Shown one piece after another: positions 1-64,000 of a DNA stretch of 64,000 nucleotides. Every line of letters begins with the position of its first letter. Position 1 is the first letter of the stretch. The DNA comes from Beroe forskalii (taxonomy: Eukaryota > Ctenophora > Nuda > Beroida > Beroidae). A program made the translations under genes and the position numbers. The notes below the pieces were generated by a model. It was not told the DNA's origin. It searched no databases and was given only the letters and a program-made list of their open reading frames with translations. The DNA is taken from NCBI GenBank assembly GCA_011033025.1, contig WFMF01000521.1, positions 52,746 to 116,745 of the forward strand, given 5' to 3'.

Positions 1-108
1 AGATAGAGAGGTGAGATTTTCTCCATTGTGTAACATGCTAGGTGAGAATTGATAAAAACATAATTATTTTCACGTTCCTGCTAGTCAATTCTATAGTTGC
101 CAACCCCT
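1..108. mobile_element. Terminal end of a TTAA-flanked transposon (copy 1)
   Basis: Bases 1-108 are the near-exact reverse complement of 11,003-11,110, the left end of the 5.5 kb element described below. The end CCAACCCCT at 100-108 is followed by TTAA at 109-112, as at the intact copy. The window therefore opens inside a second copy whose remainder lies to the left. No coding sequence is visible in this piece. Confidence 0.75.
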
Positions 109-115
109 TTAAGGG

Positions 116-920
116 CTAATATTGTACGCAAGCGTTAAATGCAATGACTTGATATTCAGTTAGAGACAAGGTTGCTAAATTCGTAGTTTCTGAAAATTCG
201 GCAAAATCTTGATAGGTTTTTCTTGGCAGAAACTGCAGTATTCTTCCCTCCAAAATTTCGAAATTTTGCTTAGATTTCAGATCGCTAATTTTTCACGTAT
301 TTATCCGCGTATTCAATAACCTCCATCGAGATTTTTCGTTTCCATAGTAATTCACGTGTTTTGTATTGAAATACAATTTGCTTTGTATTGAGAAGCAAGT
401 AGACGCTATTAGATTCACAAAACAAATTGTATTTCAATACAAAGCAAATTGTATTGAGAAGCAAATATGTCGTAATTTTGGTCGATTTCTTCACGTATAT
501 TAGATTCACAAAGCAAATTCCTCAGAGAAAGATGTCGCTTTAGTCTCACAGATTGGAAATCAAGTTATTGAAGAACAAATTATATTATGCGTATAATACA
601 CAGGGGTGTACCCCGAGTCCCATGTGGTTATGTTAATTGGAAAGTTACACCTACTTTTTAATTTTAGATGTACTTATATTATGTTATGTTCTGACATCAC
701 CAGCTGTTAATGAGCTTAATAAAGGGCATAAGCTTGGATGGCAACCATACCCAATTAGGTCCAAAATCACCTTATTTCCGCCAAGTTTTTAAAACTTTTG
801 CCTTATTACTTTATTATTGTGAAATTTCTCAATTTTCCGACAACACCAACTGTTGAGTTGAAAAAAGGACGTAAGCCGGGATAGCAACCATACCCAATCA
901 AAACTTGTCCAAAATCATCC
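116..920. other. Non-coding AT-rich stretch
   Basis: I see no gene here. Around 358-460 there are inverted copies of a short AT-rich unit containing TTGTATTGAAATACAA, giving hairpin potential. The phrase on unsolved 'cata-cccaat' sequence near 740-760 recurs near 880-900, a weak direct repeat. Confidence 0.4.
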
Positions 921-922
921 AG

Positions 923-1114
923 GCCCGTAATCCCTGGGGGGGACAGGGGGACTAGTCCCCCTCAGTTTTTTGGTAGATTGCTGGAAAAATGCTCAAAATT
1001 CAATAAAAATCTAAATTTTTCAAAAATTTCGCCTGCGGCGGGCACGTCTGCCACTTTATGGCTTTACAAATTTTCATGTCCCCTCCAGTTCTTCTTTTCG
1101 ATTTACGGCCCTGG
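923..1114. mobile_element. hAT-like MITE, copy 1
   Basis: This is a roughly 190 bp non-coding unit starting CAGGCCCGTAA and ending TTACGGCCCTG. It is nearly identical to the copy at 2,100-2,295, which has a clean 8 bp target duplication. No target duplication is clear at this copy. Its right end sits a few bases before the splice acceptor of the acidic-protein exon at 1,121, so the element contributes sequence just upstream of that acceptor. Confidence 0.65.
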
Positions 1115-1120
1115 TTTCAG

Positions 1121-2067
1121 GTGGAACTGAGTATGAAGTCCTCCGACTTGAAGAAGGGTGCGAAGAAGGAGGAGGAAACCAGGGACGAGGAAGACGTGCA
1201 GACGTGAGAATTTATTTTGTACTTATAATTATAAAAATAATTATATAAGTGTTGTTATATTGTATTCCATTTCACGTACGTGATATACCTAGAAGGTGTA
1301 TTTGGGGATTTTTCGGAAGAATCCCTATTTTTCTACATACCATGGCATTTCAAAATGACGCCATTATCGTATGTTAACTAGAAGTAGAGTAATGACTTGA
1401 GAAAGATCCCCAAATTGTACATACGTGATGTAACTGATTAAACAGAATATATTCAGTGGCACATGGCGCCGCGCGATCAGAATCTTCAGTGAGATTCCCG
1501 ATTCTCGAACTTGCAAGACCTGTTTTTCGCGGCCCAAGCACTCTAGAAAGCGCTACAAAGTTCTGTTTTTCAGATGTCTTGACGATATGCTGATGGAGCA
1601 GTTCCAAGATTCTGACTCTGACGTCATGGACGCTGATGACGTCATCGCTGAAGAGGAGGAAGAGACCGTCGGAGAAGTTGAAGATGGTCCGAGAATTGTC
1701 TTTTCTTCCGAAACGAAGACGGGAGATATAGCATCCAATGCTGTTATAAGAGGTACATCATGTTTCTAGAATTTTCTTTTCTTCCGACACGAAGAGAATG
1801 CAATTTGCATTGTAAATAGAGCCTGAAAGAACCGTTTTAAACGCCTCTTAAGAAAAATAGGCGGTTCAACGTCATCAACTCACTACACTGAGCTATGAAA
1901 ATGACGTCATCATCTACCCGCCTATTTCTCGTGCGGGGAGATTTTAATCCACCTCTGAAACCAATGAACCCTCTCCAGACAGTATGCTGGATGCAGAGAC
2001 TCAGGAAGAAGAATCAGAGGAGGAGGAGGAGGAGGAGGCAGATAAAACTGAGTCCGAGCAGAGAAAG
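1121..2067 (+). CDS. Three internal exons of an acidic, Glu/Asp-rich protein of unknown identity
   Basis: Exons at 1,121-1,203, 1,574-1,752 and 1,979-2,067 all have AG acceptors and GT donors, and their phases agree (2 nt carried over the first intron, 1 nt over the second, phase 0 at the end). They join into one open reading frame of about 117 codons. It starts VELSMKSSDLKKGAKKEEE, passes through TCLDDMLMEQFQDSDSD, and ends in a run of seven glutamates followed by ADKTESEQRK. The composition suggests a disordered acidic segment of a larger intracellular protein. I do not recognise the family. No start or stop is in these exons, and further exons were not found with confidence. The first acceptor abuts a hAT-like MITE, and the third donor lies 30 bp before a second copy of that MITE. 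The middle exon carries two TGACGTCA palindromes within codons. Confidence 0.5.
1283..1428. mobile_element. MITE family A, diverged copy
   Basis: A copy of the roughly 200 bp element recognised by the core AATGACGTCATTATCATATG followed by TTAACTAG, with GATCCCCAAATT near one end and TTTGGGGATTTTT near the other. This copy has lost its outer ends. It sits in the first intron of the acidic-protein gene. Confidence 0.65.
1851..1938. mobile_element. MITE family B (CRE-bearing hairpin)
   Basis: An approximately 88 bp imperfect hairpin whose ends read AAATAGGCGGTT and ACCCGCCTATTTCTCG. The middle contains ACGTCATCAACTCACTACA and AATGACGTCATC. Similar units occur at 5,484, 5,737, 58,700, 58,985 and 60,168, so this is a dispersed short family. 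This copy sits in the second intron of the acidic-protein gene. Confidence 0.7.
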
Positions 2068-2099
2068 GTGAGCGACGCGTCACGCGCGTCAAAAAAGAG

Positions 2100-2295
2100 C
2101 AGGCCATTAATTCCTGGGGGGGACAGGGGGACTCGTCCCCCTCAGTTTTTTGGTAGATTGCTGGAAAAGTGCTCAAAATTCAATAAAAAATCTAAATTTT
2201 CTAAAAATTTCGCCTGCGGCGGGCATGTCTGCCACTTTATGGCTTTAAAAAATTTCCATGTCCCCTCCAGTTTTTCTTTTCGATTTACGGCCTTG
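2100..2295. mobile_element. hAT-like MITE, copy 2, with 8 bp target duplication
   Basis: A 196 bp non-coding element beginning CAGGCCATTAATTCC and ending TTTACGGCCTTG. It is flanked on both sides by AAAAAGAG (2,092-2,099 and 2,296-2,303). An 8 bp duplication with CAG-type ends is the signature of the hAT superfamily. No transposase is encoded, so it would depend on an autonomous relative. Confidence 0.75.
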
Positions 2296-2378
2296 AAAAA
2301 GAGGCGTTTTGGTGTCTCACCGCGCGGTGTCGCGACCTATTGGGGTGCGGCGTGAATGTTCTTAGGGATCGTTCACAT

Positions 2379-2582
2379 ACCTTAGGAGGTGTATTTATAA
2401 AGGTTGTAATTTGGGGATTTTTTTGGAAAAATCCCGGATATTTTTACCCACCATGAAAGTTCAAAATGACGTCATTATCATATGTTAACTAGAGTAACAA
2501 CTTGAGAATGATCCCCAAATTACAACCTACCAAAATTGTAAACACCAAAATTTTACCCCATATAAATACACCTCCTAAGGTA
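2379..2582. mobile_element. MITE family A, complete copy
   Basis: Terminal inverted repeats ACCTTAGGAGGTGTATTTAT and its complement bound a 204 bp unit containing the family core. The unit is non-coding and AT-rich. It is the cleanest full-length copy of the family in this window and shows that CTTAGGAGG lies at the very ends. Confidence 0.8.
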
Positions 2583-2824
2583 TTACGTAATCAATTTTTG
2601 GCCGATTTTAACCCCCTCCCCCTCGTAATCAAGTGTACAAATATTATATTATGAAATTGTTACTAATTTGACAGTATGGCACGTACGTCACACATACATG
2701 GCGCAGCCGTGCAACTCGGAAATTTAAGAATTATTCATTGGTCTATGTCGTAACGCCTGTGTTAGGTTCCTATGTAATAGCAATACTTAAAAAGTAATAC
2801 TTGAATATTTTTAGTTATACTATA

Positions 2825-3350
2825 AGGGGGGGTGTCACTGTCCCATAGGGGTGTCACTGTCCCAATTGTCCCAAACTCAAGAAAAAGTGGATTGGGACAG
2901 GGACATTTGGGACAAATGGGACAGTGAAAATAGAATAAATGGGACTCAAAACAGTGAATGCGGACTGGGACAATCGGGACATTTGGGACAATTGGGACAG
3001 AGAAAATGGACCAAATGAGACTCAAAAACGTGAATGCAGACTGGGACAAATGGGACAAATTGGACATTTGGGACAAATGGGACATTTGGGACAATTTGGA
3101 CAAAAGTGACAGAGACAACTGGGGCTCAAATTATTTTGTTTTGCAAACAGACACAACCAAAATACGTACTTAGTATAGTAGTAGGAATATAACTTTCATT
3201 TCAATGATAGAAAAACTTGGATCAATGTAAAAAATGACTGATTTTTTCAATTTTTTGTTTGTCCCAAATGTCTCAATTGTCCCAAAAACCAGTCCCAAAC
3301 TCAAAAAAGTAAATTGGGACAGGGACAATTGGGACAGTGACACTCCCCCC
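2825..3350. mobile_element. GTCCC-repeat transposon, copy 1
   Basis: The element begins with a G run then TGTCACTGTCCC and ends with the inverted counterpart CAGTGACACTCCCCCC. It is flanked by TATA on both sides (2,821-2,824 and 3,351-3,354). Its interior is an array of TTTGGGACAA-type repeats, which read as Trp-Asp-Lys-rich or Ser-Gln-Leu-rich peptides in translation but show no sign of selection as protein. A second copy is at 10,191-10,884. Confidence 0.7.
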
Positions 3351-3359
3351 TATAAGTGA

Positions 3360-5470
3360 TACTTTAAAAGTTTAAGGCATAATTGATAATGAAGTCCAGT
3401 AGCCATATGATTATTCTGCCTTTAATCCATGGATCACGACTAAACTAGTGATTTGAGTGAATTAATCAGAGCTGAAGATGATGTCGATCATTGAAAATAT
3501 TTTTGATTAATAACTCCTTGTTTCACTAAACGAGTTCGCAATAAAAGAAGAATATCTGAAGAATTTACTCAGATCAATTGAAACAATGCGACTCTTGATA
3601 TAACCGCACTGAAAATTTGAAGAATCACGAATAAACGACGAGTAAGAGAAATAGGCGGATCAACATCATCAACTCACTGCATTGAGGCGAAGGTTGACTC
3701 CATACAAACAAGGCATTCTAACATTACTTCACTTTGAAAAGGACCTTACAGACAGTTTGCTTTTCACTGAATTTTTAAAGAGGTGGAAGTTAACAGATAG
3801 ACGTCTTAAAGTGTGAAACACAGTAATTTTCCCTAGAATACAGTAATTATGCATACAGTAGGTAATAGGTATCATTTGAACACTTCTGAAATCGTTATCT
3901 TATAAAAACTTTGTTGTAAATAATCAATATCATGTATTATCGTTAAATAAATTGTTAATTTTGCATCTAGATACCCAGGAGTATACCTACTTGATTGATT
4001 TAAACTATGCAACGGTGGGATTTTTCTAGATATGACAGCATTTTTAAAGTGCGAACGAGGTGGTCGGCGCGAAGCGCCGACCGCCGAGTGAGCTTTAGAA
4101 ACTCAGCATCCCCTACGATTTTACATGCATCCCCAAGCCCAAAATCCTAGCTACGTGGCTGGAAATTCTCGGGAACTAGAAACTAGAAAGTGAAAAAAGG
4201 CATGTAATTATCTGTTCATACCATTCAGATAATCATGTTTCTTGTTTAAAACTTAGGTACAGGCTACGCATGTAAACATAGAGCATTTAAGCATCCTGGA
4301 TCATGAAATCATTGTGTCGGATGATTTCGGTTTTGTCGCAAAAATTTTGTTCTATTCACTTACCAAATATGGAAATTGAAAACATGGTTGATGATATTAT
4401 TCATATAGCAGCAAATTTATACTGAGGTATGAAGATAAAAACTAAATTCCTTTTGGCAGTGAGAAATTCATCATAAGAAGAGAATATACGCATAATATAT
4501 TTGAGACAAAACCTGATGGTGGCATCGAAAATTCAGACAATAATAAAGAGTGATAAAATGCATAGCGGCAATAATTCCACTTTCTTGACTGCCAACAATC
4601 CGTGTCTAAGATTATCTGTCTGCCACTGAAATTTATCAAAGTGAATTTATTCAGCTCCCTTGCAACATATTCAATAACTTTAGAGTGACGTCATTATCAT
4701 AGTTCAGAACGGGGCGTAAATAATACCGAACCATCTGTCTCCAATTGAAGGCTGAGAGACGAGAGTGACGTCATTATCATAGCTCAGAATGGCATCAAAC
4801 CATACCTGTCTCCGTGGCTTATATAAACTCTGCTCTTTAAGAAGAAATTTGGCACCATTCCAAAACAACATTCCTTCTGAGGGGTGTGAGAGTTCACAAG
4901 AGCGTAAATCTGATGTATATTCTGCTACACAGCCATATTTACTGAGTGCGTGGCTACGGGGGGGGGGGGGGGGGGCAAGTTGGGAAACGTTTTGAAATAT
5001 GCTGGAAAGTGGCGTTTAAAATTGTGCTCCAGATCCATCCCAGATCCATGGTTTATATTAAATAGTTCTATTTTGGAACAGTTTCAATTGAATATAAAGT
5101 GGAGAGTTACGACTTCCATTTCCCTCCCCTCTACTTTATCCATCTCACATATTCAGTAAACATGCTATCAATAGTTTTACTGGGTGCACAACATTTTTTG
5201 GACCAAAAGTTCATAGATGAAGAGGTATATATACATCCATTTTGACCCCCCCCCCTTCCCGCCTCGCCTCATCCCTCTCAGATGATCACATGAAGCGCAA
5301 GCATAAGCTGAATGCACTTACTCAAGTTTAGAATATTGGTCACGCACATAAACACAGATCTAACTTCGTGACGTCATTATGACGGATCAAAATAGTGAAT
5401 TGAAGATGCAAACTATCTATTTTCATGTATTTAGTGACTCATGACTCCGAATATGATGTGATCTTTCGAG
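3360..5470. other. Gene-free stretch with repeats
   Basis: No convincing gene is visible. At 3,648-3,690 there is half of a family B MITE. At 4,047-4,093 there is a GC-rich hairpin resembling the subterminal part of the Helitrons near 57,400. Two direct copies of a unit with GTGACGTCATTATCATAG lie near 4,685 and 4,764. An uninterrupted run of 18 G lies at 4,958-4,975. Confidence 0.45.
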
Positions 5471-5483
5471 TGCACATGGCGGT

Positions 5484-5562
5484 TGTTATGACCTCATTAT
5501 CATAGCGAAATGTAGCAAGTTGATGACGTTGAACCGCCTATTTTTTCGTGCGCAGGGTTTAT
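5484..5562. mobile_element. MITE family B copy
   Basis: A short hairpin element with ATTATCATAGCG, TTGATGACGTTGAACCGCC and a terminal CCTATTTTTTCGTGCG. It matches the family described at 1,851. The left end is degraded. Confidence 0.6.
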
Positions 5563-5736
5563 CAAACGTAAAATGTTGCAAGCAGCATTAGAGTATTTTT
5601 ACTGTGAACATAGAGTCTTCATGGCGACACACCCACTGCGCAAAGTATAAACTTTCTACAAGTTAAGTTTTTAAAAGTTAAGATATTTGTGTAATTTGAC
5701 AGTCGCATAAGGAAATATAGGCGGTTTGAAAAGCGC

Positions 5737-5826
5737 GCGAAAAATAGGTGTTTGAATTATACGTCATTAACTTACTACATTGTGCTATGATAATGACGTC
5801 ATCTTAATCGCCTATTATATTCTCGT
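5737..5826. mobile_element. MITE family B copy
   Basis: A hairpin element from GCGCGAAAAATAGG to CGCCTATTATATTCTCG with the palindrome AATGACGTCATC inside. The ends are inverted repeats of each other. Confidence 0.65.
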
Positions 5827-5829
5827 GAT

Positions 5830-8600
5830 CGAGTCAATTTACCGCTTTTAACCGGGATAAAGCTGTCAATATGATAAAGCTTAAAATAGTATTGAACTAC
5901 CAATATTATATGAGAATATGATTTCTGCGACTTGCAAGGTGTGACCTGTCTCAGTTTACGGTTAATTTAGGGTGAAGTAACAGGAAATGAAGGAACGATC
6001 TGCGACTAATGGATTTTAGGATGCTAAAAGATTTCAAAGTTTCAAACAGCTTATTGAATTCTCGGCCTTTGCATGGTACCTACAGTTACTGGCAAATAGC
6101 ACAAAATATAATTTAATTCATATACCATCACACCTTTTGAAGTTTTGAGAGAAAAATATGAATCAAAACCTTTGGCTAATTCACTTACGTATATTATCAA
6201 TTTTGGCATTGGAGCAATAATATTGACTCAGAAAAACATTTAAATTCTAGAGCATACATCTACCCTCCTTGACATATGTTTCAAAATAAAGCCGTCTGAT
6301 TGAGCTATTTTTAGAAACATCGGGAATGGAACATATAATTTTATTATAGACTTGATGTCCACGAAGAATGATTCTTCTGAATTCAGAGCTTCCCGCGCGC
6401 AAGAATATCTGAGAGTGTGACGTTATTATCAGGGTTTTAAATGGTAATTTGATGACGACATGATGAGAACTCACATTATATATTTATATAATTCGAGTTC
6501 CTGAGACCAAGAATAAGCTCTAGACACAGACATCTGTTCCGCACTTCCTTTCGCGAAGTAATTAATATCGGCGGCGTATCAGTTTACCCATAGGATCGCA
6601 AAAGCATCATAACATTGACCAATTTTTCGATCAACTCGTGCGCGGGAATCTCTGAATTCAGAAGAATCATTCTTCGTGGACATCAAGTTTTCGATCAACT
6701 CGGACGCTGATTGGTCAATGTTAAATGAACCTGTGGGTAAGCTAAATTGCCGCCGAGAGTATTCTTCCCTCTCATTGGATATTGATCACAGGGGGCCACT
6801 GACAATCACAAATATGCGGTGCATCACGTAAGAACTGCACAAGAACTGCATCACGTAATACTGGTGCGCAATTAAAGATGTGCGCAATTAAAGATGTGCG
6901 CACTTAATTTAAAAATAAATTGAACAAAAACATTATGAGAACACTAATTTAATTAGTGCGCGCTTTAATAGTGAGAGTCTATCAAAAACGCAGTAAATTA
7001 GAGACGCAGTTCTTAAAAGTGTACTGGGGCATGGTATTTTTTGCAAATCGAGGAACTCGCCACATAGCTCCAGGGTTGCCTGATGTTTCATTTTATTTAT
7101 GGGACTCGTTTTGGTTTTGGTTATGAGACTCACCCACTTTCTACGTCTATTCTAGAGAAATCACAGGTGAATCACGTAGGAACAAATTTCAGACTCTATC
7201 CAACCTTTGCGACAACTGTGTGATTCACAGTTCTGCTATAACCTATTGGTTATTCAAAGAATTATGATAACGGGAACCATCTCTTATTGTTTGTTTTTGT
7301 TTGTTTGTGAGTTCCAAACTTAACAACACTACTTTACAGTATACCATCAAATTTCAAGAGTTAATGAGTTAATGCCTGAGAACAAGTTTTTGAAAGTACT
7401 GATGATTACTGAAATTAATTCTCTACCTTGAACAACATTTTGCTTTTCATTGCTCAATCTGAGCTGTTTGAAATCCGTTCATTTCTTTCGTCTGTATCAG
7501 AATATTTTTATTGCGCGTCAGTACTTGTAGAACCTAGGAACTTTTGACTCATTTCCACCTTTGCAACACCTGAGTAAATTGTAATTCACAGCTGTAAATT
7601 GTAATTCACAGCTATTGTTAATTATTCAAAGAATACTGATTCCTGGAATCATGATTCCTAGAACCACTTCTGAGGGAGTCTGTATCAGATTATTCACATC
7701 GCGGGCCAGGTGACGGATCGAAATTTGGGGGGTTCGAAATTTGGGGATATTTTTTGAAATACCGTACATGTTAACCTATGATTATGACGTCATATTGAGA
7801 TCTTGTGGGGAACGAAAATATGACGAATTCTGCGAACAATCCCCAAATCTCGTACCTTATGATAAATTCAAAGAATCACGATTCCTAGAACCACTTCTGA
7901 GGGAGTTTGTATATCACGAACCAGGTGGTGGGATACTTATATATCCACGAACAACAGTCCATAAGCGCTGTAATCTGATCAGGATATATATAGTTGGCGC
8001 AAAATATCAATGAGGTGCGTTTGTACGCACCTCTGGCCAATCAGAGCTCTAATACGTAGGAACTTTTTCTCATTCAAATTCGATGAAAAATAAATCTGAA
8101 AACCTTTTTCTTCATTGCTACACATTTACGTTAGTTGAACGGGAAATCTCCCACATTTTAGCAAACCACGGAATTAGCTCTGCGGTGAGCGTTCGAAATG
8201 CAATTGTGTGTGCGCGGCGTAGGTTTGCGAGACAAATGTCAGTACGCCGCACGAACTTACGCCACGCACACTAAACTGAAGCTCGAACTGCCACTGTTAC
8301 TATAGTATCAGTGGCGGATAAGTTTAACCGTAGGATCCCAATCAGCGCGTGCGTTGTCGGTCAACTAACTCGCTAATATATTGGTCAGTGTCTAGTGAAT
8401 CTGTGGGGTAACTTATATTCTAATTCGCCGTCGATATTATAGTAAGCTCTCATCGCAGTTGACAAGGTAACCGCTGATGATTCATAGTTTAGTTTCTTCC
8501 CTAGCTGTACTCTGATCCTTGGATTAAAAAAATCGATATTCAGTGTTTTTTAATGTCTGTCATATATCCATACACTCATATAGATCAAATTTGAGACTGT
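5830..8600. other. Gene-free stretch
   Basis: No gene can be supported. A unit around 6,360-6,400 (containing CACGAAGAATGATTCTTC) recurs inverted at 6,650-6,690, so this part can fold back. A diverged family A MITE lies at 7,721-7,865. Short direct repeats of TTAAAGATGTGCGCA occur near 6,880. Open frames here coincide with repeats and are unlikely to be translated. Confidence 0.4.
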
Positions 8601-8609
8601 TATTCCGGA

Positions 8610-9105
8610 ATGTCTTGCGGGAATTCCTGCAAAATCCCTGGTCTTGTGTTCAGCACTTTTGGTACATTTCTCCTCTTGGTTTCCATGGGTCTGAGTGCCA
8701 CTGATGACGCTTATCATTTCCCAAATTCGGACGATAAGTACATGACTTCTTCATTTTTTGCCCTGATATTTGGTGCCGGAGCTACCATGATGTTGCTGGC
8801 AGAGATTAAAATGGATTCAGGTGAGTCCTTTTGGTTTTCTCTCATACCGTGCGATGGTGGCATGGGCGTACCTAGGGGGAGGCGACACAGGCGGCTGCTT
8901 CCCCCTTTTGGACAGAAGATATGGAAATTTTGTTCATTTTGATAAAATGAGAGCTTCGAGCCAACAAAATAAAACATTGAACAGGTTTTTACTTGAACGT
9001 AACTCGCCGCTAATAATTCTACCTAGAGTTACATAATTATAACAAATTATAAAATTTTCAGAAATGCCGGATGGTGGAGAATCAAGTAAGTCAATGAGAC
9101 AATAA
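8610..9105 (+). CDS. Small two-helix membrane protein, possibly two or more exons
   Basis: A first exon at 8,610-8,820 starts with ATG and ends at a GTGAGT donor. It encodes MSCGNSCKIPGLVFSTFGTF and onward for 70 codons. Two hydrophobic segments (about residues 10-30 and 46-64) flank an acidic loop that contains DDAYHFPNSDDKY. A second exon starts at 9,062 after a TTTTCAG acceptor and keeps phase. It either reads through to TAA at 9,103-9,105 (a protein of about 84 residues ending SMRQ) or splices on at the strong donor GTAAGT at 9,086. I do not recognise the family; it could be a fragment of a larger multi-pass protein. No upstream coding exon was found. Confidence 0.4.
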
Positions 9106-9477
9106 GTTAAATAAGTTGAAAATTAAAACATGCGCTGGCGCTAAGGACCTTGATAATTCAAGATGCTGAGTCGAACTGATAGTGAATCAAAATCGGCTGG
9201 TACCCGAGTACACAACTATCGTACTTTTTCATTAAATCAGGTATCGTTCTTTCATAAATCTGAATAATCATGATTCACGTTTTTCAGTTTATTCTATCTT
9301 AATTCTTATGCATTTCGCTGTTTTTCCTGTTAACTATTGACGGTTGATAACTGATAATACTATAATATTTCAGCACTTCCGTACTGTAGTATATAAATAA
9401 AAATACACTTAAAATTACAGTTTTTCAGCAAATGAATCCACAGTCCTATCTATAGATTGGTATTGGTATATGACGAA

Positions 9478-9625
9478 CAGCAGCAGGTGGCAAGGGGAAT
9501 CGGAGGGGTTTCAGGAGAGGGGTTTCAGGAGAGAGGTTTCAGATGAGGGGTTTTTCAGGAGAGGGGTTTCAGGAGAGGAGGTTTCAGGAGAGAGGTTTCA
9601 GGAGAGTGGTTTCAGGAGAGGTTTT
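9478..9625. repeat. Minisatellite (GGTTTCAGGAGAGG-type)
   Basis: About ten imperfect tandem copies of a 14-18 bp unit built on TTTCAGGAGAGG. No coding potential. Confidence 0.8.
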
Positions 9626-10190
9626 GTACATTTCAGCGAAGAATAACCTAGAGTATTATACCTTATTAAAAGGAATAAGGAGGGATTGCGGCCCACCGAA
9701 CTTTTGCAAGATAGAATAATAAAATTCCAATAGTAACAGTGAATTATTTCAGTTAAGAGGTCGTTAAGTCTTGGTGCCTGGATTGGAACACTTTTAGGAA
9801 GTATGTGACAGTACCAACTCATCACTTCTGTGTGAAATTGCATATCGATTACCAGCATAATTGACTCGATTCTATTTCAACAGTTCTTTCTTGGCCCAAT
9901 CCCCGTATACTCGAAAAAAAACAAAAAAAAAACGATGACACCCAAACCCAATCCCGATTCCACTTCATAGGAGGAGGGGGGTGATTTTTGAGTCCATTTG
10001 TCCAATTCCTGAAAATAAGGGTAACCTGGACATGATTGTCCTAAATTGGACTCACTGAACGTGAGTTTCGCGATTCAATGTTACCGTCAGTGCAAAGCAA
10101 AGCGTACACCGACCACTGAAAAGAATGCTGCATGAACTGAACCCCAGCTACCAAGAATCGGACATACAATAGAGCAGAACTTACAATAGA

Positions 10191-10884
10191 GGGGGGAGTT
10201 TCAGTGTCCCAATTGTCCCTGTCCCAATTTACTTTTTTTTGAGTTTGGGACTGGTTTTTGGAACAATTGGGACAACTGGGACATTTGGGACAATTGGGAC
10301 AAACAAAAAATTGAAAAAATCGGTCATTTATCATTTTTACATTGATCCAAGTTTTTCTATCATTTAAATGAAAGTGATATTCACACTACAGTAGAAATTA
10401 CATATTGAGGTTGTGTTTTTTTTTGCAGTGGTCAAGTGTTCCCACTTCCCTATCCAAAAAGTATGATACGATTAAGACAGTGGCAGTTGCAATGCAGCAA
10501 GTGCTGCTATGCAACAGGGTTTGAGACAAAAAACACTAAACTACTGCCCAAAAAACCATCATTTGAGCCCCATTTGACTCTTTCACTTTTGTCCCAATTG
10601 TCCCAAATGTCCCATTTGTCCCAATTGTCCCATTTGTCCCAGTCCGCATTTACTTTTTTGAGTCCCATTTGTTCCATTTTCTCTGTCCCATTTGTCCCAA
10701 TTGTCCCATTTGTCCCAAATGTCCCAATTGTCCCAGTCCAAATTCACTTTTTTGAGTTCCATTTGTTCCATTTTCTATGTCCCATTTGTCCCAATTGTCC
10801 CATTTGTCCCAAATGTCCCAATTGTCCCTGTCCCAATCCACTTTTTCTTGAGTTTGGGACAATTGGGACAGTGACACCCCCCCC
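10191..10884. mobile_element. GTCCC-repeat transposon, copy 2
   Basis: The element has G-run ends followed by inverted GTCCCAATTGTCCC and an interior of about thirty TTGTCCCA-like units in several larger blocks. AATAGA flanks both ends, but the insertion lies in a tandem AATAGAGCAGAACTTAC repeat, so the target duplication is ambiguous. The right arm has only the tandem repeat at this place. Confidence 0.7.
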
Positions 10885-11719
10885 AATAGAGCAGAACTTA
10901 CAATAGAGCAGAACTTACAATCGAGAGTAAACCTCTTAATAAAGTAGATATACTGATATAATATATACAATGGCAAACCATTTCTATGCAAATTTTGATT
11001 AAAGGGGTTGGCAACTATAGAATTGACTAGCAGGAACGTGAAAATAATTATGTTTTTATCAATTCTCACCTAGCATGTTACACAATGGAGAAAATCTCAC
11101 CTCTCTATCTTAATTATTTCGCGAGTTATTGCGGTTTAAAGATTTCACCGCGATGACGTCACTGTGGCAGTAACATGTTATTGCGCTGCGTTAAATTACT
11201 GGTAAAACGGCTGTATCGTGTTTTAGGTGCTAATTCCTTTACGATTTAACCAGATTTTTTATTTATTTATTTGATTCCTTGAAGTTTGGATCATCTCCGT
11301 TTGTCGTAGTTTTCTCAGTCTTCAGTCATAACACATATTATGGTATCTATATTATTCATAACTGGTGGTCAGGGGATCTGAGTAGACATATTACTTACTG
11401 TGCGTGAAACCCCTTTTATATTTTGCTCATCTCTTCTTAGTCATGAAAATACGCTAATCAAGACGAATAGGTTTTTGAAGTTTTAAATTTAAGAAGCCAA
11501 GGCCTGCTTTGAAAAATTGACATTTATGATGGGTCAAAAATGCATGTGCGATATAACAGATCCATTTCCAGCTTTGAAGACAGTGTACACTGTACTCGTC
11601 AGAAAATTATCTAGCAAGCCGTACAATACAGGAAAGAACAATGTATCGGGTCATATGCAGTGACAATGGGGTTGGCAAGTATGGGAGCCCGGGAACAAGG
11701 GGAGGCATTAATGTTCCCC

Positions 11720-12135
11720 TATTCCTGAAATCACACATAACAGCGACACCCGTACCCAGGCTTCCCCTTCACATGGGATCACCTCTAATCATGGGCTCAC
11801 CTATACACCACTCCCCTGAATCTAGGGCTCACCTGATTTTCCGGGGCTCACCTCTATACTCGGTGTCACCCTAACCAGACTCACCTCATTGCCAGCCGTC
11901 ACCATACGAGGCTCCACCTAATCCTGGGCTCCATCAATGCTTTGGCATAACCCCGATACAAGGGCTCAGCCTTACCAGACTCACCTCATTGCCGGGCTTC
12001 ACCATAACAGGCTCCACCTTATCCTGGGCCTTACTGATATTTTGGACTAACTCTGAAATATGGGAACACCCAAACGAGGCTCGCCCTTACCTTGGGCTTC
12101 ACCATACCTGGCTCCACCTTATCCTCCACCTTATC
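11720..12135. repeat. GGGCTCACC-type degenerate tandem repeat
   Basis: Degenerate tandem units containing GGGCTCACCT or GGCTCCACCTTATCC. A related array continues at 15,610-16,105 on the other side of the LINE fragment, so the LINE probably landed inside one satellite. Confidence 0.7.
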
Positions 12136-12265
12136 CGGAAAATCAGGTGAGCCCTAGATTCTCTTATTTCTACTTATCGTTTGTTTCAAATTTCGGTCTC
12201 TGACTTTTAACAGTACCAGTAAGTCGACACCATCCGTCTACCTTCCACCTTGTGGTTGTGGACTT

Positions 12266-15200
12266 GTGAAAACAGCAATGACGAGTGAACTTCAATCATT
12301 GATGAAACGAATTGACGAACTTTCTTCTACGGTATTCAAGCTTGGGGGTAATGAAGGGGTGAGGGCAAAAGACATCGAGAAGCGATTAAACAAAACACCG
12401 ATGGCAGAATTGACCTACAGTCTGTTTTCATGTCTCTACGATACCAAAAAATACTTGAAGAGTCATATTAAGGAAACCGAAGTTTGTGAAGAGGAAAGAC
12501 TGAAAATCGATTCGCTCAATTCCAGCATCGGAGAAGGATTATCATTCCAGGCCTCACTCATGAACACAATTCTTGACGAAGTAAAAGAAAACAACAAGAA
12601 AATATCGGAACTAAAGGAAAGTCTCGAGAACCAGTCTGAGAAGGTATGCACAGAAGCAAAGAAGGTTTCGTCCTATGCCGAAATACTAAAGAAGTCAACC
12701 GAAACAAAGGTAGAGACTTGCAAGCAACCACAGAAGTTTGCAAAGCAAATGGTTGTGGAGATGAAAGCTTCCAGCCGAAGGAAAAACCTGATCTTCTACG
12801 GAATTCCAGGAATTGTTGATAAGGAAAAACGCAACTTTGACTACAGTAGTGGTATCGAAGATGTCTTGACTGAGTTAGGGAACCAAGTTGGTTTTTCTTT
12901 AAAACCTAATTATATCTGTACACAAAAAGGATATGTTGTGTGTACAGGGGAAGGGTGTTGTCAGGGGAAGGATTACAGGGGATCAATTGGGCTCAGGAGT
13001 TTGCGAGGAGACAGAATGAGACACTGGTGTTCTAGGCAATTAATCTTCCTTCAAGAGCAACGTACCTGGGAAATTAATGCTTTAAGAACTGAGAAAAACT
13101 ACAAATCACAAGACGGTTCAACCACCTTATCTAACCTAAAGAATCCATGAAATACTAAAACATAAAACCAAGAAACCCAGAAACTGTGTCCACAATACTG
13201 ATAAAACCACGTTTTAACACTAATTACCCACAAGTGAACACCTGCTTCCCCGTACGTCTTATTCTGATTAAGCCACTGTGTACACAACCTCATCAAAATA
13301 GCTAAATTAGAACCAGACATACGGGTGTTCTTGACTAACAGAATCATGGTCCCAATATCTACCACCTTCGAAACACATTTTTCATTTCATCTGGATTGAT
13401 TAGTTGATTGTCGTTATCATGAACTTCATGATTAGCATGGATTAAAATCAGTTTTAAATCAATTGTGACCCATAATTAATTGATCACGTAATTAAGTTCA
13501 TGAGTTTTGTTACTCTCGATTATCGAGCTCAGTTCCTCAGCTTGACCGCCATCACCCACCAGACCGCAATCCCTCGCCACCAGATAGCCACCATTACCCG
13601 TCTTCCATTTCTCGTATCACTCCATCACCACGCCATTTACCGAAGTTATGAAGTCGCTGTACAGGTTATAACCAAATTCCTCACTTCCCTGTCGTGATCC
13701 TTTATCATAATCTTCACATCGTATGATAAACTTCGTAATCTTTAATCTTTGTAACACTTCAAATCTTTTGTGATCCTTTATCACAATCTTCACATTATTC
13801 TGTAATCATGATAAACTTCGTAATCTTTAATCTTTGTAACACTTTACATCTTTTGTGATCCTTAATCACAATCTTCAAACTTTTCTGTAATCCTGATAAA
13901 CTTCGTAATCTTTAATCTTCGTATCCCTTTAAATCTTAACAGTACTTTGTTTCACGTTACTGTTAATAAACATGTGTTTCTTCACATGTTCTCCCCTTTC
14001 TCTCCAACTTTCCTCAATAATGAAGATGTGATGAAACTCACGTCATCGGGACACCTGGACGTCCGCAGTCTTGTTCCCTTGACTATCCACTGTACATCAG
14101 GAGTAAAGTATCCGATGATGTTTCCACCCCTATCAGCTCGTCTTCTCTCTTTGCAGTCCTTCAAAATGTTCTCTGAATACATTTTCCTTCAGATCATACG
14201 TTATTCTGTATATTTCTTCACTTGATATTATTCCTTAATTTTTCTGCTAAAACTTTAATTAAACACTCCGTATTTCTTCTCATACAATCTGCTATCACTT
14301 CTTCATAGTACACTTCTCTTGAATCCAAACAGAGCTTCCTAACATGATAAGTGTTTCTTCCATCATCTTCCACTAAACTCTATCAGTTATAGGCGTCTTG
14401 CACCCAACGGACCACAGCAATAGCAATCAGCTTTTTCACCTAGCCATCTTCATCTGAGTTCCAATTCCAAAATTGATATCCTTATCCCTCCGTATCTGCC
14501 TTGCAGTTTCGTCTTCTGTATCACGACATCGTATATCTCCTTCAGGCCCAAAACCATCTTTTGAACAAAACAACCTTTACTGCGACTGCATTTCCTCCTA
14601 TCTCCTACTCGTATTTTCTCCCAATCCTTTGTCCTGCTACTCTTCTCGCCTGTCACTCAGCATTCTGCACCTCTGCGTAGCTCCTCTGTGTGCTCCACGT
14701 AGGTAGGTCTCCTTCGCGCCATTGTACACAAAAAAGATGTGGTTGTGTGTACAGGGGAGGGGTGTGGTCAGGGGAAGGATAAGATGGGATGAATTTGGAG
14801 CTTGGGAGCTTGCGAGGAAACAAAATGAGACACTGGTGTTCTAGGCAATTAATATTCCTTCGAGAGCAACGAACAGGAAGTTAATGCTTTAAGAACTGAG
14901 AAAAACTACAAATCACAAGACCGTGCAACCACCTTCTCTCCCTTATCTAACCTAAAGAATCCCTGAAATACTAAAACATAAAACCAAGAAACCCAGAAAC
15001 CGTGTCCACTATACTGATAAAACCAGGTTTTAACACTAATTACCCACAAGTGAACACCTGCTTCCCCGTAAGTCTAATTCTGATTAAGCCATTGTGTACA
15101 TAACATATCGAACTACTGAAGAAATCAGATGAGAGCTATTACTCAAAGAAGATCAATCGAGCTACCTGTACACTTCGTGTGCAGTTCCAGAGTGAAGAAA

Positions 15201-15453
15201 TAGCAGCGAAGATTCTGAAGAGTGCTAAGGGTCTGAGATATACTTCCTTCAGTAAAGTATATATTGCCCCTGATAGAACTATTGAGGAACGCAATGCGAG
15301 GGCTAAACTTGTTAACAATTAAAAATTAAGATCACCTTCCAGCCATCAACAAAATGGGCCAGCCGAAGGGGTGAAGTTGTTGACTGTGGTCCAATAAATG
15401 GACCAATTGCTCCAGTAGTAGAGAACACAAACAACGACTCGGACTCTGAGTAG
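12266..15453 (+). pseudogene. LINE ORF1-like gene, split by an LTR-like insertion and frameshifted
   Basis: The first part (12,266-12,916) encodes about 217 residues, with coiled-coil-like stretches (NNKKISELKESLENQSEK) followed by SSRRKNLIFYGIPG, the entry to an L1-type ORF1 RRM. The second part (15,110-15,453) encodes the following RRM and C-terminal segment, including ATCTLRVQFQSEEIAAKIL and VYIAPDRTIEERNARAKLV. Removing the insertion at 12,917-15,104 and one 5 bp target duplication joins the two parts in the same frame. After LVNN there is a stop; a +1 shift near 15,320 restores a frame ending VVENTNNDSDSE at TAG 15,451-15,453. ORF1 proteins bind RNA and accompany non-LTR retrotransposons. 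No ORF2 (endonuclease or reverse transcriptase) follows, so this unit is non-autonomous. Confidence 0.7.
12917..15104 (-). mobile_element. Non-autonomous LTR-like retroelement inside the LINE ORF1
   Basis: Two direct repeats of about 375 bp (12,917-13,288 and 14,723-15,104) start TGTACACAAAAA and end TGTACACAAC or TGTACATAAC. They enclose 1.43 kb without a protein domain I recognise. ATATC is duplicated at 12,912-12,916 and 15,105-15,109, a 5 bp target duplication typical of LTR elements. On the minus strand the first long repeat is followed one base later by TGGCGCGAAGGAG, a plausible tRNA primer-binding site; this sets the proposed strand. The polypurine tract is weak. The interior holds a three-unit tandem repeat of about 87 bp (13,693-13,940). 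Confidence 0.65.
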
Positions 15454-15609
15454 CAAGTATGACTTATGAGGAGTCAACTGTCACTAATGAATACGAACTC
15501 TGAATTTTACTTAATTTTATCAAAGTGTTGAATTTAAGCGGGTCTTAGGGATTCTTTTTTGAATATGTGAGTTCCCGGAGGGGAAAATCTTATTATTATT
15601 ATTATTATT
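15454..15609 (+). mobile_element. LINE 3' UTR with TTA microsatellite tail
   Basis: About 130 bp after the ORF1 stop leads into GGAGGGGAAAATC and then (TTA)6 at about 15,588-15,609. A short tandem repeat at the 3' end is the usual end of CR1/L2-like LINEs and their derivatives. The passage from ORF1 to tail with no ORF2 implies an internal deletion or an ORF1-only unit. A possible ORF2 start (ATGACTTATGAGG near 15,459) stops after 14 codons. Confidence 0.55.
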
Positions 15610-16105
15610 AGGCTCCAGCTTATCCTGGGCGTCACCATAGCTTGGGCTACCCCACACTTACTCGCACTCCCCTACCAACCAGGGCTACCCAATACTAACG
15701 CGGGCTCCCCCATACTAACCTGAGCTCCCCCATACTAACTTGGGTTCCCCCATTCTAACCTTGGCTCCCCCATACTAACTCGGGCTCCCCCATACTAACC
15801 TGGGCTCCCCCATACTAATTCGGGCTCCCCCCATACTAATTCAGGCTCCCCCATACTAATTCAGGCTCCCCCATACTAATTCGGGCTCCCCATACTAATT
15901 CAGGCTCCTCCACACTAATTTGGGTTCCCCCTTACTAACTTCCAGGGCTCCCCCATGCAAAGCGAGGCTCCCCTATACTATTTGTGCACCTCAACCAACT
16001 CGGGCTTACCCACAAACTCGGGCTCCCCCATACCAACTCGGGCTCACCCACAAACTCGGGCTCCCCCATACCAACTCGGGCTCCCTCAAACTAACTCGAC
16101 GCTCT
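15610..16105. repeat. GGCTCCCCCATACTAA tandem repeat
   Basis: Roughly 25 units of a 17-22 bp repeat, GGCTCCCCCATACTAACTC, with variants. It is part of the cargo of the TTAA-flanked element. Translated frames here are repeat artefacts. Confidence 0.85.
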
Positions 16106-16689
16106 GTTATGGTGGAGCAATAATTTATACTAAATTATAGTAGGTTCCCTCACTTTTCACATGCATATTATACATGCTTATGCATTACTATCTTTCTGCT
16201 GACCTACTAATATTAGTATTGGCCATCATTACAATGCATATTGTTCATATGAAACTCGGCTACGCCTCGTCTAATATGCACTAATATGCATCTCAATGCT
16301 GTCAAATACTAATAAAATACAGCATTAACCTAGTGATCATAGCGCTGGGTTGTGGTGAACTGCCACTGTGACGCAATCGCGCGGTAACATAAAGGTGCGA
16401 TATCTCACGATTGGAGGGGCTTAGAAACACGGGGATTTCACACATTTTGTTTCCACAGTATTTATAGGTAAATTAGATAATAAAATATGGTACTTTTTCT
16501 GTAGTTGCCAACCCCTTTAATTCACCTAACTTTTGATTTTTGAAAATGATACAGGACACTATTATTATACATTAACTAGTACATTTATGAGAAATAATAT
16601 TTGCCTACTTAAAATTGTTACATAATAATAGTTTTTTATTGGAGTACCTAAGATATTGATATTTATAAAAAATAAAAAATAATAAAATA

Positions 16690-17146
16690 TGGTAGCTTAT
16701 ACACAGTAACGAGGTAACAAAATACAATCAATACTCTGTTCCTATGCTCAACTGTGTGGAATTATTTATTCTGTGTTTTGTAGATTAAAATACTAGGCCT
16801 TGTTTGAAACAGAAACCTGAAGACCATCTGCAACTCTACTCTGCACTCTTGACTCTATCTAAGGAGGTGTATTTATATGTGAAGTAAAATTTTGTTGTTT
16901 ACAAATTGGAGATCTTTCTCAAGTCATTACACTTTGGAGATCTTTCTCAAGTCATTACTCTAGTTAACATATGATAATCATGGTGTGTTAAAAATGGCGA
17001 ATTTTCAGAAAAATCCCCAAATTTCAACCTTTTTAAATAGACCTCCTAAGGTAACAAATTAGCGCTGGCATTGGTTCACGCTACCATGACTAGGCTATTT
17101 TTATCTAAAAATCACAGTACAGAAGTGCTGTAATCTGATCAATCCA
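16690..17146. mobile_element. Left-arm-specific insertion containing a family A MITE
   Basis: About 455 bp is absent at the matching right-arm site (near 51,840), where AATAAAATATGTCAGTAAT is continuous. ATG is repeated at both edges. A family A MITE fills 16,858-17,053. The outer sequence does not match a family I recognise. Confidence 0.6.
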
Positions 17147-17149
17147 TGT

Positions 17150-19520
17150 CAGTAATGTTAGTACTAATAAGTAGGAGAGAAGATCATTCGCTATTAATGA
17201 ACAAGACGTGAGGAATAAATGGTACGACTAATAATTTGAACAATAAGGCTTGAAAAATCACATAAAGGTGCTCACAAATGGTACTGCACAAAATTGACAC
17301 AAAGTGTTCACGACATGCATTGAAGTGTCCCATAACCAAGAATAGTACCTAAACGACCGGCAGCCCTGGACCTATGTGGCGAGTTCCTCGATATGCGAAC
17401 AATGAAATGTTTCATAGTATCAGAGCTCTTAAATCAAAGTTATTTCGGTTTGACATCGACCAATCAGCGCGCGAATTGATCAATGCCTTGAACGCCGATT
17501 GGTCGATATCATGGCGGGTAGTTATAAAGTTTGCCGATGATAACCAGGAGGGGCCATCGACAAAATCAGACTACCTTACGAGTCATATTTACAAGGAATG
17601 GGAATTGATGGGAAAATACCACATTTTCGTACTTCACAAAATCTCAACATGACGTCTTCATCATACAATATTCCGATCTAAATCTTTTCTGTATAATCAC
17701 ATACGTCACAATAGCAATGTCCTGTATCCCCAAATTTTGATCTCCACAATTTTATCCCATAACAAATTCATCTCGTCAGCCAAGAAAAACACGCTTAGAC
17801 AATGCGCAACCTTTATTCTCCTTCGCTTTCTTTTCGAAAAATGATCAGTAAAAAGTCAGAGGTGGCCCTTCGGGTGTCACGCCGAAGGGTCCGGGCACTT
17901 AATCAAGGGATCATGTAGCCCACTCATCACGCTAAAGTCATCCAAACTATGGTCCGAGGACCACAGGTAAGGATTACTCCTACTGATAATGGAGAGGGTG
18001 TAGACACCTGTTTCGTAAGAACGCAAAAAATATATCCTTGCGTTTGGAAAATGCAATTTATAATAACGATTAAAATTTGTAATTGCATTTTTTGAACTAA
18101 ATTTTGACTGATAAGTCTATGCAAAATGATAGAATTGACTTTGTCAAGGTGACGTCATTGTGAAAGTAACACTCGTACTCGAGTAGGGAAATCCGACATA
18201 TAGACAAAAACGCGACGAAATAGAAATTGCATGTAACGAATATTCTACAGAGGAAGACGTTCCGAGGGATATTCAAATACATAATTCCAGTGTCAGATAT
18301 TTTGGTCGGGGAAAAATAGGAGGATTTTAATATCCTAAAGCCCCAAATTTCGCACCCAAAATTACAAGTTTACGGTTTAACTTGCGTGCTGATTGGACAG
18401 TTGGTCTTATGGTTTTTCTTTTGGGGGCGCTGGAGATGCTGGCATCCTTGCCTGCAATTTTTTAATTTTTTTATAATTCTCAGTTTTGTCAGAAAAGCAA
18501 AAAACTGGAGACTTTTTCAATTTTTGATGCAGTAAGAAAACTCCAGCATCTTAGGTTGGGTCTGCACCATCTTCAAAAGAAAAACCTTAGTTGGTCTTTG
18601 TCAGATGGACCAGTGGGTAAGCAAGAAAAGCCCTGAGAACATCAATAATTGTGGCTCGAGAACATTTATTTTAATCTGTGTATTTAGATAATCTATTTTG
18701 AGAAACACAGATATGAATAAGGAAATTAATGCATTCATTTACAATTCATACATTCAACATACAGGCAAACAAATTCTATGACTTGAAAAATTATTCAAGG
18801 CAAAAAAGTTATGAGATGCTCTGAGCTAAAAACTGGTCAGGGAGGACCAAGAACATTAATACCACCATTTCTAATGGTGGACAGCTTTATGACCTTTAAG
18901 TACCCGCTGCGGGTCAGTAGTACATAAACAAACATCGATTAAACATTACACATAATGGTTCCATTTGAATGGACATGTTCAAAAGCTTAAAATATTATAT
19001 ATATGCACTCACATCATTACATCGAATTATGTGGAATTTCCCTCAAATTTCATGCTAACGCACAATATAAAATGAACATATATAATAAATATTAGACAAT
19101 ATTTCATCATTAAATACTCAATGCTGGGCACAAGTGGGCTCTGTTTAGACAGGGATTAGACGATTAATGATGCACAGGCCAAATGCTATTCGACTAACTG
19201 GCAACAGCGGTGTTCCACTATTTTTACATGAGCAAATGCTGTGTTAATTCGAAAATTGCCAAAATTTTAATATTCATGACAATACTTGGTATAAATATTG
19301 ACTTTTTGTGGCAAAAAATCAAAGTTCAGTCGGAGTATTATGAATTGACGGATGAAAATAAGCCTTTTGCGCCTGGCGGAGCCACAGTGGTGGAAAAAGG
19401 CAGCGCCCCTCAAAAACGTATAGTCTTTGATGTGAATCAAGGGCTGCAAAGCAGTCCGCCAATTTCAAAAGTTCAAATACTTATAAGCCGAGGGATGGGC
19501 ATTATACCTAGCTGGCGCTC
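17150..19520. other. Non-coding arm sequence
   Basis: This DNA is conserved in the right arm (48,870-51,380) apart from insertions there. I find no supported gene. At 18,400-18,660 two GATGCTGG or CCAGCATC blocks form an imperfect hairpin flanking a run of A/T. The open frame at 19,210-19,575 runs into a MITE and is not credible as a gene. Confidence 0.45.
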
Positions 19521-19524
19521 CCAT

Positions 19525-19730
19525 GTATACCTTAGGTGTATTTATGGAGGCTGTAATTTGGGGATTTTTCAGTAAAATCCCCTTTTTTCACACATCATGA
19601 CAGTTCAAAATGACGTCATTATCATATGTTAACTAGAGTAATGACGAGAGAAAAATCCCCAAATTGTACCCTACCAAATTTTTAAACACCAAAATTTTAC
19701 CCCACATAAATACACTTCCAACGTAATATG
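19525..19730. mobile_element. MITE family A, shared by both arms
   Basis: A full-length copy bounded by ACCTTAGGTGTATTTATGG and ATAAATACACTTCCAACG, with the core AATGACGTCATTATCATATG. The mirror copy is at 48,673-48,868 at the same relative position, so this insertion predates the divergence of the two arms. Confidence 0.8.
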
Positions 19731-20290
19731 TAATGGCCAACAGGGGATGAATAAGAATTATACGAAGCCGATGGCAGATATAGTATACGCATGATACTTG
19801 TAACTTGTTCCCTGCTCCAGAAAGCTAGGCAGAGCAACGTCATCAACTTACCACTTTGACTTATGATGATGACGTCATCATAACCACTTATATCCATATC
19901 GTGTGGGATTTAGTAGAATATATTTATTACACTGCCAAGCCCAAGTACCGGTACTATTTTTACCCGCTGTATTGTTCAGAGCACCCAAACAAAGACCTGT
20001 CACGTGACTTTATCGCACCAATGGGAATCCAGGAAATCAGTCAGGTGATCAACACTATCCAATGGGGAGGAAGGGGCCGTGGGTGCCTGAAATTCAACAC
20101 TACCGAGTGAGGTAACAGCTGGTCCACGGGTGGTAGCGAGGTCGAGGGCTGACCAATGAGAGGGCGAGCTGAAGTCATGTGATCAGATCGTGCAGCCAAT
20201 CAGCGCTCAGCATGAGATCACGTGAATAACGAACCACTCAACTCGCAGATTGAAGCGGGGTTTTCTACGGAGCTAAAAATAGCTCTGTTT

Positions 20291-22577
20291 GGGGGGGGGG
20301 GATCATGTTTTATTTGTATTTTTTTGTATTTTTTTGTCCAACAATTTTTTGTCCAATTTTGAAAAATAGGGTACACTTTGGACATAAAAATACAAAAAAA
20401 TACAAAAAAATACAAAAAAACATAATTCTTATATAATGTTTTATAAGAGTCATCCTTTTCATTGCCAAGATCCTCGTCAAAATAATACACTAATAATAAA
20501 ATCATAATCAGCATCAAAACAATTAATCAGGCCCGTTATATATCGTGTAAATATTTTGTTTTTTTATAGTCCAAAAAACACGATTTTGGTTAATTAAGTC
20601 TCTCCTACAAGAGGATTTAAAAATTTGGGAATCATTCTATTTAAGCTACAGTATCTTTCTACATCCAAAATCAAAATATTGGAAAAAACATTGAAGGTAT
20701 GAAACGACCGAAATTAATATTTTGGCCACTTGAAGATCAAGCCGAAGCTATTACTTTATTAGGTCCTGACATCGGCTTCGGTCATGAAAAGGCAAATTCG
20801 GCTTTGATGATGAATTTGATCATGAAAGTTGGACAAATTTTTCAGCAACTTAACTTCGGCAGTTGATAGGCCGAAGTCTGATTGCAAAACATATTGTCCG
20901 AAATCTGAATGATAGTTCAAAATCATGATTAAATTCATATTCTTGAAATAATAACTAAAAAACTTCAGAAACGGTAGAAAATTGCCAAATTTCAATTTTC
21001 AGGATTTATAATTCATTAATTTTTTTGAATTCTAACAATTTTTAACTTGACAGTTGGTTGAAATTTTGGCGACTGCAAACCAATTTAAGTCAACAAGGAC
21101 AGCGCTATGAAATAAACTGGGATTGATTTTAAGAAATTTTGGCCGCAGGCAAAGTTCTGAAAATGGCCGAAAGTTCAAGTCGTATTTCCATGGACATAAG
21201 ATGTTTGCAAGAAAAAAGATCTGCAAATGCAATATCCCACTCCATGAACTATCAATTGGAGTTCAACAACGATAATAAATCACTGATTATCAGTGATTTA
21301 TACCCAATTTATGCCAATTATCAATTATAAAGAGTGAGTGTGAACTGTGGATTCAATAAAATTAGAATTGTTTTTTAATTGATTTTATTATTGTTGTTGA
21401 GCTCCAATAACAGGTACTACAATTTGAGGGTGGCCTTGAGTCCATTATAGACCATGCAACATTTCCCCGTGCAAGTGAATTGACATGTGTAATCTAACCA
21501 TTTTAGCCCATAAAAAAGAGGCCATATCTCTGTTTGTGGCTTTGCCCAATTGATCTTGTGTCATTTTCATATGAAATTATCTGGATTGCAAGAAAACTTA
21601 ACTTCACACAAGTTAGTGATTTTGATGTAGGTAAGCTTGATAAAACTTTTTGGGCACAAAATACCAAAAAACCTTGAAGTAGTAGGATTAAGGATAGGTA
21701 TTAGTGTAGCATTCTATCACTGGGGCAGGTAAATTAAGGGAGCACATATTGTTTCTATTTTGGATACACGGGCTAAAAACTAAATATTGAGATGCTTATA
21801 TAGGCAGACCGCAGAGCCTCCTACACACGGGATTGCCCGCAATTATGACCCTAGCGTAGTATGATGGAGCTCACACCTGGGGACAACCCAATATTTGAAG
21901 GATGATCCTGTGTACGAAGAGTCCCAAATTTGCGTTTTGGAAATTGGGGCTCCTCATTCCTGACTTCCCCATTCCATACAATGATACAAGTAGAGAAGTA
22001 GGTAAAATGCAGTTACATTGTGCACTGTAGCTTTAGCTGTTACATCAATGCAAACCGATTCCTTCACCCCATAATTGGTACAACCACACAATTGGACAAA
22101 ATAGACAAAATGCGGTAAGAAAGTGTCCATCTGCACTAGAAAATGCACTGATCACGATTTTTCGATTAAATTGAACTTGTGACTTCATAACGTTACTCTG
22201 AAATTCTATAATCATGAAACATTCCTTGAACAGTCCCCAGGGGCTCAATAATCTTATCAAGAGCTGTTCAGCTTCGGCGAACCTCATCGGGAAGGCGGAC
22301 CTAAGGCATAATATGCCCTAATTGTTATGTGGTTTGGTTTGTTAATAACCAAAACAATGTAATTGTAATAAGAGACGATTCATTGTTAATTTAATCCACT
22401 CAATACATAGATGGAAATGTCTGAATGACAATATAAATTTTTTCAATATTTTTTGTATTTTTTTGTATATTTTTGTATATATTTGTATTTTTTTGTCCAA
22501 CGAATTTTTTGTCCAACTTCAGAAAACAGGGTACACATTGGACAATTATACAAAAAAATCATGATCCCCCCCCCCCC
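20291..22577. mobile_element. 2.3 kb G-run-terminated element with 5 bp target duplication
   Basis: The left end is ten or more G then GATCATG with TTTTTTGTATTTTTTTGTCC. The right end is the inverted counterpart, ending AATCATGATC and a run of C. TGTTT is duplicated at 20,286-20,290 and 22,578-22,582. The right arm reads straight through with one TGTTT near 48,116. Subterminal repeats of TTGTATTTTTTTGTCCAAC occur at both ends in opposite orientation. No protein domain is recognisable in the interior. Superfamily unknown. Confidence 0.75.
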
Positions 22578-22582
22578 TGTTT

Positions 22583-24950
22583 TCCGTTCTCAATTAATCA
22601 ATTAAGAAGGGAAGGGGTCTAAAAATACCATCATAATATAGAAGCACAAACAAATCAAATCCGCGGAATCACCTTAGTGAATTGTTACCCAAAAAGCAGT
22701 TATAAATTCTGTCGAAAGGGCTGTTTTCTCAAGAATTACTGGCTCCGAGCCCAAACTTTTTTGAATTGAGCGGGGGTCGAAATAGCACTGGTCATATCTT
22801 GCTAAACAATAACAAACATCTCAAATCATATGATTTCAAATTGCCTGAAATCCTCTAAAACTAAGCTAACTGTTACAACTAATGCGAGTTATAATGAGAT
22901 TTAAGTGCTACGTACCATAACATTAGGCACTGAAACTTGGCTAATGTCCTAGGGAGCTCTAGCGGGTAATCAGGATTTGAAACAAATAACAAACACATTA
23001 AAGCTAGAGAGCTTAACGTCACGCTTAATATTACCAAAGAGGATTCAAAGATTTGAGCCAGTTAATCCAGCATAAAGCCTCATAATGGAGTATATTTAGG
23101 TATATACTGTAACTCTATAATAAAGTAATAACTCTATAAATAAGTAATAAAAGTAGGTAGAACCCGGCATTTTAATTCTTTGAAATTTGCAAGACGAAAG
23201 TGGAAACAGCTCAAATAGTAGGTAAATACTAATAGGTCATTACGTGTTAGTAGAGCTATCGGAACAATCCAAAAGTCAAAACTTCCTGTTTCCTCATATC
23301 TCTCTTACGTTGAACTTAAATTGGAAGAATGCCAATTTTAAGCATTCTTCCGATAATTGATAAATAGAACGGCCTCGAACGTCCAACTAACCTATCAGTT
23401 GGTTTAATAGGCACTGGTTAGAAGAAAATGAATAAGGGATGGAATTTTGATAAGTTTTTTGGAACTTAGGAATGTACAGGTACCTAAAACACAACCATGA
23501 CAGAAGGATGAAACTTAAATATTATGATTACTGACGACAATAGTCAATAAGATTTACTGATTTACGACAATTTAAGTATAACTACTGAAATTATAAAAAC
23601 TGATTGAAAAAGAGCGGGAACGTGAGTCGAGTAAGGGTAAGTCAAGCAACTAAACTCCCCAACAGGGAAGTAAATTAGTAAAGACGTTAGTTTTATCATA
23701 GGATAACACGGAATTACATGAAAAGCAATCCTTATTATTTACTGAACTTAGTGGAGAAAGTAGATTCGGTTGACTGTTCTGCATCTAAACATAGCAACTA
23801 ACCAAGCTTAATGTCATCAATAATCGACAATCCAGACTTGATCCATGATTGGACATAAAGCATTCTCATGCAAACAATCAATCTCACTTCTTAAAATAAC
23901 AGCTAGGTCATCGTTGTTAACAAAACCGCGAAACGGACGAAATCCTGGCAACGAATAATCTTGATGACAAAACAAAACACGCGGTTTCGGAAATTCCAGA
24001 ACATAACTAAAGCCGCGGATTTTTGCGCGCGTTTAACAAGAATGTTGTCACTGTCATTTTTTATCCGCAAAGATTCGTGAGAGGAGCAAAGAGAAATGCG
24101 CGGCGTTCAACTGAATTTTTGGAACGCACGATGCATTTTGAGATCAATATGGCAAATTTTCAGCTCATATCACGGCGGGCGCGGTGACATTTTTCTACAA
24201 ATGGCGCGCAAACAAAATGCTTAAATTTTATACTTTTTGACGCGCACCCGTCGAACACGAGGTAATTAATATAGCAGTCCCTGAATCCCTCTCCAAATCA
24301 AGCACGAGTGTTAATTTTAAGCAGAACTGGCATTGGTGATTGGTTGTGTCATGACCGGCTCTGAATATTGAAGACTGAAGGAACGATTTCTGACGCTCTC
24401 TAACCAGCTGTGAATTCCTATTCATACAGAAAATTGAAACGATCATATCAAACAAACAAATCAAAATGGAAGTAAATCAATGATTAACATAGTCACTTGC
24501 TGAGATAATTCATTCATAATTTAACAACACAATGATAAAGGTATTTGATAACAAATCACATGTATAAAACAATAAAATACAATTCCACATCAGCATAATT
24601 TGCAGACAAAAATTAGAGCAATCTGATTCAGGTGCACAACACTTATATATTCACAAATGCAGCAGTCAATTTACTATCAGTTAATCCCCAGCTCCTGGCT
24701 GAAAGAGGCAATTATTTCACAAAATGAAGATTCTGCTGTTCACTTGGACCTATTCCTCCAAAAAAGTGTAAAATTTAAAATAGAGAGAAAAATAACCTTT
24801 GATAGCTAGATTGTGAATCATGGTTGCAAAAACGCAACACACTGTTTTGATTTCAGCACTGACATTTGATGAGAAGTCCTCTAAAAATTCACAGCTTCTG
24901 TGTCTAGTAAGACCCATTATTCTAAGGGGGTCAAACAACACCTGACAATC
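22583..24950. other. Non-coding sequence downstream of VPS11
   Basis: This lies past the 3' end of VPS11 and is mirrored in the right arm, where it is interrupted by hAT-like and Harbinger-like insertions. I see no gene. Similarity of the arms remains high although it is non-coding. Confidence 0.45.
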
Positions 24951-24953
24951 TGT

Positions 24954-25447
24954 CTATGATAAAAACTGAGTGGGACTGGTAGGTACACTACCACCTGACT
25001 CCTCCCCAAAGGGGTTAGTGTCCTCCCCAAAGGGGTTATTATCCCCAGCAAAGGGGTTGCTCTTCTCTTCAGAGAAGGGGTTTTTAGTTTCAGGTTCAGC
25101 GAAGGGGTTTTTATCATCTGCGAACGGATTGTCATTTCCACTTCCACTTGGACCAGCAAGGGAAGAACTAGTAGTCACCACGACATCAGAAAGTCTGGAA
25201 ATACTGCCAGAATCCATCTCCTCAAAGGGGTTAACTCCTATTTCAGCGGCAGTTGGGGGTGAGTTGTCAAATACCACCGCTTCTCGGGGATTAGCAGTGA
25301 CAGCTTGGGTGCGAGGGCGCGCGTCAGCTGCACGTGTGTCTGGGATGGCGCGCGCAGATGTTTCCTGGCGTGAGGGGCGGGATCGGCGATTGTCCTGGAG
25401 TTTTGCTTTCCGTTCTCCGTCGATAACAAGAGGTTTGTTGTACACGC
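24954..25447 (-). CDS. VPS11: VPS11 terminal exon with NPF-repeat tail
   Basis: The last exon (164 codons plus stop) starts VYNKPLVIDGERKAKLQDN, aligns only at its start with known VPS11 C-termini, and then runs into a disordered tail. Seven NPF motifs appear: NPFEEM, NPFADD, NPFAEP, NPFSEE, NPFAGD, NPFGED, NPFGEE; the last six lie within about 55 residues. Acidic residues follow almost every motif. NPF tripeptides are the classic ligand of EH domains (EPS15, intersectin, EHD proteins). The tail is conserved in the right-arm copy with only small changes. A link to endocytic EH proteins is inference. Confidence 0.8.
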
Positions 25448-28400
25448 CTGGGAGAAGGTAACTAGGAGATAAGGAGAAGAATGCAATGCGGGGAAGGAAA
25501 GAAGTTAATGGTTTAATGGTGGGATGGAATCTTAAATAGATAAATGATCTGCCTTTTATGGGAATCGGGAAAGGAAAAGGCGTATGAGCAAGTGGCAAAA
25601 TGACAGAAATAAACGAAATCACTAGGAAAGTTCTTAATAACTTACCTTTAGCAAAGAAGTCAGCTACAGCAGTAAACGGATCAGGAGCGTTCTCGACGCA
25701 TCTAAAGAACTGCTGATCCAAGTTCTCCATCTGGTCTAGGGACTTGAGGTGTTCGAGGGTTTGTCTGTTGTCCGCAGAGCAGGCAGGACAGTCTTCTTCA
25801 AGGTCTGCTAACTCTTCAAAACACTGGGGGATTCGATGTCAGTGAAATATTAGGGGAATGTATAAATGATGAATAATAAGGTAGATGATAAATAATAAGG
25901 TAGGTACGCCAAAGAAAAAAAAAGAAAAAATCACAGTCATTTATCGTGAAGTCTGACTCACTGCTCCGAATTAAAAAAACAAAAACGGCAAAGTTTACTG
26001 CCCCAAAGTAAAGTGCAGACAAAGCAGCAAAAACTTTGCTTTTAGAAACAAAAAACTCTGCTTTTAGAAACCTGTTGATGCCAGGAGTGTCTGCACAGCA
26101 GATGAACAACAGGAAGGTTCAGTTTCTTAGCGCACTTCGTACACTTGTTTGTTTGGAAGATAACCGGCTCGCTCTTCAACTTCTTTATCTCTTCCCGCAT
26201 TTTCTGAGGACAATTCCTTGTAATTATCAGAAAAGATTTCAGTAAAAGGGAATTTGAAAATTTTAACTGTTTACTCCAGTCACCAACAATCATAGCTGTA
26301 AAAAGCAAACTGCAATATCTGTGACTAAACAGATACTTTCAGTATCACTCAATCGAGTGGGAATTACTGTGGCATCATACTACTTCTCACTCATCGATTG
26401 GAAATAACAACCCTTCCCCTCATCGAGTGGGATTATCCACTCTTCCCACTCAACGAGAGGGAATAACGGAATATCCAGTCATCCCACTCACGTTCGCCTC
26501 TTCAGAGTACTTCTTAACGAGAGCATCGTTCTCTGCCGTCTGTTCCTCCTCAATACCGATATGTCGGGTGATGTAGCTCAGCAACACGGAGATGGGCGTG
26601 GTCGCGTTCTCTGATAGCGCTTTTACCACCTGGGAAATGGGGATTTTAACTCATCAACGTTTTGACATAAGCATTAGATAAGTTAAAACTTGGAGGGGTA
26701 GATAGCGCTTTAACCACCTGGAAATGGGGATGTCTTGCATGAAGTCTTTTTGGAAATCATGCCATTATCAAGGTTTAAAAAGTGGGGTAATGGGGCAATT
26801 ACACCATCTTTTGGCGCACAATTTAATTAATGGTCACCACATCACTTGAAACTGTCAACTGAGATGCCTTCGCACACACTTCAATTTCAAGTTACTTAGT
26901 CTTAGTAGAGTAGCCAGGGTCATCTATAATATTATCTGACACTTAATACAAAAAAAAGCAGTGTTTTAATCCACCCATTATCAGAGGGAGAAGACCCTGC
27001 TCACACTTACCATGAGGGGAGGAAGGAGGTTTTTCTGCTCAATATACTGAAGTATCTCCGCCACATGCTCCCTACTTTCCTCATCCTCTCTAACAGCAAA
27101 GTACCGGAGAGCTTGAACCCAGAGGGAAGCTTCCTCCTGACCACGTCTCCAACACAGCTCCATTATACTCCTGTAACAGAGCAGTGGTTACCATGGTAAT
27201 AGTGCAATGGTTACCATGGTAACAATGGTTACCATGGTAACAGTAGAGAGCTTGTACCCAGAGTGATGCTTCCTCCTGACCTCTTCTCCAACACAGCTCC
27301 ATTATACTCCTGAAGAAAGTACTATGGTTACCATGGTAATAGTGCAATGGTTACCATGGTAACAAGGGTTACCATGGTAACAGTACAGTGCTTGTACCCA
27401 CAGGGAAGGTTCCTCCTGACCTCGTCTCCAACACAGCTCCATTGTACTCCTGAGGAAAGTACCATGGTTACCATGGCAATAGTGCAATGGTTACCATGGT
27501 AACAAGGGTTACCATGGTAACAGTAGAGTGCTTGTACCCAGGGATGCTTCCTCCTGACCTCTTCTCCAACACAGCTCCATTATACTCCTGAGGAAAGTAC
27601 CATGGTTACCATGGTAATAGTGCAATGGTTACCATGGTAACAAGGGTTACCATGGTAACAGTAGAGTGCTTGTACCCAGAGGGAAGCTTCCTCCTGACCT
27701 CGTCTCCAACATAGCTCCATTATACTCCTGAGGAAAGTACCATGGTTACCATGGTAATAGTGCAATGGTTACCATGGTAACAAGGGTTACCATGGTAACA
27801 GTAGAGTGCTTGTACCCAGAGGGATGCTTCCTCCTGACCTCGTCTCCAACACAGCTCCATTATACTCCTGAGGAAAGTACCATGGTTACCATGGCAATAG
27901 TGCAATGGTTACCATGGTAACAAGGGTTACCATGGTAACAGTAGAGTGCTTTTACCCACAGGGATGCTTCCTCCTGACCTCGCCTCCAACACAGCTCCAT
28001 TATACTCCTGAGAAAAGGGCATTATAATGACAGTGACCTGAAGTACAAAAAAGTACATTTTTCATACTATCTGCGCACGCATTTCCCTCACTGAGCCTTT
28101 TTTCAAATCCAAACACACGTGTTAAGTCCCCTGGTTCAGTACCAGAGTACCTGGCTCAGCAGAAACGTACCTGGTATCATTGTTCTCGATGTAGCAATCC
28201 AGTACATGCTGGTAGAGTCCCCTGTTCTCACACAGAATCACAATACCAGGCTGAAGTCGGTACAGCTGCATCAGAAGTAGGGCGTGGTCTGGATCATACC
28301 TGGAGGGAGTTAAGTCATTGAAAAAACTTTGACAAGAAGTTTTCATTGTGCATTCAAGTGACAATAAATCTGATAATGACAGATCACTATTTTCCCAAAA

Positions 28401-31400
28401 AGGCCATAGGGACCGACGGACCGTTCCGCCCATCTCCGTTCTCAAGAGGTTGAAGTTTATACGAAATAACTGTTACGAGAGAATTGTATGTAGAAGCTTT
28501 CGAAAATCATGTGATTATCGTCGTCAGCCGTTCATTTAGGACTGACCTCGCTTGCTCGTTTTGTAGCATGTCCACCACTTGCTTGGTCCTCATCTCTCTT
28601 CTTTCTTCGTTCTGTGAATCCCTCAGATACAACTCCAATAATGCGTTGTAAACTGCAGGAGAGGTAGGTTACAACTTTGTAAAAAGTTGGTTAGGAAACT
28701 AGCACTTTTCATCCCCCTATATATAGGATCAAAAACGGAGGTTGCATTGAAAAGTTGAAATTTCGACGTCATCAGTTGATTGATAAGGACACAAAATCAG
28801 ATAAACAATCAAACCATAACCTTGAGAGGAAAAAAGGAAGTTTCTGAGTTCATACATGTACCTTGAGAGGAAGCATCAGGTTGCTTCAGCACTATCGCCT
28901 CCAGGAACTCAATCAAACAATCGTTCCGGTTTACAAACAGCGGTATCAACTCCTCTGGATCCGGCGGGTATTCCATCATCGTGTCCACGTCTGGAGAAAT
29001 ATCTAGATAAACTTGTCGTGGAATCTTTAGCTAAATAATAAATTTGTCGATACTTTCGAGTTGGTTTTCAAGTTTCCAACGGAAAATAGCAACTTTATTT
29101 ATTTATCGATTCAGCATTTTTAACCATGATACATTGACGAGAGACGTTAAGCTTAAATTAAGTCCGCCTACCGTTTGGTGGTAGTGGTGCCAGTATGTCT
29201 GGCTCCATGTCAGGATCTGGGGAGGAAGATTCGTTGGTGCACAGTTCTATCAGAAACCTGAGGGGATATGATCAGCTTGAAAAGATCTGGGGAACTTTAC
29301 CAATATGTCTTGAACATATCAGCGAATAAAAACTCGGGTGAGCATAAAATTATGGGATGTATCATTCTGACATCAAGGGGGGCGTCTATAGGGGCTGCTC
29401 CCCTCAATTTCACCTGGTCATTCTCTCAGGGAGATGGACCTTGAGATGCTTCCCAAACAGCTTGCTATTTTTGGGGGAACCCCCATAATACCCGGGGATT
29501 GCCTCCCTAACCCCGGGATTTACCGGGGCTGCTCCCCCACCCATTTTACCTGGTCATGCTCTCAGGCAGATGGTCCATGAGATGTTTCCCGAACAGCTTG
29601 ATATTCTCCTTCTTCTTCTGGAGTGAAGGCAGCTTGTTGATGTAATCCAGCGCAGCTTCGTAATCCTGCTTATCTTCTATCTGGATGTACGTACCTGGGA
29701 CACACAGACTTGTCTGGACAATGACCAATCAAAACGCGAGTTGATCGAAAACTCGCACACTGATTGCTCCCTTAAATTTATTGCTCCCCCTCAGTTGGTT
29801 GGCCAATGTCGATTGGGCCAGTGGAATTGCTAATACGTAACAACGCGTATTCATGTACTGCATGTTTCTATGTTTTGCACGAATTTTCTCATCAAACACA
29901 GACGTCGAAGAAGTAAAACTCAGTACGTACCAGTCGTACTGATTGAACTTCTTAGCCAGATACGCCGCATCATCATAATACGTAGCCTGTCTACACACTT
30001 TAATCGCTGTCTCCACATCGAAGTTCAGCTCTCCATCACTTCGTATAAACTGCTCCAACTTGTGTACGTTCTTTAGTTTGGTGTAACAGTTGAGGAGCAG
30101 GGTGGTGTGGTCTTGGTTAGCTACCCCTCTCTCGTGCAACGCTTCTAGATACTGAAAAATAAGGTTTAGTAATAGAAAACGACAAAAAAAAACTGTAAAA
30201 AGGGAATAAGAAGACATCAAATTGAAACAGTCACATACAATTAAAGAATGAGATACGGAAAATTGAACGTTAAAAGTCAGATATCCAAAAACAGACAAGA
30301 TCAGTGGAAAAGTTTAAAATTATGGTGAGATTACAGCCTCCTAAACATAAAAAGGGGTAGAAAGTGGATCATGTATAGATTGAGAGTAATTGATAAACAA
30401 CCTGTGTCAGGTTATGGATCCTCCGAGCATCTAGGAACTTCCTTATAACGTAGGAGGGTTCAATGTGTCCAATAGTTCCAATGTACTTTGAGATGGCGCC
30501 ATCGTGATCACCTGAAAACATAATGATGTCAATCTCAGTCAAGAGGGACAAATTTTCGATTAAAAAAAGCTCCATAATGATGCCAATCTCGACAGGGCAT
30601 ATGTATCTTTTTGAAAAGTGTCGACTCTTCAAAGCGGTACCTTTTAAAGACGGTACCTTATAAACAACGGTACCTTATAAACAACGGTACCTTATAAACA
30701 ACGGTACCCTTACAACGGTACCTTACAAACAACGGTACCCTTACAACGGTACCTTATAAACAACGGTACCCTTACAACGGTACCTTATAAACAACGGTAC
30801 CCTTACAACGGTACCTTATAAACAACGGTACCACGTTAACAACGGTACCTTAACATTGACAACGGTACCTTATAAACAACGGTACCTTATAAACAACGGT
30901 ACCTTATAAACAACGGTACCCGTTAACAACGGTACCTTATAAACAGCGGTACCACGTTAACAACGGTACCTTATAAACAGCGGTACCACGTTAACAACGG
31001 TACCTTATAAACAGCGGTACCACGTTAACAACGGTACCTTATAAACAGCGGTACCACGTTAACAACGGTACCTTATAAACAACGGTACCTTTATTGACAA
31101 CGGTACCTTATAAACAACAGTACCACTTATTGACAACGGTACCACGTTAACAACGGTACCTTATAAACAACGGTACCACCTTAACTAACCTTATAACCAA
31201 CGTTAACGTTTACAACGGTACCTTATAAACAACGGTACCCTTACAACGGTACCTTATAAACAACGGTACCCTTACAACGGTACCTTATAAACAACGGTAC
31301 CTTATTGACAACGGTACCTTATGAACAACGGTACCTTATTGACAACGGTACCTTATAAACAACGGTACCCTTACAACGGTACCTTATTGACAACGGTATC

Positions 31401-34400
31401 TTATTGACAATGCTACCTTATAAACAACGGTACCTTATTAACAACGGTACCTTATTAACAACGGTACCTTATCAACGGTACCCTTACAACGGTACCTTAT
31501 TGACAACGGTACCTTATTAACAACGGTACCTCATTAACAACGGTACCTTATTAACAACGGTACCTTATTAACAACGGTACCTTATTAACAACGATTATTA
31601 ACAACGATTATTTTCACAATTAAGCAAGACAACTCGAAGAAGAAAATGAAAACTAATGACCAGAGCTGCAGCACATGCCTTTATATATGTTGGTTGACAC
31701 CACTCCGTCATATATGACGAACGGCGACGTATGCATATACCGCATACCAACTCTATGACGTTGACACCACTCGGGACCCAATCAAGCATGACGAATGAAG
31801 TTACGTACACATACCGACTCTATGACGTTGACACCACTCGGGACCCAATCAAGCATGACGAATTAAGTAACGTACACATACCAACTCTATGATGTTGACA
31901 CCACTCAACATCAAGTCAATCATGAAGAATGAAGTTACGTACACATAGCAACATCAAATCGAGCATGAAGAATTGCAACGTTTGCACATTCACATACCGT
32001 TGGATTGCAACGGCACTATTTACATACCATGACCCTACTCATCTGTGTGACCTTACTATTGATACTTTATATAGAGTGCCAACTAACCACCATTCCTGAA
32101 TCGGACTCAAAAGAACAAACCGTTTGTTGTTTCAGTCAGGCAAGCGACAGTCTTGCCAAGCCCGGTGCTTAGTCCACAATGCGCGATGTAATCTGCTGCG
32201 CTTCAACGCGCATACCTTTGCGCGAAGCAATCTACAAAATGTCCAAATTTGAAGACCCTTCCACTTATTTCCTCATGTTTTGGCAATATCTGGCAAATTT
32301 TTTGTTCTAGAATGTCACACCAATTTCCAAAATCGAAGATGGTCAATTATCTGCACGTGTGAGCCGCGCACGTGCAACTTTTATAAAACCCTAGCAACCA
32401 TTTCATTTCTGCCCGATCAACGAATATTACGCTCATCGAGTTATTTTGCTCAACCTTTCGCTCAACGAACTTTCTTTTGTGTTCGACCCATTGGTTCGAC
32501 ATGGAAGATAAAACGATGATAGTTATTTCATCCTTCATCCTGATAATGGCCCTGTGCCTACTCGGACTTTTCGTGCACTTGATAACAAGCGCCAAGAAGG
32601 ATGCAGCGATGTCAGTGTGGAAGCTGAACCAGAGCGTGGCAAAGATCACGCAACTACAGCTGACAAACGACAGAACTTTCTCCGAAATGGAGGTTTTCTT
32701 CAAGAAAAAGCTAAAGAATGCTCTGAAACGGTCTCCAATGGAGAAAAAGGTGGATTTTGCAGCACAGACAGATCTGGAGGGCGGAATGGTGGAAGGCTCC
32801 AGCCAGACTACCCCAAGATCAGATACGGTCCTGGACATGGAGTAAAGACCTTACAAGACCGTAAACCATATCAAAGACTTGACATCAGAATGCAACTTTA
32901 CACCAAAGCAAAGACTTTACTCCACAATGGAATTTTACATTTTAATTTTATCAAGATTTTACACCAAATTGCAATTTTACCACCACATTGCAATTTTATA
33001 CATTTTATCAAGATTTTACGGTCCCCATTGGGGGCCACAGTGGGGGGAGTGTGGATACACTCTTTGTGCCAGCTCCATTCACTAACTCACATTTTGGGGT
33101 GTTTGGGGTCCCACTGCCGCGGATCTGACCCGGCTGATGATCCAGGAGTGCGGTCAACTCCACTTGATTTAATTATTTTGATACGTTGGATGTGTTTTAA
33201 TTTGACAGAAAATTAATCAAGAACATCCAATAATTTCTCTCTGCATCATTGGAAGAAAAATAGTCGATTTCCTGAAAATCTCTAGTCACCAAGTGACTAA
33301 GCGATCACCAAGTGAACAAGTGATAGTAGAAAACTGGATTCCATACCTTTGCTCGCCAAGTGATCTCCATGAGCCTTGATGAGGTTCATATGATCGTCTT
33401 GGTTGTTCTTAGCAAGTTGTATCGCATCATCGTACAGACACTTGCGTTTTAGAATCTCTATCTTTTCTTGTATTCCTGAAACAAGGATGAGTTACAGTGT
33501 AATTGAATTCGCTGATGTGACGTCATTATTTTGGATCAAAATATAAAATTTATGACGTCAACCTATCAAAGCACACAAAAATAACTATTTCTCAAAAACC
33601 AACCTACCCTTTTCATTGAGTTTGTAGAGTTCGTTATTCTTTCCAATAACAAAGAGTGATCCCCATTCAACCAGAAGTGCTTTGACCGGGGGAAACGTTC
33701 CCGTGAAACCTGGGACAAGCAATAATCAAAGGATTAATCAACTAACTAACGAGAAATAATCAAGTAAGATTGGTTTACTAGTAAACTATATTTAATCAAG
33801 TAGGGTTGATAACTATTGGGAGCAAACTTTGGAAAGGGGTGTTTGTGAGGTAAAAAATCTGAGAATAAATCATTTAAATCTGGAATGAGAAGGTTAACTC
33901 GCTCACCGATGAACTTGTTGCTCATATCGTAGATAGTGAGATCACAGATGGAGTCTTGTTTGAGCATGGTACGTCTTGCGAAGGATACGGATACCAGGCA
34001 TCCTCGATACCAGGCGATGTGAGACCGTGTACCTGGTAATGATATACGTTTTTAATTTATTAGGTACCATTTAGATAGGAATTAGGTACCAAGTTAAAAG
34101 GTACCTGGTACCAGGTACACTAGGTTAACAGGCTATGTGAGACGCGCTCACCCCTAAAATTTCAAAATGATTTGCAACATTAATTGTAACACCTAGGGTG
34201 ACATAGTACATATTATTTAAAAAAAAGCTTTATCCTACCACAGAAATCATAAAAAATGGGTCTCAGAGGAAATTCAGGCTAGGGTGACATAGTGAATAAT
34301 ATTTTGAAAGCTATATCCTACCATCCATAGGCAGATTATTTCCCGGGTCATCAGCAGTGAAGAAAAGGAACTTATTCTTAGGAGCAATGAGGAACTGGTG

Positions 34401-36799
34401 GTAAGAGTGGTGATCAGTGAGCAGGGATAGTCCCAGACCACATCCTTCACTGGAGAGGAATGTGCTGACAGGACTGTTGTCTGACACCTGCAAGATAGGG
34501 ACACTAATTACAGGGACACTAATAGGGACACTAAATAGGGACACTTAATAGGGACACTAAATAGGCACACTAAATAGGGACACTAATTACAGGGACACTA
34601 ATTACAGGGACACTTAATAGGGACACTAATTACAGGGACACTTAATAGGGTCACTAATTACAGGGACACTTAATAGGGTCACTAATTACAGGGACACTTA
34701 ATAGGGTCACTAATTACAGGGACACTAATAGGGACACTAAATAGGCACACTTTGAAATATTACTAAATCGTTCTGGGAGTCCTTTCCGAAATAGGCTTGA
34801 GTAAAAAAAGTCAATATTTGAAGATTTTAGTGTAAATTTACTATTAACTTTTTACATAAGAAATTCTTGACAGTGCTCAACTATTTTCCGAGGAAGCAAG
34901 AAGCAAGTTCCCAAACACAGTTGCCTGGGAGTTTACTGTGCCTATAGAGGGGATGTGATGTCGGGGGGGGGGGGTCAAATGTCGCTCTTAGACACCTTGT
35001 TCAAGCCGCGGATCAGTGCGTTTGATTTATGTTTATTTATCGGGGGATGTAATGTCGGGGGGGGGGGGTCAAATGTCGCAGCAATCGTCGAACTGCGACG
35101 TTTGACCCCCCGCTTTCCTCTACAGATTTACAGTACTGTAGTTGGGGGTGTAGTGTCGGGGGATGTAGTGTCGGGGGATGTAATGTCGGGGGGTCAAGTG
35201 TCCCTTTACCGACACAAATTACAGGGACACTAATAGGCTCACTAAACAGGCACACTTTGAAATATTACTAAATCGTTCTGGGAGTCCTTTCCGAAACAGG
35301 CTTGAGTCAAAAAAGTCAATATTTTAAGATTTTAGTGTAAATTTACTATTAACTTTTTACATAAGAAATTCTTGACAGTGCTCGACTATTTTCCGAGGAA
35401 GCAAGAAGCTAGTTATTCTAGAATGCAAAGTAAAACGATCGGGATCCAACTTTAAGTTAAGGTTTTTAGAAATTTTTGGAACCTTCCCATGTCAATGGGT
35501 TCTTATGCCATTTTAAATGGATACTTTTTTCAAACACAAGGAAATCATTCCCTTTCACAGCATTATAATGATCAATAATTTTCTTGTGCATTACATTACA
35601 AAATATACTTTCATTTTTCTCTTACAATCTTTTCATAGTCAGCAAAGCTCAATCTATTTGTACTTTTGCGGACTACATCATCTTTTGATTACCAAAATAA
35701 GTTCCTATTCAGAGGAATATCATGGGGAATATGCTGACTGGGGAGTTTTCTGACACCTGCAAGATAAGGACACTGAATAGGGACACTAAATAAGGACACT
35801 AATTACAGGGACACTTAATAAGGACACTAATTACAGGGACACTAATTACAGGGACACTAATTACAGGGACACTTAACAGGGAGTAGGGACACTAAATAGG
35901 GACACTTAATAGGGACACTTAATAGGGACACGTTGAGATTACTATTACAGCGCCCTTACCCCCCAATACCCTCTTATTAAGTTATTGCCCCCCCCCCCCC
36001 TATTACCCTCTTGTAAGAGTGGACAGCAGAATCAGTAGACTACAACAGAACCCCCCTACCCCCCTTATTGCAGCCCCCTTACCCTCTTAATACCCTCTTT
36101 TTCCCCACCCTTTATTACCCTCTTGTAAGAGTGAACTGCAGACTCAGTAGCAACAACCCCCTATCCCCCTTATTACAGCCCCCTACCCCCTAATACCCTC
36201 TTATCACCCCTCCCCTCAATTCCATCTTATAACCCCAAACCTCACCCCTTATTACCCTCTTGTAAGAGTGGACTGCAGACTCAGTAGCCACAAACAGGGC
36301 TCCCTCCTTGTTAAACGATAGTCCAGTAATCGCAGCCTTATCGGAATGTATCACTTTGTGGCGTTGTTCCCGGGTGATGTCGTGACGGTAGAACAGCCAG
36401 ACTGTACCGTCTGCAAGCCCTGACAATATATTAATGTGTGAAAAAATGTGAAAATGTAGAAATGAAAACACAAATTGGCCTGTCAAATTGTGACTTCTTT
36501 GTCACGAATTGCACAAGGCCACAAGTTGTCTCTAATTTTGACAAATTCATTGAACAACCATACTGTGCCGACCGCTTGGCCCGATTCCTGAGGATGTATT
36601 ATCATTGTGCAGAGAAAAATGGAAACACTCATTGAAAAGATGAACGAATGAATAACAGCTAACCAAGTGCCATGTTGGACATGTTGTCGCTGACCACAAT
36701 ACAGGTGACGTGAACACTGGTCGTGGTTTTGTTGAGAGTCGTGAGATCCACGTATCTCAGACAGGTACTGTCTCCCGGCTTTGGGGTTATGTTCCAAAC
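24954..36799 (-). CDS. VPS11: VPS11, HOPS/CORVET core subunit; 18 exons, 5' end not found
   Basis: Exons in transcript order: 36,799-36,664; 36,419-36,256; 34,487-34,322; 34,032-33,907; 33,709-33,608; 33,475-33,347; 30,511-30,402; 30,151-29,931; 29,694-29,550; 29,257-29,172; 28,990-28,862; 28,652-28,547; 28,299-28,171; 27,170-27,011; 26,629-26,492; 26,203-26,072; 25,823-25,646; 25,447-24,954. All have GT-AG edges and matching phase, except the 29,931/29,694 junction, which is one base out of frame. About 950 codons are covered. Diagnostic stretches are HIEPSYVIRKFLDARRIHNL, DHTTLLLNCYTKLK and FDVETAIKVCRQA. The protein tethers endosomes, lysosomes and vacuoles before fusion and acts with VPS16, VPS18 and VPS33. 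Order of domains: beta-propeller, alpha-solenoid, RING-H2, then an unusual NPF tail. The first roughly 115 residues of the family are missing: upstream of 36,800 lies a minisatellite and then the inverted copy. Confidence 0.9.
25646..26203 (-). CDS. VPS11: VPS11 RING-H2 domain, split over two exons
   Basis: The exon 26,203-26,072 encodes KCTKCAKKLNLPVVHLLCRH and ends SWHQQ. The exon 25,823-25,646 starts CFEELADLEEDCPAC. Together they give the Cys/His order C-x2-C ... H-x2-C-x-H-x2-H ... C ... C-x2-C of the VPS11 C-terminal RING-H2, with the final CPxC eight residues after CFE as expected. The intron falls exactly before the cysteine codon. The second exon continues into FRCVENAPDPFTAVADFFAK, the conserved post-RING helix. 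Confidence 0.88.
27011..30511 (-). CDS. VPS11: VPS11 alpha-solenoid exons (clathrin-heavy-chain-like repeats)
   Basis: Eight exons encode the helical solenoid used for HOPS/CORVET assembly. Recognisable parts are YIGTIGHIEPSYVIRKFLDA, DHTTLLLNCYTKLK, YDDAAYLAKKFNQYDW, IPLFVNRNDCLIEFLEAI, HALLLMQLYRLQPGIVILCE and SLWVQALRYFAVREDEESRE. The spacing and order match VPS11. Short partial duplicates of several of these exons lie in the adjacent introns and are described separately. Confidence 0.9.
27171..28007. repeat. Tandem array of partial VPS11 exons, acceptors and X-box palindromes
   Basis: Six extra copies of a 138-140 bp unit precede the true exon 27,170-27,011 in the minus-strand direction. 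Exon-like starts lie at 27,309, 27,449, 27,587, 27,727, 27,867 and 28,007. Each unit holds an acceptor (TTTCCTCAG), about 65 bp of the exon 5' part (IMELCWRRGQEEASLWVQAL) and three palindromes of the type GTTACCATGGTAAC, but no donor. The palindrome matches the RFX X-box consensus GTNRCC-(0-3)-RGYAAC. The right arm has only one extra unit (starting 38,131). Confidence 0.9.
29408..29468. repeat. Intronic partial copy of a VPS11 exon 3' edge
   Basis: This is an imperfect direct duplicate of 29,543-29,605, the 3' edge of the exon 29,694-29,550 and its donor. It contains CACCTGGTCATTCTCTCAG followed by GATGCTTCCCAAACAGCTTG. It lies about 80 bp further into the intron. Confidence 0.75.
30650..31610. 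repeat. GGTACC satellite, AACGGTACCTTATAAAC unit
   Basis: About 55-60 tandem copies of a 13-18 bp unit, each with the palindrome GGTACC. The linker varies: CTTATAAACAAC, CCTTACAAC, ACGTTAACAAC, TTATTGACAAC. It lies in the long VPS11 intron between 30,511 and 33,347. Confidence 0.9.
31690..31960. repeat. About 75 bp tandem repeat with TATGACGTTGACACCACT
   Basis: Three to four imperfect direct copies, each with TGACACCACTCGGGACCC, AAGCATGACGAAT and TACGTACACATACC. They lie between the GGTACC satellite and the small membrane-protein frame in the same VPS11 intron. Confidence 0.75.
32382..32388 (+). promoter_or_regulatory. Possible TATA box
   Basis: TATAAAA lies about 120 bp upstream of the ATG at 32,501, which suits a start site near 32,410. 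It supports a separate transcription unit inside the VPS11 intron, but such a motif in AT-rich DNA is weak evidence by itself. Confidence 0.3.
32501..32845 (+). CDS. Single-pass membrane protein frame of 114 residues, intronic and antisense to VPS11
   Basis: ATG at 32,501 opens a frame starting MEDKTMIVISSFILIMALCL. It has one strong hydrophobic segment (about residues 7-28), then a basic amphipathic stretch containing EMEVFFKKKLKNALKRSP and an acidic/Ser-Thr tail ending SDTVLDME. I do not recognise it. About 200 bp downstream, a purine tract (AGTGGGGGGAG, near 33,037-33,047) is followed by TGTGGATACAC, like a polypurine tract with a 3' LTR start. So the frame may belong to a retroelement remnant rather than a host gene. 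No matching 5' LTR was found. Confidence 0.35.
   Translation: MEDKTMIVISSFILIMALCLLGLFVHLITSAKKDAAMSVWKLNQSVAKITQLQLTNDRTFSEMEVFFKKKLKNALKRSPMEKKVDFAAQTDLEGGMVEGSSQTTPRSDTVLDME
33347..36799 (-). CDS. VPS11: VPS11 beta-propeller exons (1-6 of those found)
   Basis: The first exon found starts VWNITPKPGDS and ends SDNMSNMALG. The second gives LADGTVWLFYRHDITREQR, the third ends near DPGNNLPMDG. The fourth contains IAWYRGCLVS and ends IYDMSNKFIG. The fifth holds LLVEWGSLFVIGKNNELYK, and the sixth gives the transition to the solenoid with LAKNNQDDHMNLIKAHGDHL. These align in order with the N-terminal WD40-like propeller of VPS11. The first exon has an acceptor, so at least one more exon must lie upstream. 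Confidence 0.85.
34490..35940. repeat. AGGGACACTAAT repeat arrays and a 165 bp direct duplication in a VPS11 intron
   Basis: Arrays of AGGGACACTAATTAC and AGGGACACTTAAT occur at 34,490-34,745 and 35,755-35,935. A block of about 165 bp beginning near AGGCACACTTTGAAATATT is repeated directly at 34,742-34,910 and 35,247-35,410. A GGGGGATGTAATGTC repeat lies between them. Near 35,735-35,765 there is a partial copy of the exon 34,487 5' edge with its acceptor (TTTTCTGACACCTGCAAGAT). Confidence 0.8.
36008..36290. repeat. Intronic copies of the VPS11 second-exon edge
   Basis: The segment CCCTCTTGTAAGAGTG with a following GCAGACTCAGTAG occurs three times, at about 36,008, 36,118 and 36,255. Only the last is the true exon end (reading ESAVHSYKR on the minus strand). 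Each copy carries the GGTAATA donor side. A decayed copy of the other end of the same exon lies near 36,540-36,600, where the minus strand reads VGTVWLF, like the genuine DGTVWLF. Confidence 0.75.
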
Positions 36800-36869
36800 C
36801 TGAAATTGAAAATTTAATGCGATAATTGCATTTTAGGCTAAAAGGGATGTCAGCGTGGGGTCGCGTCAA

Positions 36870-37475
36870 GGACGAAGTGGTGTCAGGGAAGAAGTGGTGT
36901 CAGTGTGAAGAAGGGTCAGTGAAGAAGTGGTGTCAGGAAAAAAGTGGTGTCAGTGAAGAAGGGGTGCCAGCGAAGAAGTGGTGTCGGGGAAGAAGTGGTG
37001 TCAGGGAAGAACTGAAGAAGTGGTGTCGGGGAAGAAGTGGTGTCAGGGGGGAAGTGGTGTCAGGGAAGAAGTGATGTCAGGGAAGAAGTGGTGTCAGGGA
37101 AGAAGTGGTGTCAGTGCAAGAGTGCTGTCAGAAAAGAAGTGGTGTCACGGAATAAGTGGTGTCAGGGAAGAACTGAAGAAGTGGTGTCAGGGGAGAAGTG
37201 GTGTCAGGGAAGAATGGTGTCAGGGGAGAAGTGATGCAGGAAGAAGTGGTGTCAGGAAAGAAGTTGTGTCACGGAAGGTGGTGTCAGGGAATAAGTGGTG
37301 TCGGGGAAGAAGTGGTGTCAGGAAGAACTGAAGAAGTGGTCAGGGAAGAAGTGGTGTCAGGGGAAGTGGTGTCAGGGAAGAAGTGGTGTGGGAGAAGTGT
37401 TGTCAGGGAAGAAGTGGTGTCAGGGGAAAGTGTGTGGGAAGAAGTGGTGTCAGGGGAAGAAGTGGTTACAGGGAG
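36870..37475. repeat. GAAGAAGTGGTGTCAGG minisatellite
   Basis: Around 35 tandem copies of a 17 bp unit with variants. It sits directly upstream of the first VPS11 exon found, in the spacer of the inverted duplication. Its open frames (Lys-Lys-Trp-Cys-rich) are repeat artefacts. This is where the missing 5' part of VPS11 would be expected. Confidence 0.9.
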
Positions 37476-37871
37476 AATTAAAAAAATTGTTTTTAAATTT
37501 TTGTTAGCAAGAAAAATTTTTGGGGCCCCAACCCAAACCAATAAACTGTGACTTCAAAAGCCCAATTTTTCAATTTTCTTCTTTTTGATCCTAAAAGATG
37601 GATAAAAATGCGTTTTCTCATTATTACCCTTTTTTCAAAGCTGAACACTCTCCTGCTTTTACCTTTTATTGTATCTGGGGATTCACGAAAGAGAGAAGGG
37701 AAATGAGCCAAGCAAGTGGTAATGCCCCAAAAACAACAAGCCAGGTCACAAATGCGGGGGGGCGTCTCGGTCCCTCCCATGGCCTTTTCGGGAAAATGGT
37801 GATCTGCCGTTATCAGATTGTGTCGGTGTTGTTCAATGACTTCTTGTCAAAAGTTTTTCAATACCCCTCAG

Positions 37872-40297
37872 GTATGGCCACGCCCTTCTTCTAATGCAGC
37901 TGTACAGACTCCAGCCTGGTATTGTGATTCTGTGTGAGAACAGGGGACTCTACCAGCATGTACTGGATTGCTACATCGAGAACAATGATACCAGGTAGGT
38001 CTATTGATCCAGTTACTGAACCATGAATTCAAAAAAGGCTGAGTGAGACAAATGTGTGCGCGTATAGTATGCTATTGATGGACTTTTTTTAATTTTATTT
38101 CGGGCCATCAATTTAAAAACTCATTTCAAGGAGTATAATGGAGTTGTGTTGGAGGAGGGGTCAGGAGGAAGCATCCCTCTGGGTACAAGCACTCTACTGT
38201 TACCATGGTAACCCTTGTTACCATGGTAACCATTGCACTATTACCATGGTAACCATGGTACTTTCCTCAGGAGTATAATGGAGCTGTGTTGGAGAAGAGG
38301 TCAGGAGGAAGCATCACTCTGGGTACAAGCTCTCCGGTACTTTGCTGTTAGAGAGGATGAGGAAAGTAGGGAACATGTGGCGGAGATACTCCAGTATATT
38401 GAGCAGAAAAACCTCCTCCCTCCACTCATGGTAAGTGTTAATTTAACGTTTTTAACGGAAAGTGAGGAACAGAGTCTTTTCCTTCCGAAGACGACTGGTT
38501 TTCGCATGTCTAAGTTAGATAATATAGTCTAAGTTAGATAATCTTGGATTTATTACCTAGAAACTGAGGAAAGAGTCTAAGGAAGTATCTCGGTTGAATT
38601 TTTCATGTGATTATTATGCGCGAATAAGTCGATAGTTTCGTCCGATCAGCCCATTTTTTCAACATAAATAATCATGGGATTATGGCGTCATTCCCAAAAA
38701 GACTTCGAATGCAAGCCATCCCTATTTCCCAGGTGGTTAAAGCGCTATCAGAGAACGCGACCACGCCCATATCCGTGCTGCTGAGTTACATCACCCGACA
38801 CATCGGTATTGAGGAGGAACAGACGGCTGAGAACGATGCTCTTGTTAAGAAGTACTCTGAGGAAGCAAACGTGAGTGGGACGAGAGGAGATTCCCACTCG
38901 CTGAGTGGGAAGAGTGAATGTTACAGATGTTCCCATTCGATTTAGTCGGAATTACTGAAATGTCACAGATATTTCCTCTAGCTGAGTGGGATTTTTGAAA
39001 TCATAGATATTCTCATTCGATTGATTGGGGATATTTGTTGGTGACTGCTGTCAACAAATAAACTTTTCAATTTCATTTTTTCTGGGATCGCTCCTGATAA
39101 TCACAAAGCATTTTCCTCAGAAAATGCGGGAAGAGATTAAGAAGTTGAAGAGTGAACCTGTCATCTTCCAAACCAACAAGTGTACGAAGTGCGCTAAGAA
39201 ACTGAACCTTCCTGTTGTTCATCTGCTGTGCAGACACTCCTGGCATCAGCAGTGTTTTGAAAGCAGAGTTTTTGCTGCTTTGTCTGCATTTTACTGTGGG
39301 GCAGTGAGTCAGACTTCACGATAAATGACTGTGATTTTTTCTTTTTTCTTTTCTATTTATTATCTACCTTATTATTTATCATTTATACATCCCCCTAATA
39401 TTTTACTGGCCTCTTCCAGTGTTTCGAAGAGTTAGCTGACCTAGAGGAAGACTGTCCTGCCTGCTCTGCTGACAACAGACAAACCCTCGAACACCTCAAG
39501 TCTCTAGACCAAATGGAGAACTTGGATCAGCAGTTCTTTAGATGCGTCGAAAACGCTCCAGACCCGTTTACTGCTGTAGCTGACTTCTTTGCTAAAGGTA
39601 AGTTATTTAGAACTGTTCCAGTGTTTTCGTTTATTTCTGTCATTTTGCCACTTGCTCAATTACGCCTTTTCCTTTCCCGATTCCCATAAAAGGCAGATCA
39701 TTTAACTATTTAAGATTCCATCCCACCATTAAACCATTAACTTCTTTCCTTCCCCGCATTGCATTCTTCTCTTTATCTCCTAGTTACCTTCTCCCAGGCG
39801 TGTACAACAAACCTCTTGTTATCGACGGAGAACGGAAAGCAAAACTCCAGGACAATCGCCGATCCCGCCCCTCACGCCAGGAAACAACACTCTCTGCGCG
39901 CGCCATCCCAGACACACGTGCAGCTGACGCGCGACCTCGCACCCAAGCTGTCACTGCTAATCCCCGAGAAGCGGTGGTGTTTGACAACTCACCCCCAACT
40001 GCCGCTGAAATAGGAGTTAACCCCTTTGAGGAGATGGATTCTGGCAGTATTTCCAGACTTTCTGATGTCGTGGTGACTACTAGTTCTTCCCTTGCTGGTC
40101 CAAGTGGAAGTGGAAATGACAATCCGTTCGCAGATGATAAAAACCCCTTCGCTGAACCTGAAACTAAAAACCCCTTCTCTGAAGAGAATAAGAACCCCTT
40201 TGCTGGGGATACTAACCCCTTTGGGGAGGATAATAACCCCTTTGGGGAGGAGTCAGGTGGTAGTGTACCCACCAGTCCCACTCAGTTTTTATCGTAG
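37872..40297 (+). pseudogene. VPS11: Partial inverted copy of VPS11: last six exons
   Basis: Exons at 37,872-37,994, 38,271-38,430, 38,733-38,870, 39,121-39,252, 39,420-39,597 and 39,798-40,297 match the last six left-arm exons. The frame is kept, including the NPF tail and stop. The first exon lacks 6 bp (two codons), and the last has two extra codons after ETT. The exon ending at 39,252 is followed by TG instead of GT, so the donor inside the RING domain is lost. A donor-like GTGAGT at 39,307 would keep frame but add about 18 residues inside the RING. No upstream exons exist on this strand. It is either a truncated duplicate or the second haplotype of the same locus. Confidence 0.8.
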
Positions 40298-40629
40298 ACA
40301 CAGATTGTCAGGTGTTGTCTGACCCCCTTGAAATGAGGGGTCTGACTAGACACAGAAGCTGTTTGTTTTAAGATGACTTTTCATCAAATGTCAGTGCTTC
40401 AGTGTTGAAATCAAAGCAGTGTGTTGCGTTTTTAGGACATTTATTCATAATGTAGGGTTATTTTTTCTGTGTTCGAAATGTTATTGTGACTTCTCTATTT
40501 TATATTTTACACTTTTCGGGAGGAATAGGTTGAAATAAGCAACACAATGGTTCATTTTTTGATGTTTTTTCCTTTTTCAAGCCAGGGGCTAGAGATATAT
40601 TGGTGATATGCTGACTGCTGCATTAATTA

Positions 40630-43404
40630 ATAATCCACCCAATTTTTGCAAAAATTCCAGCTTACCTGGAAATTTTTTATAACAATTCATTAACTATTTC
40701 AGGGGCTAGTACTGGGTCTCAGGAGCCCAGAAAAAAAAGTTTACCAACCTACCCCATGGGGGCGATGGTTTTTTGGGCCACGCCCTTTTTTATATTTATA
40801 CGCTATGTCGTTTTTTCATAACTCGGCTTAGGAAAGTCGTAGAGACTTCATTTCGGGCTCAAACGAATCGCAATAAACGTTTTTTTATACAACTGTTGAC
40901 ACCAATATGCCGTAGAACCCTCACGGAAGAAGTAATGGGCCAAAAACCATTTTCGGAGTAGTCCACGGACCATTATTTGGGCTATATTGGTACCTTGGCT
41001 CAGGAAGGTCGTAGAGACTTTATTTTGGGCTCAAACGAATCGCAACAGCCGTGTTTTTAAACAATTGTTGACTCTAATATGCCGTAGAACTCTTAGGGAA
41101 GAAGTTATGGGCCAAAAACCATTTTCGGAGTAGTCCGCGGACCATTATTTGGGCTATATTGGTATCTTGGCTCAGGAAGGTCGTAGAAGCTTAATCTTGG
41201 GCGCAAAAGAATCGCAACAGCCGTGTTTTTATACAATTGTTGACTCTAATATGCCGTAGAACTCTCAGGGAAGAAGTTATGGGCCAAAAACCATCTTCAG
41301 GTAGTCCATGAACCATTATTTGGGCTATATTGGTATCTTGGCTCAGGAAGGTCGTAGAGGCTTTATCTTGGGCGCAAAAAGAATCACAACAACCGTGTTT
41401 TTAGACAATTGTTGACTCTAATATGCCGTAGAACTCTCAGGGAAGAAGTTATGGGCCAAAAACCATTTTTCAGGTAGTCCGCAAACCATTATTTGGGCTA
41501 TATTGGTATCTTGGCTCAGGAAGGTCGTAGAGGCTTTATCTTTGGCGCAAATGAATCGAAGGGACCATGTTTTATTCGATTGTCGCCACAAATATAAGTC
41601 GAAAACTCTCAGAAGAGAAGTTATGGGCCAAAAACCACTTTTCAGGGTACTTGCATCCCATTCTTTGGGCTATAGTGGAATCTTGGCGGAGGAAGCTCTT
41701 AGAACTCAAGAAGCTTCATTTTGAACTGAAGCGAATCACAATGGCAATGTTTTTATTTGATTGTTGCCACAAATATGCTTGAAAACCCTCAGGAAAGAAG
41801 TTATGGATCAAAACCATGTTTCTAGCTACCCATGACCCATTGCTCGGGATATATTGGTATTTCGACTCATGACCTCAGGTGGGCTCCGGTAGTTCCTAGA
41901 GACCCAAAAACCCATGATTTCATGGAGCTTTTGTAGTTTTGTTTGTAGGTAAGTAGGTATTCACTCATACAGCTTTAGGTCTAGGACATTATCCTACAGC
42001 TTTAGCTGTAGGATAAATAGGGAACGATTCATTACTTTAAGCTTTGGAGCTTAAATGGTTGAAATTTGTAGTCACCTTATAATCAAGACATTTGGTGTCT
42101 CTATGAAAGAAAATAAATGTACTTGCCTTTCACTGGCAAGCTGACACGTCTTGTTCATCCAGCTGCCGACACCAGCTGCTTCAAAGCTGGAGTCAGCAGG
42201 CCTAGCAGCACTAGGCAAATAAGCATCAACAGAATATATGAATACTTCACATCAAGAATGGGTTGCGGGTACCCTGAAAAATGGTTTGTGGCCGCTATGA
42301 AATAAAATCGCGTTTTTTGTCTATAGGATCTGCCTGAGCCCGCCTGAGTTCATGAGTCGAAATACCAATTTAAAATCCCGAGCAATGGGTTATGGGTAAC
42401 CAAAAACATGGTTTTGATCCATACCTTCTTTCCTGAGGGTTTTAAAGCATATTTGTGGCAGCAGTCAAATAAAAACATTGCCAAATTTGCAAGCAATTTC
42501 ATTTCAAGATGAATCTTCCACGAGCTTCCCCAGCCAAGATACCACTATAACCCAAAGAATGGGTTGCGAGTACTCTGAAAAATGATTTTTGGCCCATAAC
42601 TTCTTCCCTGAGAGATTTAGAGTATATTTGTGGCGACAATCGAATAAAAACGTGGTCATTGCGATTCGTTTGCGCCCAAGATAAAGCCTCTACGACCTTC
42701 CTGAGCCAAGATACCAATTTAGCCCAAAATAATGGTTCGCGGACTACTCTGAAAATGGTTTTTGGCCCATAACTTCTTCCCTAAGAGTTCTACGGCATAT
42801 TAGAGTCAACAATTGTATAAAAACACGGCTGTTGCGATTCTTTTGCGCCCAAGAAAAAGCCTCTACGACCTTCCTGAGCCAAGATACCAATATAGCCCAA
42901 ATAATGGTTCGCAGACTACTCCGAAGATGGTTTTTGGCCCATAACTTCTTCCCTGAGGGTCCTACGGCATATTGGTGTCAACAATTGTATAAAAACACGG
43001 CTATTGCGATTCGTTTGAGCCCAAGATGAAGTCTCTACGACCTTCCTGAGTCAAGATACCAATATAGCCCAAATAATGGTTCGCGGACTACTCCGAAAAT
43101 GGTTTTTGGCCCATAACTTCTTCCCTGAGGGTTCTACGGCATATTGGTGTCAACAATTGTATAAAAACACGTTTATTGCGATTCGTTTGAGCCCAAAATG
43201 AAGTCTCTACGACTTTCCTAAGCCGAGTTATGAAAAAACGACATAGCATATAAATATAAAAAGGGCGTGGCCCAAAACCACCGCCCCATGGGGTAGGGTT
43301 GGTAAACTTTTTTTCTGGGCTCCTGAGACCCAGTACTAGCCCCTGAGATAGTTTATGAATTGTTATAAAAAATTTCCAGGTCATTGCAAAAATCGGGTGG
43401 ATTA
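40630..43404. mobile_element. Foldback element with tandem-repeat arms
   Basis: Terminal TAATCCACCC and GGGTGGATTA begin two long inverted arms (about 40,630-41,880 and 42,350-43,404) around a loop of about 470 bp. Each arm consists of some five tandem units of about 172 bp containing AAGAAGTTATGGGCCAAAAA and CTTGGCTCAGGAAGGTCGTAG. No protein is encoded. The left arm of the large duplication lacks it, so it inserted into this arm only. The structure fits Foldback-type DNA transposons. Confidence 0.75.
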
Positions 43405-43409
43405 TAATG

Positions 43410-45306
43410 TATGTTTTCTGAAATCGTTTTGCGCTCAAGAGAGAACCCAATTCATCAGTCTCCTCCTGGTGATATTTGTCTCATATCAGAACAATGGAAA
43501 TTGTTCATGATCTCTCCGTTTTGGTGAGGATTCATGAGCTAAGCTATCACCCAGGATACATGAGTTGATGGCTGGATATGAAATGTACCTTAAGTATTCT
43601 AAATAACCTTATCAAAATAACTGAACCTGACCATCAAGAAATTGAGTTTATAAGAACTTAATCTATGGCAATAAGTTTCTTATCACTTCAGAATGTGGCA
43701 ATATAAAATATTGGGAAAAGTGTTATGTATCTGTATCAGTTCGCTCTTTTTTTGTCTGATTTGTGCTGATGTGGAATTGCCTTAATATAGTAGTAATGAA
43801 TTTGGTGATTGCTATAATTATGCTGCATAAACACTTGTTTAAAAGGTATGCCATTGAAATGCAAAATTCCTAGTTTTATACATGTGATTTGTTATCAAAT
43901 ACCTTTATCATTATGTGTTGTTAAATTATGAATGAATTATCTCACAGTGAGTGACGTTGTAAATCATTGATTTATTTTCATTTTGATTTGTTATATTGAT
44001 ATGATCGTTTCAATTTTCTGTATAAATAGGAATTCACAGCTGGTTTGAGAGCGTCAGAAATCGTGTCTTCAATAATCAGTGCCGGCCATGACACAAACAA
44101 TGCCAGTTCCTTTAAAATTACCACTTCTACTTAGTCAATAGTTTGAGTGGGACTGCTAAATTTACCTCGTGTTCAACGGGTGCGCGTTAAAAAAGTAGAA
44201 AATTTAAGCATTTCGTTTGCGCGCCATTTGTAGAAAAATGTCACCGCGCCCGCCGTGATGTGAGCGGAAAATTTGCCACATCGATCTCAAAATGCATCGT
44301 GCGTACCAGAAATTCAGTTGAGCGCCGCGCATTCTTCTTTTCTCCTATCACGAATCACTTTAACTTTGCGGATAAAAAATGACAGTGACAACATTCTTGT
44401 TAAACGCGCGCAAAATTAAATCCGCGGCTTTAGCTATGTTCTGGAATTTCCGAAACCGCGTGTTTTGTTTGGTCGTCAAAATCATTTGTTGCCAGGATTT
44501 CGTCCGTTTCGCGGTTTTGTTAACAACGATGACCTAGCTGTTATTTTAAGAAGAGATATTGATTGTTTGCATGAGAATGCTTTATGTCCAATCATGGATC
44601 AAGTCTGGATCGTCGATTATTGATGATATAAATCTTGGTTTGTTCATTGTTGTTATGTTTAGATGCAGGACAGTCAACTGAATCTATTTTCTCCACTGAG
44701 CATAATAAGGAATGCTTTCCATGTAGTCCCATGTTAGCCTATGATACAACTTACGTCTTTACCAATTTCCTTTCCTGTTGGGGAGTTAAGTTGCTTGACT
44801 TACCCTTACTCGACCCTTGTTCCCGCTCTTTTTGAATCAGACATAATAACTTCCGTAGGAACCTAGTTATACTTATACTGCCGAAAATCAGTAAATCTTA
44901 TTGACTTCTGTCCTAGTTAAGTTATATCCTTCTGCCATGGTTGTGTTTTAGGTAGGTACCTGTACGCTCCTAAGTTCCAAGAAACTTAACAAAATTCCAT
45001 CCCATATTGATTTTCTTCTGACCAGTGCCTATTAAACCAGCTGATAGTTTAGTTGGACGTTCGGGGCTGTTCTATTTATCAATTATCGGAAGGATGCTTT
45101 AAATTGGCATTTTTCCAATTTAACTTTAACGTAAGAGATATGAGGAAACAGGAAGTTTTGACTTTTGGATTATTCCGATAGCTTTACAACCGTCAAACAC
45201 GTAATGACCTATTTACTTACTATTTGAGCTGTTTCCACTTTCGTCTTGCAAATTTCAAAGAATTAAAATGCCGGTTTCTACCTACTTTTATTACTTATTT
45301 ATAGAG
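43410..45306. other. Non-coding sequence between transposons in the right arm
   Basis: From about 43,740 this is the mirror of 23,160-24,600. The first 330 bp after the foldback element have no left-arm counterpart and no recognised feature. I see no gene. The frame at 44,635-44,835 has no support beyond being open. Confidence 0.4.
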
Positions 45307-45309
45307 TTA

Positions 45310-46350
45310 TGTCCGTATTACCCAACATTTAAGGTCGCCTTTAAACAAAATTTAAGGCCGAGGTGAGCTTTAAATGAATTTTAAGACGAGCTCGTATTCC
45401 CCAACCTCAACATAAAGGTGACCTTTGAATTTAAAGGTGACCTTTAAAGGTGACCTTTAAACGGTATTAGCCAACAAATTTAAAGACGAGGTCAGCTTTA
45501 AATTGGGTAAAGGTCACCTTTAAATCGTGAAAATTTAAAGTTGACCCCGGAGCTACTTTAAATTTAAAGGTCACCTTTAAATCCTCTTTTACGTTGTAAT
45601 TTACCTAATATTTGCAGAAAACCTATTGATAGATACCGAACTGCTGTTTCTCGTGGTTATCTGCTCACCTATTGAGCTATTGGACCAATGAACACGAATT
45701 GAGCAAAATTATTATCGATATTAAAGAATGGGCGGATTGCTGGTATGGCGACTTCTATAAGAGGAACACCCCCAGTATTCCGAATAATTTGGCTCGGCTG
45801 TAGACACCAGACATATCGGCAGAAAATGAACCCTGTAACACCAACAAATGAAATGGTATATCTGATATCAATCAAAGTTGGTCTGAGAAGTTAAAGTTTA
45901 TAGTTTCGCCAAAGGCTGGGGACAAGACTCTGATTCGTAAGATGTTTCATCAGACTTGTCTCATATCGTATTCACTATGGCCTGTGAAGCTGAAGTCTGG
46001 ATGATTTCATTTGTCATCATGACGTCAGTCGCCTATCCGATACTCTTTAAACTGACACTCCGGTGTAGGAAGTAATATTACCCTTGAACTCGGAAGTGTG
46101 GGTGAAGAGAGGTCATAAAACCTGTCAAACCGGTTTTTTGATCATTTAAAGACGACCTTCGTTGGGTAATACCAAAAAAGAGCCAATTTAAAGGTCACCT
46201 TTACGTAAAATTTTGGTGGACTTTAAATTTAAGGTCGACCTTAAATTTGTTGGGTAATACCCCAAATTTTTAAATTGTCAATTTTTTAAAGGTCCCCTTT
46301 AAATTTAAAGATGAGCTCGTCTTTAAAAGTCATGTTGGGTAATACGGACA
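45310..46350. mobile_element. Harbinger-like non-autonomous element, copy 1
   Basis: Terminal inverted repeats TGTCCGTATTACCCAACAT bound a 1,041 bp element. TTA flanks both ends (45,307-45,309 and 46,351-46,353), and the left arm has a single TTA at the empty site near 23,130. A 3 bp TTA duplication is typical of PIF/Harbinger. The subterminal zones are full of TTTAAAGGTGACCTTTAAA-type palindromes. No transposase is recognised. A second copy is at 55,917-56,951. Confidence 0.75.
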
Positions 46351-46513
46351 TTATTACTTTATTATAGATTTACAGTCTATACCTAAATATACTCCATTAT
46401 GAGGCTTTATGCTGGATTAATGGACTCAAATCTTTGAATCCTCTTTGGTAATATTAAGCGTAACGTTAAGCTCTCTAGCTCTCATATGTTTGTTATTTGT
46501 TTCAAATCTTGAT

Positions 46514-47712
46514 CATGGGTGGAGCAGAAGCCGGGGACAGGGGGTTTTTTCCCCGGCTCTATTTATGGAGCCAGGGAATAGTATCCTTTTTCCCCGGCTC
46601 AAATTTGACAAAATTCTCAACCTCATTTGAGATTTACTTTCAAAGTTACTCTTTCCAGGCAATCTGGTCAATCTATAATTGTGTAAACATTCGCTTTTGT
46701 CAGCGAAAAATCCCATTCTAGACAGGCTTGCTCGAGCTATAGCTCGAGCTATAGCCCCTCAAAAATCCCTGTCTAGAACGGGTCTGTTCTAGACCTGTTC
46801 TAGACAGGAGCTCCAAGGAGCTATTGCTCGAACAATTGTTCGGGCAAGCGTTACTTTCTAGACAGGATGACCCTCCACGCTTACCCCAGCAATCGTTGGA
46901 TTCGAAAATCTTTCTAGACAGGGTTGCTCGAGCTATAGCTCCTGTCAGCGCATCTCTAATATCACGTGCATAAGGAAGGTATAATGTTACAATAACAAAA
47001 CAGGTATTGCGTCACTGAAATCAGCTATGAATGAGCTTCCTATTTCACGTTGTGTCATGATACGATCCACGTGACAGGGTCACGTGTATCAGTGAGAGCT
47101 ATTGCCCGGGTAAGAGTGCATTCTAGACAGGAATGATTGCCCGAGCTATTGCTCGAGCAATTGCCCGGGTAATACCTCCAACTATTACCCGAGCTATTGC
47201 TCGAGCAATAGCTCGGGTAAGCAAAAAACCCCATTCTAGACAGGCTTGCTCGAGCAATTGCTCGAGCAATAGCTCCTCAAAATTCCCTGTCTAGAACGGG
47301 TCTTATTTCAAGGCTTCTTTAAGATTATGACATCATTAACCGATATAGACTAGATTCAGTGTGGTTACTGTACGCGACACTGTATGCCATTTGATAGGCG
47401 GTTTTACCAATCAGTAATTCAGTGCTATAACACAATATGATGATGTCACTTCCATATCACATATGCCTATCATTTTTGATATGCTGTCACATGAGAACAT
47501 GTAGATATTCATCCGACCTGATTGCTTTAGGAAAACAAACATCCTTGGAACTGGGAGTGGGAAGCTAATGTTTCATACAACTATGTTACTGTTCGTCTTT
47601 TGTGATCAAAAATGTTGTTGGACTGCTATAATTAAATTACCATAATTCAATTAGCATTTATTTTCGAGGGAAAAAATTCCCCGGCTCAAAAATCAACTTT
47701 GCTCCACCTATG
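46514..47712. mobile_element. hAT-like non-autonomous element with nested hairpin repeat
   Basis: Ends CATGGGTGGAGC and GCTCCACCTATG are inverted repeats, flanked by ATCTTGAT at 46,506-46,513 and 47,713-47,720. The left-arm empty site carries one near-identical 8-mer (ATCCTGAT on this strand) near 22,970. An 8 bp duplication with CA-type ends indicates hAT. Inside, at about 46,710-47,310, is a second repeat-bounded block with CATTCTAGACAGGCTTGC ends and many CTCGAGCTATAGCTCGAG-like palindromes, which looks like a nested element. No transposase is recognised. Confidence 0.75.
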
Positions 47713-48672
47713 ATCTTGATTACCCGCTAGAGCTACCTAGGACATTAGCCAAGTTTCAGTGCCTAATGTTATGGTACGTAGCACTTAAATCTCATTATAA
47801 CTCGCATTGTAGTTGTAACAGTTTGCTTAGTTTTAGAGGATTTCAGGCAATTTGAAATCATATGATTTGAGATGTTTGTTGTTGTTTAGCAAGACATGAC
47901 CAGTGCTATTTCGACCCCCGCTCAATTCAAAAAAGTTTGGGCTCGGAGCCAGTAATTCTTGAGAAAACAGCCCTTTCGACAGAATTTATAACTGCTTTTT
48001 GGGTAACAATTCACGAAGGTGATTCCGCGGATTTGATTTGTTTGTGCTTCTACATTATGATGGTATTTTTAGACCCCTTCCCTTCTTAATTGATTAATTG
48101 AGAACGGAAAACAGAGCTATTTTTAGCTCCGTAGAAAACCCCGCTTCAATCTGCGAGTTGAGTGGTTCGTTATTCACGTGATCTCATGCTGAGCGCTGAT
48201 TGGCTGCACGATCTGATCACGTGACTTCAGCTCGCCCTCTCATTGGTCAGCCCTCGACCTCGCTACCACCCGTGGACCAGCTGTTACCTCACTCGGTAGT
48301 GTTGAATTTCAGGCACCCACGGCCCCTTCCTCCCCATTGGATAGTGTTGATCACCTGACTGATTTCCTGGATTCCCATTGGTGCGATAAAGTCACGTGAC
48401 AGGTCTTTGTTTGGGTGCTCCTGAACAATACAGCGGGTAAAAATAGTACCGGTACTTGGGCTTGGCAGTGTAATAAATATATTCTACTAAATCCCACACG
48501 ATATGGATATAAGTGGTTATGATGACGTCATCATCATAAGTCAAAGTGGTACGTTGATGACGTTGCTCTGCCTAGCTTTCTGGAGCGGGGAACAAGTTAC
48601 AAGTATCATGCGTATACTATATCTGCCATCGGCTTCGTATAATTCTTATTCATCCCCTGTTGGCCATTACAT

Positions 48673-48868
48673 ATTACGTTGGAGGTGTATTTATGTGGGG
48701 TAAAATTTTGGTGTTTGAAAATTTGGTAGGGTACAATTTGTGGATTTTTCTCTCGTCATTACTCTAGTTAACATATGATAATGACGTTATGATGTGTGGA
48801 AAAAAAGGGAATTTTACTGAAAAATCCCACAGTTACAGCCTCCATAAATACACCTAAGGTATACATGG
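48673..48868. mobile_element. MITE family A, right-arm mirror copy
   Basis: The counterpart of 19,525-19,730 in inverse orientation and at the same relative position. It has small differences from the left copy, such as a damaged GGGGAT block near one end. Confidence 0.75.
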
Positions 48869-49235
48869 GAGCGCCAGCTAGGTATAATGCCCATCCCTCG
48901 GCTTATAAGTATTTGAAATTGGCGGACTGCTTTGCAGCCCTTGATTCGCATCAAAGACTATACGTTTTTGAGGGGTGCTGCCTCTTTACCCCACTGGCCA
49001 CTGTATGTGGCACCGCCAGGCGCAAAAGGCTTATTTTCATCCGTAAGTTCATAATACTCCGACTTTACTATGAATCTTTTTTTGCCACAAAAAGTTAATA
49101 TTTAGACCAAGTATTGTCATGAATATTATAAAATTTTGGCAATTTTCGAATTAACACAGCATTTGCTCATGTAAAAATAGTGGAACACCGCTGTTGCCAG
49201 TTAGTCGAATAGCATTTGGCCTGTGCATCATTAAT

Positions 49236-49314
49236 TGGCGGTTTAACTTCATCTATTACCTATATTAAACAATAATAATGACGCCAGTCTCATTACCTAA
49301 TTCTACCCCGCCCA
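49236..49314. mobile_element. 79 bp hairpin insertion
   Basis: The insertion begins TGGCGGTTTAAC and ends CCCCGCCCA, flanked by TAAT on both sides. The left arm has a single TAAT at the corresponding site. It resembles family B MITEs in its GGCGGTT end. Confidence 0.5.
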
Positions 49315-50178
49315 TAATCGTCTAATGCCTGTCTAAACAGAGCCCACTTGTGCCCAGCATTGAGTATTTAATGATGAAATATTGTCTAATATTTATTATA
49401 TATGTTCATTTTATATTGTGCGTTAGCATGAAATTTGAGGGAAATTCCACATAATTCGATGTAATGATGTGAGTGCATATATATAATATTTTAAGCTTTT
49501 GAACATGTCCATTCAAATGGAACCATTATGTGTAATGTTTAATCGATGTTTGTTTATGTACTACTGACCCGCAGCGGGTACTTAAAGGTCATAAAGCTGT
49601 CCACCATTAGAAATGGTGGTATTAATGTTCTTGGTCCTCCCTGACCCGTTTTTAGCTCAGAGCATCTCATAACTTTTTTGCCTTGAATAATTTTTCAAGT
49701 CATACAATTTGTTTGCCTGTATGTTGAATGTATGAATTGTAAATGAATGCATTAATTTCCTTATTCATATCTGTGTTTCTCAAAATAGATTACCTAAAAA
49801 CACAGATTAAAATAAATGTTCTCGAGCCACAATTATTGATGTTCTCAGGGCTTTTCTTGCTTACCCATCTGGTCCATCTGACAAAGACCAACTAAGGTTT
49901 TTCTTTCGAAGATGGTGCAGATGCTGGAGTTTTCTTACTCCATCAAAAAGTGAAAAAGTCTCCAGTTTTTTGCTTTTCTGACAAAACTGAGAATTATAAA
50001 AAAATTAAAAAATTGCAGGCAAGGATGCCAGCATCTCCAGCGCCCCCAAAAGAAAAACCATAAGACCAACTGACCAATCAGCGCGCAAGTTAAACCGTAA
50101 ACTTGTTATTTTGGGTGCGAAATTTGGGGCTTTAGGATATTAAAATCCTCCTATTTTTCCCCGACCAAAATAAATATC

Positions 50179-50612
50179 TAACATTGGAATTAATACAAGT
50201 TCAGGGGATACAATCCACTTGAAAGTGCTCGACTTAAAAACAAATTTTCATTGAGCAGATGCCTTTAACCATTTTTTAACGTCTGATATAAATGATTTTC
50301 TCGATTTTAGAATTTTACAAATTAACCAGGGACAATTTCATGGCTTACAGCATTTTTTACCGATTTTACCGATTTTTACCGACTTTTGGCCAATTTTTTA
50401 CCGATTTTTACCGATTTTTTTACCGTAATATTTCTCGTTATTAATTGATATGGAGTTGTCTGACTCGGTATCCAATATTTATAAAGGAGTCAACCGTGGT
50501 CTTTGCGAAAATTAGTGCCAAGTAGCTAACGATGCTGATGATTGGTGTAGCAACCATGAAACATATTGTTCGTCACTAAAGTGTTGTATCATTGTGTATA
50601 ACATTGGAATTA
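50179..50612. mobile_element. Right-arm insertion flanked by AACATTGGAATTA
   Basis: About 420 bp is present here but absent from the left arm near 18,285. A 13-14 bp direct repeat TAACATTGGAATTA is present at both edges, like a long target duplication or the product of slippage. The interior contains a CCGATTTTTA tandem repeat around 50,350-50,430. The family is unknown. Confidence 0.5.
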
Positions 50613-51400
50613 TGTATTTGAATATCCCTCGGAACGTCTTCCTCTGTAAATTATTCGTTACATGCAATTTCTATTTCGTCGCTTTTTTGTCTATATGTCG
50701 GATTTCCCTACTCGAGTGTTACTTTCACAATGACGTCACCTTGACAAAGTCAATTCTATCATTTTGCATAGACTTATCAGTCAAAATTTAGTTCAAAAAA
50801 TGCAATTACCAATTTTAATCGTTATTATAAATTGCATTTTCCAAACGCAAGGATATATTTTTTGCGTTCTTACGAAACAGGTGTCTACACCCTCCCCGTT
50901 ATCAGTAGGAGTAATCCTTACCTGTGGTCCTCGGACCATAGTTTGGATGACTTTAGCGTGATGAGCGGGCTACATGATCCCTTGATTAAGTGCCCGGACC
51001 CCTTGGCGTGACACCCGAGGGGCCACCTCTGACTTTTTACTGATCATTTTTCGGAAAGAAAGCGAAGGAGAATAAAGGTTGCGCATTGTCTAAGCGTGTT
51101 TTTCTTGGCTGACGAGATAAGTTTATTATTAAGAAATGGAGATCGATCCCCGAAACCTGTAAATATTTCTTGTAAGGAAGTCTGATTTCGTCAATGGCCC
51201 CTCCTGGTTATTATCGGCAAAGCCAAACCAGCAACCCGTCATAACATCGACCAATCGGCGTTCAAGGCATTGATCAACTCGCGCGCTGATAGGTCGATGT
51301 CAAGCCAAAATAACTTTGATTTAAGAGCTCTGATACTATGAAACATTTCATTTTTCGCATATCGAGGAACTCGCCACATAGGTCCAGGGCTGCCTGACGT

Positions 51401-51596
51401 ATACCTAATAGGAGGTGTATCTATGTAGAGTAAAATTTTGGTGTTCACAAGATTGATCGGTTGCAATTTGGGGATCTTTCTCAAGTCATTACTCTAGTAA
51501 ACATATTATGATAATGACGTCATTTTGAACTGTCATGGTGTGTGAAAAAAGGGGAATTTTCCCGAAAAACCCCCAAATTACAACCTCCATATAGGT
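51401..51596. mobile_element. MITE family A, right-arm-specific copy
   Basis: A full-length copy with core AATGACGTCATTTTG and CAAGTCATTACTCTAG, bounded by ACCTAATAGGAGGTG and CCTCCATATAGGT. The left arm near 17,350 lacks it, so family A moved after the arms diverged. Confidence 0.7.
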
Positions 51597-51965
51597 ACTG
51601 TTCTTGGTTATGGGACACACGCAATGCATGTCGTGAACACTTTGTGTCAATTTTGTGCAGTACCATTTGTGCTGCACAATCGCCCTTGCCCAACTGACGA
51701 CCCGTTTTAGCCCGTGAGCACCTTTATGTGATTTTTCAAGCCTTATTGTTCAAATTATTAGTCGTACCATTTATTCTTCACGTCCTGTTCATTAATAGCG
51801 AATGATCTTCTCTCCTACTTTTCAGTACTAACATTACTGACATATTTTATTATTTTTTATTTTTTATAAATATCAATATCTAATACTGATATCTAATACT
51901 AATATTTAATAGGTACTCCAATAAAAAACAATTATTATGTAACAATTTTAAGTAGGCAAATATTA

Positions 51966-52657
51966 TCTTAATCATAATTTCGTAAGAGCACGTGAATTAT
52001 GTCTGTCTGTGCCGCCGTACACAATTAAAATTTGAGCTTGCCAAGAAAATATCAAGGAAAACGAAGGCTAAACAGGGCTAAGTCGCGCCGTTGCTATGGA
52101 TACACGTATTCTGCACGTGCAAATTATGATCAGTTCTATGCGAGTGCTTTCTGATACGTTGTTGACTGCTGCATTGTAGCGTTTGATAGAACGGCCTGTT
52201 TACTGTTTTTCATTTGAAATTCAAGATCTGAAGATAAAGGACGGGTATGGCTGGCATCGTGGAGGCTATTTCCGATAGCATCTCCTCACTAATCTGTGGC
52301 CGACGTCGGTCGATTTAAATCAATGCTGAGTTGATGATAACGGAAAAATGTTAATTTAGAGCTTTAGAGAAATTTAAGGTTGACTAAAATCAAATTGAAT
52401 CGAATTTGGGAATAGCACATTGCGAATTTGGAGGACTGCTCTTGGCGTGAATCAACGTTCAGTATGAGTACGATACTCGGTTTTAATTTTCAGATTTAAC
52501 TTCATCATACAAGAGCAAATTATAACTATCACAACTTGCCCGGTCCAGCATCATTAAAAGTAACCAACAAATTATGTTAAATTTGCTCCTTCATAAACTT
52601 TTTGTGAGCTTATTATTTGATTCTGTATATTCTAGCAGGCCCAACGGGCATTTCTAG
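51966..52657 (+). mobile_element. Non-autonomous Helitron, 692 bp, with empty site
   Basis: The element begins TCTTAATCAT and ends GCCCAACGGGCATTTCTAG, that is, a GCCC-AAC-GGGC hairpin four bases before CTAG. It is inserted exactly between A and T with no target duplication. The left arm at 16,594/16,595 is the uninterrupted A-T site. These are the defining features of Helitrons. No Rep/helicase protein is encoded. Related copies are at 55,619-57,359 and 57,360-57,707. Confidence 0.88.
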
Positions 52658-52805
52658 TTTCTCATAAATGTACTAGTTAATGTATAATAATAGTGTCCTG
52701 TATCATTTTCAAAAATCAAAAGTTTGGTGAATTAATCAAAATTTGCATAGAAATGCTTTGCCATTGTATAATGTATATCAGTATATCTACTTTATTAAGA
52801 GGTTT

Positions 52806-53030
52806 ACTCTCGATTGTAAGTTCTGCTCTATTGTAAGTTCTGCTCTATTGTAAGTTCTGCTCTATTGTAAGTTCTGCTCTATTGTAAGTTCTGCTCGATT
52901 GTAAGTTCTGCTCTATTGTAAGTTCTGCTCTATTGTAAGTTCTGCTCTATTGTAAGTTCTGCTCTATTGTAAGTTCTGCTCTATTGTAAGTTCTGCTCTA
53001 TTGTAAGTTCTGCTCTATTGTATGTCCGAT
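52806..53030. repeat. TAAGTTCTGCTCTATTG tandem array
   Basis: About 12-13 near-perfect copies of a 17 bp unit. The left arm has only about four at the matching place (10,163-10,920, interrupted by the GTCCC-repeat element). Confidence 0.9.
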
Positions 53031-53939
53031 TCTTGGTAGCTGGGGTTCAGTTCATGCGGCATTCTTTTCAGTGGTCGGTGTACGCTTTGCTTGGCACTGA
53101 CGGTAACATTGAATCGCGAAACTCACGTTCAGTGCCGCCCAACCGATAACGATCATTGAAAATGTCCAAAGGCCTTTTCTGTAAATCCTAGGATACTCTC
53201 CCAAATCCTCACCTATCTCTAGACTGAAATGAAAATTTCCTAAAGAAATTCGCCGACTCCAATCAATGATGGATACAACAGCCGAGACACCTGGAAAAGT
53301 TCTGTTTAGTTTTCTGAACTTTTTCAGTATTGGGGAAGGTGAGGGCCAAGTCCAATTTAGGACAATCATGTCCAGGTTACCCTTATTTTCAGGAATTGGA
53401 CAAAATTTCATTGCCCAAATTCAAAATAACACAAAATTGGACATATTCGCCAAAAATCATAACATCGTTACAGATCAGTACTTCGATTCACTGTTTATAT
53501 TCTTTATGCCTCCAGTGTGATGTCTAAGTTTGATAATAAGGCGTATTGCTTCTGTTGTGGGTTAAGCTCAGATCAGGGTACCAAGATATTCATCAGGATG
53601 TCAGGGTGTCTACTTTCGATCTAGCCCTGGACAAAATGTCAGGTAGTTTTCGGCTCTTATTGACCTCAAATGGCCTTAATTAAATAAATTGTAATTTGCG
53701 TATTTATGACCGTCAATTCGTCACGGGATCTTGACTTATTTTCGTACATTCATCCAGCTGGTCAAGATTTAAGACGGAGAAAGGACAATAATAACTTGAA
53801 TAATGAGATAATGATGATCACTGCTTTCATAGGCAGGTTGGTTGATAATCAAAGCTGTTAGTATGACAGTAGTAACTGCAGTTGTGAAATTAACCTTTAA
53901 GGTTACAAGGTGTGTATAATTCAAATCGAGTCAGAATGC

Positions 53940-54265
53940 ATGGGACTACGGCCCCCTTTAGGGGGCCAGGCCCCTAGTTTCAAAAGGCCCCTGTAGAAAA
54001 ATCTTGGGGGGGCCTTAGCCTAAGATTTTCTCAAAAATTTGAACATAGAAAGGAAGTGAAAATTTAGTTCATTTAGAAAAAGAAATTTTCCTGAGAATCA
54101 CCTTTTAGAGTTGAATCAATGAATAAACATGATTTTAGTTGTATTTTTTATGCAAAATAGTGAAAAGTAGGTCTTTGAGAAAATGAAAATTTGTTTACGT
54201 AAATATTGGCCCCCCGTAGTTTCAAAAGGCCCCCTAGAAAAAATCTAGGGGGGCCCTTCTTCACT
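53940..54265. repeat. GGCCCC / TTTCAAAAGGCCCC repeat
   Basis: Two copies of AGTTTCAAAAGGCCCC followed by a GTAGAAAAATCTTGG-like or CTAGAAAAAATCTAGG-like segment, about 235 bp apart. Likely a small dispersed repeat; boundaries are unclear. Confidence 0.45.
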
Positions 54266-54479
54266 TGCTCGAAAAAGTGTGTAATGGCATGGTCGAATGT
54301 GGGGGTAACAGATTACGAAGACAATTCCTGGCCTGTGAAGAAAACAAAATTATCAATGTCAGTGTCACCATGAGAATCAGTTAACAGAATTAACATCATC
54401 TTGCAATCAACACGGAACAAAACTTTCATGGTTTAGCACGTCTAAGACCAACCGACCAATTCGATCTATTTTCCACTCT

Positions 54480-54670
54480 GCTTCTTCATAATTTTTTGAA
54501 TATTTGATTTTTGCACATAACTTTTGACTTTGATCTAATTGGAATTTTTGATGCGGTCAAAAAGTATCTAATCAATCTGAATGGCGATATTTAAAACTTG
54601 CGAACAAAGGTGCTGCGTGGCACTGGCAGCGCCAGGTGACTGTGTGTTACAGGCCCAACAGGACTGCTAG
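54480..54670 (+). mobile_element. Helitron 3' end, diverged
   Basis: The end CAGGCCCAACAGGACTGCTAG|T and the upstream GCGAACAAAGGTGCTGCG match the Helitron 3' regions at 55,619 and 57,360 in inverse orientation. The hairpin is damaged and the 5' end was not located. Confidence 0.6.
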
Positions 54671-54910
54671 TATTCTATAATTTGTAGGCCATGTTTGAAA
54701 TGTTGTTGGGAAGCAAAAAAGGGATTTCCCATCCCAAAAATTGGGGAGGCAAATCCCTATATTTTCATTTTCAAACAACTATATTTTCAAATAACCAAAT
54801 TTCAATTTGGGGTCCCCAAATTGAAATTCTGATTAGTTCGGGGATCATTCATGTGGCAAAGCGAAATTTTGATGCAAAATTGCTCGTAAAGAGTGCAAGA
54901 ATAAGGCAGT

Positions 54911-54981
54911 GAAGGTCAATCTGTTTGGTATTTGGTTAATCAGTTTTGCTGTCTTGATGTCATTCATCTCACCCGTACACG
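54911..54981 (+). CDS. Possible signal-peptide exon
   Basis: The frame reads KVNLFGIWLISFAVLMSFIS then PVHG and ends at a GTAAGT donor with one base carried over. The hydrophobic stretch looks like a signal peptide. The phase fits the cysteine-rich exon at 57,754, giving an Asp at the junction. No ATG precedes the hydrophobic core in this frame before a stop, so the true start would be on an earlier exon, or the call is wrong. Confidence 0.2.
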
Positions 54982-55142
54982 GTAAGTTTACACCACTTTT
55001 TAATTAAAAAAACATACTCTGAAGCTTTCAAACGCCGGAAAGTGACAAAAATTAACATTTGCGGTCAAAGAATTTTTGATAGTGATAGAAAAAAAGCATC
55101 ATAGATAGAAAATACATCGTATAAATCAGTATACAATTTCAG

Positions 55143-55275
55143 GAAAAGGGCAATTACCCTCACCGACGTACCATCTTTTTGACGTGGGATGCTCGGGTTT
55201 AATGAGCAAGACCTCAGTGAAATCATGAGAAAGTCCTACAAGGAGCAACGGTTACAGACAAGGAGACTCGAGGAA
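55143..55275 (+). CDS. Possible exon, coding-like
   Basis: It has an acceptor ATTTCAG and donor GTGAGT. From an ATG at 55,189 the frame reads MLGFNEQDLSEIMRKSYKEQ then RLQTRRLEE up to the donor, with a composition like a charged helix. It ends in phase 0, which does not match the cysteine-rich exon downstream. I do not recognise it. Confidence 0.25.
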
Positions 55276-55618
55276 GTGAGTGCTCTTCGACAAATACCAT
55301 AATCAATAGGGATCGATTTAACATATTATCGAGTAATATGTTTTTACTACACTCTATGGAGGTGTGGATTGGTGGATACTGCTCTGAGGTAGCGAGTGGG
55401 ATATGGGAAATCCACACTGAAATAGTGTACAGTAGTAACAGTATTATTTAACGATCCGAGCATAAGTTACGAGGCCGCTGATCCGTTAACTGGATTTCAA
55501 ACTCGGAGAACGGGCCGTGAGACAAAAAATTAATTTTGCATCATTGATACAGACCATCGACACAAAACGTTCACACTGGTGTCACTACATTCCGTTATGA
55601 ATTTCAATTATAGACTAA

Positions 55619-57359
55619 CTAGAAAGGCCCGTTGGGCCTGCTAGTCTAATACAGGACAAATGATAAGCTCTCAAAAGTTTATAAAGGGACAAACTTGACC
55701 ATTATTCTTTAGTTACTTTTAGTGGTGCTGGACCGTGCAAAGTTTTGATCATTATAATTTTCTCTTGTATGATGAACTTGAATCTGAAAATTAAAACCGA
55801 GTACTCATACTGAACGTTGAATCAAAGCATTGATTTACGCCAAGAGCAGTATTACAAAAGCGCAATGTGCTATGCCCAAATTCGATTCAATTTGATTTTG
55901 ATTTTGTTCAATCTTATGTCCGTATTACCCAACATTTAAGGTCGTCTTTAAACAAAATTTAAGGCCGAGGTGAGCTTTAAATGAATTTAAAGACGAGCTC
56001 GTATTCCCCAACCTCAACATAAAGGTGACCTTTAAATTTAAAGGTGACCTTTAAAGGTGACCTTTAAACGGTATTAGCCAACAAATTTAAAGACGAGGTC
56101 AGCTTTAAATTGGGTAAAGGTCACCTTTAAATCGTAAAAATTTAAAGTTGACTCCGGAGCTACTTTAAATTTAAAGGTCACCTTTAAATCCTCTTTTACG
56201 TTGTAATTTACCTTATATTTGCAGAAAACCTATTGATAGATACCGAACTGCAGTTTCTGGTGGTAACCTGCTCACCCATTGAGCTATCGGACCAATGAAC
56301 ATGAATTAAGCAAAATTATTATGAATATTAAAGAATTGGAAGACTGCTGGTATGCTGACTTCCATTAGAGGAACACCTCCAGTATTCCGAATAATTTGGC
56401 TCGGCTGTAGACATATCGGCAGAAAATATACCTAGTAACACCAAAAAATGAAATGGTATATCTGATATCAATCAAAGATGGTCTTAGAAGTTAGAGCTTA
56501 TAGTTTCGCCAAAGGCTGGGGACTAGAGTTTGATTCGTAAGATGTTTCATCAGACTTGTCTCATATCGTATTTACTATATGGCCTGGGAAGCTGAAGTCT
56601 GGATGATTTCATTTGTCATCATGACCTCAGTCGCCTATCCGATACTCTGTAAACTGACACTCATGGGTAGGAAGTGAATTACCCTTGAACTCGGAAGTGT
56701 GGGTGAAGAGAGGTCATAAAACCAGTCAAACCGGTTTTTTGATCATTTAAAGACGACCTTCGTTGGGTAATACCAAAAAAGAGCCAATTTAAAGGTCACC
56801 TTTACGTAAAATTTTGGTGGACTTTAAATTTAAGGTCGACCTTAAATTTGTTGGGTAATACCCCAAATTTTTAAATTGTCAATTTTTTAAAGCTCCCCTT
56901 TAAATTTAAAGATGAGCTCGTCTTTAAAGGCCATGTTGGGTAATACGGACATAAAATTGCTGTAAATTCACATTTTTCCGTTAACCATCAACTCAGAATT
57001 GATTTAAATCGACCAACGTCTGTCATTGATTTATGAAGAGATGCTAACGGAAATAGCCTCCACGATGCCAGCCATACCCGTTCTCTATTTCCAGATCTTG
57101 AATTTCAAATGAAAACAGTAAACACTTCGTTCGTTCAAACGCTAAAACGCAGCAGTCAACAACGTATCAGAAAGCTCTCGCATAGGACTGATTATAATCT
57201 GCACGTGCAGAATATCTGTATCCATAGCAACGGCGCGACTAAGCCCGGTTTAGCGGTTAGCCTTCCTTTCTCTTGATATGTTCTTGGCAAGCTGAAATTT
57301 AATTGTATACGACGGCACAAACATTATTCACGCGTGAATTTATTTTATATTAAAGAAGA
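55619..57359 (-). mobile_element. Helitron, minus strand, carrying a Harbinger-like insertion
   Basis: On the minus strand it ends GGGCCTTTCTAG|T at 55,619. Its body matches the 692 bp Helitron in reverse (for example, CACGATGCCAGCCATACCCG near 57,060 and CATAGCAACGGCGCGACTAA near 57,225). The 5' TC end lies near 57,356-57,359, where another Helitron abuts it. A 1,035 bp Harbinger-like element interrupts it at 55,917-56,951. Confidence 0.75.
55917..56951. mobile_element. Harbinger-like non-autonomous element, copy 2
   Basis: Same family and nearly the same sequence as 45,310-46,350, with TGTCCGTATTACCC ends. TTA precedes it; TAA follows, so the target duplication is imperfect here. Inserted in a Helitron. 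Confidence 0.75.
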
Positions 57360-57707
57360 CTAGCAGGCCCGTTGGGCCTGCTTATACACAGCTCACTCGG
57401 CGCTGCTTCGCAGCACCTCGTTCGCGAATTTCAAACCCCGCAACTCAAATCAACTAAATTATTTTTACCGCATCAAAAATTCTAATCACACCAAAAGTTA
57501 TAAAGCTCCGAAATCAAAACAGCATTAAACCGTAAGGGAACGCGCGCGCGATTAATCTGCACGTGCAGAATATCTGTATCCATAGCAACGGCGCAACTAA
57601 GCCCGGCTTAGCCTTTCTTTCTCTTGATATTTCCTTCGCAAGCTCTAATTTAATGGTGTGCGCCCGCACAAACATTATTCACGTGTGAATTTACTTTATT
57701 ATTAAGA
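57360..57707 (-). mobile_element. Short Helitron, minus strand
   Basis: On the minus strand it starts A|TCTTAATAATAAAG (at 57,707) and ends with the hairpin GCAGGCCCAACGGGCCTGC followed by CTAG|T (57,360). 348 bp, no coding capacity. It sits immediately next to the 5' end of another Helitron. Confidence 0.78.
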
Positions 57708-57753
57708 TTTCCCCCATTAATCAGCCCACTATAATTACAAACCATCATTTCAG

Positions 57754-57992
57754 ACTGTGTCAGATACAGCCTTGAGTGCAGTAAATCGATGCCTGACACC
57801 CCCACCATGGCGAAATCCCGCAAACAATGCCTGAAGAAGTTCAGAGAGAATGAGGAGTCCGGAAATGATGAACTACCCTCGGAATGCCGAGACATGTGTC
57901 GTAATGGGTACTGCTACAATAACATGCAGTCCATGGCGTGTGGCAAAGCCATCTACCTCTGCCGAAAGTGGTACTGCAACTTTGGCCCATAG
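57754..57992 (+). CDS. Terminal exon of a cysteine-rich protein
   Basis: After a CATTTCAG acceptor, a frame of 78 full codons reads CVRYSLECSKSMPDTP, then QCLKKFRENEESGND, then ECRDMCRNGYCYNN, and ends LCRKWYCNFGP at TAG 57,990-57,992. Nine cysteines in under 80 residues suggest a secreted, disulphide-bonded domain. The acceptor phase requires one base from an upstream exon; the signal-like exon ending at 54,981 would fit. I do not recognise the fold. An internal ATG at 57,789 could start a 67-residue product instead. Confidence 0.4.
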
Positions 57993-58699
57993 AAACTGGA
58001 AAAATTTCGATGATACATTCTCATTTTCTTCTGAATTTGTTGAATTTTGAATGTCTTCTGAAATTGTTCATAACTATAATTTTCTTGACGTCAATATAAT
58101 GTTTAAAAACTTTTTTGAACACTTTTCCGATATTCAAAAATCAAAAAGGGGACAATGGACAATTGGTACATCGTCGTTGACAAAATTATTCTATTTATGT
58201 TCGAATTTTCAACCGCCTCTATTATCCTTGAAGTCGAGCGACCCGTCCCTTAAATTATAAATCGCTTCGACAAAATACAAATCAGTATTGAAAATTGGGA
58301 CATATATTTTGGAAAAATTAGAAAAATTACAGTGTGGGAGTTTTAGAGAGGGCAGACCGGATAATTTTTCTGGTGATTCCCTTTTGAATGAGTTACTACA
58401 GAGGTCCTCCAGTGTGCTCCCCTGAGAGAACGAGCTATATTCACTACATTCCGAACAGTCGGTACTCCTCATGACATCACCAACGCCCCACTCTTAACCC
58501 TGATAATGACGTCACTCCCAACCCAGAAGCTACGTTTGACCCGTGCGCTCCTTTAGTCCTTAGACATGGTACTTGCCCATCGAGTGCTCCACTAAATGCT
58601 ATTATGGCGTTCTTAACGCGGTCCTAACTCACTTTACAAGAAGTAATGTTCAATCTCGCATCGTAAGATGGAGCTCACAACAATATGAATGTATTTAGT

Positions 58700-58800
58700 A
58701 AACGCCGCGCACGAGATTAGGCGGGTAGGATGACGTCATTATCATGTCATGATGTAGTGAATTGATGACGTTGAACCGCCTATTTGTCGCGCGCGGCGTA
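58700..58800. mobile_element. MITE family B, long-stemmed copy
   Basis: The ends CGCCGCGCACGAGA and TCGCGCGCGGCG pair, and the inside carries ATGACGTCATTATCATG and TTGATGACGTTGAACCGCC. This copy shows the fullest terminal stem of the family. Confidence 0.75.
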
Positions 58801-58984
58801 CAGTTTCTCCTGCACCAATATATATTATTTAGTAATTCGTTTTACCCCTCCGATTTACAATTAATTGGCCATGAAATAAGCGTCTGTCGTCAACAGAGAC
58901 AATGGAACATGTGAGGGGAGCGTGAGTTGGGCAGTAATTGATTAACATTCTGTCACGTGCCCTATAGCTCCGAGTTCTGAACCT

Positions 58985-59075
58985 CGGGCACGAGAAATAG
59001 GCGATGTTAAGATGACGTCATTATCATAGCGCAATGTAGTAAGTTGATGACACGTAACCGCCAATTTTTCTAGCG
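58985..59075. mobile_element. MITE family B copy
   Basis: From GGCACGAGAAATAGGCG to CCGCCAATTTTTCTAGCG, with AAGATGACGTCATTATCATA inside. A 250 bp neighbour of another family B copy. Confidence 0.7.
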
Positions 59076-59867
59076 GGGTATAGTGGGGTAGATTCTTATA
59101 TTATGACTATTTCGGTAAAATCTGGTGGCCAGTTAATACACTCATCTGAAAGTCGCTCCATACCGAATATTTAGCAAATCTAACTACTATATTCTTCATG
59201 TTATTGCATATGATTTAATGCCGACAGATTTCTTTTTTCCGTGGCTCCAGGTTGCCGATATTAATTACACCAACTTCATTAAAAACAATATATTGACTCT
59301 ATAATGTTTATTGCAAAATGGCCCAATTTAAGAAGCCCTCTCTTCTTAAATTCCTCGCTCGTATATGTCCCAAATTGAAATATGCACGGCCACCTTGGAA
59401 CAGTCTCGGAACACAGAGCTGAGCACGTGTTTTCAGCGCAAATTATATATACATCGGAAAGAGAGAAATCATGGAAACCAGGCTTCAAAATATAATAGAA
59501 AGAGAGGACACATTATCGAGAGCATCACCGATAATAGTTTTCTTGTTAGAGAAGAAATCCCCTCCCTTCTCTCAACCTGCTAAATGAGATCTGCACGCAC
59601 TGCTGCATTTTTAATCCAAATCATAATTTTAATGAAGTTACCATGCCCTCAAAACAAGAAGTATGTATTAGCCAATCAGGACCGTTAACGGTCGATCACG
59701 TGACCAATCAAGCTCTGAGCGACGACCGTGGCGCCGAGCGTCGGGAATCGCTTATCTGTGCAGGAATAGCCCCGTTTAAACTAAACGCCGTATATTAACA
59801 TAGACAGGGAAACACTGGTTAAATGTTAGGGCGTGTGAGGGAAGACTGCCAATGTTAGGGTAGACAG

Positions 59868-59930
59868 TTGAGAGTGATGTCATTATCAGGAATTATAATG
59901 GCGAACTGATGACGTATCGTGCGTCTATAT
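59868..59930. mobile_element. MITE family B fragment
   Basis: Contains GAGTGATGTCATTATCAGG and GCGAACTGATGACGT in the family arrangement but lacks the outer stem. Confidence 0.45.
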
Positions 59931-60167
59931 ATGGGTCTTGCGGAGGGTTTGGGGTATATATTTTAAGGAATTTTATATATCAAACTCGGAGGAATTTGGT
60001 CGGTCAGACATAACGTCCGGGAACTTAAACCTGGCTTCCCCTAAACTCCACCTCTTCAATATATTTGAAATTATATAAACCTTTCACCTTCAATGATATT
60101 TGAAATTATCAAATGCTGTGCCCTATTCTATATTGATATCCTAGAAATGACCTAGAAATGACTTAAG

Positions 60168-60238
60168 ATATATCAGAAATGACGTCATTATCATGTTTTA
60201 AAATGTTAAGTTGATGACGTTGAACAGCCAACACATTC
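60168..60238. mobile_element. MITE family B fragment
   Basis: Contains AATGACGTCATTATCATG and AAGTTGATGACGTTGAAC. The GCGG stem is lost. It lies 0.7 kb upstream of the homeobox gene. Confidence 0.55.
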
Positions 60239-60379
60239 TAAGAAAAGTAACCCTCTTCTTCGGAGAGCGTTTCTGCTGCACCCACCACAGAAAATCATAT
60301 ACGAATTATTATCCCACGCGATCAGGCCCCGGACCGTTAATATATAACTCCCCCTAATCCGATGATCAGAGATTCGTAC

Positions 60380-60420
60380 GTCACGTGACCACGTGTCACG
60401 TGATCACGTGTCACGTGATG
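60380..60420. promoter_or_regulatory. Cluster of five CACGTG E-boxes
   Basis: CACGTG occurs at 60,382, 60,390, 60,397, 60,405 and 60,412, five in 36 bp. The first is within GTCACGTGAC, a perfect match to the CLEAR element bound by TFEB/MITF. It is 510 bp upstream of the homeobox ATG. bHLH-zip or Hairy-type factors could bind. Regulation of the neighbouring gene is inference. Confidence 0.45.
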
Positions 60421-60926
60421 TACCGGGCAGACATAAGTAGCGTGATCGATGTGGTCGTGGTGCCAACAGAATAAATGTTATATTTTGGCTTGGACTTCGC
60501 CCCCCGTTACAGCTGAATTTCCTTTCGCCAGTTCCAGTTCATTAAGTTCGATAGAAACGTTTTTCGTCGATATATTAAATTTGTTGCAAAAGTTTCGTTG
60601 TGGTTTCTTAGTTTACTTTTGTCGGAATAAGTTGAGAGATATTCAGTATCTTCGACATGATGTTGCATGTGAGTATAATTTGATGATTGAAATTGGGAAA
60701 ATAATCGTGCTTGAAATTGTTACAAAAATACTCGGCTGATCGTAACTCAAGGTGAAATACCGTTCGTCAAAATTTAAGGCATACGTTGAAAAAATTTCGC
60801 CCGACAATTATTTTTCGTCGGCTTTTCTCAGAGTGATAAAATCACTATTTCAATGAAATCATCGGGCATTAAAAATTGGCTATCGCAAACGCAAAATCTC
60901 GATTTTTGGTTTTGTTTGATCATGGA

Positions 60927-62518
60927 ATGTCTCAACAGAACCAGGAGACTAAGAAGAAAAGCAACCCCTTCTCAATTGAGAGTCTTCTCTACGGTAGCGG
61001 AAAGAGGAACCACGAGTCGAGCAACACTACTCTCCAGCCCCATCAGGTTACATGTCAAATATATCAAAATAATGTTCATGATAATGTTCTGATACTTTCA
61101 GAGAAAATATCAAATAATACTCTGTAAAGTCTGGCTTAATTCGTCCTATAATTTTCCATATATTCTACAAGATATTGATCTTCCACGGGTATAACCAACT
61201 TGAACATTTTATTCCCAAGCAAACTGAAAGTCCATTTAGCCGCCATAGTAGTACTCGCTCAGACTTAGTCAGAAAAATGTTGATTGGCAGTAATCGGGAA
61301 TCTGATGATCGGAAACCAAAATTCATAATAAAGCCAAGCAAAGCAGAATTAATCAGAATTCGGTTAGATAAAATGCATAAATCCAGACCAAAACTTCGCT
61401 TTAAACAACCCAAGCAAATATTTTCCCTCATCTTACTTTAAACCTCAATTAAACCTCACTTAACCTCAGTTAAACATCCACTCGACTGCCACCTCCAACC
61501 TGACCCCCAACATCCTGACAACTCAGAGACCTTCTTATAACGTGTACCACCAGCCTCAACCCACCGGGCTCTCCTCTAGCAACGTACACTTCAACCAATG
61601 TGAGTAGACGTTCACTTCAATCAGTCTCAGCAGGAACTCTAACAGGGTCTAACTCAACTTGGAGCAAGTCGTAGGATAAATTCAATGCGATTTTACCAGA
61701 GATCTATTGATATTGCCTGCAGCTTTATCAGAAATAGCCACTTCTTCCGTTTCGCAAAAATTAAAAACATTAGGACAATGTTAGCTGATTAGAATTCTTA
61801 TCAGCCCCTATGACAAATATAACCATTGACAGATTATAACGTGGCAGCCACAGCCATTATTCGACAGAAAAACTGGATAATTTCCCAAGGGGAGCTTGGG
61901 ATAGGGGAACTTGGGATATAGTCGGCTTAGTGAGAACTTTAAGTTTGTACATGTTTCATCGTTAGCAAACTATTTTGGCAGATAACAACGTGGCAGCCGC
62001 AGCCATGATTCTCCCTCACTTGAGACCAGACCTTTGGCAGAGACAGATCAGAAGAAGGAAGGCAAGGACCGTCTTCACGGATGATCAGCTACAGGTACAA
62101 ATACAATGATCGACTGAGTTCGAGGCTTCGTTAAAACGTTGACCCTCGGTGAGTATCGAAGCCAGGTCTCAATCGATCAGTCAAAGGTACAAAAAGACTG
62201 TAAATATTTGTGCATTGACTTTTCTTTTTTTTTCCATAGAACTTTTGGACGATCTGTTGATCAGCAATTACCGTGTACATCATCAAGAAAAAATATTTGC
62301 TTTCAGCCAGAACTCGGAATAACAGAGAAAAAATAAACCATTCATTAAATAGTGAATGGTTCTTAGTGTCAATTTAGATGTTGTTTTTAAGTTAGTTGTT
62401 AACCAATCATCAACAATTCTTCTACCAGGGACTGGAAAGCCAGTTCGGAACCCAGAAGTACTTGTCCGTACCCGAGAGAATGGAACTGGCGGTTTCACTG
62501 CAACTATCTGAGACTCAG
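60927..62518 (+). CDS. BSX-like homeobox gene, exons 1-4 (3' end not in window)
   Basis: Exons 60,927-61,046, 61,470-61,599, 61,997-62,094 and 62,429-62,518 have consistent phases (0, 1, 0, 0) and GT-AG edges. The first, starting MSQQNQETKKKSNPFSIESL, holds FSIESLL, an EH1 motif that recruits Groucho. The third gives LWQRQIRRRKARTVFTDDQL and the fourth starts GLESQFGTQKYLSVPERMEL and ends LQLSETQ. These are residues about 1-44 of a homeodomain (helices 1 and 2). Resemblance is best to BSX (RRRKARTVF, YLS-PER-ELA, LSETQ), with BarH/Barx next. The product would be a nuclear DNA-binding repressor. The break at position 44/45 is a classic homeobox intron; the intron after residue 15 is unusual. 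Helix 3 (WFQNRR) is not found up to 64,000. Confidence 0.8.
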
Positions 62519-64000
62519 GTGAGATAACATGTTAACTTTAAGTAGAATTTAACCATTCCCCAAGTAAACACACTCACAAAATCTTGTGGTTTTGATCCAT
62601 CTGAGTGCATGGCTCATGGTTAAATAGTGTCTATCGACCGAAGTTAATGCATTAATCGTGCAATTAACAATTCGGCCTCCGGCCTCATTGAGACTCAGGT
62701 AATTGAGACTCAGGTACGAAGATGTAAGTAAGAATTTAAAAACCGAAGGGCGGGACCTGAGATTTGCATTTGAATAAATTTAACGATTTCAATATTTCTC
62801 ATGGCAGAGAGTCAGTACCAAAAGAGTGTCAAACTGGAATAGCACCGAAATCCAGGTGTAACTGAATTAAAACTTGAAAATCGAAATTTGACCTGATGAC
62901 TTGACCGAAACGAGATGAATCGTCTGGAAATTGGAAAAGTTGCCTCAAAAATAGACATAATTAATGATTGACTCTAGACTTAAATTAAATGAAAACATCG
63001 GAATGAAAATCGAAATGTTCGGTGGAATGATGGAAAATTCAATTTTTGGAACGCCGATACTTAAAGGGGGAGTGAACTCGATTTTCTATATCCATGAATA
63101 TTTATTTTCATGGTCTAATCTGGTAAGGAGTCATGAAATATTAAGATTGCCGTTGAAACGAACTCTCTAGCTAATTTGATACTTGAGATATAGCCTGTCA
63201 AAGTTAATTAGGTTGTGACGTCACTATGCGTCAACTCAACCCGTCAACGCTGCGCTGTAGCCTACGATACAGTAGAAAAGTAAACATTCACTTGCCAGAA
63301 GCAATTTGTGAAACACAAATATGAAGAAATTTAAGCCCATTTTATTATTCATTCGTTACTAATTTGTCATGGTACAGTGTGGAAGGTTGATTTAGCCAGG
63401 AATTACAATATCATAAATTGAGAAATGAAATTTGGCTTGATTTACTAATGGCCCATTGGCATTCATGCTGGAGTCACTTGACTGTTTAGACTTTCAATGC
63501 ACAGTTTTGGCACCATAGTTCATATACCTTTAGTTGTATAAGCGGTTTATTTGGTTCAATTATCAAATTGATTTCTCACTTTAGAAATACTTTTGAATAA
63601 GATTTTCATGATATTTCATGTATTTTGGCCTTCTATTCTTTAATTTTCCAAAACCATCCCAAAAGTATTTCTACCCTTTTTTTCAGATCCCAAGTCACAA
63701 GAAAAAGAACAATTTCCTTTTGAAGTCCCCAAAAATTTCCCTTTTAAACTTTTTAAAGATTTTTTAACTTTTAAAATAGTTCAATTTAAAATTTTTAAAG
63801 TTTTGACATAAGGGAAAAACCTAAACTATTGATTTTGGGTCTCATAAAATTAAAAATGGAATCCCCAGTTTTCTTTCCTGTTTATTCAAATACTTCAAAA
63901 AAAAACAGTTTTTTTCACCCCAAACGAAAAATTAACTTTTTAAAAACAACCTCGGATTTTGAAGGGGGAAAAAACCCACCCCAGCAAAAAAAAAGGGGGT
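62519..64000. other. Intron of the homeobox gene; no further exon seen
   Basis: No sequence able to encode homeodomain helix 3 is visible. Two short copies of TTGAGACTCAGGTA at about 62,690-62,718 repeat the 3' edge and donor of exon 4. The final 400 bases are homopolymer-rich (AAAA, CCCC, TTTT) and may be of lower sequence quality. Confidence 0.5.

Follow-up and report, generated by a model that had tools for sequence, protein, structure and literature searches.

Tandem copies of a VPS11 exon head with X-box-like palindromes form a probable mirage-type minisatellite

Tandem duplications of exon-intron edges, termed mirages, have been described in lancelets in the genes for Adh3, the globins BflGb6 and BflGb9, TnC, and PGBD5 (PMC3087553, PMC3902484). 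According to the available parts of these two reports, either exon heads or exon tails are multiplied in units of up to 150-160 bp and the splice signals are copied with them, the number of units in BflGb6 is haplotype-dependent (6 and 3), and RT-PCR suggests that genes carrying mirages are regularly spliced (PMC3087553, PMC3902484). Intron gain by tandem splice-site duplication, the Rogers model, is also named in the available text of PMC3087553.

The array described here multiplies the head of one exon of a VPS11-like gene, which is located on the minus strand of the window (the whole stretch of 64,000 nucleotides that was analyzed, corresponding to C605:52746-116745 of a 216-Mb assembly). 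As in mirages, the repeat unit spans an exon-intron boundary, partial copies (hereafter decoys) carry splice signals, and an intact exon is kept at the end of the array. Unlike in mirages, the intron half of the unit consists of an X-box-like palindrome that is dispersed in the genome, arrays are found at several edges of one gene, and the host is probably not a lancelet, as it was in the reported cases; the anatomy rather than the host was taken as defining. With the Rogers model, as far as it is set out in the available text, the VPS11 array shares the multiplication of splice signals by tandem duplication, but no new exon or intron is seen at the array and the decoys are without a normal partner site. 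The initial annotation of this DNA knew of no comparable exon/X-box satellite, a statement that does not hold given the lancelet mirages, which in the available text have this anatomy (PMC3087553, PMC3902484), and the palindrome/exon arrays found elsewhere in the same genome. What is new is the X-box-like spacer, the recurrence in several genes and a probable ctenophore rather than lancelet host, whereas exon-edge arrays themselves are known. Literature searches did not find the GTTACCATGGTAAC string, nor GGTTACCATGG together with palindromic repeats; among the matches listed for RFX, X-box, and satellite there was no X-box array by title, and no related ctenophore minisatellite was found by title.

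A lancelet host was rejected on the mitochondrial code and an iGluR match. On a 13,339-bp mitochondrial contig COX1 reads TGA as tryptophan and has AGA at three sites, which we take to be conserved arginines; AGA at these presumed arginine sites points to code 4 and away from code 5, the invertebrate code; code 4 is common to other early animal groups. The iGluR fragment has its best PDB match in ML032222a (113 bits), presumably a protein of the ctenophore Mnemiopsis, followed by GluK2 (96 bits). A ctenophore host is likely, and in that case minisatellites at exon edges would not be peculiar to lancelets.

The exon at issue matches Pfam TPR_PEP5_VPS11 (7.5e-10), and a 490-residue join of the VPS11-like exons matches PDB 7zu0, PEP5 (5.6e-22), in agreement with the VPS11 identity and exon derivation first assigned from the sequence. 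The tandem array was placed by TRF at 27107-28017 with a period of 140 and 6.5 copies. It is composed of six full units (A1-A6) of 140, 140, 140, 138, 140, and 139 bp followed by the intact exon. The exon head takes up about 64 bp of each unit, which also contains three GTTACCATGGTAAC-type palindromes and provides a new acceptor, and a YAG acceptor (TCTCAG, CCTCAG, TTCAG, or TTACAG) stands ahead of each of the seven heads. Only the last head belongs to a complete exon with a normal donor. Every decoy contains a weak possible donor GT (TGG/GTACAAG, with GTAAAAG in decoy 1), which, from its position, could possibly define a mini-exon that is out of frame and 52 nt long (50 nt in the fourth decoy). 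The features of the array are as follows, the higher coordinate of each head being its start on the minus strand:

28171-28298, minus strand: upstream VPS11 exon, with donor GTACGT from 28170
27944-28007, minus strand: decoy head 1, the preceding intron end being without palindromes
27804-27867, minus strand: decoy head 2
27664-27727, minus strand: decoy head 3
27526-27587, minus strand: decoy head 4, with a 2-bp deletion and a broken frame
27386-27449, minus strand: decoy head 5, with two amino-acid changes
27246-27309, minus strand: decoy head 6, its first 60 bases equal to the arm-B exon head
27011-27170, minus strand: intact VPS11 exon (copy 7), with acceptor AG at 27172-27171 and donor GTAAGT from 27010
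27187-27241, 27327-27381, 27467-27521, 27605-27659, 27745-27799, and 27885-27939: X-box-like palindrome triplets

Across A1-A6, 22 of 140 columns are variable, and decay of the decoys is evident from the deletion in A4 and from amino-acid changes in A1 and A5. The array contains 18 palindromes (12 exact, four with one mismatch, and two with two), and the 64-kb window 21 with up to two mismatches, against 0.26 expected; none of 100 shuffles reached 21. The initial annotation had described this anatomy largely correctly: its seven units of 138-140 bp with the 5' part of the exon correspond to seven heads, strictly to six units plus the intact exon, and the restriction of a matching donor to the last copy, the approximately 18 palindromes at three per unit, and the upstream exon edge at 28171 were all recovered. 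The two units that it gave for the other arm are two heads with one palindrome triplet.

The two arms belong to a large inverted duplication (17146-28632 and 51843-37669), with arm blocks that are 2-25% diverged. The VPS11 exons for the propeller and the middle part (36.8-28.7 kb, minus strand) lie between them, and C-terminal exons are present in both arms; if the middle segment were inverted, the gene front would be connected to the second C-terminal exon set. The first VPS11 exons were not found within the window. A second copy of the propeller exons, approximately 90% identical to window positions 37477-35609, was observed at C170:1078900-1081400. C-terminal VPS11 exons were not found at this copy, which may reflect misassembly, or else a rearrangement, at a 17-bp minisatellite (36865-37474). 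The description of the window as the only complete VPS11 copy was dropped, since the first exons were not found there and C170 has a partial 5' copy. In the arm opposite the array (arm B), heads start at 38131 and 38271:

38131-38270, plus strand: arm-B unit with decoy head, AAG acceptor, and palindrome triplet (38199-38253)
38271-38430, plus strand: intact exon of arm B, its 53 residues identical to copy 7

Six exons in all were compared between the arms. Four C-terminal exons (27169-25644 versus 38272-39599) have 36 nucleotide and no amino-acid differences over 606 nt, the last compared exon (51 nt) has no difference, and the upstream exon (129 nt) has 14 nucleotide differences, with 4 of 43 residues changed. 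Since the 36 nucleotide differences leave the protein unaltered, the C-terminal exons of both arms seem to be under purifying selection, though arm B is without a gene front; against this argument from conservation stands the upstream exon, the one of the six that differs in protein.

We consider it probable that the array is a mirage-type minisatellite that was duplicated, amplified, and homogenized, and that is removed as an intron by exon definition. This reading is favored by a unit that spans both the intron end and the exon head, by decoys that decay while the intact exon codes for the same 53 residues in both arms, and by like anatomy at other loci. The end of the intron and the first approximately 64 bp of the VPS11 exon would have been duplicated, and a palindromic minisatellite that is dispersed and prone to hairpins presumably served as filler between the copies; we infer this founding step mainly from arm B. 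The two-head state, as still seen in arm B, would have been amplified to seven heads, and the units would have been homogenized by unequal exchange and conversion, partly between arms. In the pre-mRNA the six decoy heads would offer acceptors without a normal donor. Exon definition would pair the last acceptor with the sole proper donor and the array would leave as an intron, as the anatomy and the lancelet cases suggest.

Possible traces of such turnover are visible in the units. Head A6 is identical to the arm-B exon head at 60 of 60 bases while the intact arm-A exon differs at 5 of 60, which points to exchange, and the arm-B spacer is identical to the spacers of A2 and A3. Variation in unit number between homologous copies, a criterion for mirages, was found here on paralogous or haplotype copies: seven heads stand against two between the arms, and at a different VPS11 edge, near 36.2 kb, the window has three copies of an exon tail versus one intact copy in the C170 segment, which is approximately 90% identical to window positions 37477-36245. 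The C170 intron (L063 1218-1330) contains TCTGCAGTTCAGAGGGCTGTAATAA, which looks like the deleted remnant of a second exon-tail copy.

Most likely, the array is a minisatellite that is tolerated, its decoy heads being skipped for want of a normal donor. A decoy-free copy of the array exon was not found in the assembly by unit and protein searches; given this and the absence of amino-acid differences over 606 nt, it is likely, provided that the animal needs VPS11, that one decoy or more is correctly passed over in splicing. According to the reading frames, a decoy spliced to the upstream exon would run into a stop, located either in the palindromes or at the following head, and decoy 6 would meet one in the intact exon, out of frame. 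Exon definition would be the simplest account of the bypass, and seven near-identical acceptors with one proper donor constitute a natural experiment on it. Against a bypass, some use of decoy acceptors is possible, as pyrimidines are no more frequent at the real acceptor (11 in 19 positions) than at the decoy acceptors (12-14).

The distribution of the unit in the genome differs between its halves. When one 140-bp unit was used as query, the exon half (query 79-140) was found on this contig only (40 of 42 candidates scored), and in a protein search matches to the exon (query 172-229) were confined to the two arms of this contig and the decoys there. The array is therefore exon-derived. The initial annotation would have regarded it as an ordinary satellite had the same unit occurred at many unrelated loci, which the exon half does not; the palindrome half is dispersed and matches 35 other places, many of those fetched being short-period arrays.

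Eighteen stretches (L025-L042), covering the first GTTACCATGGTAAC places listed, in contig order, were scanned by script, and 11 of them were also partly inspected by eye (L027, L029, L032, L034, L035, L040, and L042 by script only); four contained exon-edge arrays. A further 14 stretches (L043-L056) chosen from the unit-search matches and nine 3-kb loci (L015-L021, L023, L024) were likewise examined, all by script and some by eye, and exon-edge arrays were also found at L043, L049, and L052. Array-like anatomy is thereby present at six other palindrome loci, and at L052 without an exact palindrome, with HECT ligase and histone deacetylase confirmed by homology:

L025: exon tail twice and exon head three times, in open frames with fitting splice sites
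L036: exon head twice plus a fragment, histone deacetylase (9.6e-22)
L038: exon tail twice, in an open frame with fitting splice sites
L039: exon tail three times, in an open frame with fitting splice sites
L043: HECT ligase (1.5e-35), exon tail twice, head of the next exon four times, its tail 12 times, and head of a third exon three times, each of the four arrays having palindromes in its spacers
L049: exon tail twice around four palindromes
L052: exon tail six times, the spacers having CCATGG-type fragments only and no exact palindrome

The putative exons of L025, L038, L039, L049, and L052 had no match in Pfam, and those of L025 none in the PDB. Uniqueness of the VPS11 array was rejected on these seven loci. 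At least four exon-edge duplications are without palindromes, namely an exon tail and an exon head of the HECT gene (two copies each) and two further edges of VPS11 itself:

29391-29605, minus strand: second edge duplication of VPS11, exon tail with donor in two copies, no palindromes
36001-36288, minus strand: third edge duplication of VPS11, exon tail with donor in three copies, no palindromes

The palindrome is therefore not required, and from these cases in the HECT gene and VPS11 the duplication of exon edges appears to be a general tendency in the genome, with the palindrome as one frequent spacer.

At 91 palindrome clusters, donor-like strings pointing inward and outward numbered 12 and 3 within 30 bp (4.8 expected each), 20 and 8 within 60 bp (11.2 expected), and 27 and 24 within 120 bp (22.8 expected). 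The inward excess is confined to close range and is suggestive only, because the clusters are non-independent (16 of 91 from L043). Tentatively, and with more doubt than confidence, the X-box-like palindrome might be regarded as a mutational seed that duplicates adjacent exon edges, splice sites and candidate RFX sites multiplying together genome-wide. If so, mirages would have an ancient or convergent origin in animals and would provide natural material for testing spliceosome choice among near-identical sites. The association with the palindrome offers a testable idea of how exon-edge minisatellites start.

The RFX X-box consensus is given as GTNRCC N0-3 RGYAAC in the available text of PMC10530576, and each of the 12 exact array palindromes fits it, as the initial annotation had recognized; unlike the X-box of that text, these putative sites are intronic, arrayed, and part of a minisatellite family with non-X-box arrangements. 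Genome-wide, exact GTTACCATGGTAAC has 1036 sites (reversed control 22), the everted arrangement GTAACCATGGTTAC 58 (control 89), and the head-to-tail arrangement GTAACCATGGTAAC 1257 on both strands (control 125). For GTTGCCATGGCAAC, which we take to be a stronger RFX site, there are 74 sites (control 12), mostly single among the matches listed. Judged by the counts of these differing half-site arrangements, the common element is a GGTAAC/GTTACC minisatellite family rather than X-boxes alone. It is accordingly improbable, though the sites fit the consensus and the genome encodes RFX DNA-binding domains (four matches on two contigs), that the 18 X-boxes act as a platform or sink, recruiting RFX dimers and regulating VPS11 or titrating RFX. 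The 1036 X-box-arranged copies outnumber the everted ones, but the non-X-box head-to-tail arrangement is equally common and the presumed stronger site is scarce. Palindrome columns vary less across A1-A6 than the rest (1 of 42 versus 21 of 98; Fisher p 0.004), a hint rather than a test of selection, since the units have a common origin and may undergo conversion by each other, and conversion among many copies would explain it equally well. Of the proposed platform or sink the motif fit stands, while the role finds little in its favor beyond that match. One GTTGCCATGGCAAC site and an exon for an RFX DNA-binding domain (C380:23117 and C380:24552) are approximately 1.4 kb apart, and autoregulation would be possible.

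That the palindromes pair around the decoys in the RNA and hide them, leaving the last acceptor free, is quite improbable. In the predicted fold the two adjacent palindromes of every unit pair into a stem of 14 bp closed by a 4-nt loop, palindrome pairs enclose decoys 2-6 but not copies 1 and 7, and the minimum free energy is -460 versus a control mean of -387; the first head, however, is never enclosed, and the last acceptor is equally favored when the palindromes are scrambled. Its predicted AG advantage of 0.37 was exceeded by 13 of 24 palindrome-scrambled controls and its acceptor-region advantage of 0.08 was reached by 3 of 24, and the loop-out was rejected as not supported by folding.

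Local assembly errors are possible given the inverted-duplicate structure of the contig and the first exons not found in the window. That misassembly made the copy number or the inverted arms themselves is very improbable: the inverted arms, the failure to find the first exons in the window, and the incomplete repetition of the 5' part on C170 would fit it, but the units differ at 22 of 140 columns, the arm blocks have diverged, and like anatomy recurs at other loci. An ordinary dispersed satellite with no more than a likeness to an exon can be dismissed almost outright, for although its palindrome half is dispersed, the exon half encodes VPS11 and was found, within the sensitivity of the search, on this contig only.

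Two minor observations concern neighboring elements. Repeats of the GGTTACCATGGTAAC type were seen, reading by eye, seemingly within an open glycine-rich frame (L014 1470-1660, C517), and the palindrome may thus also be present in coding repeats. Each arm carries one U8 snoRNA gene above the Rfam gathering score (17855-17989, minus strand; 50899-51033, plus strand).
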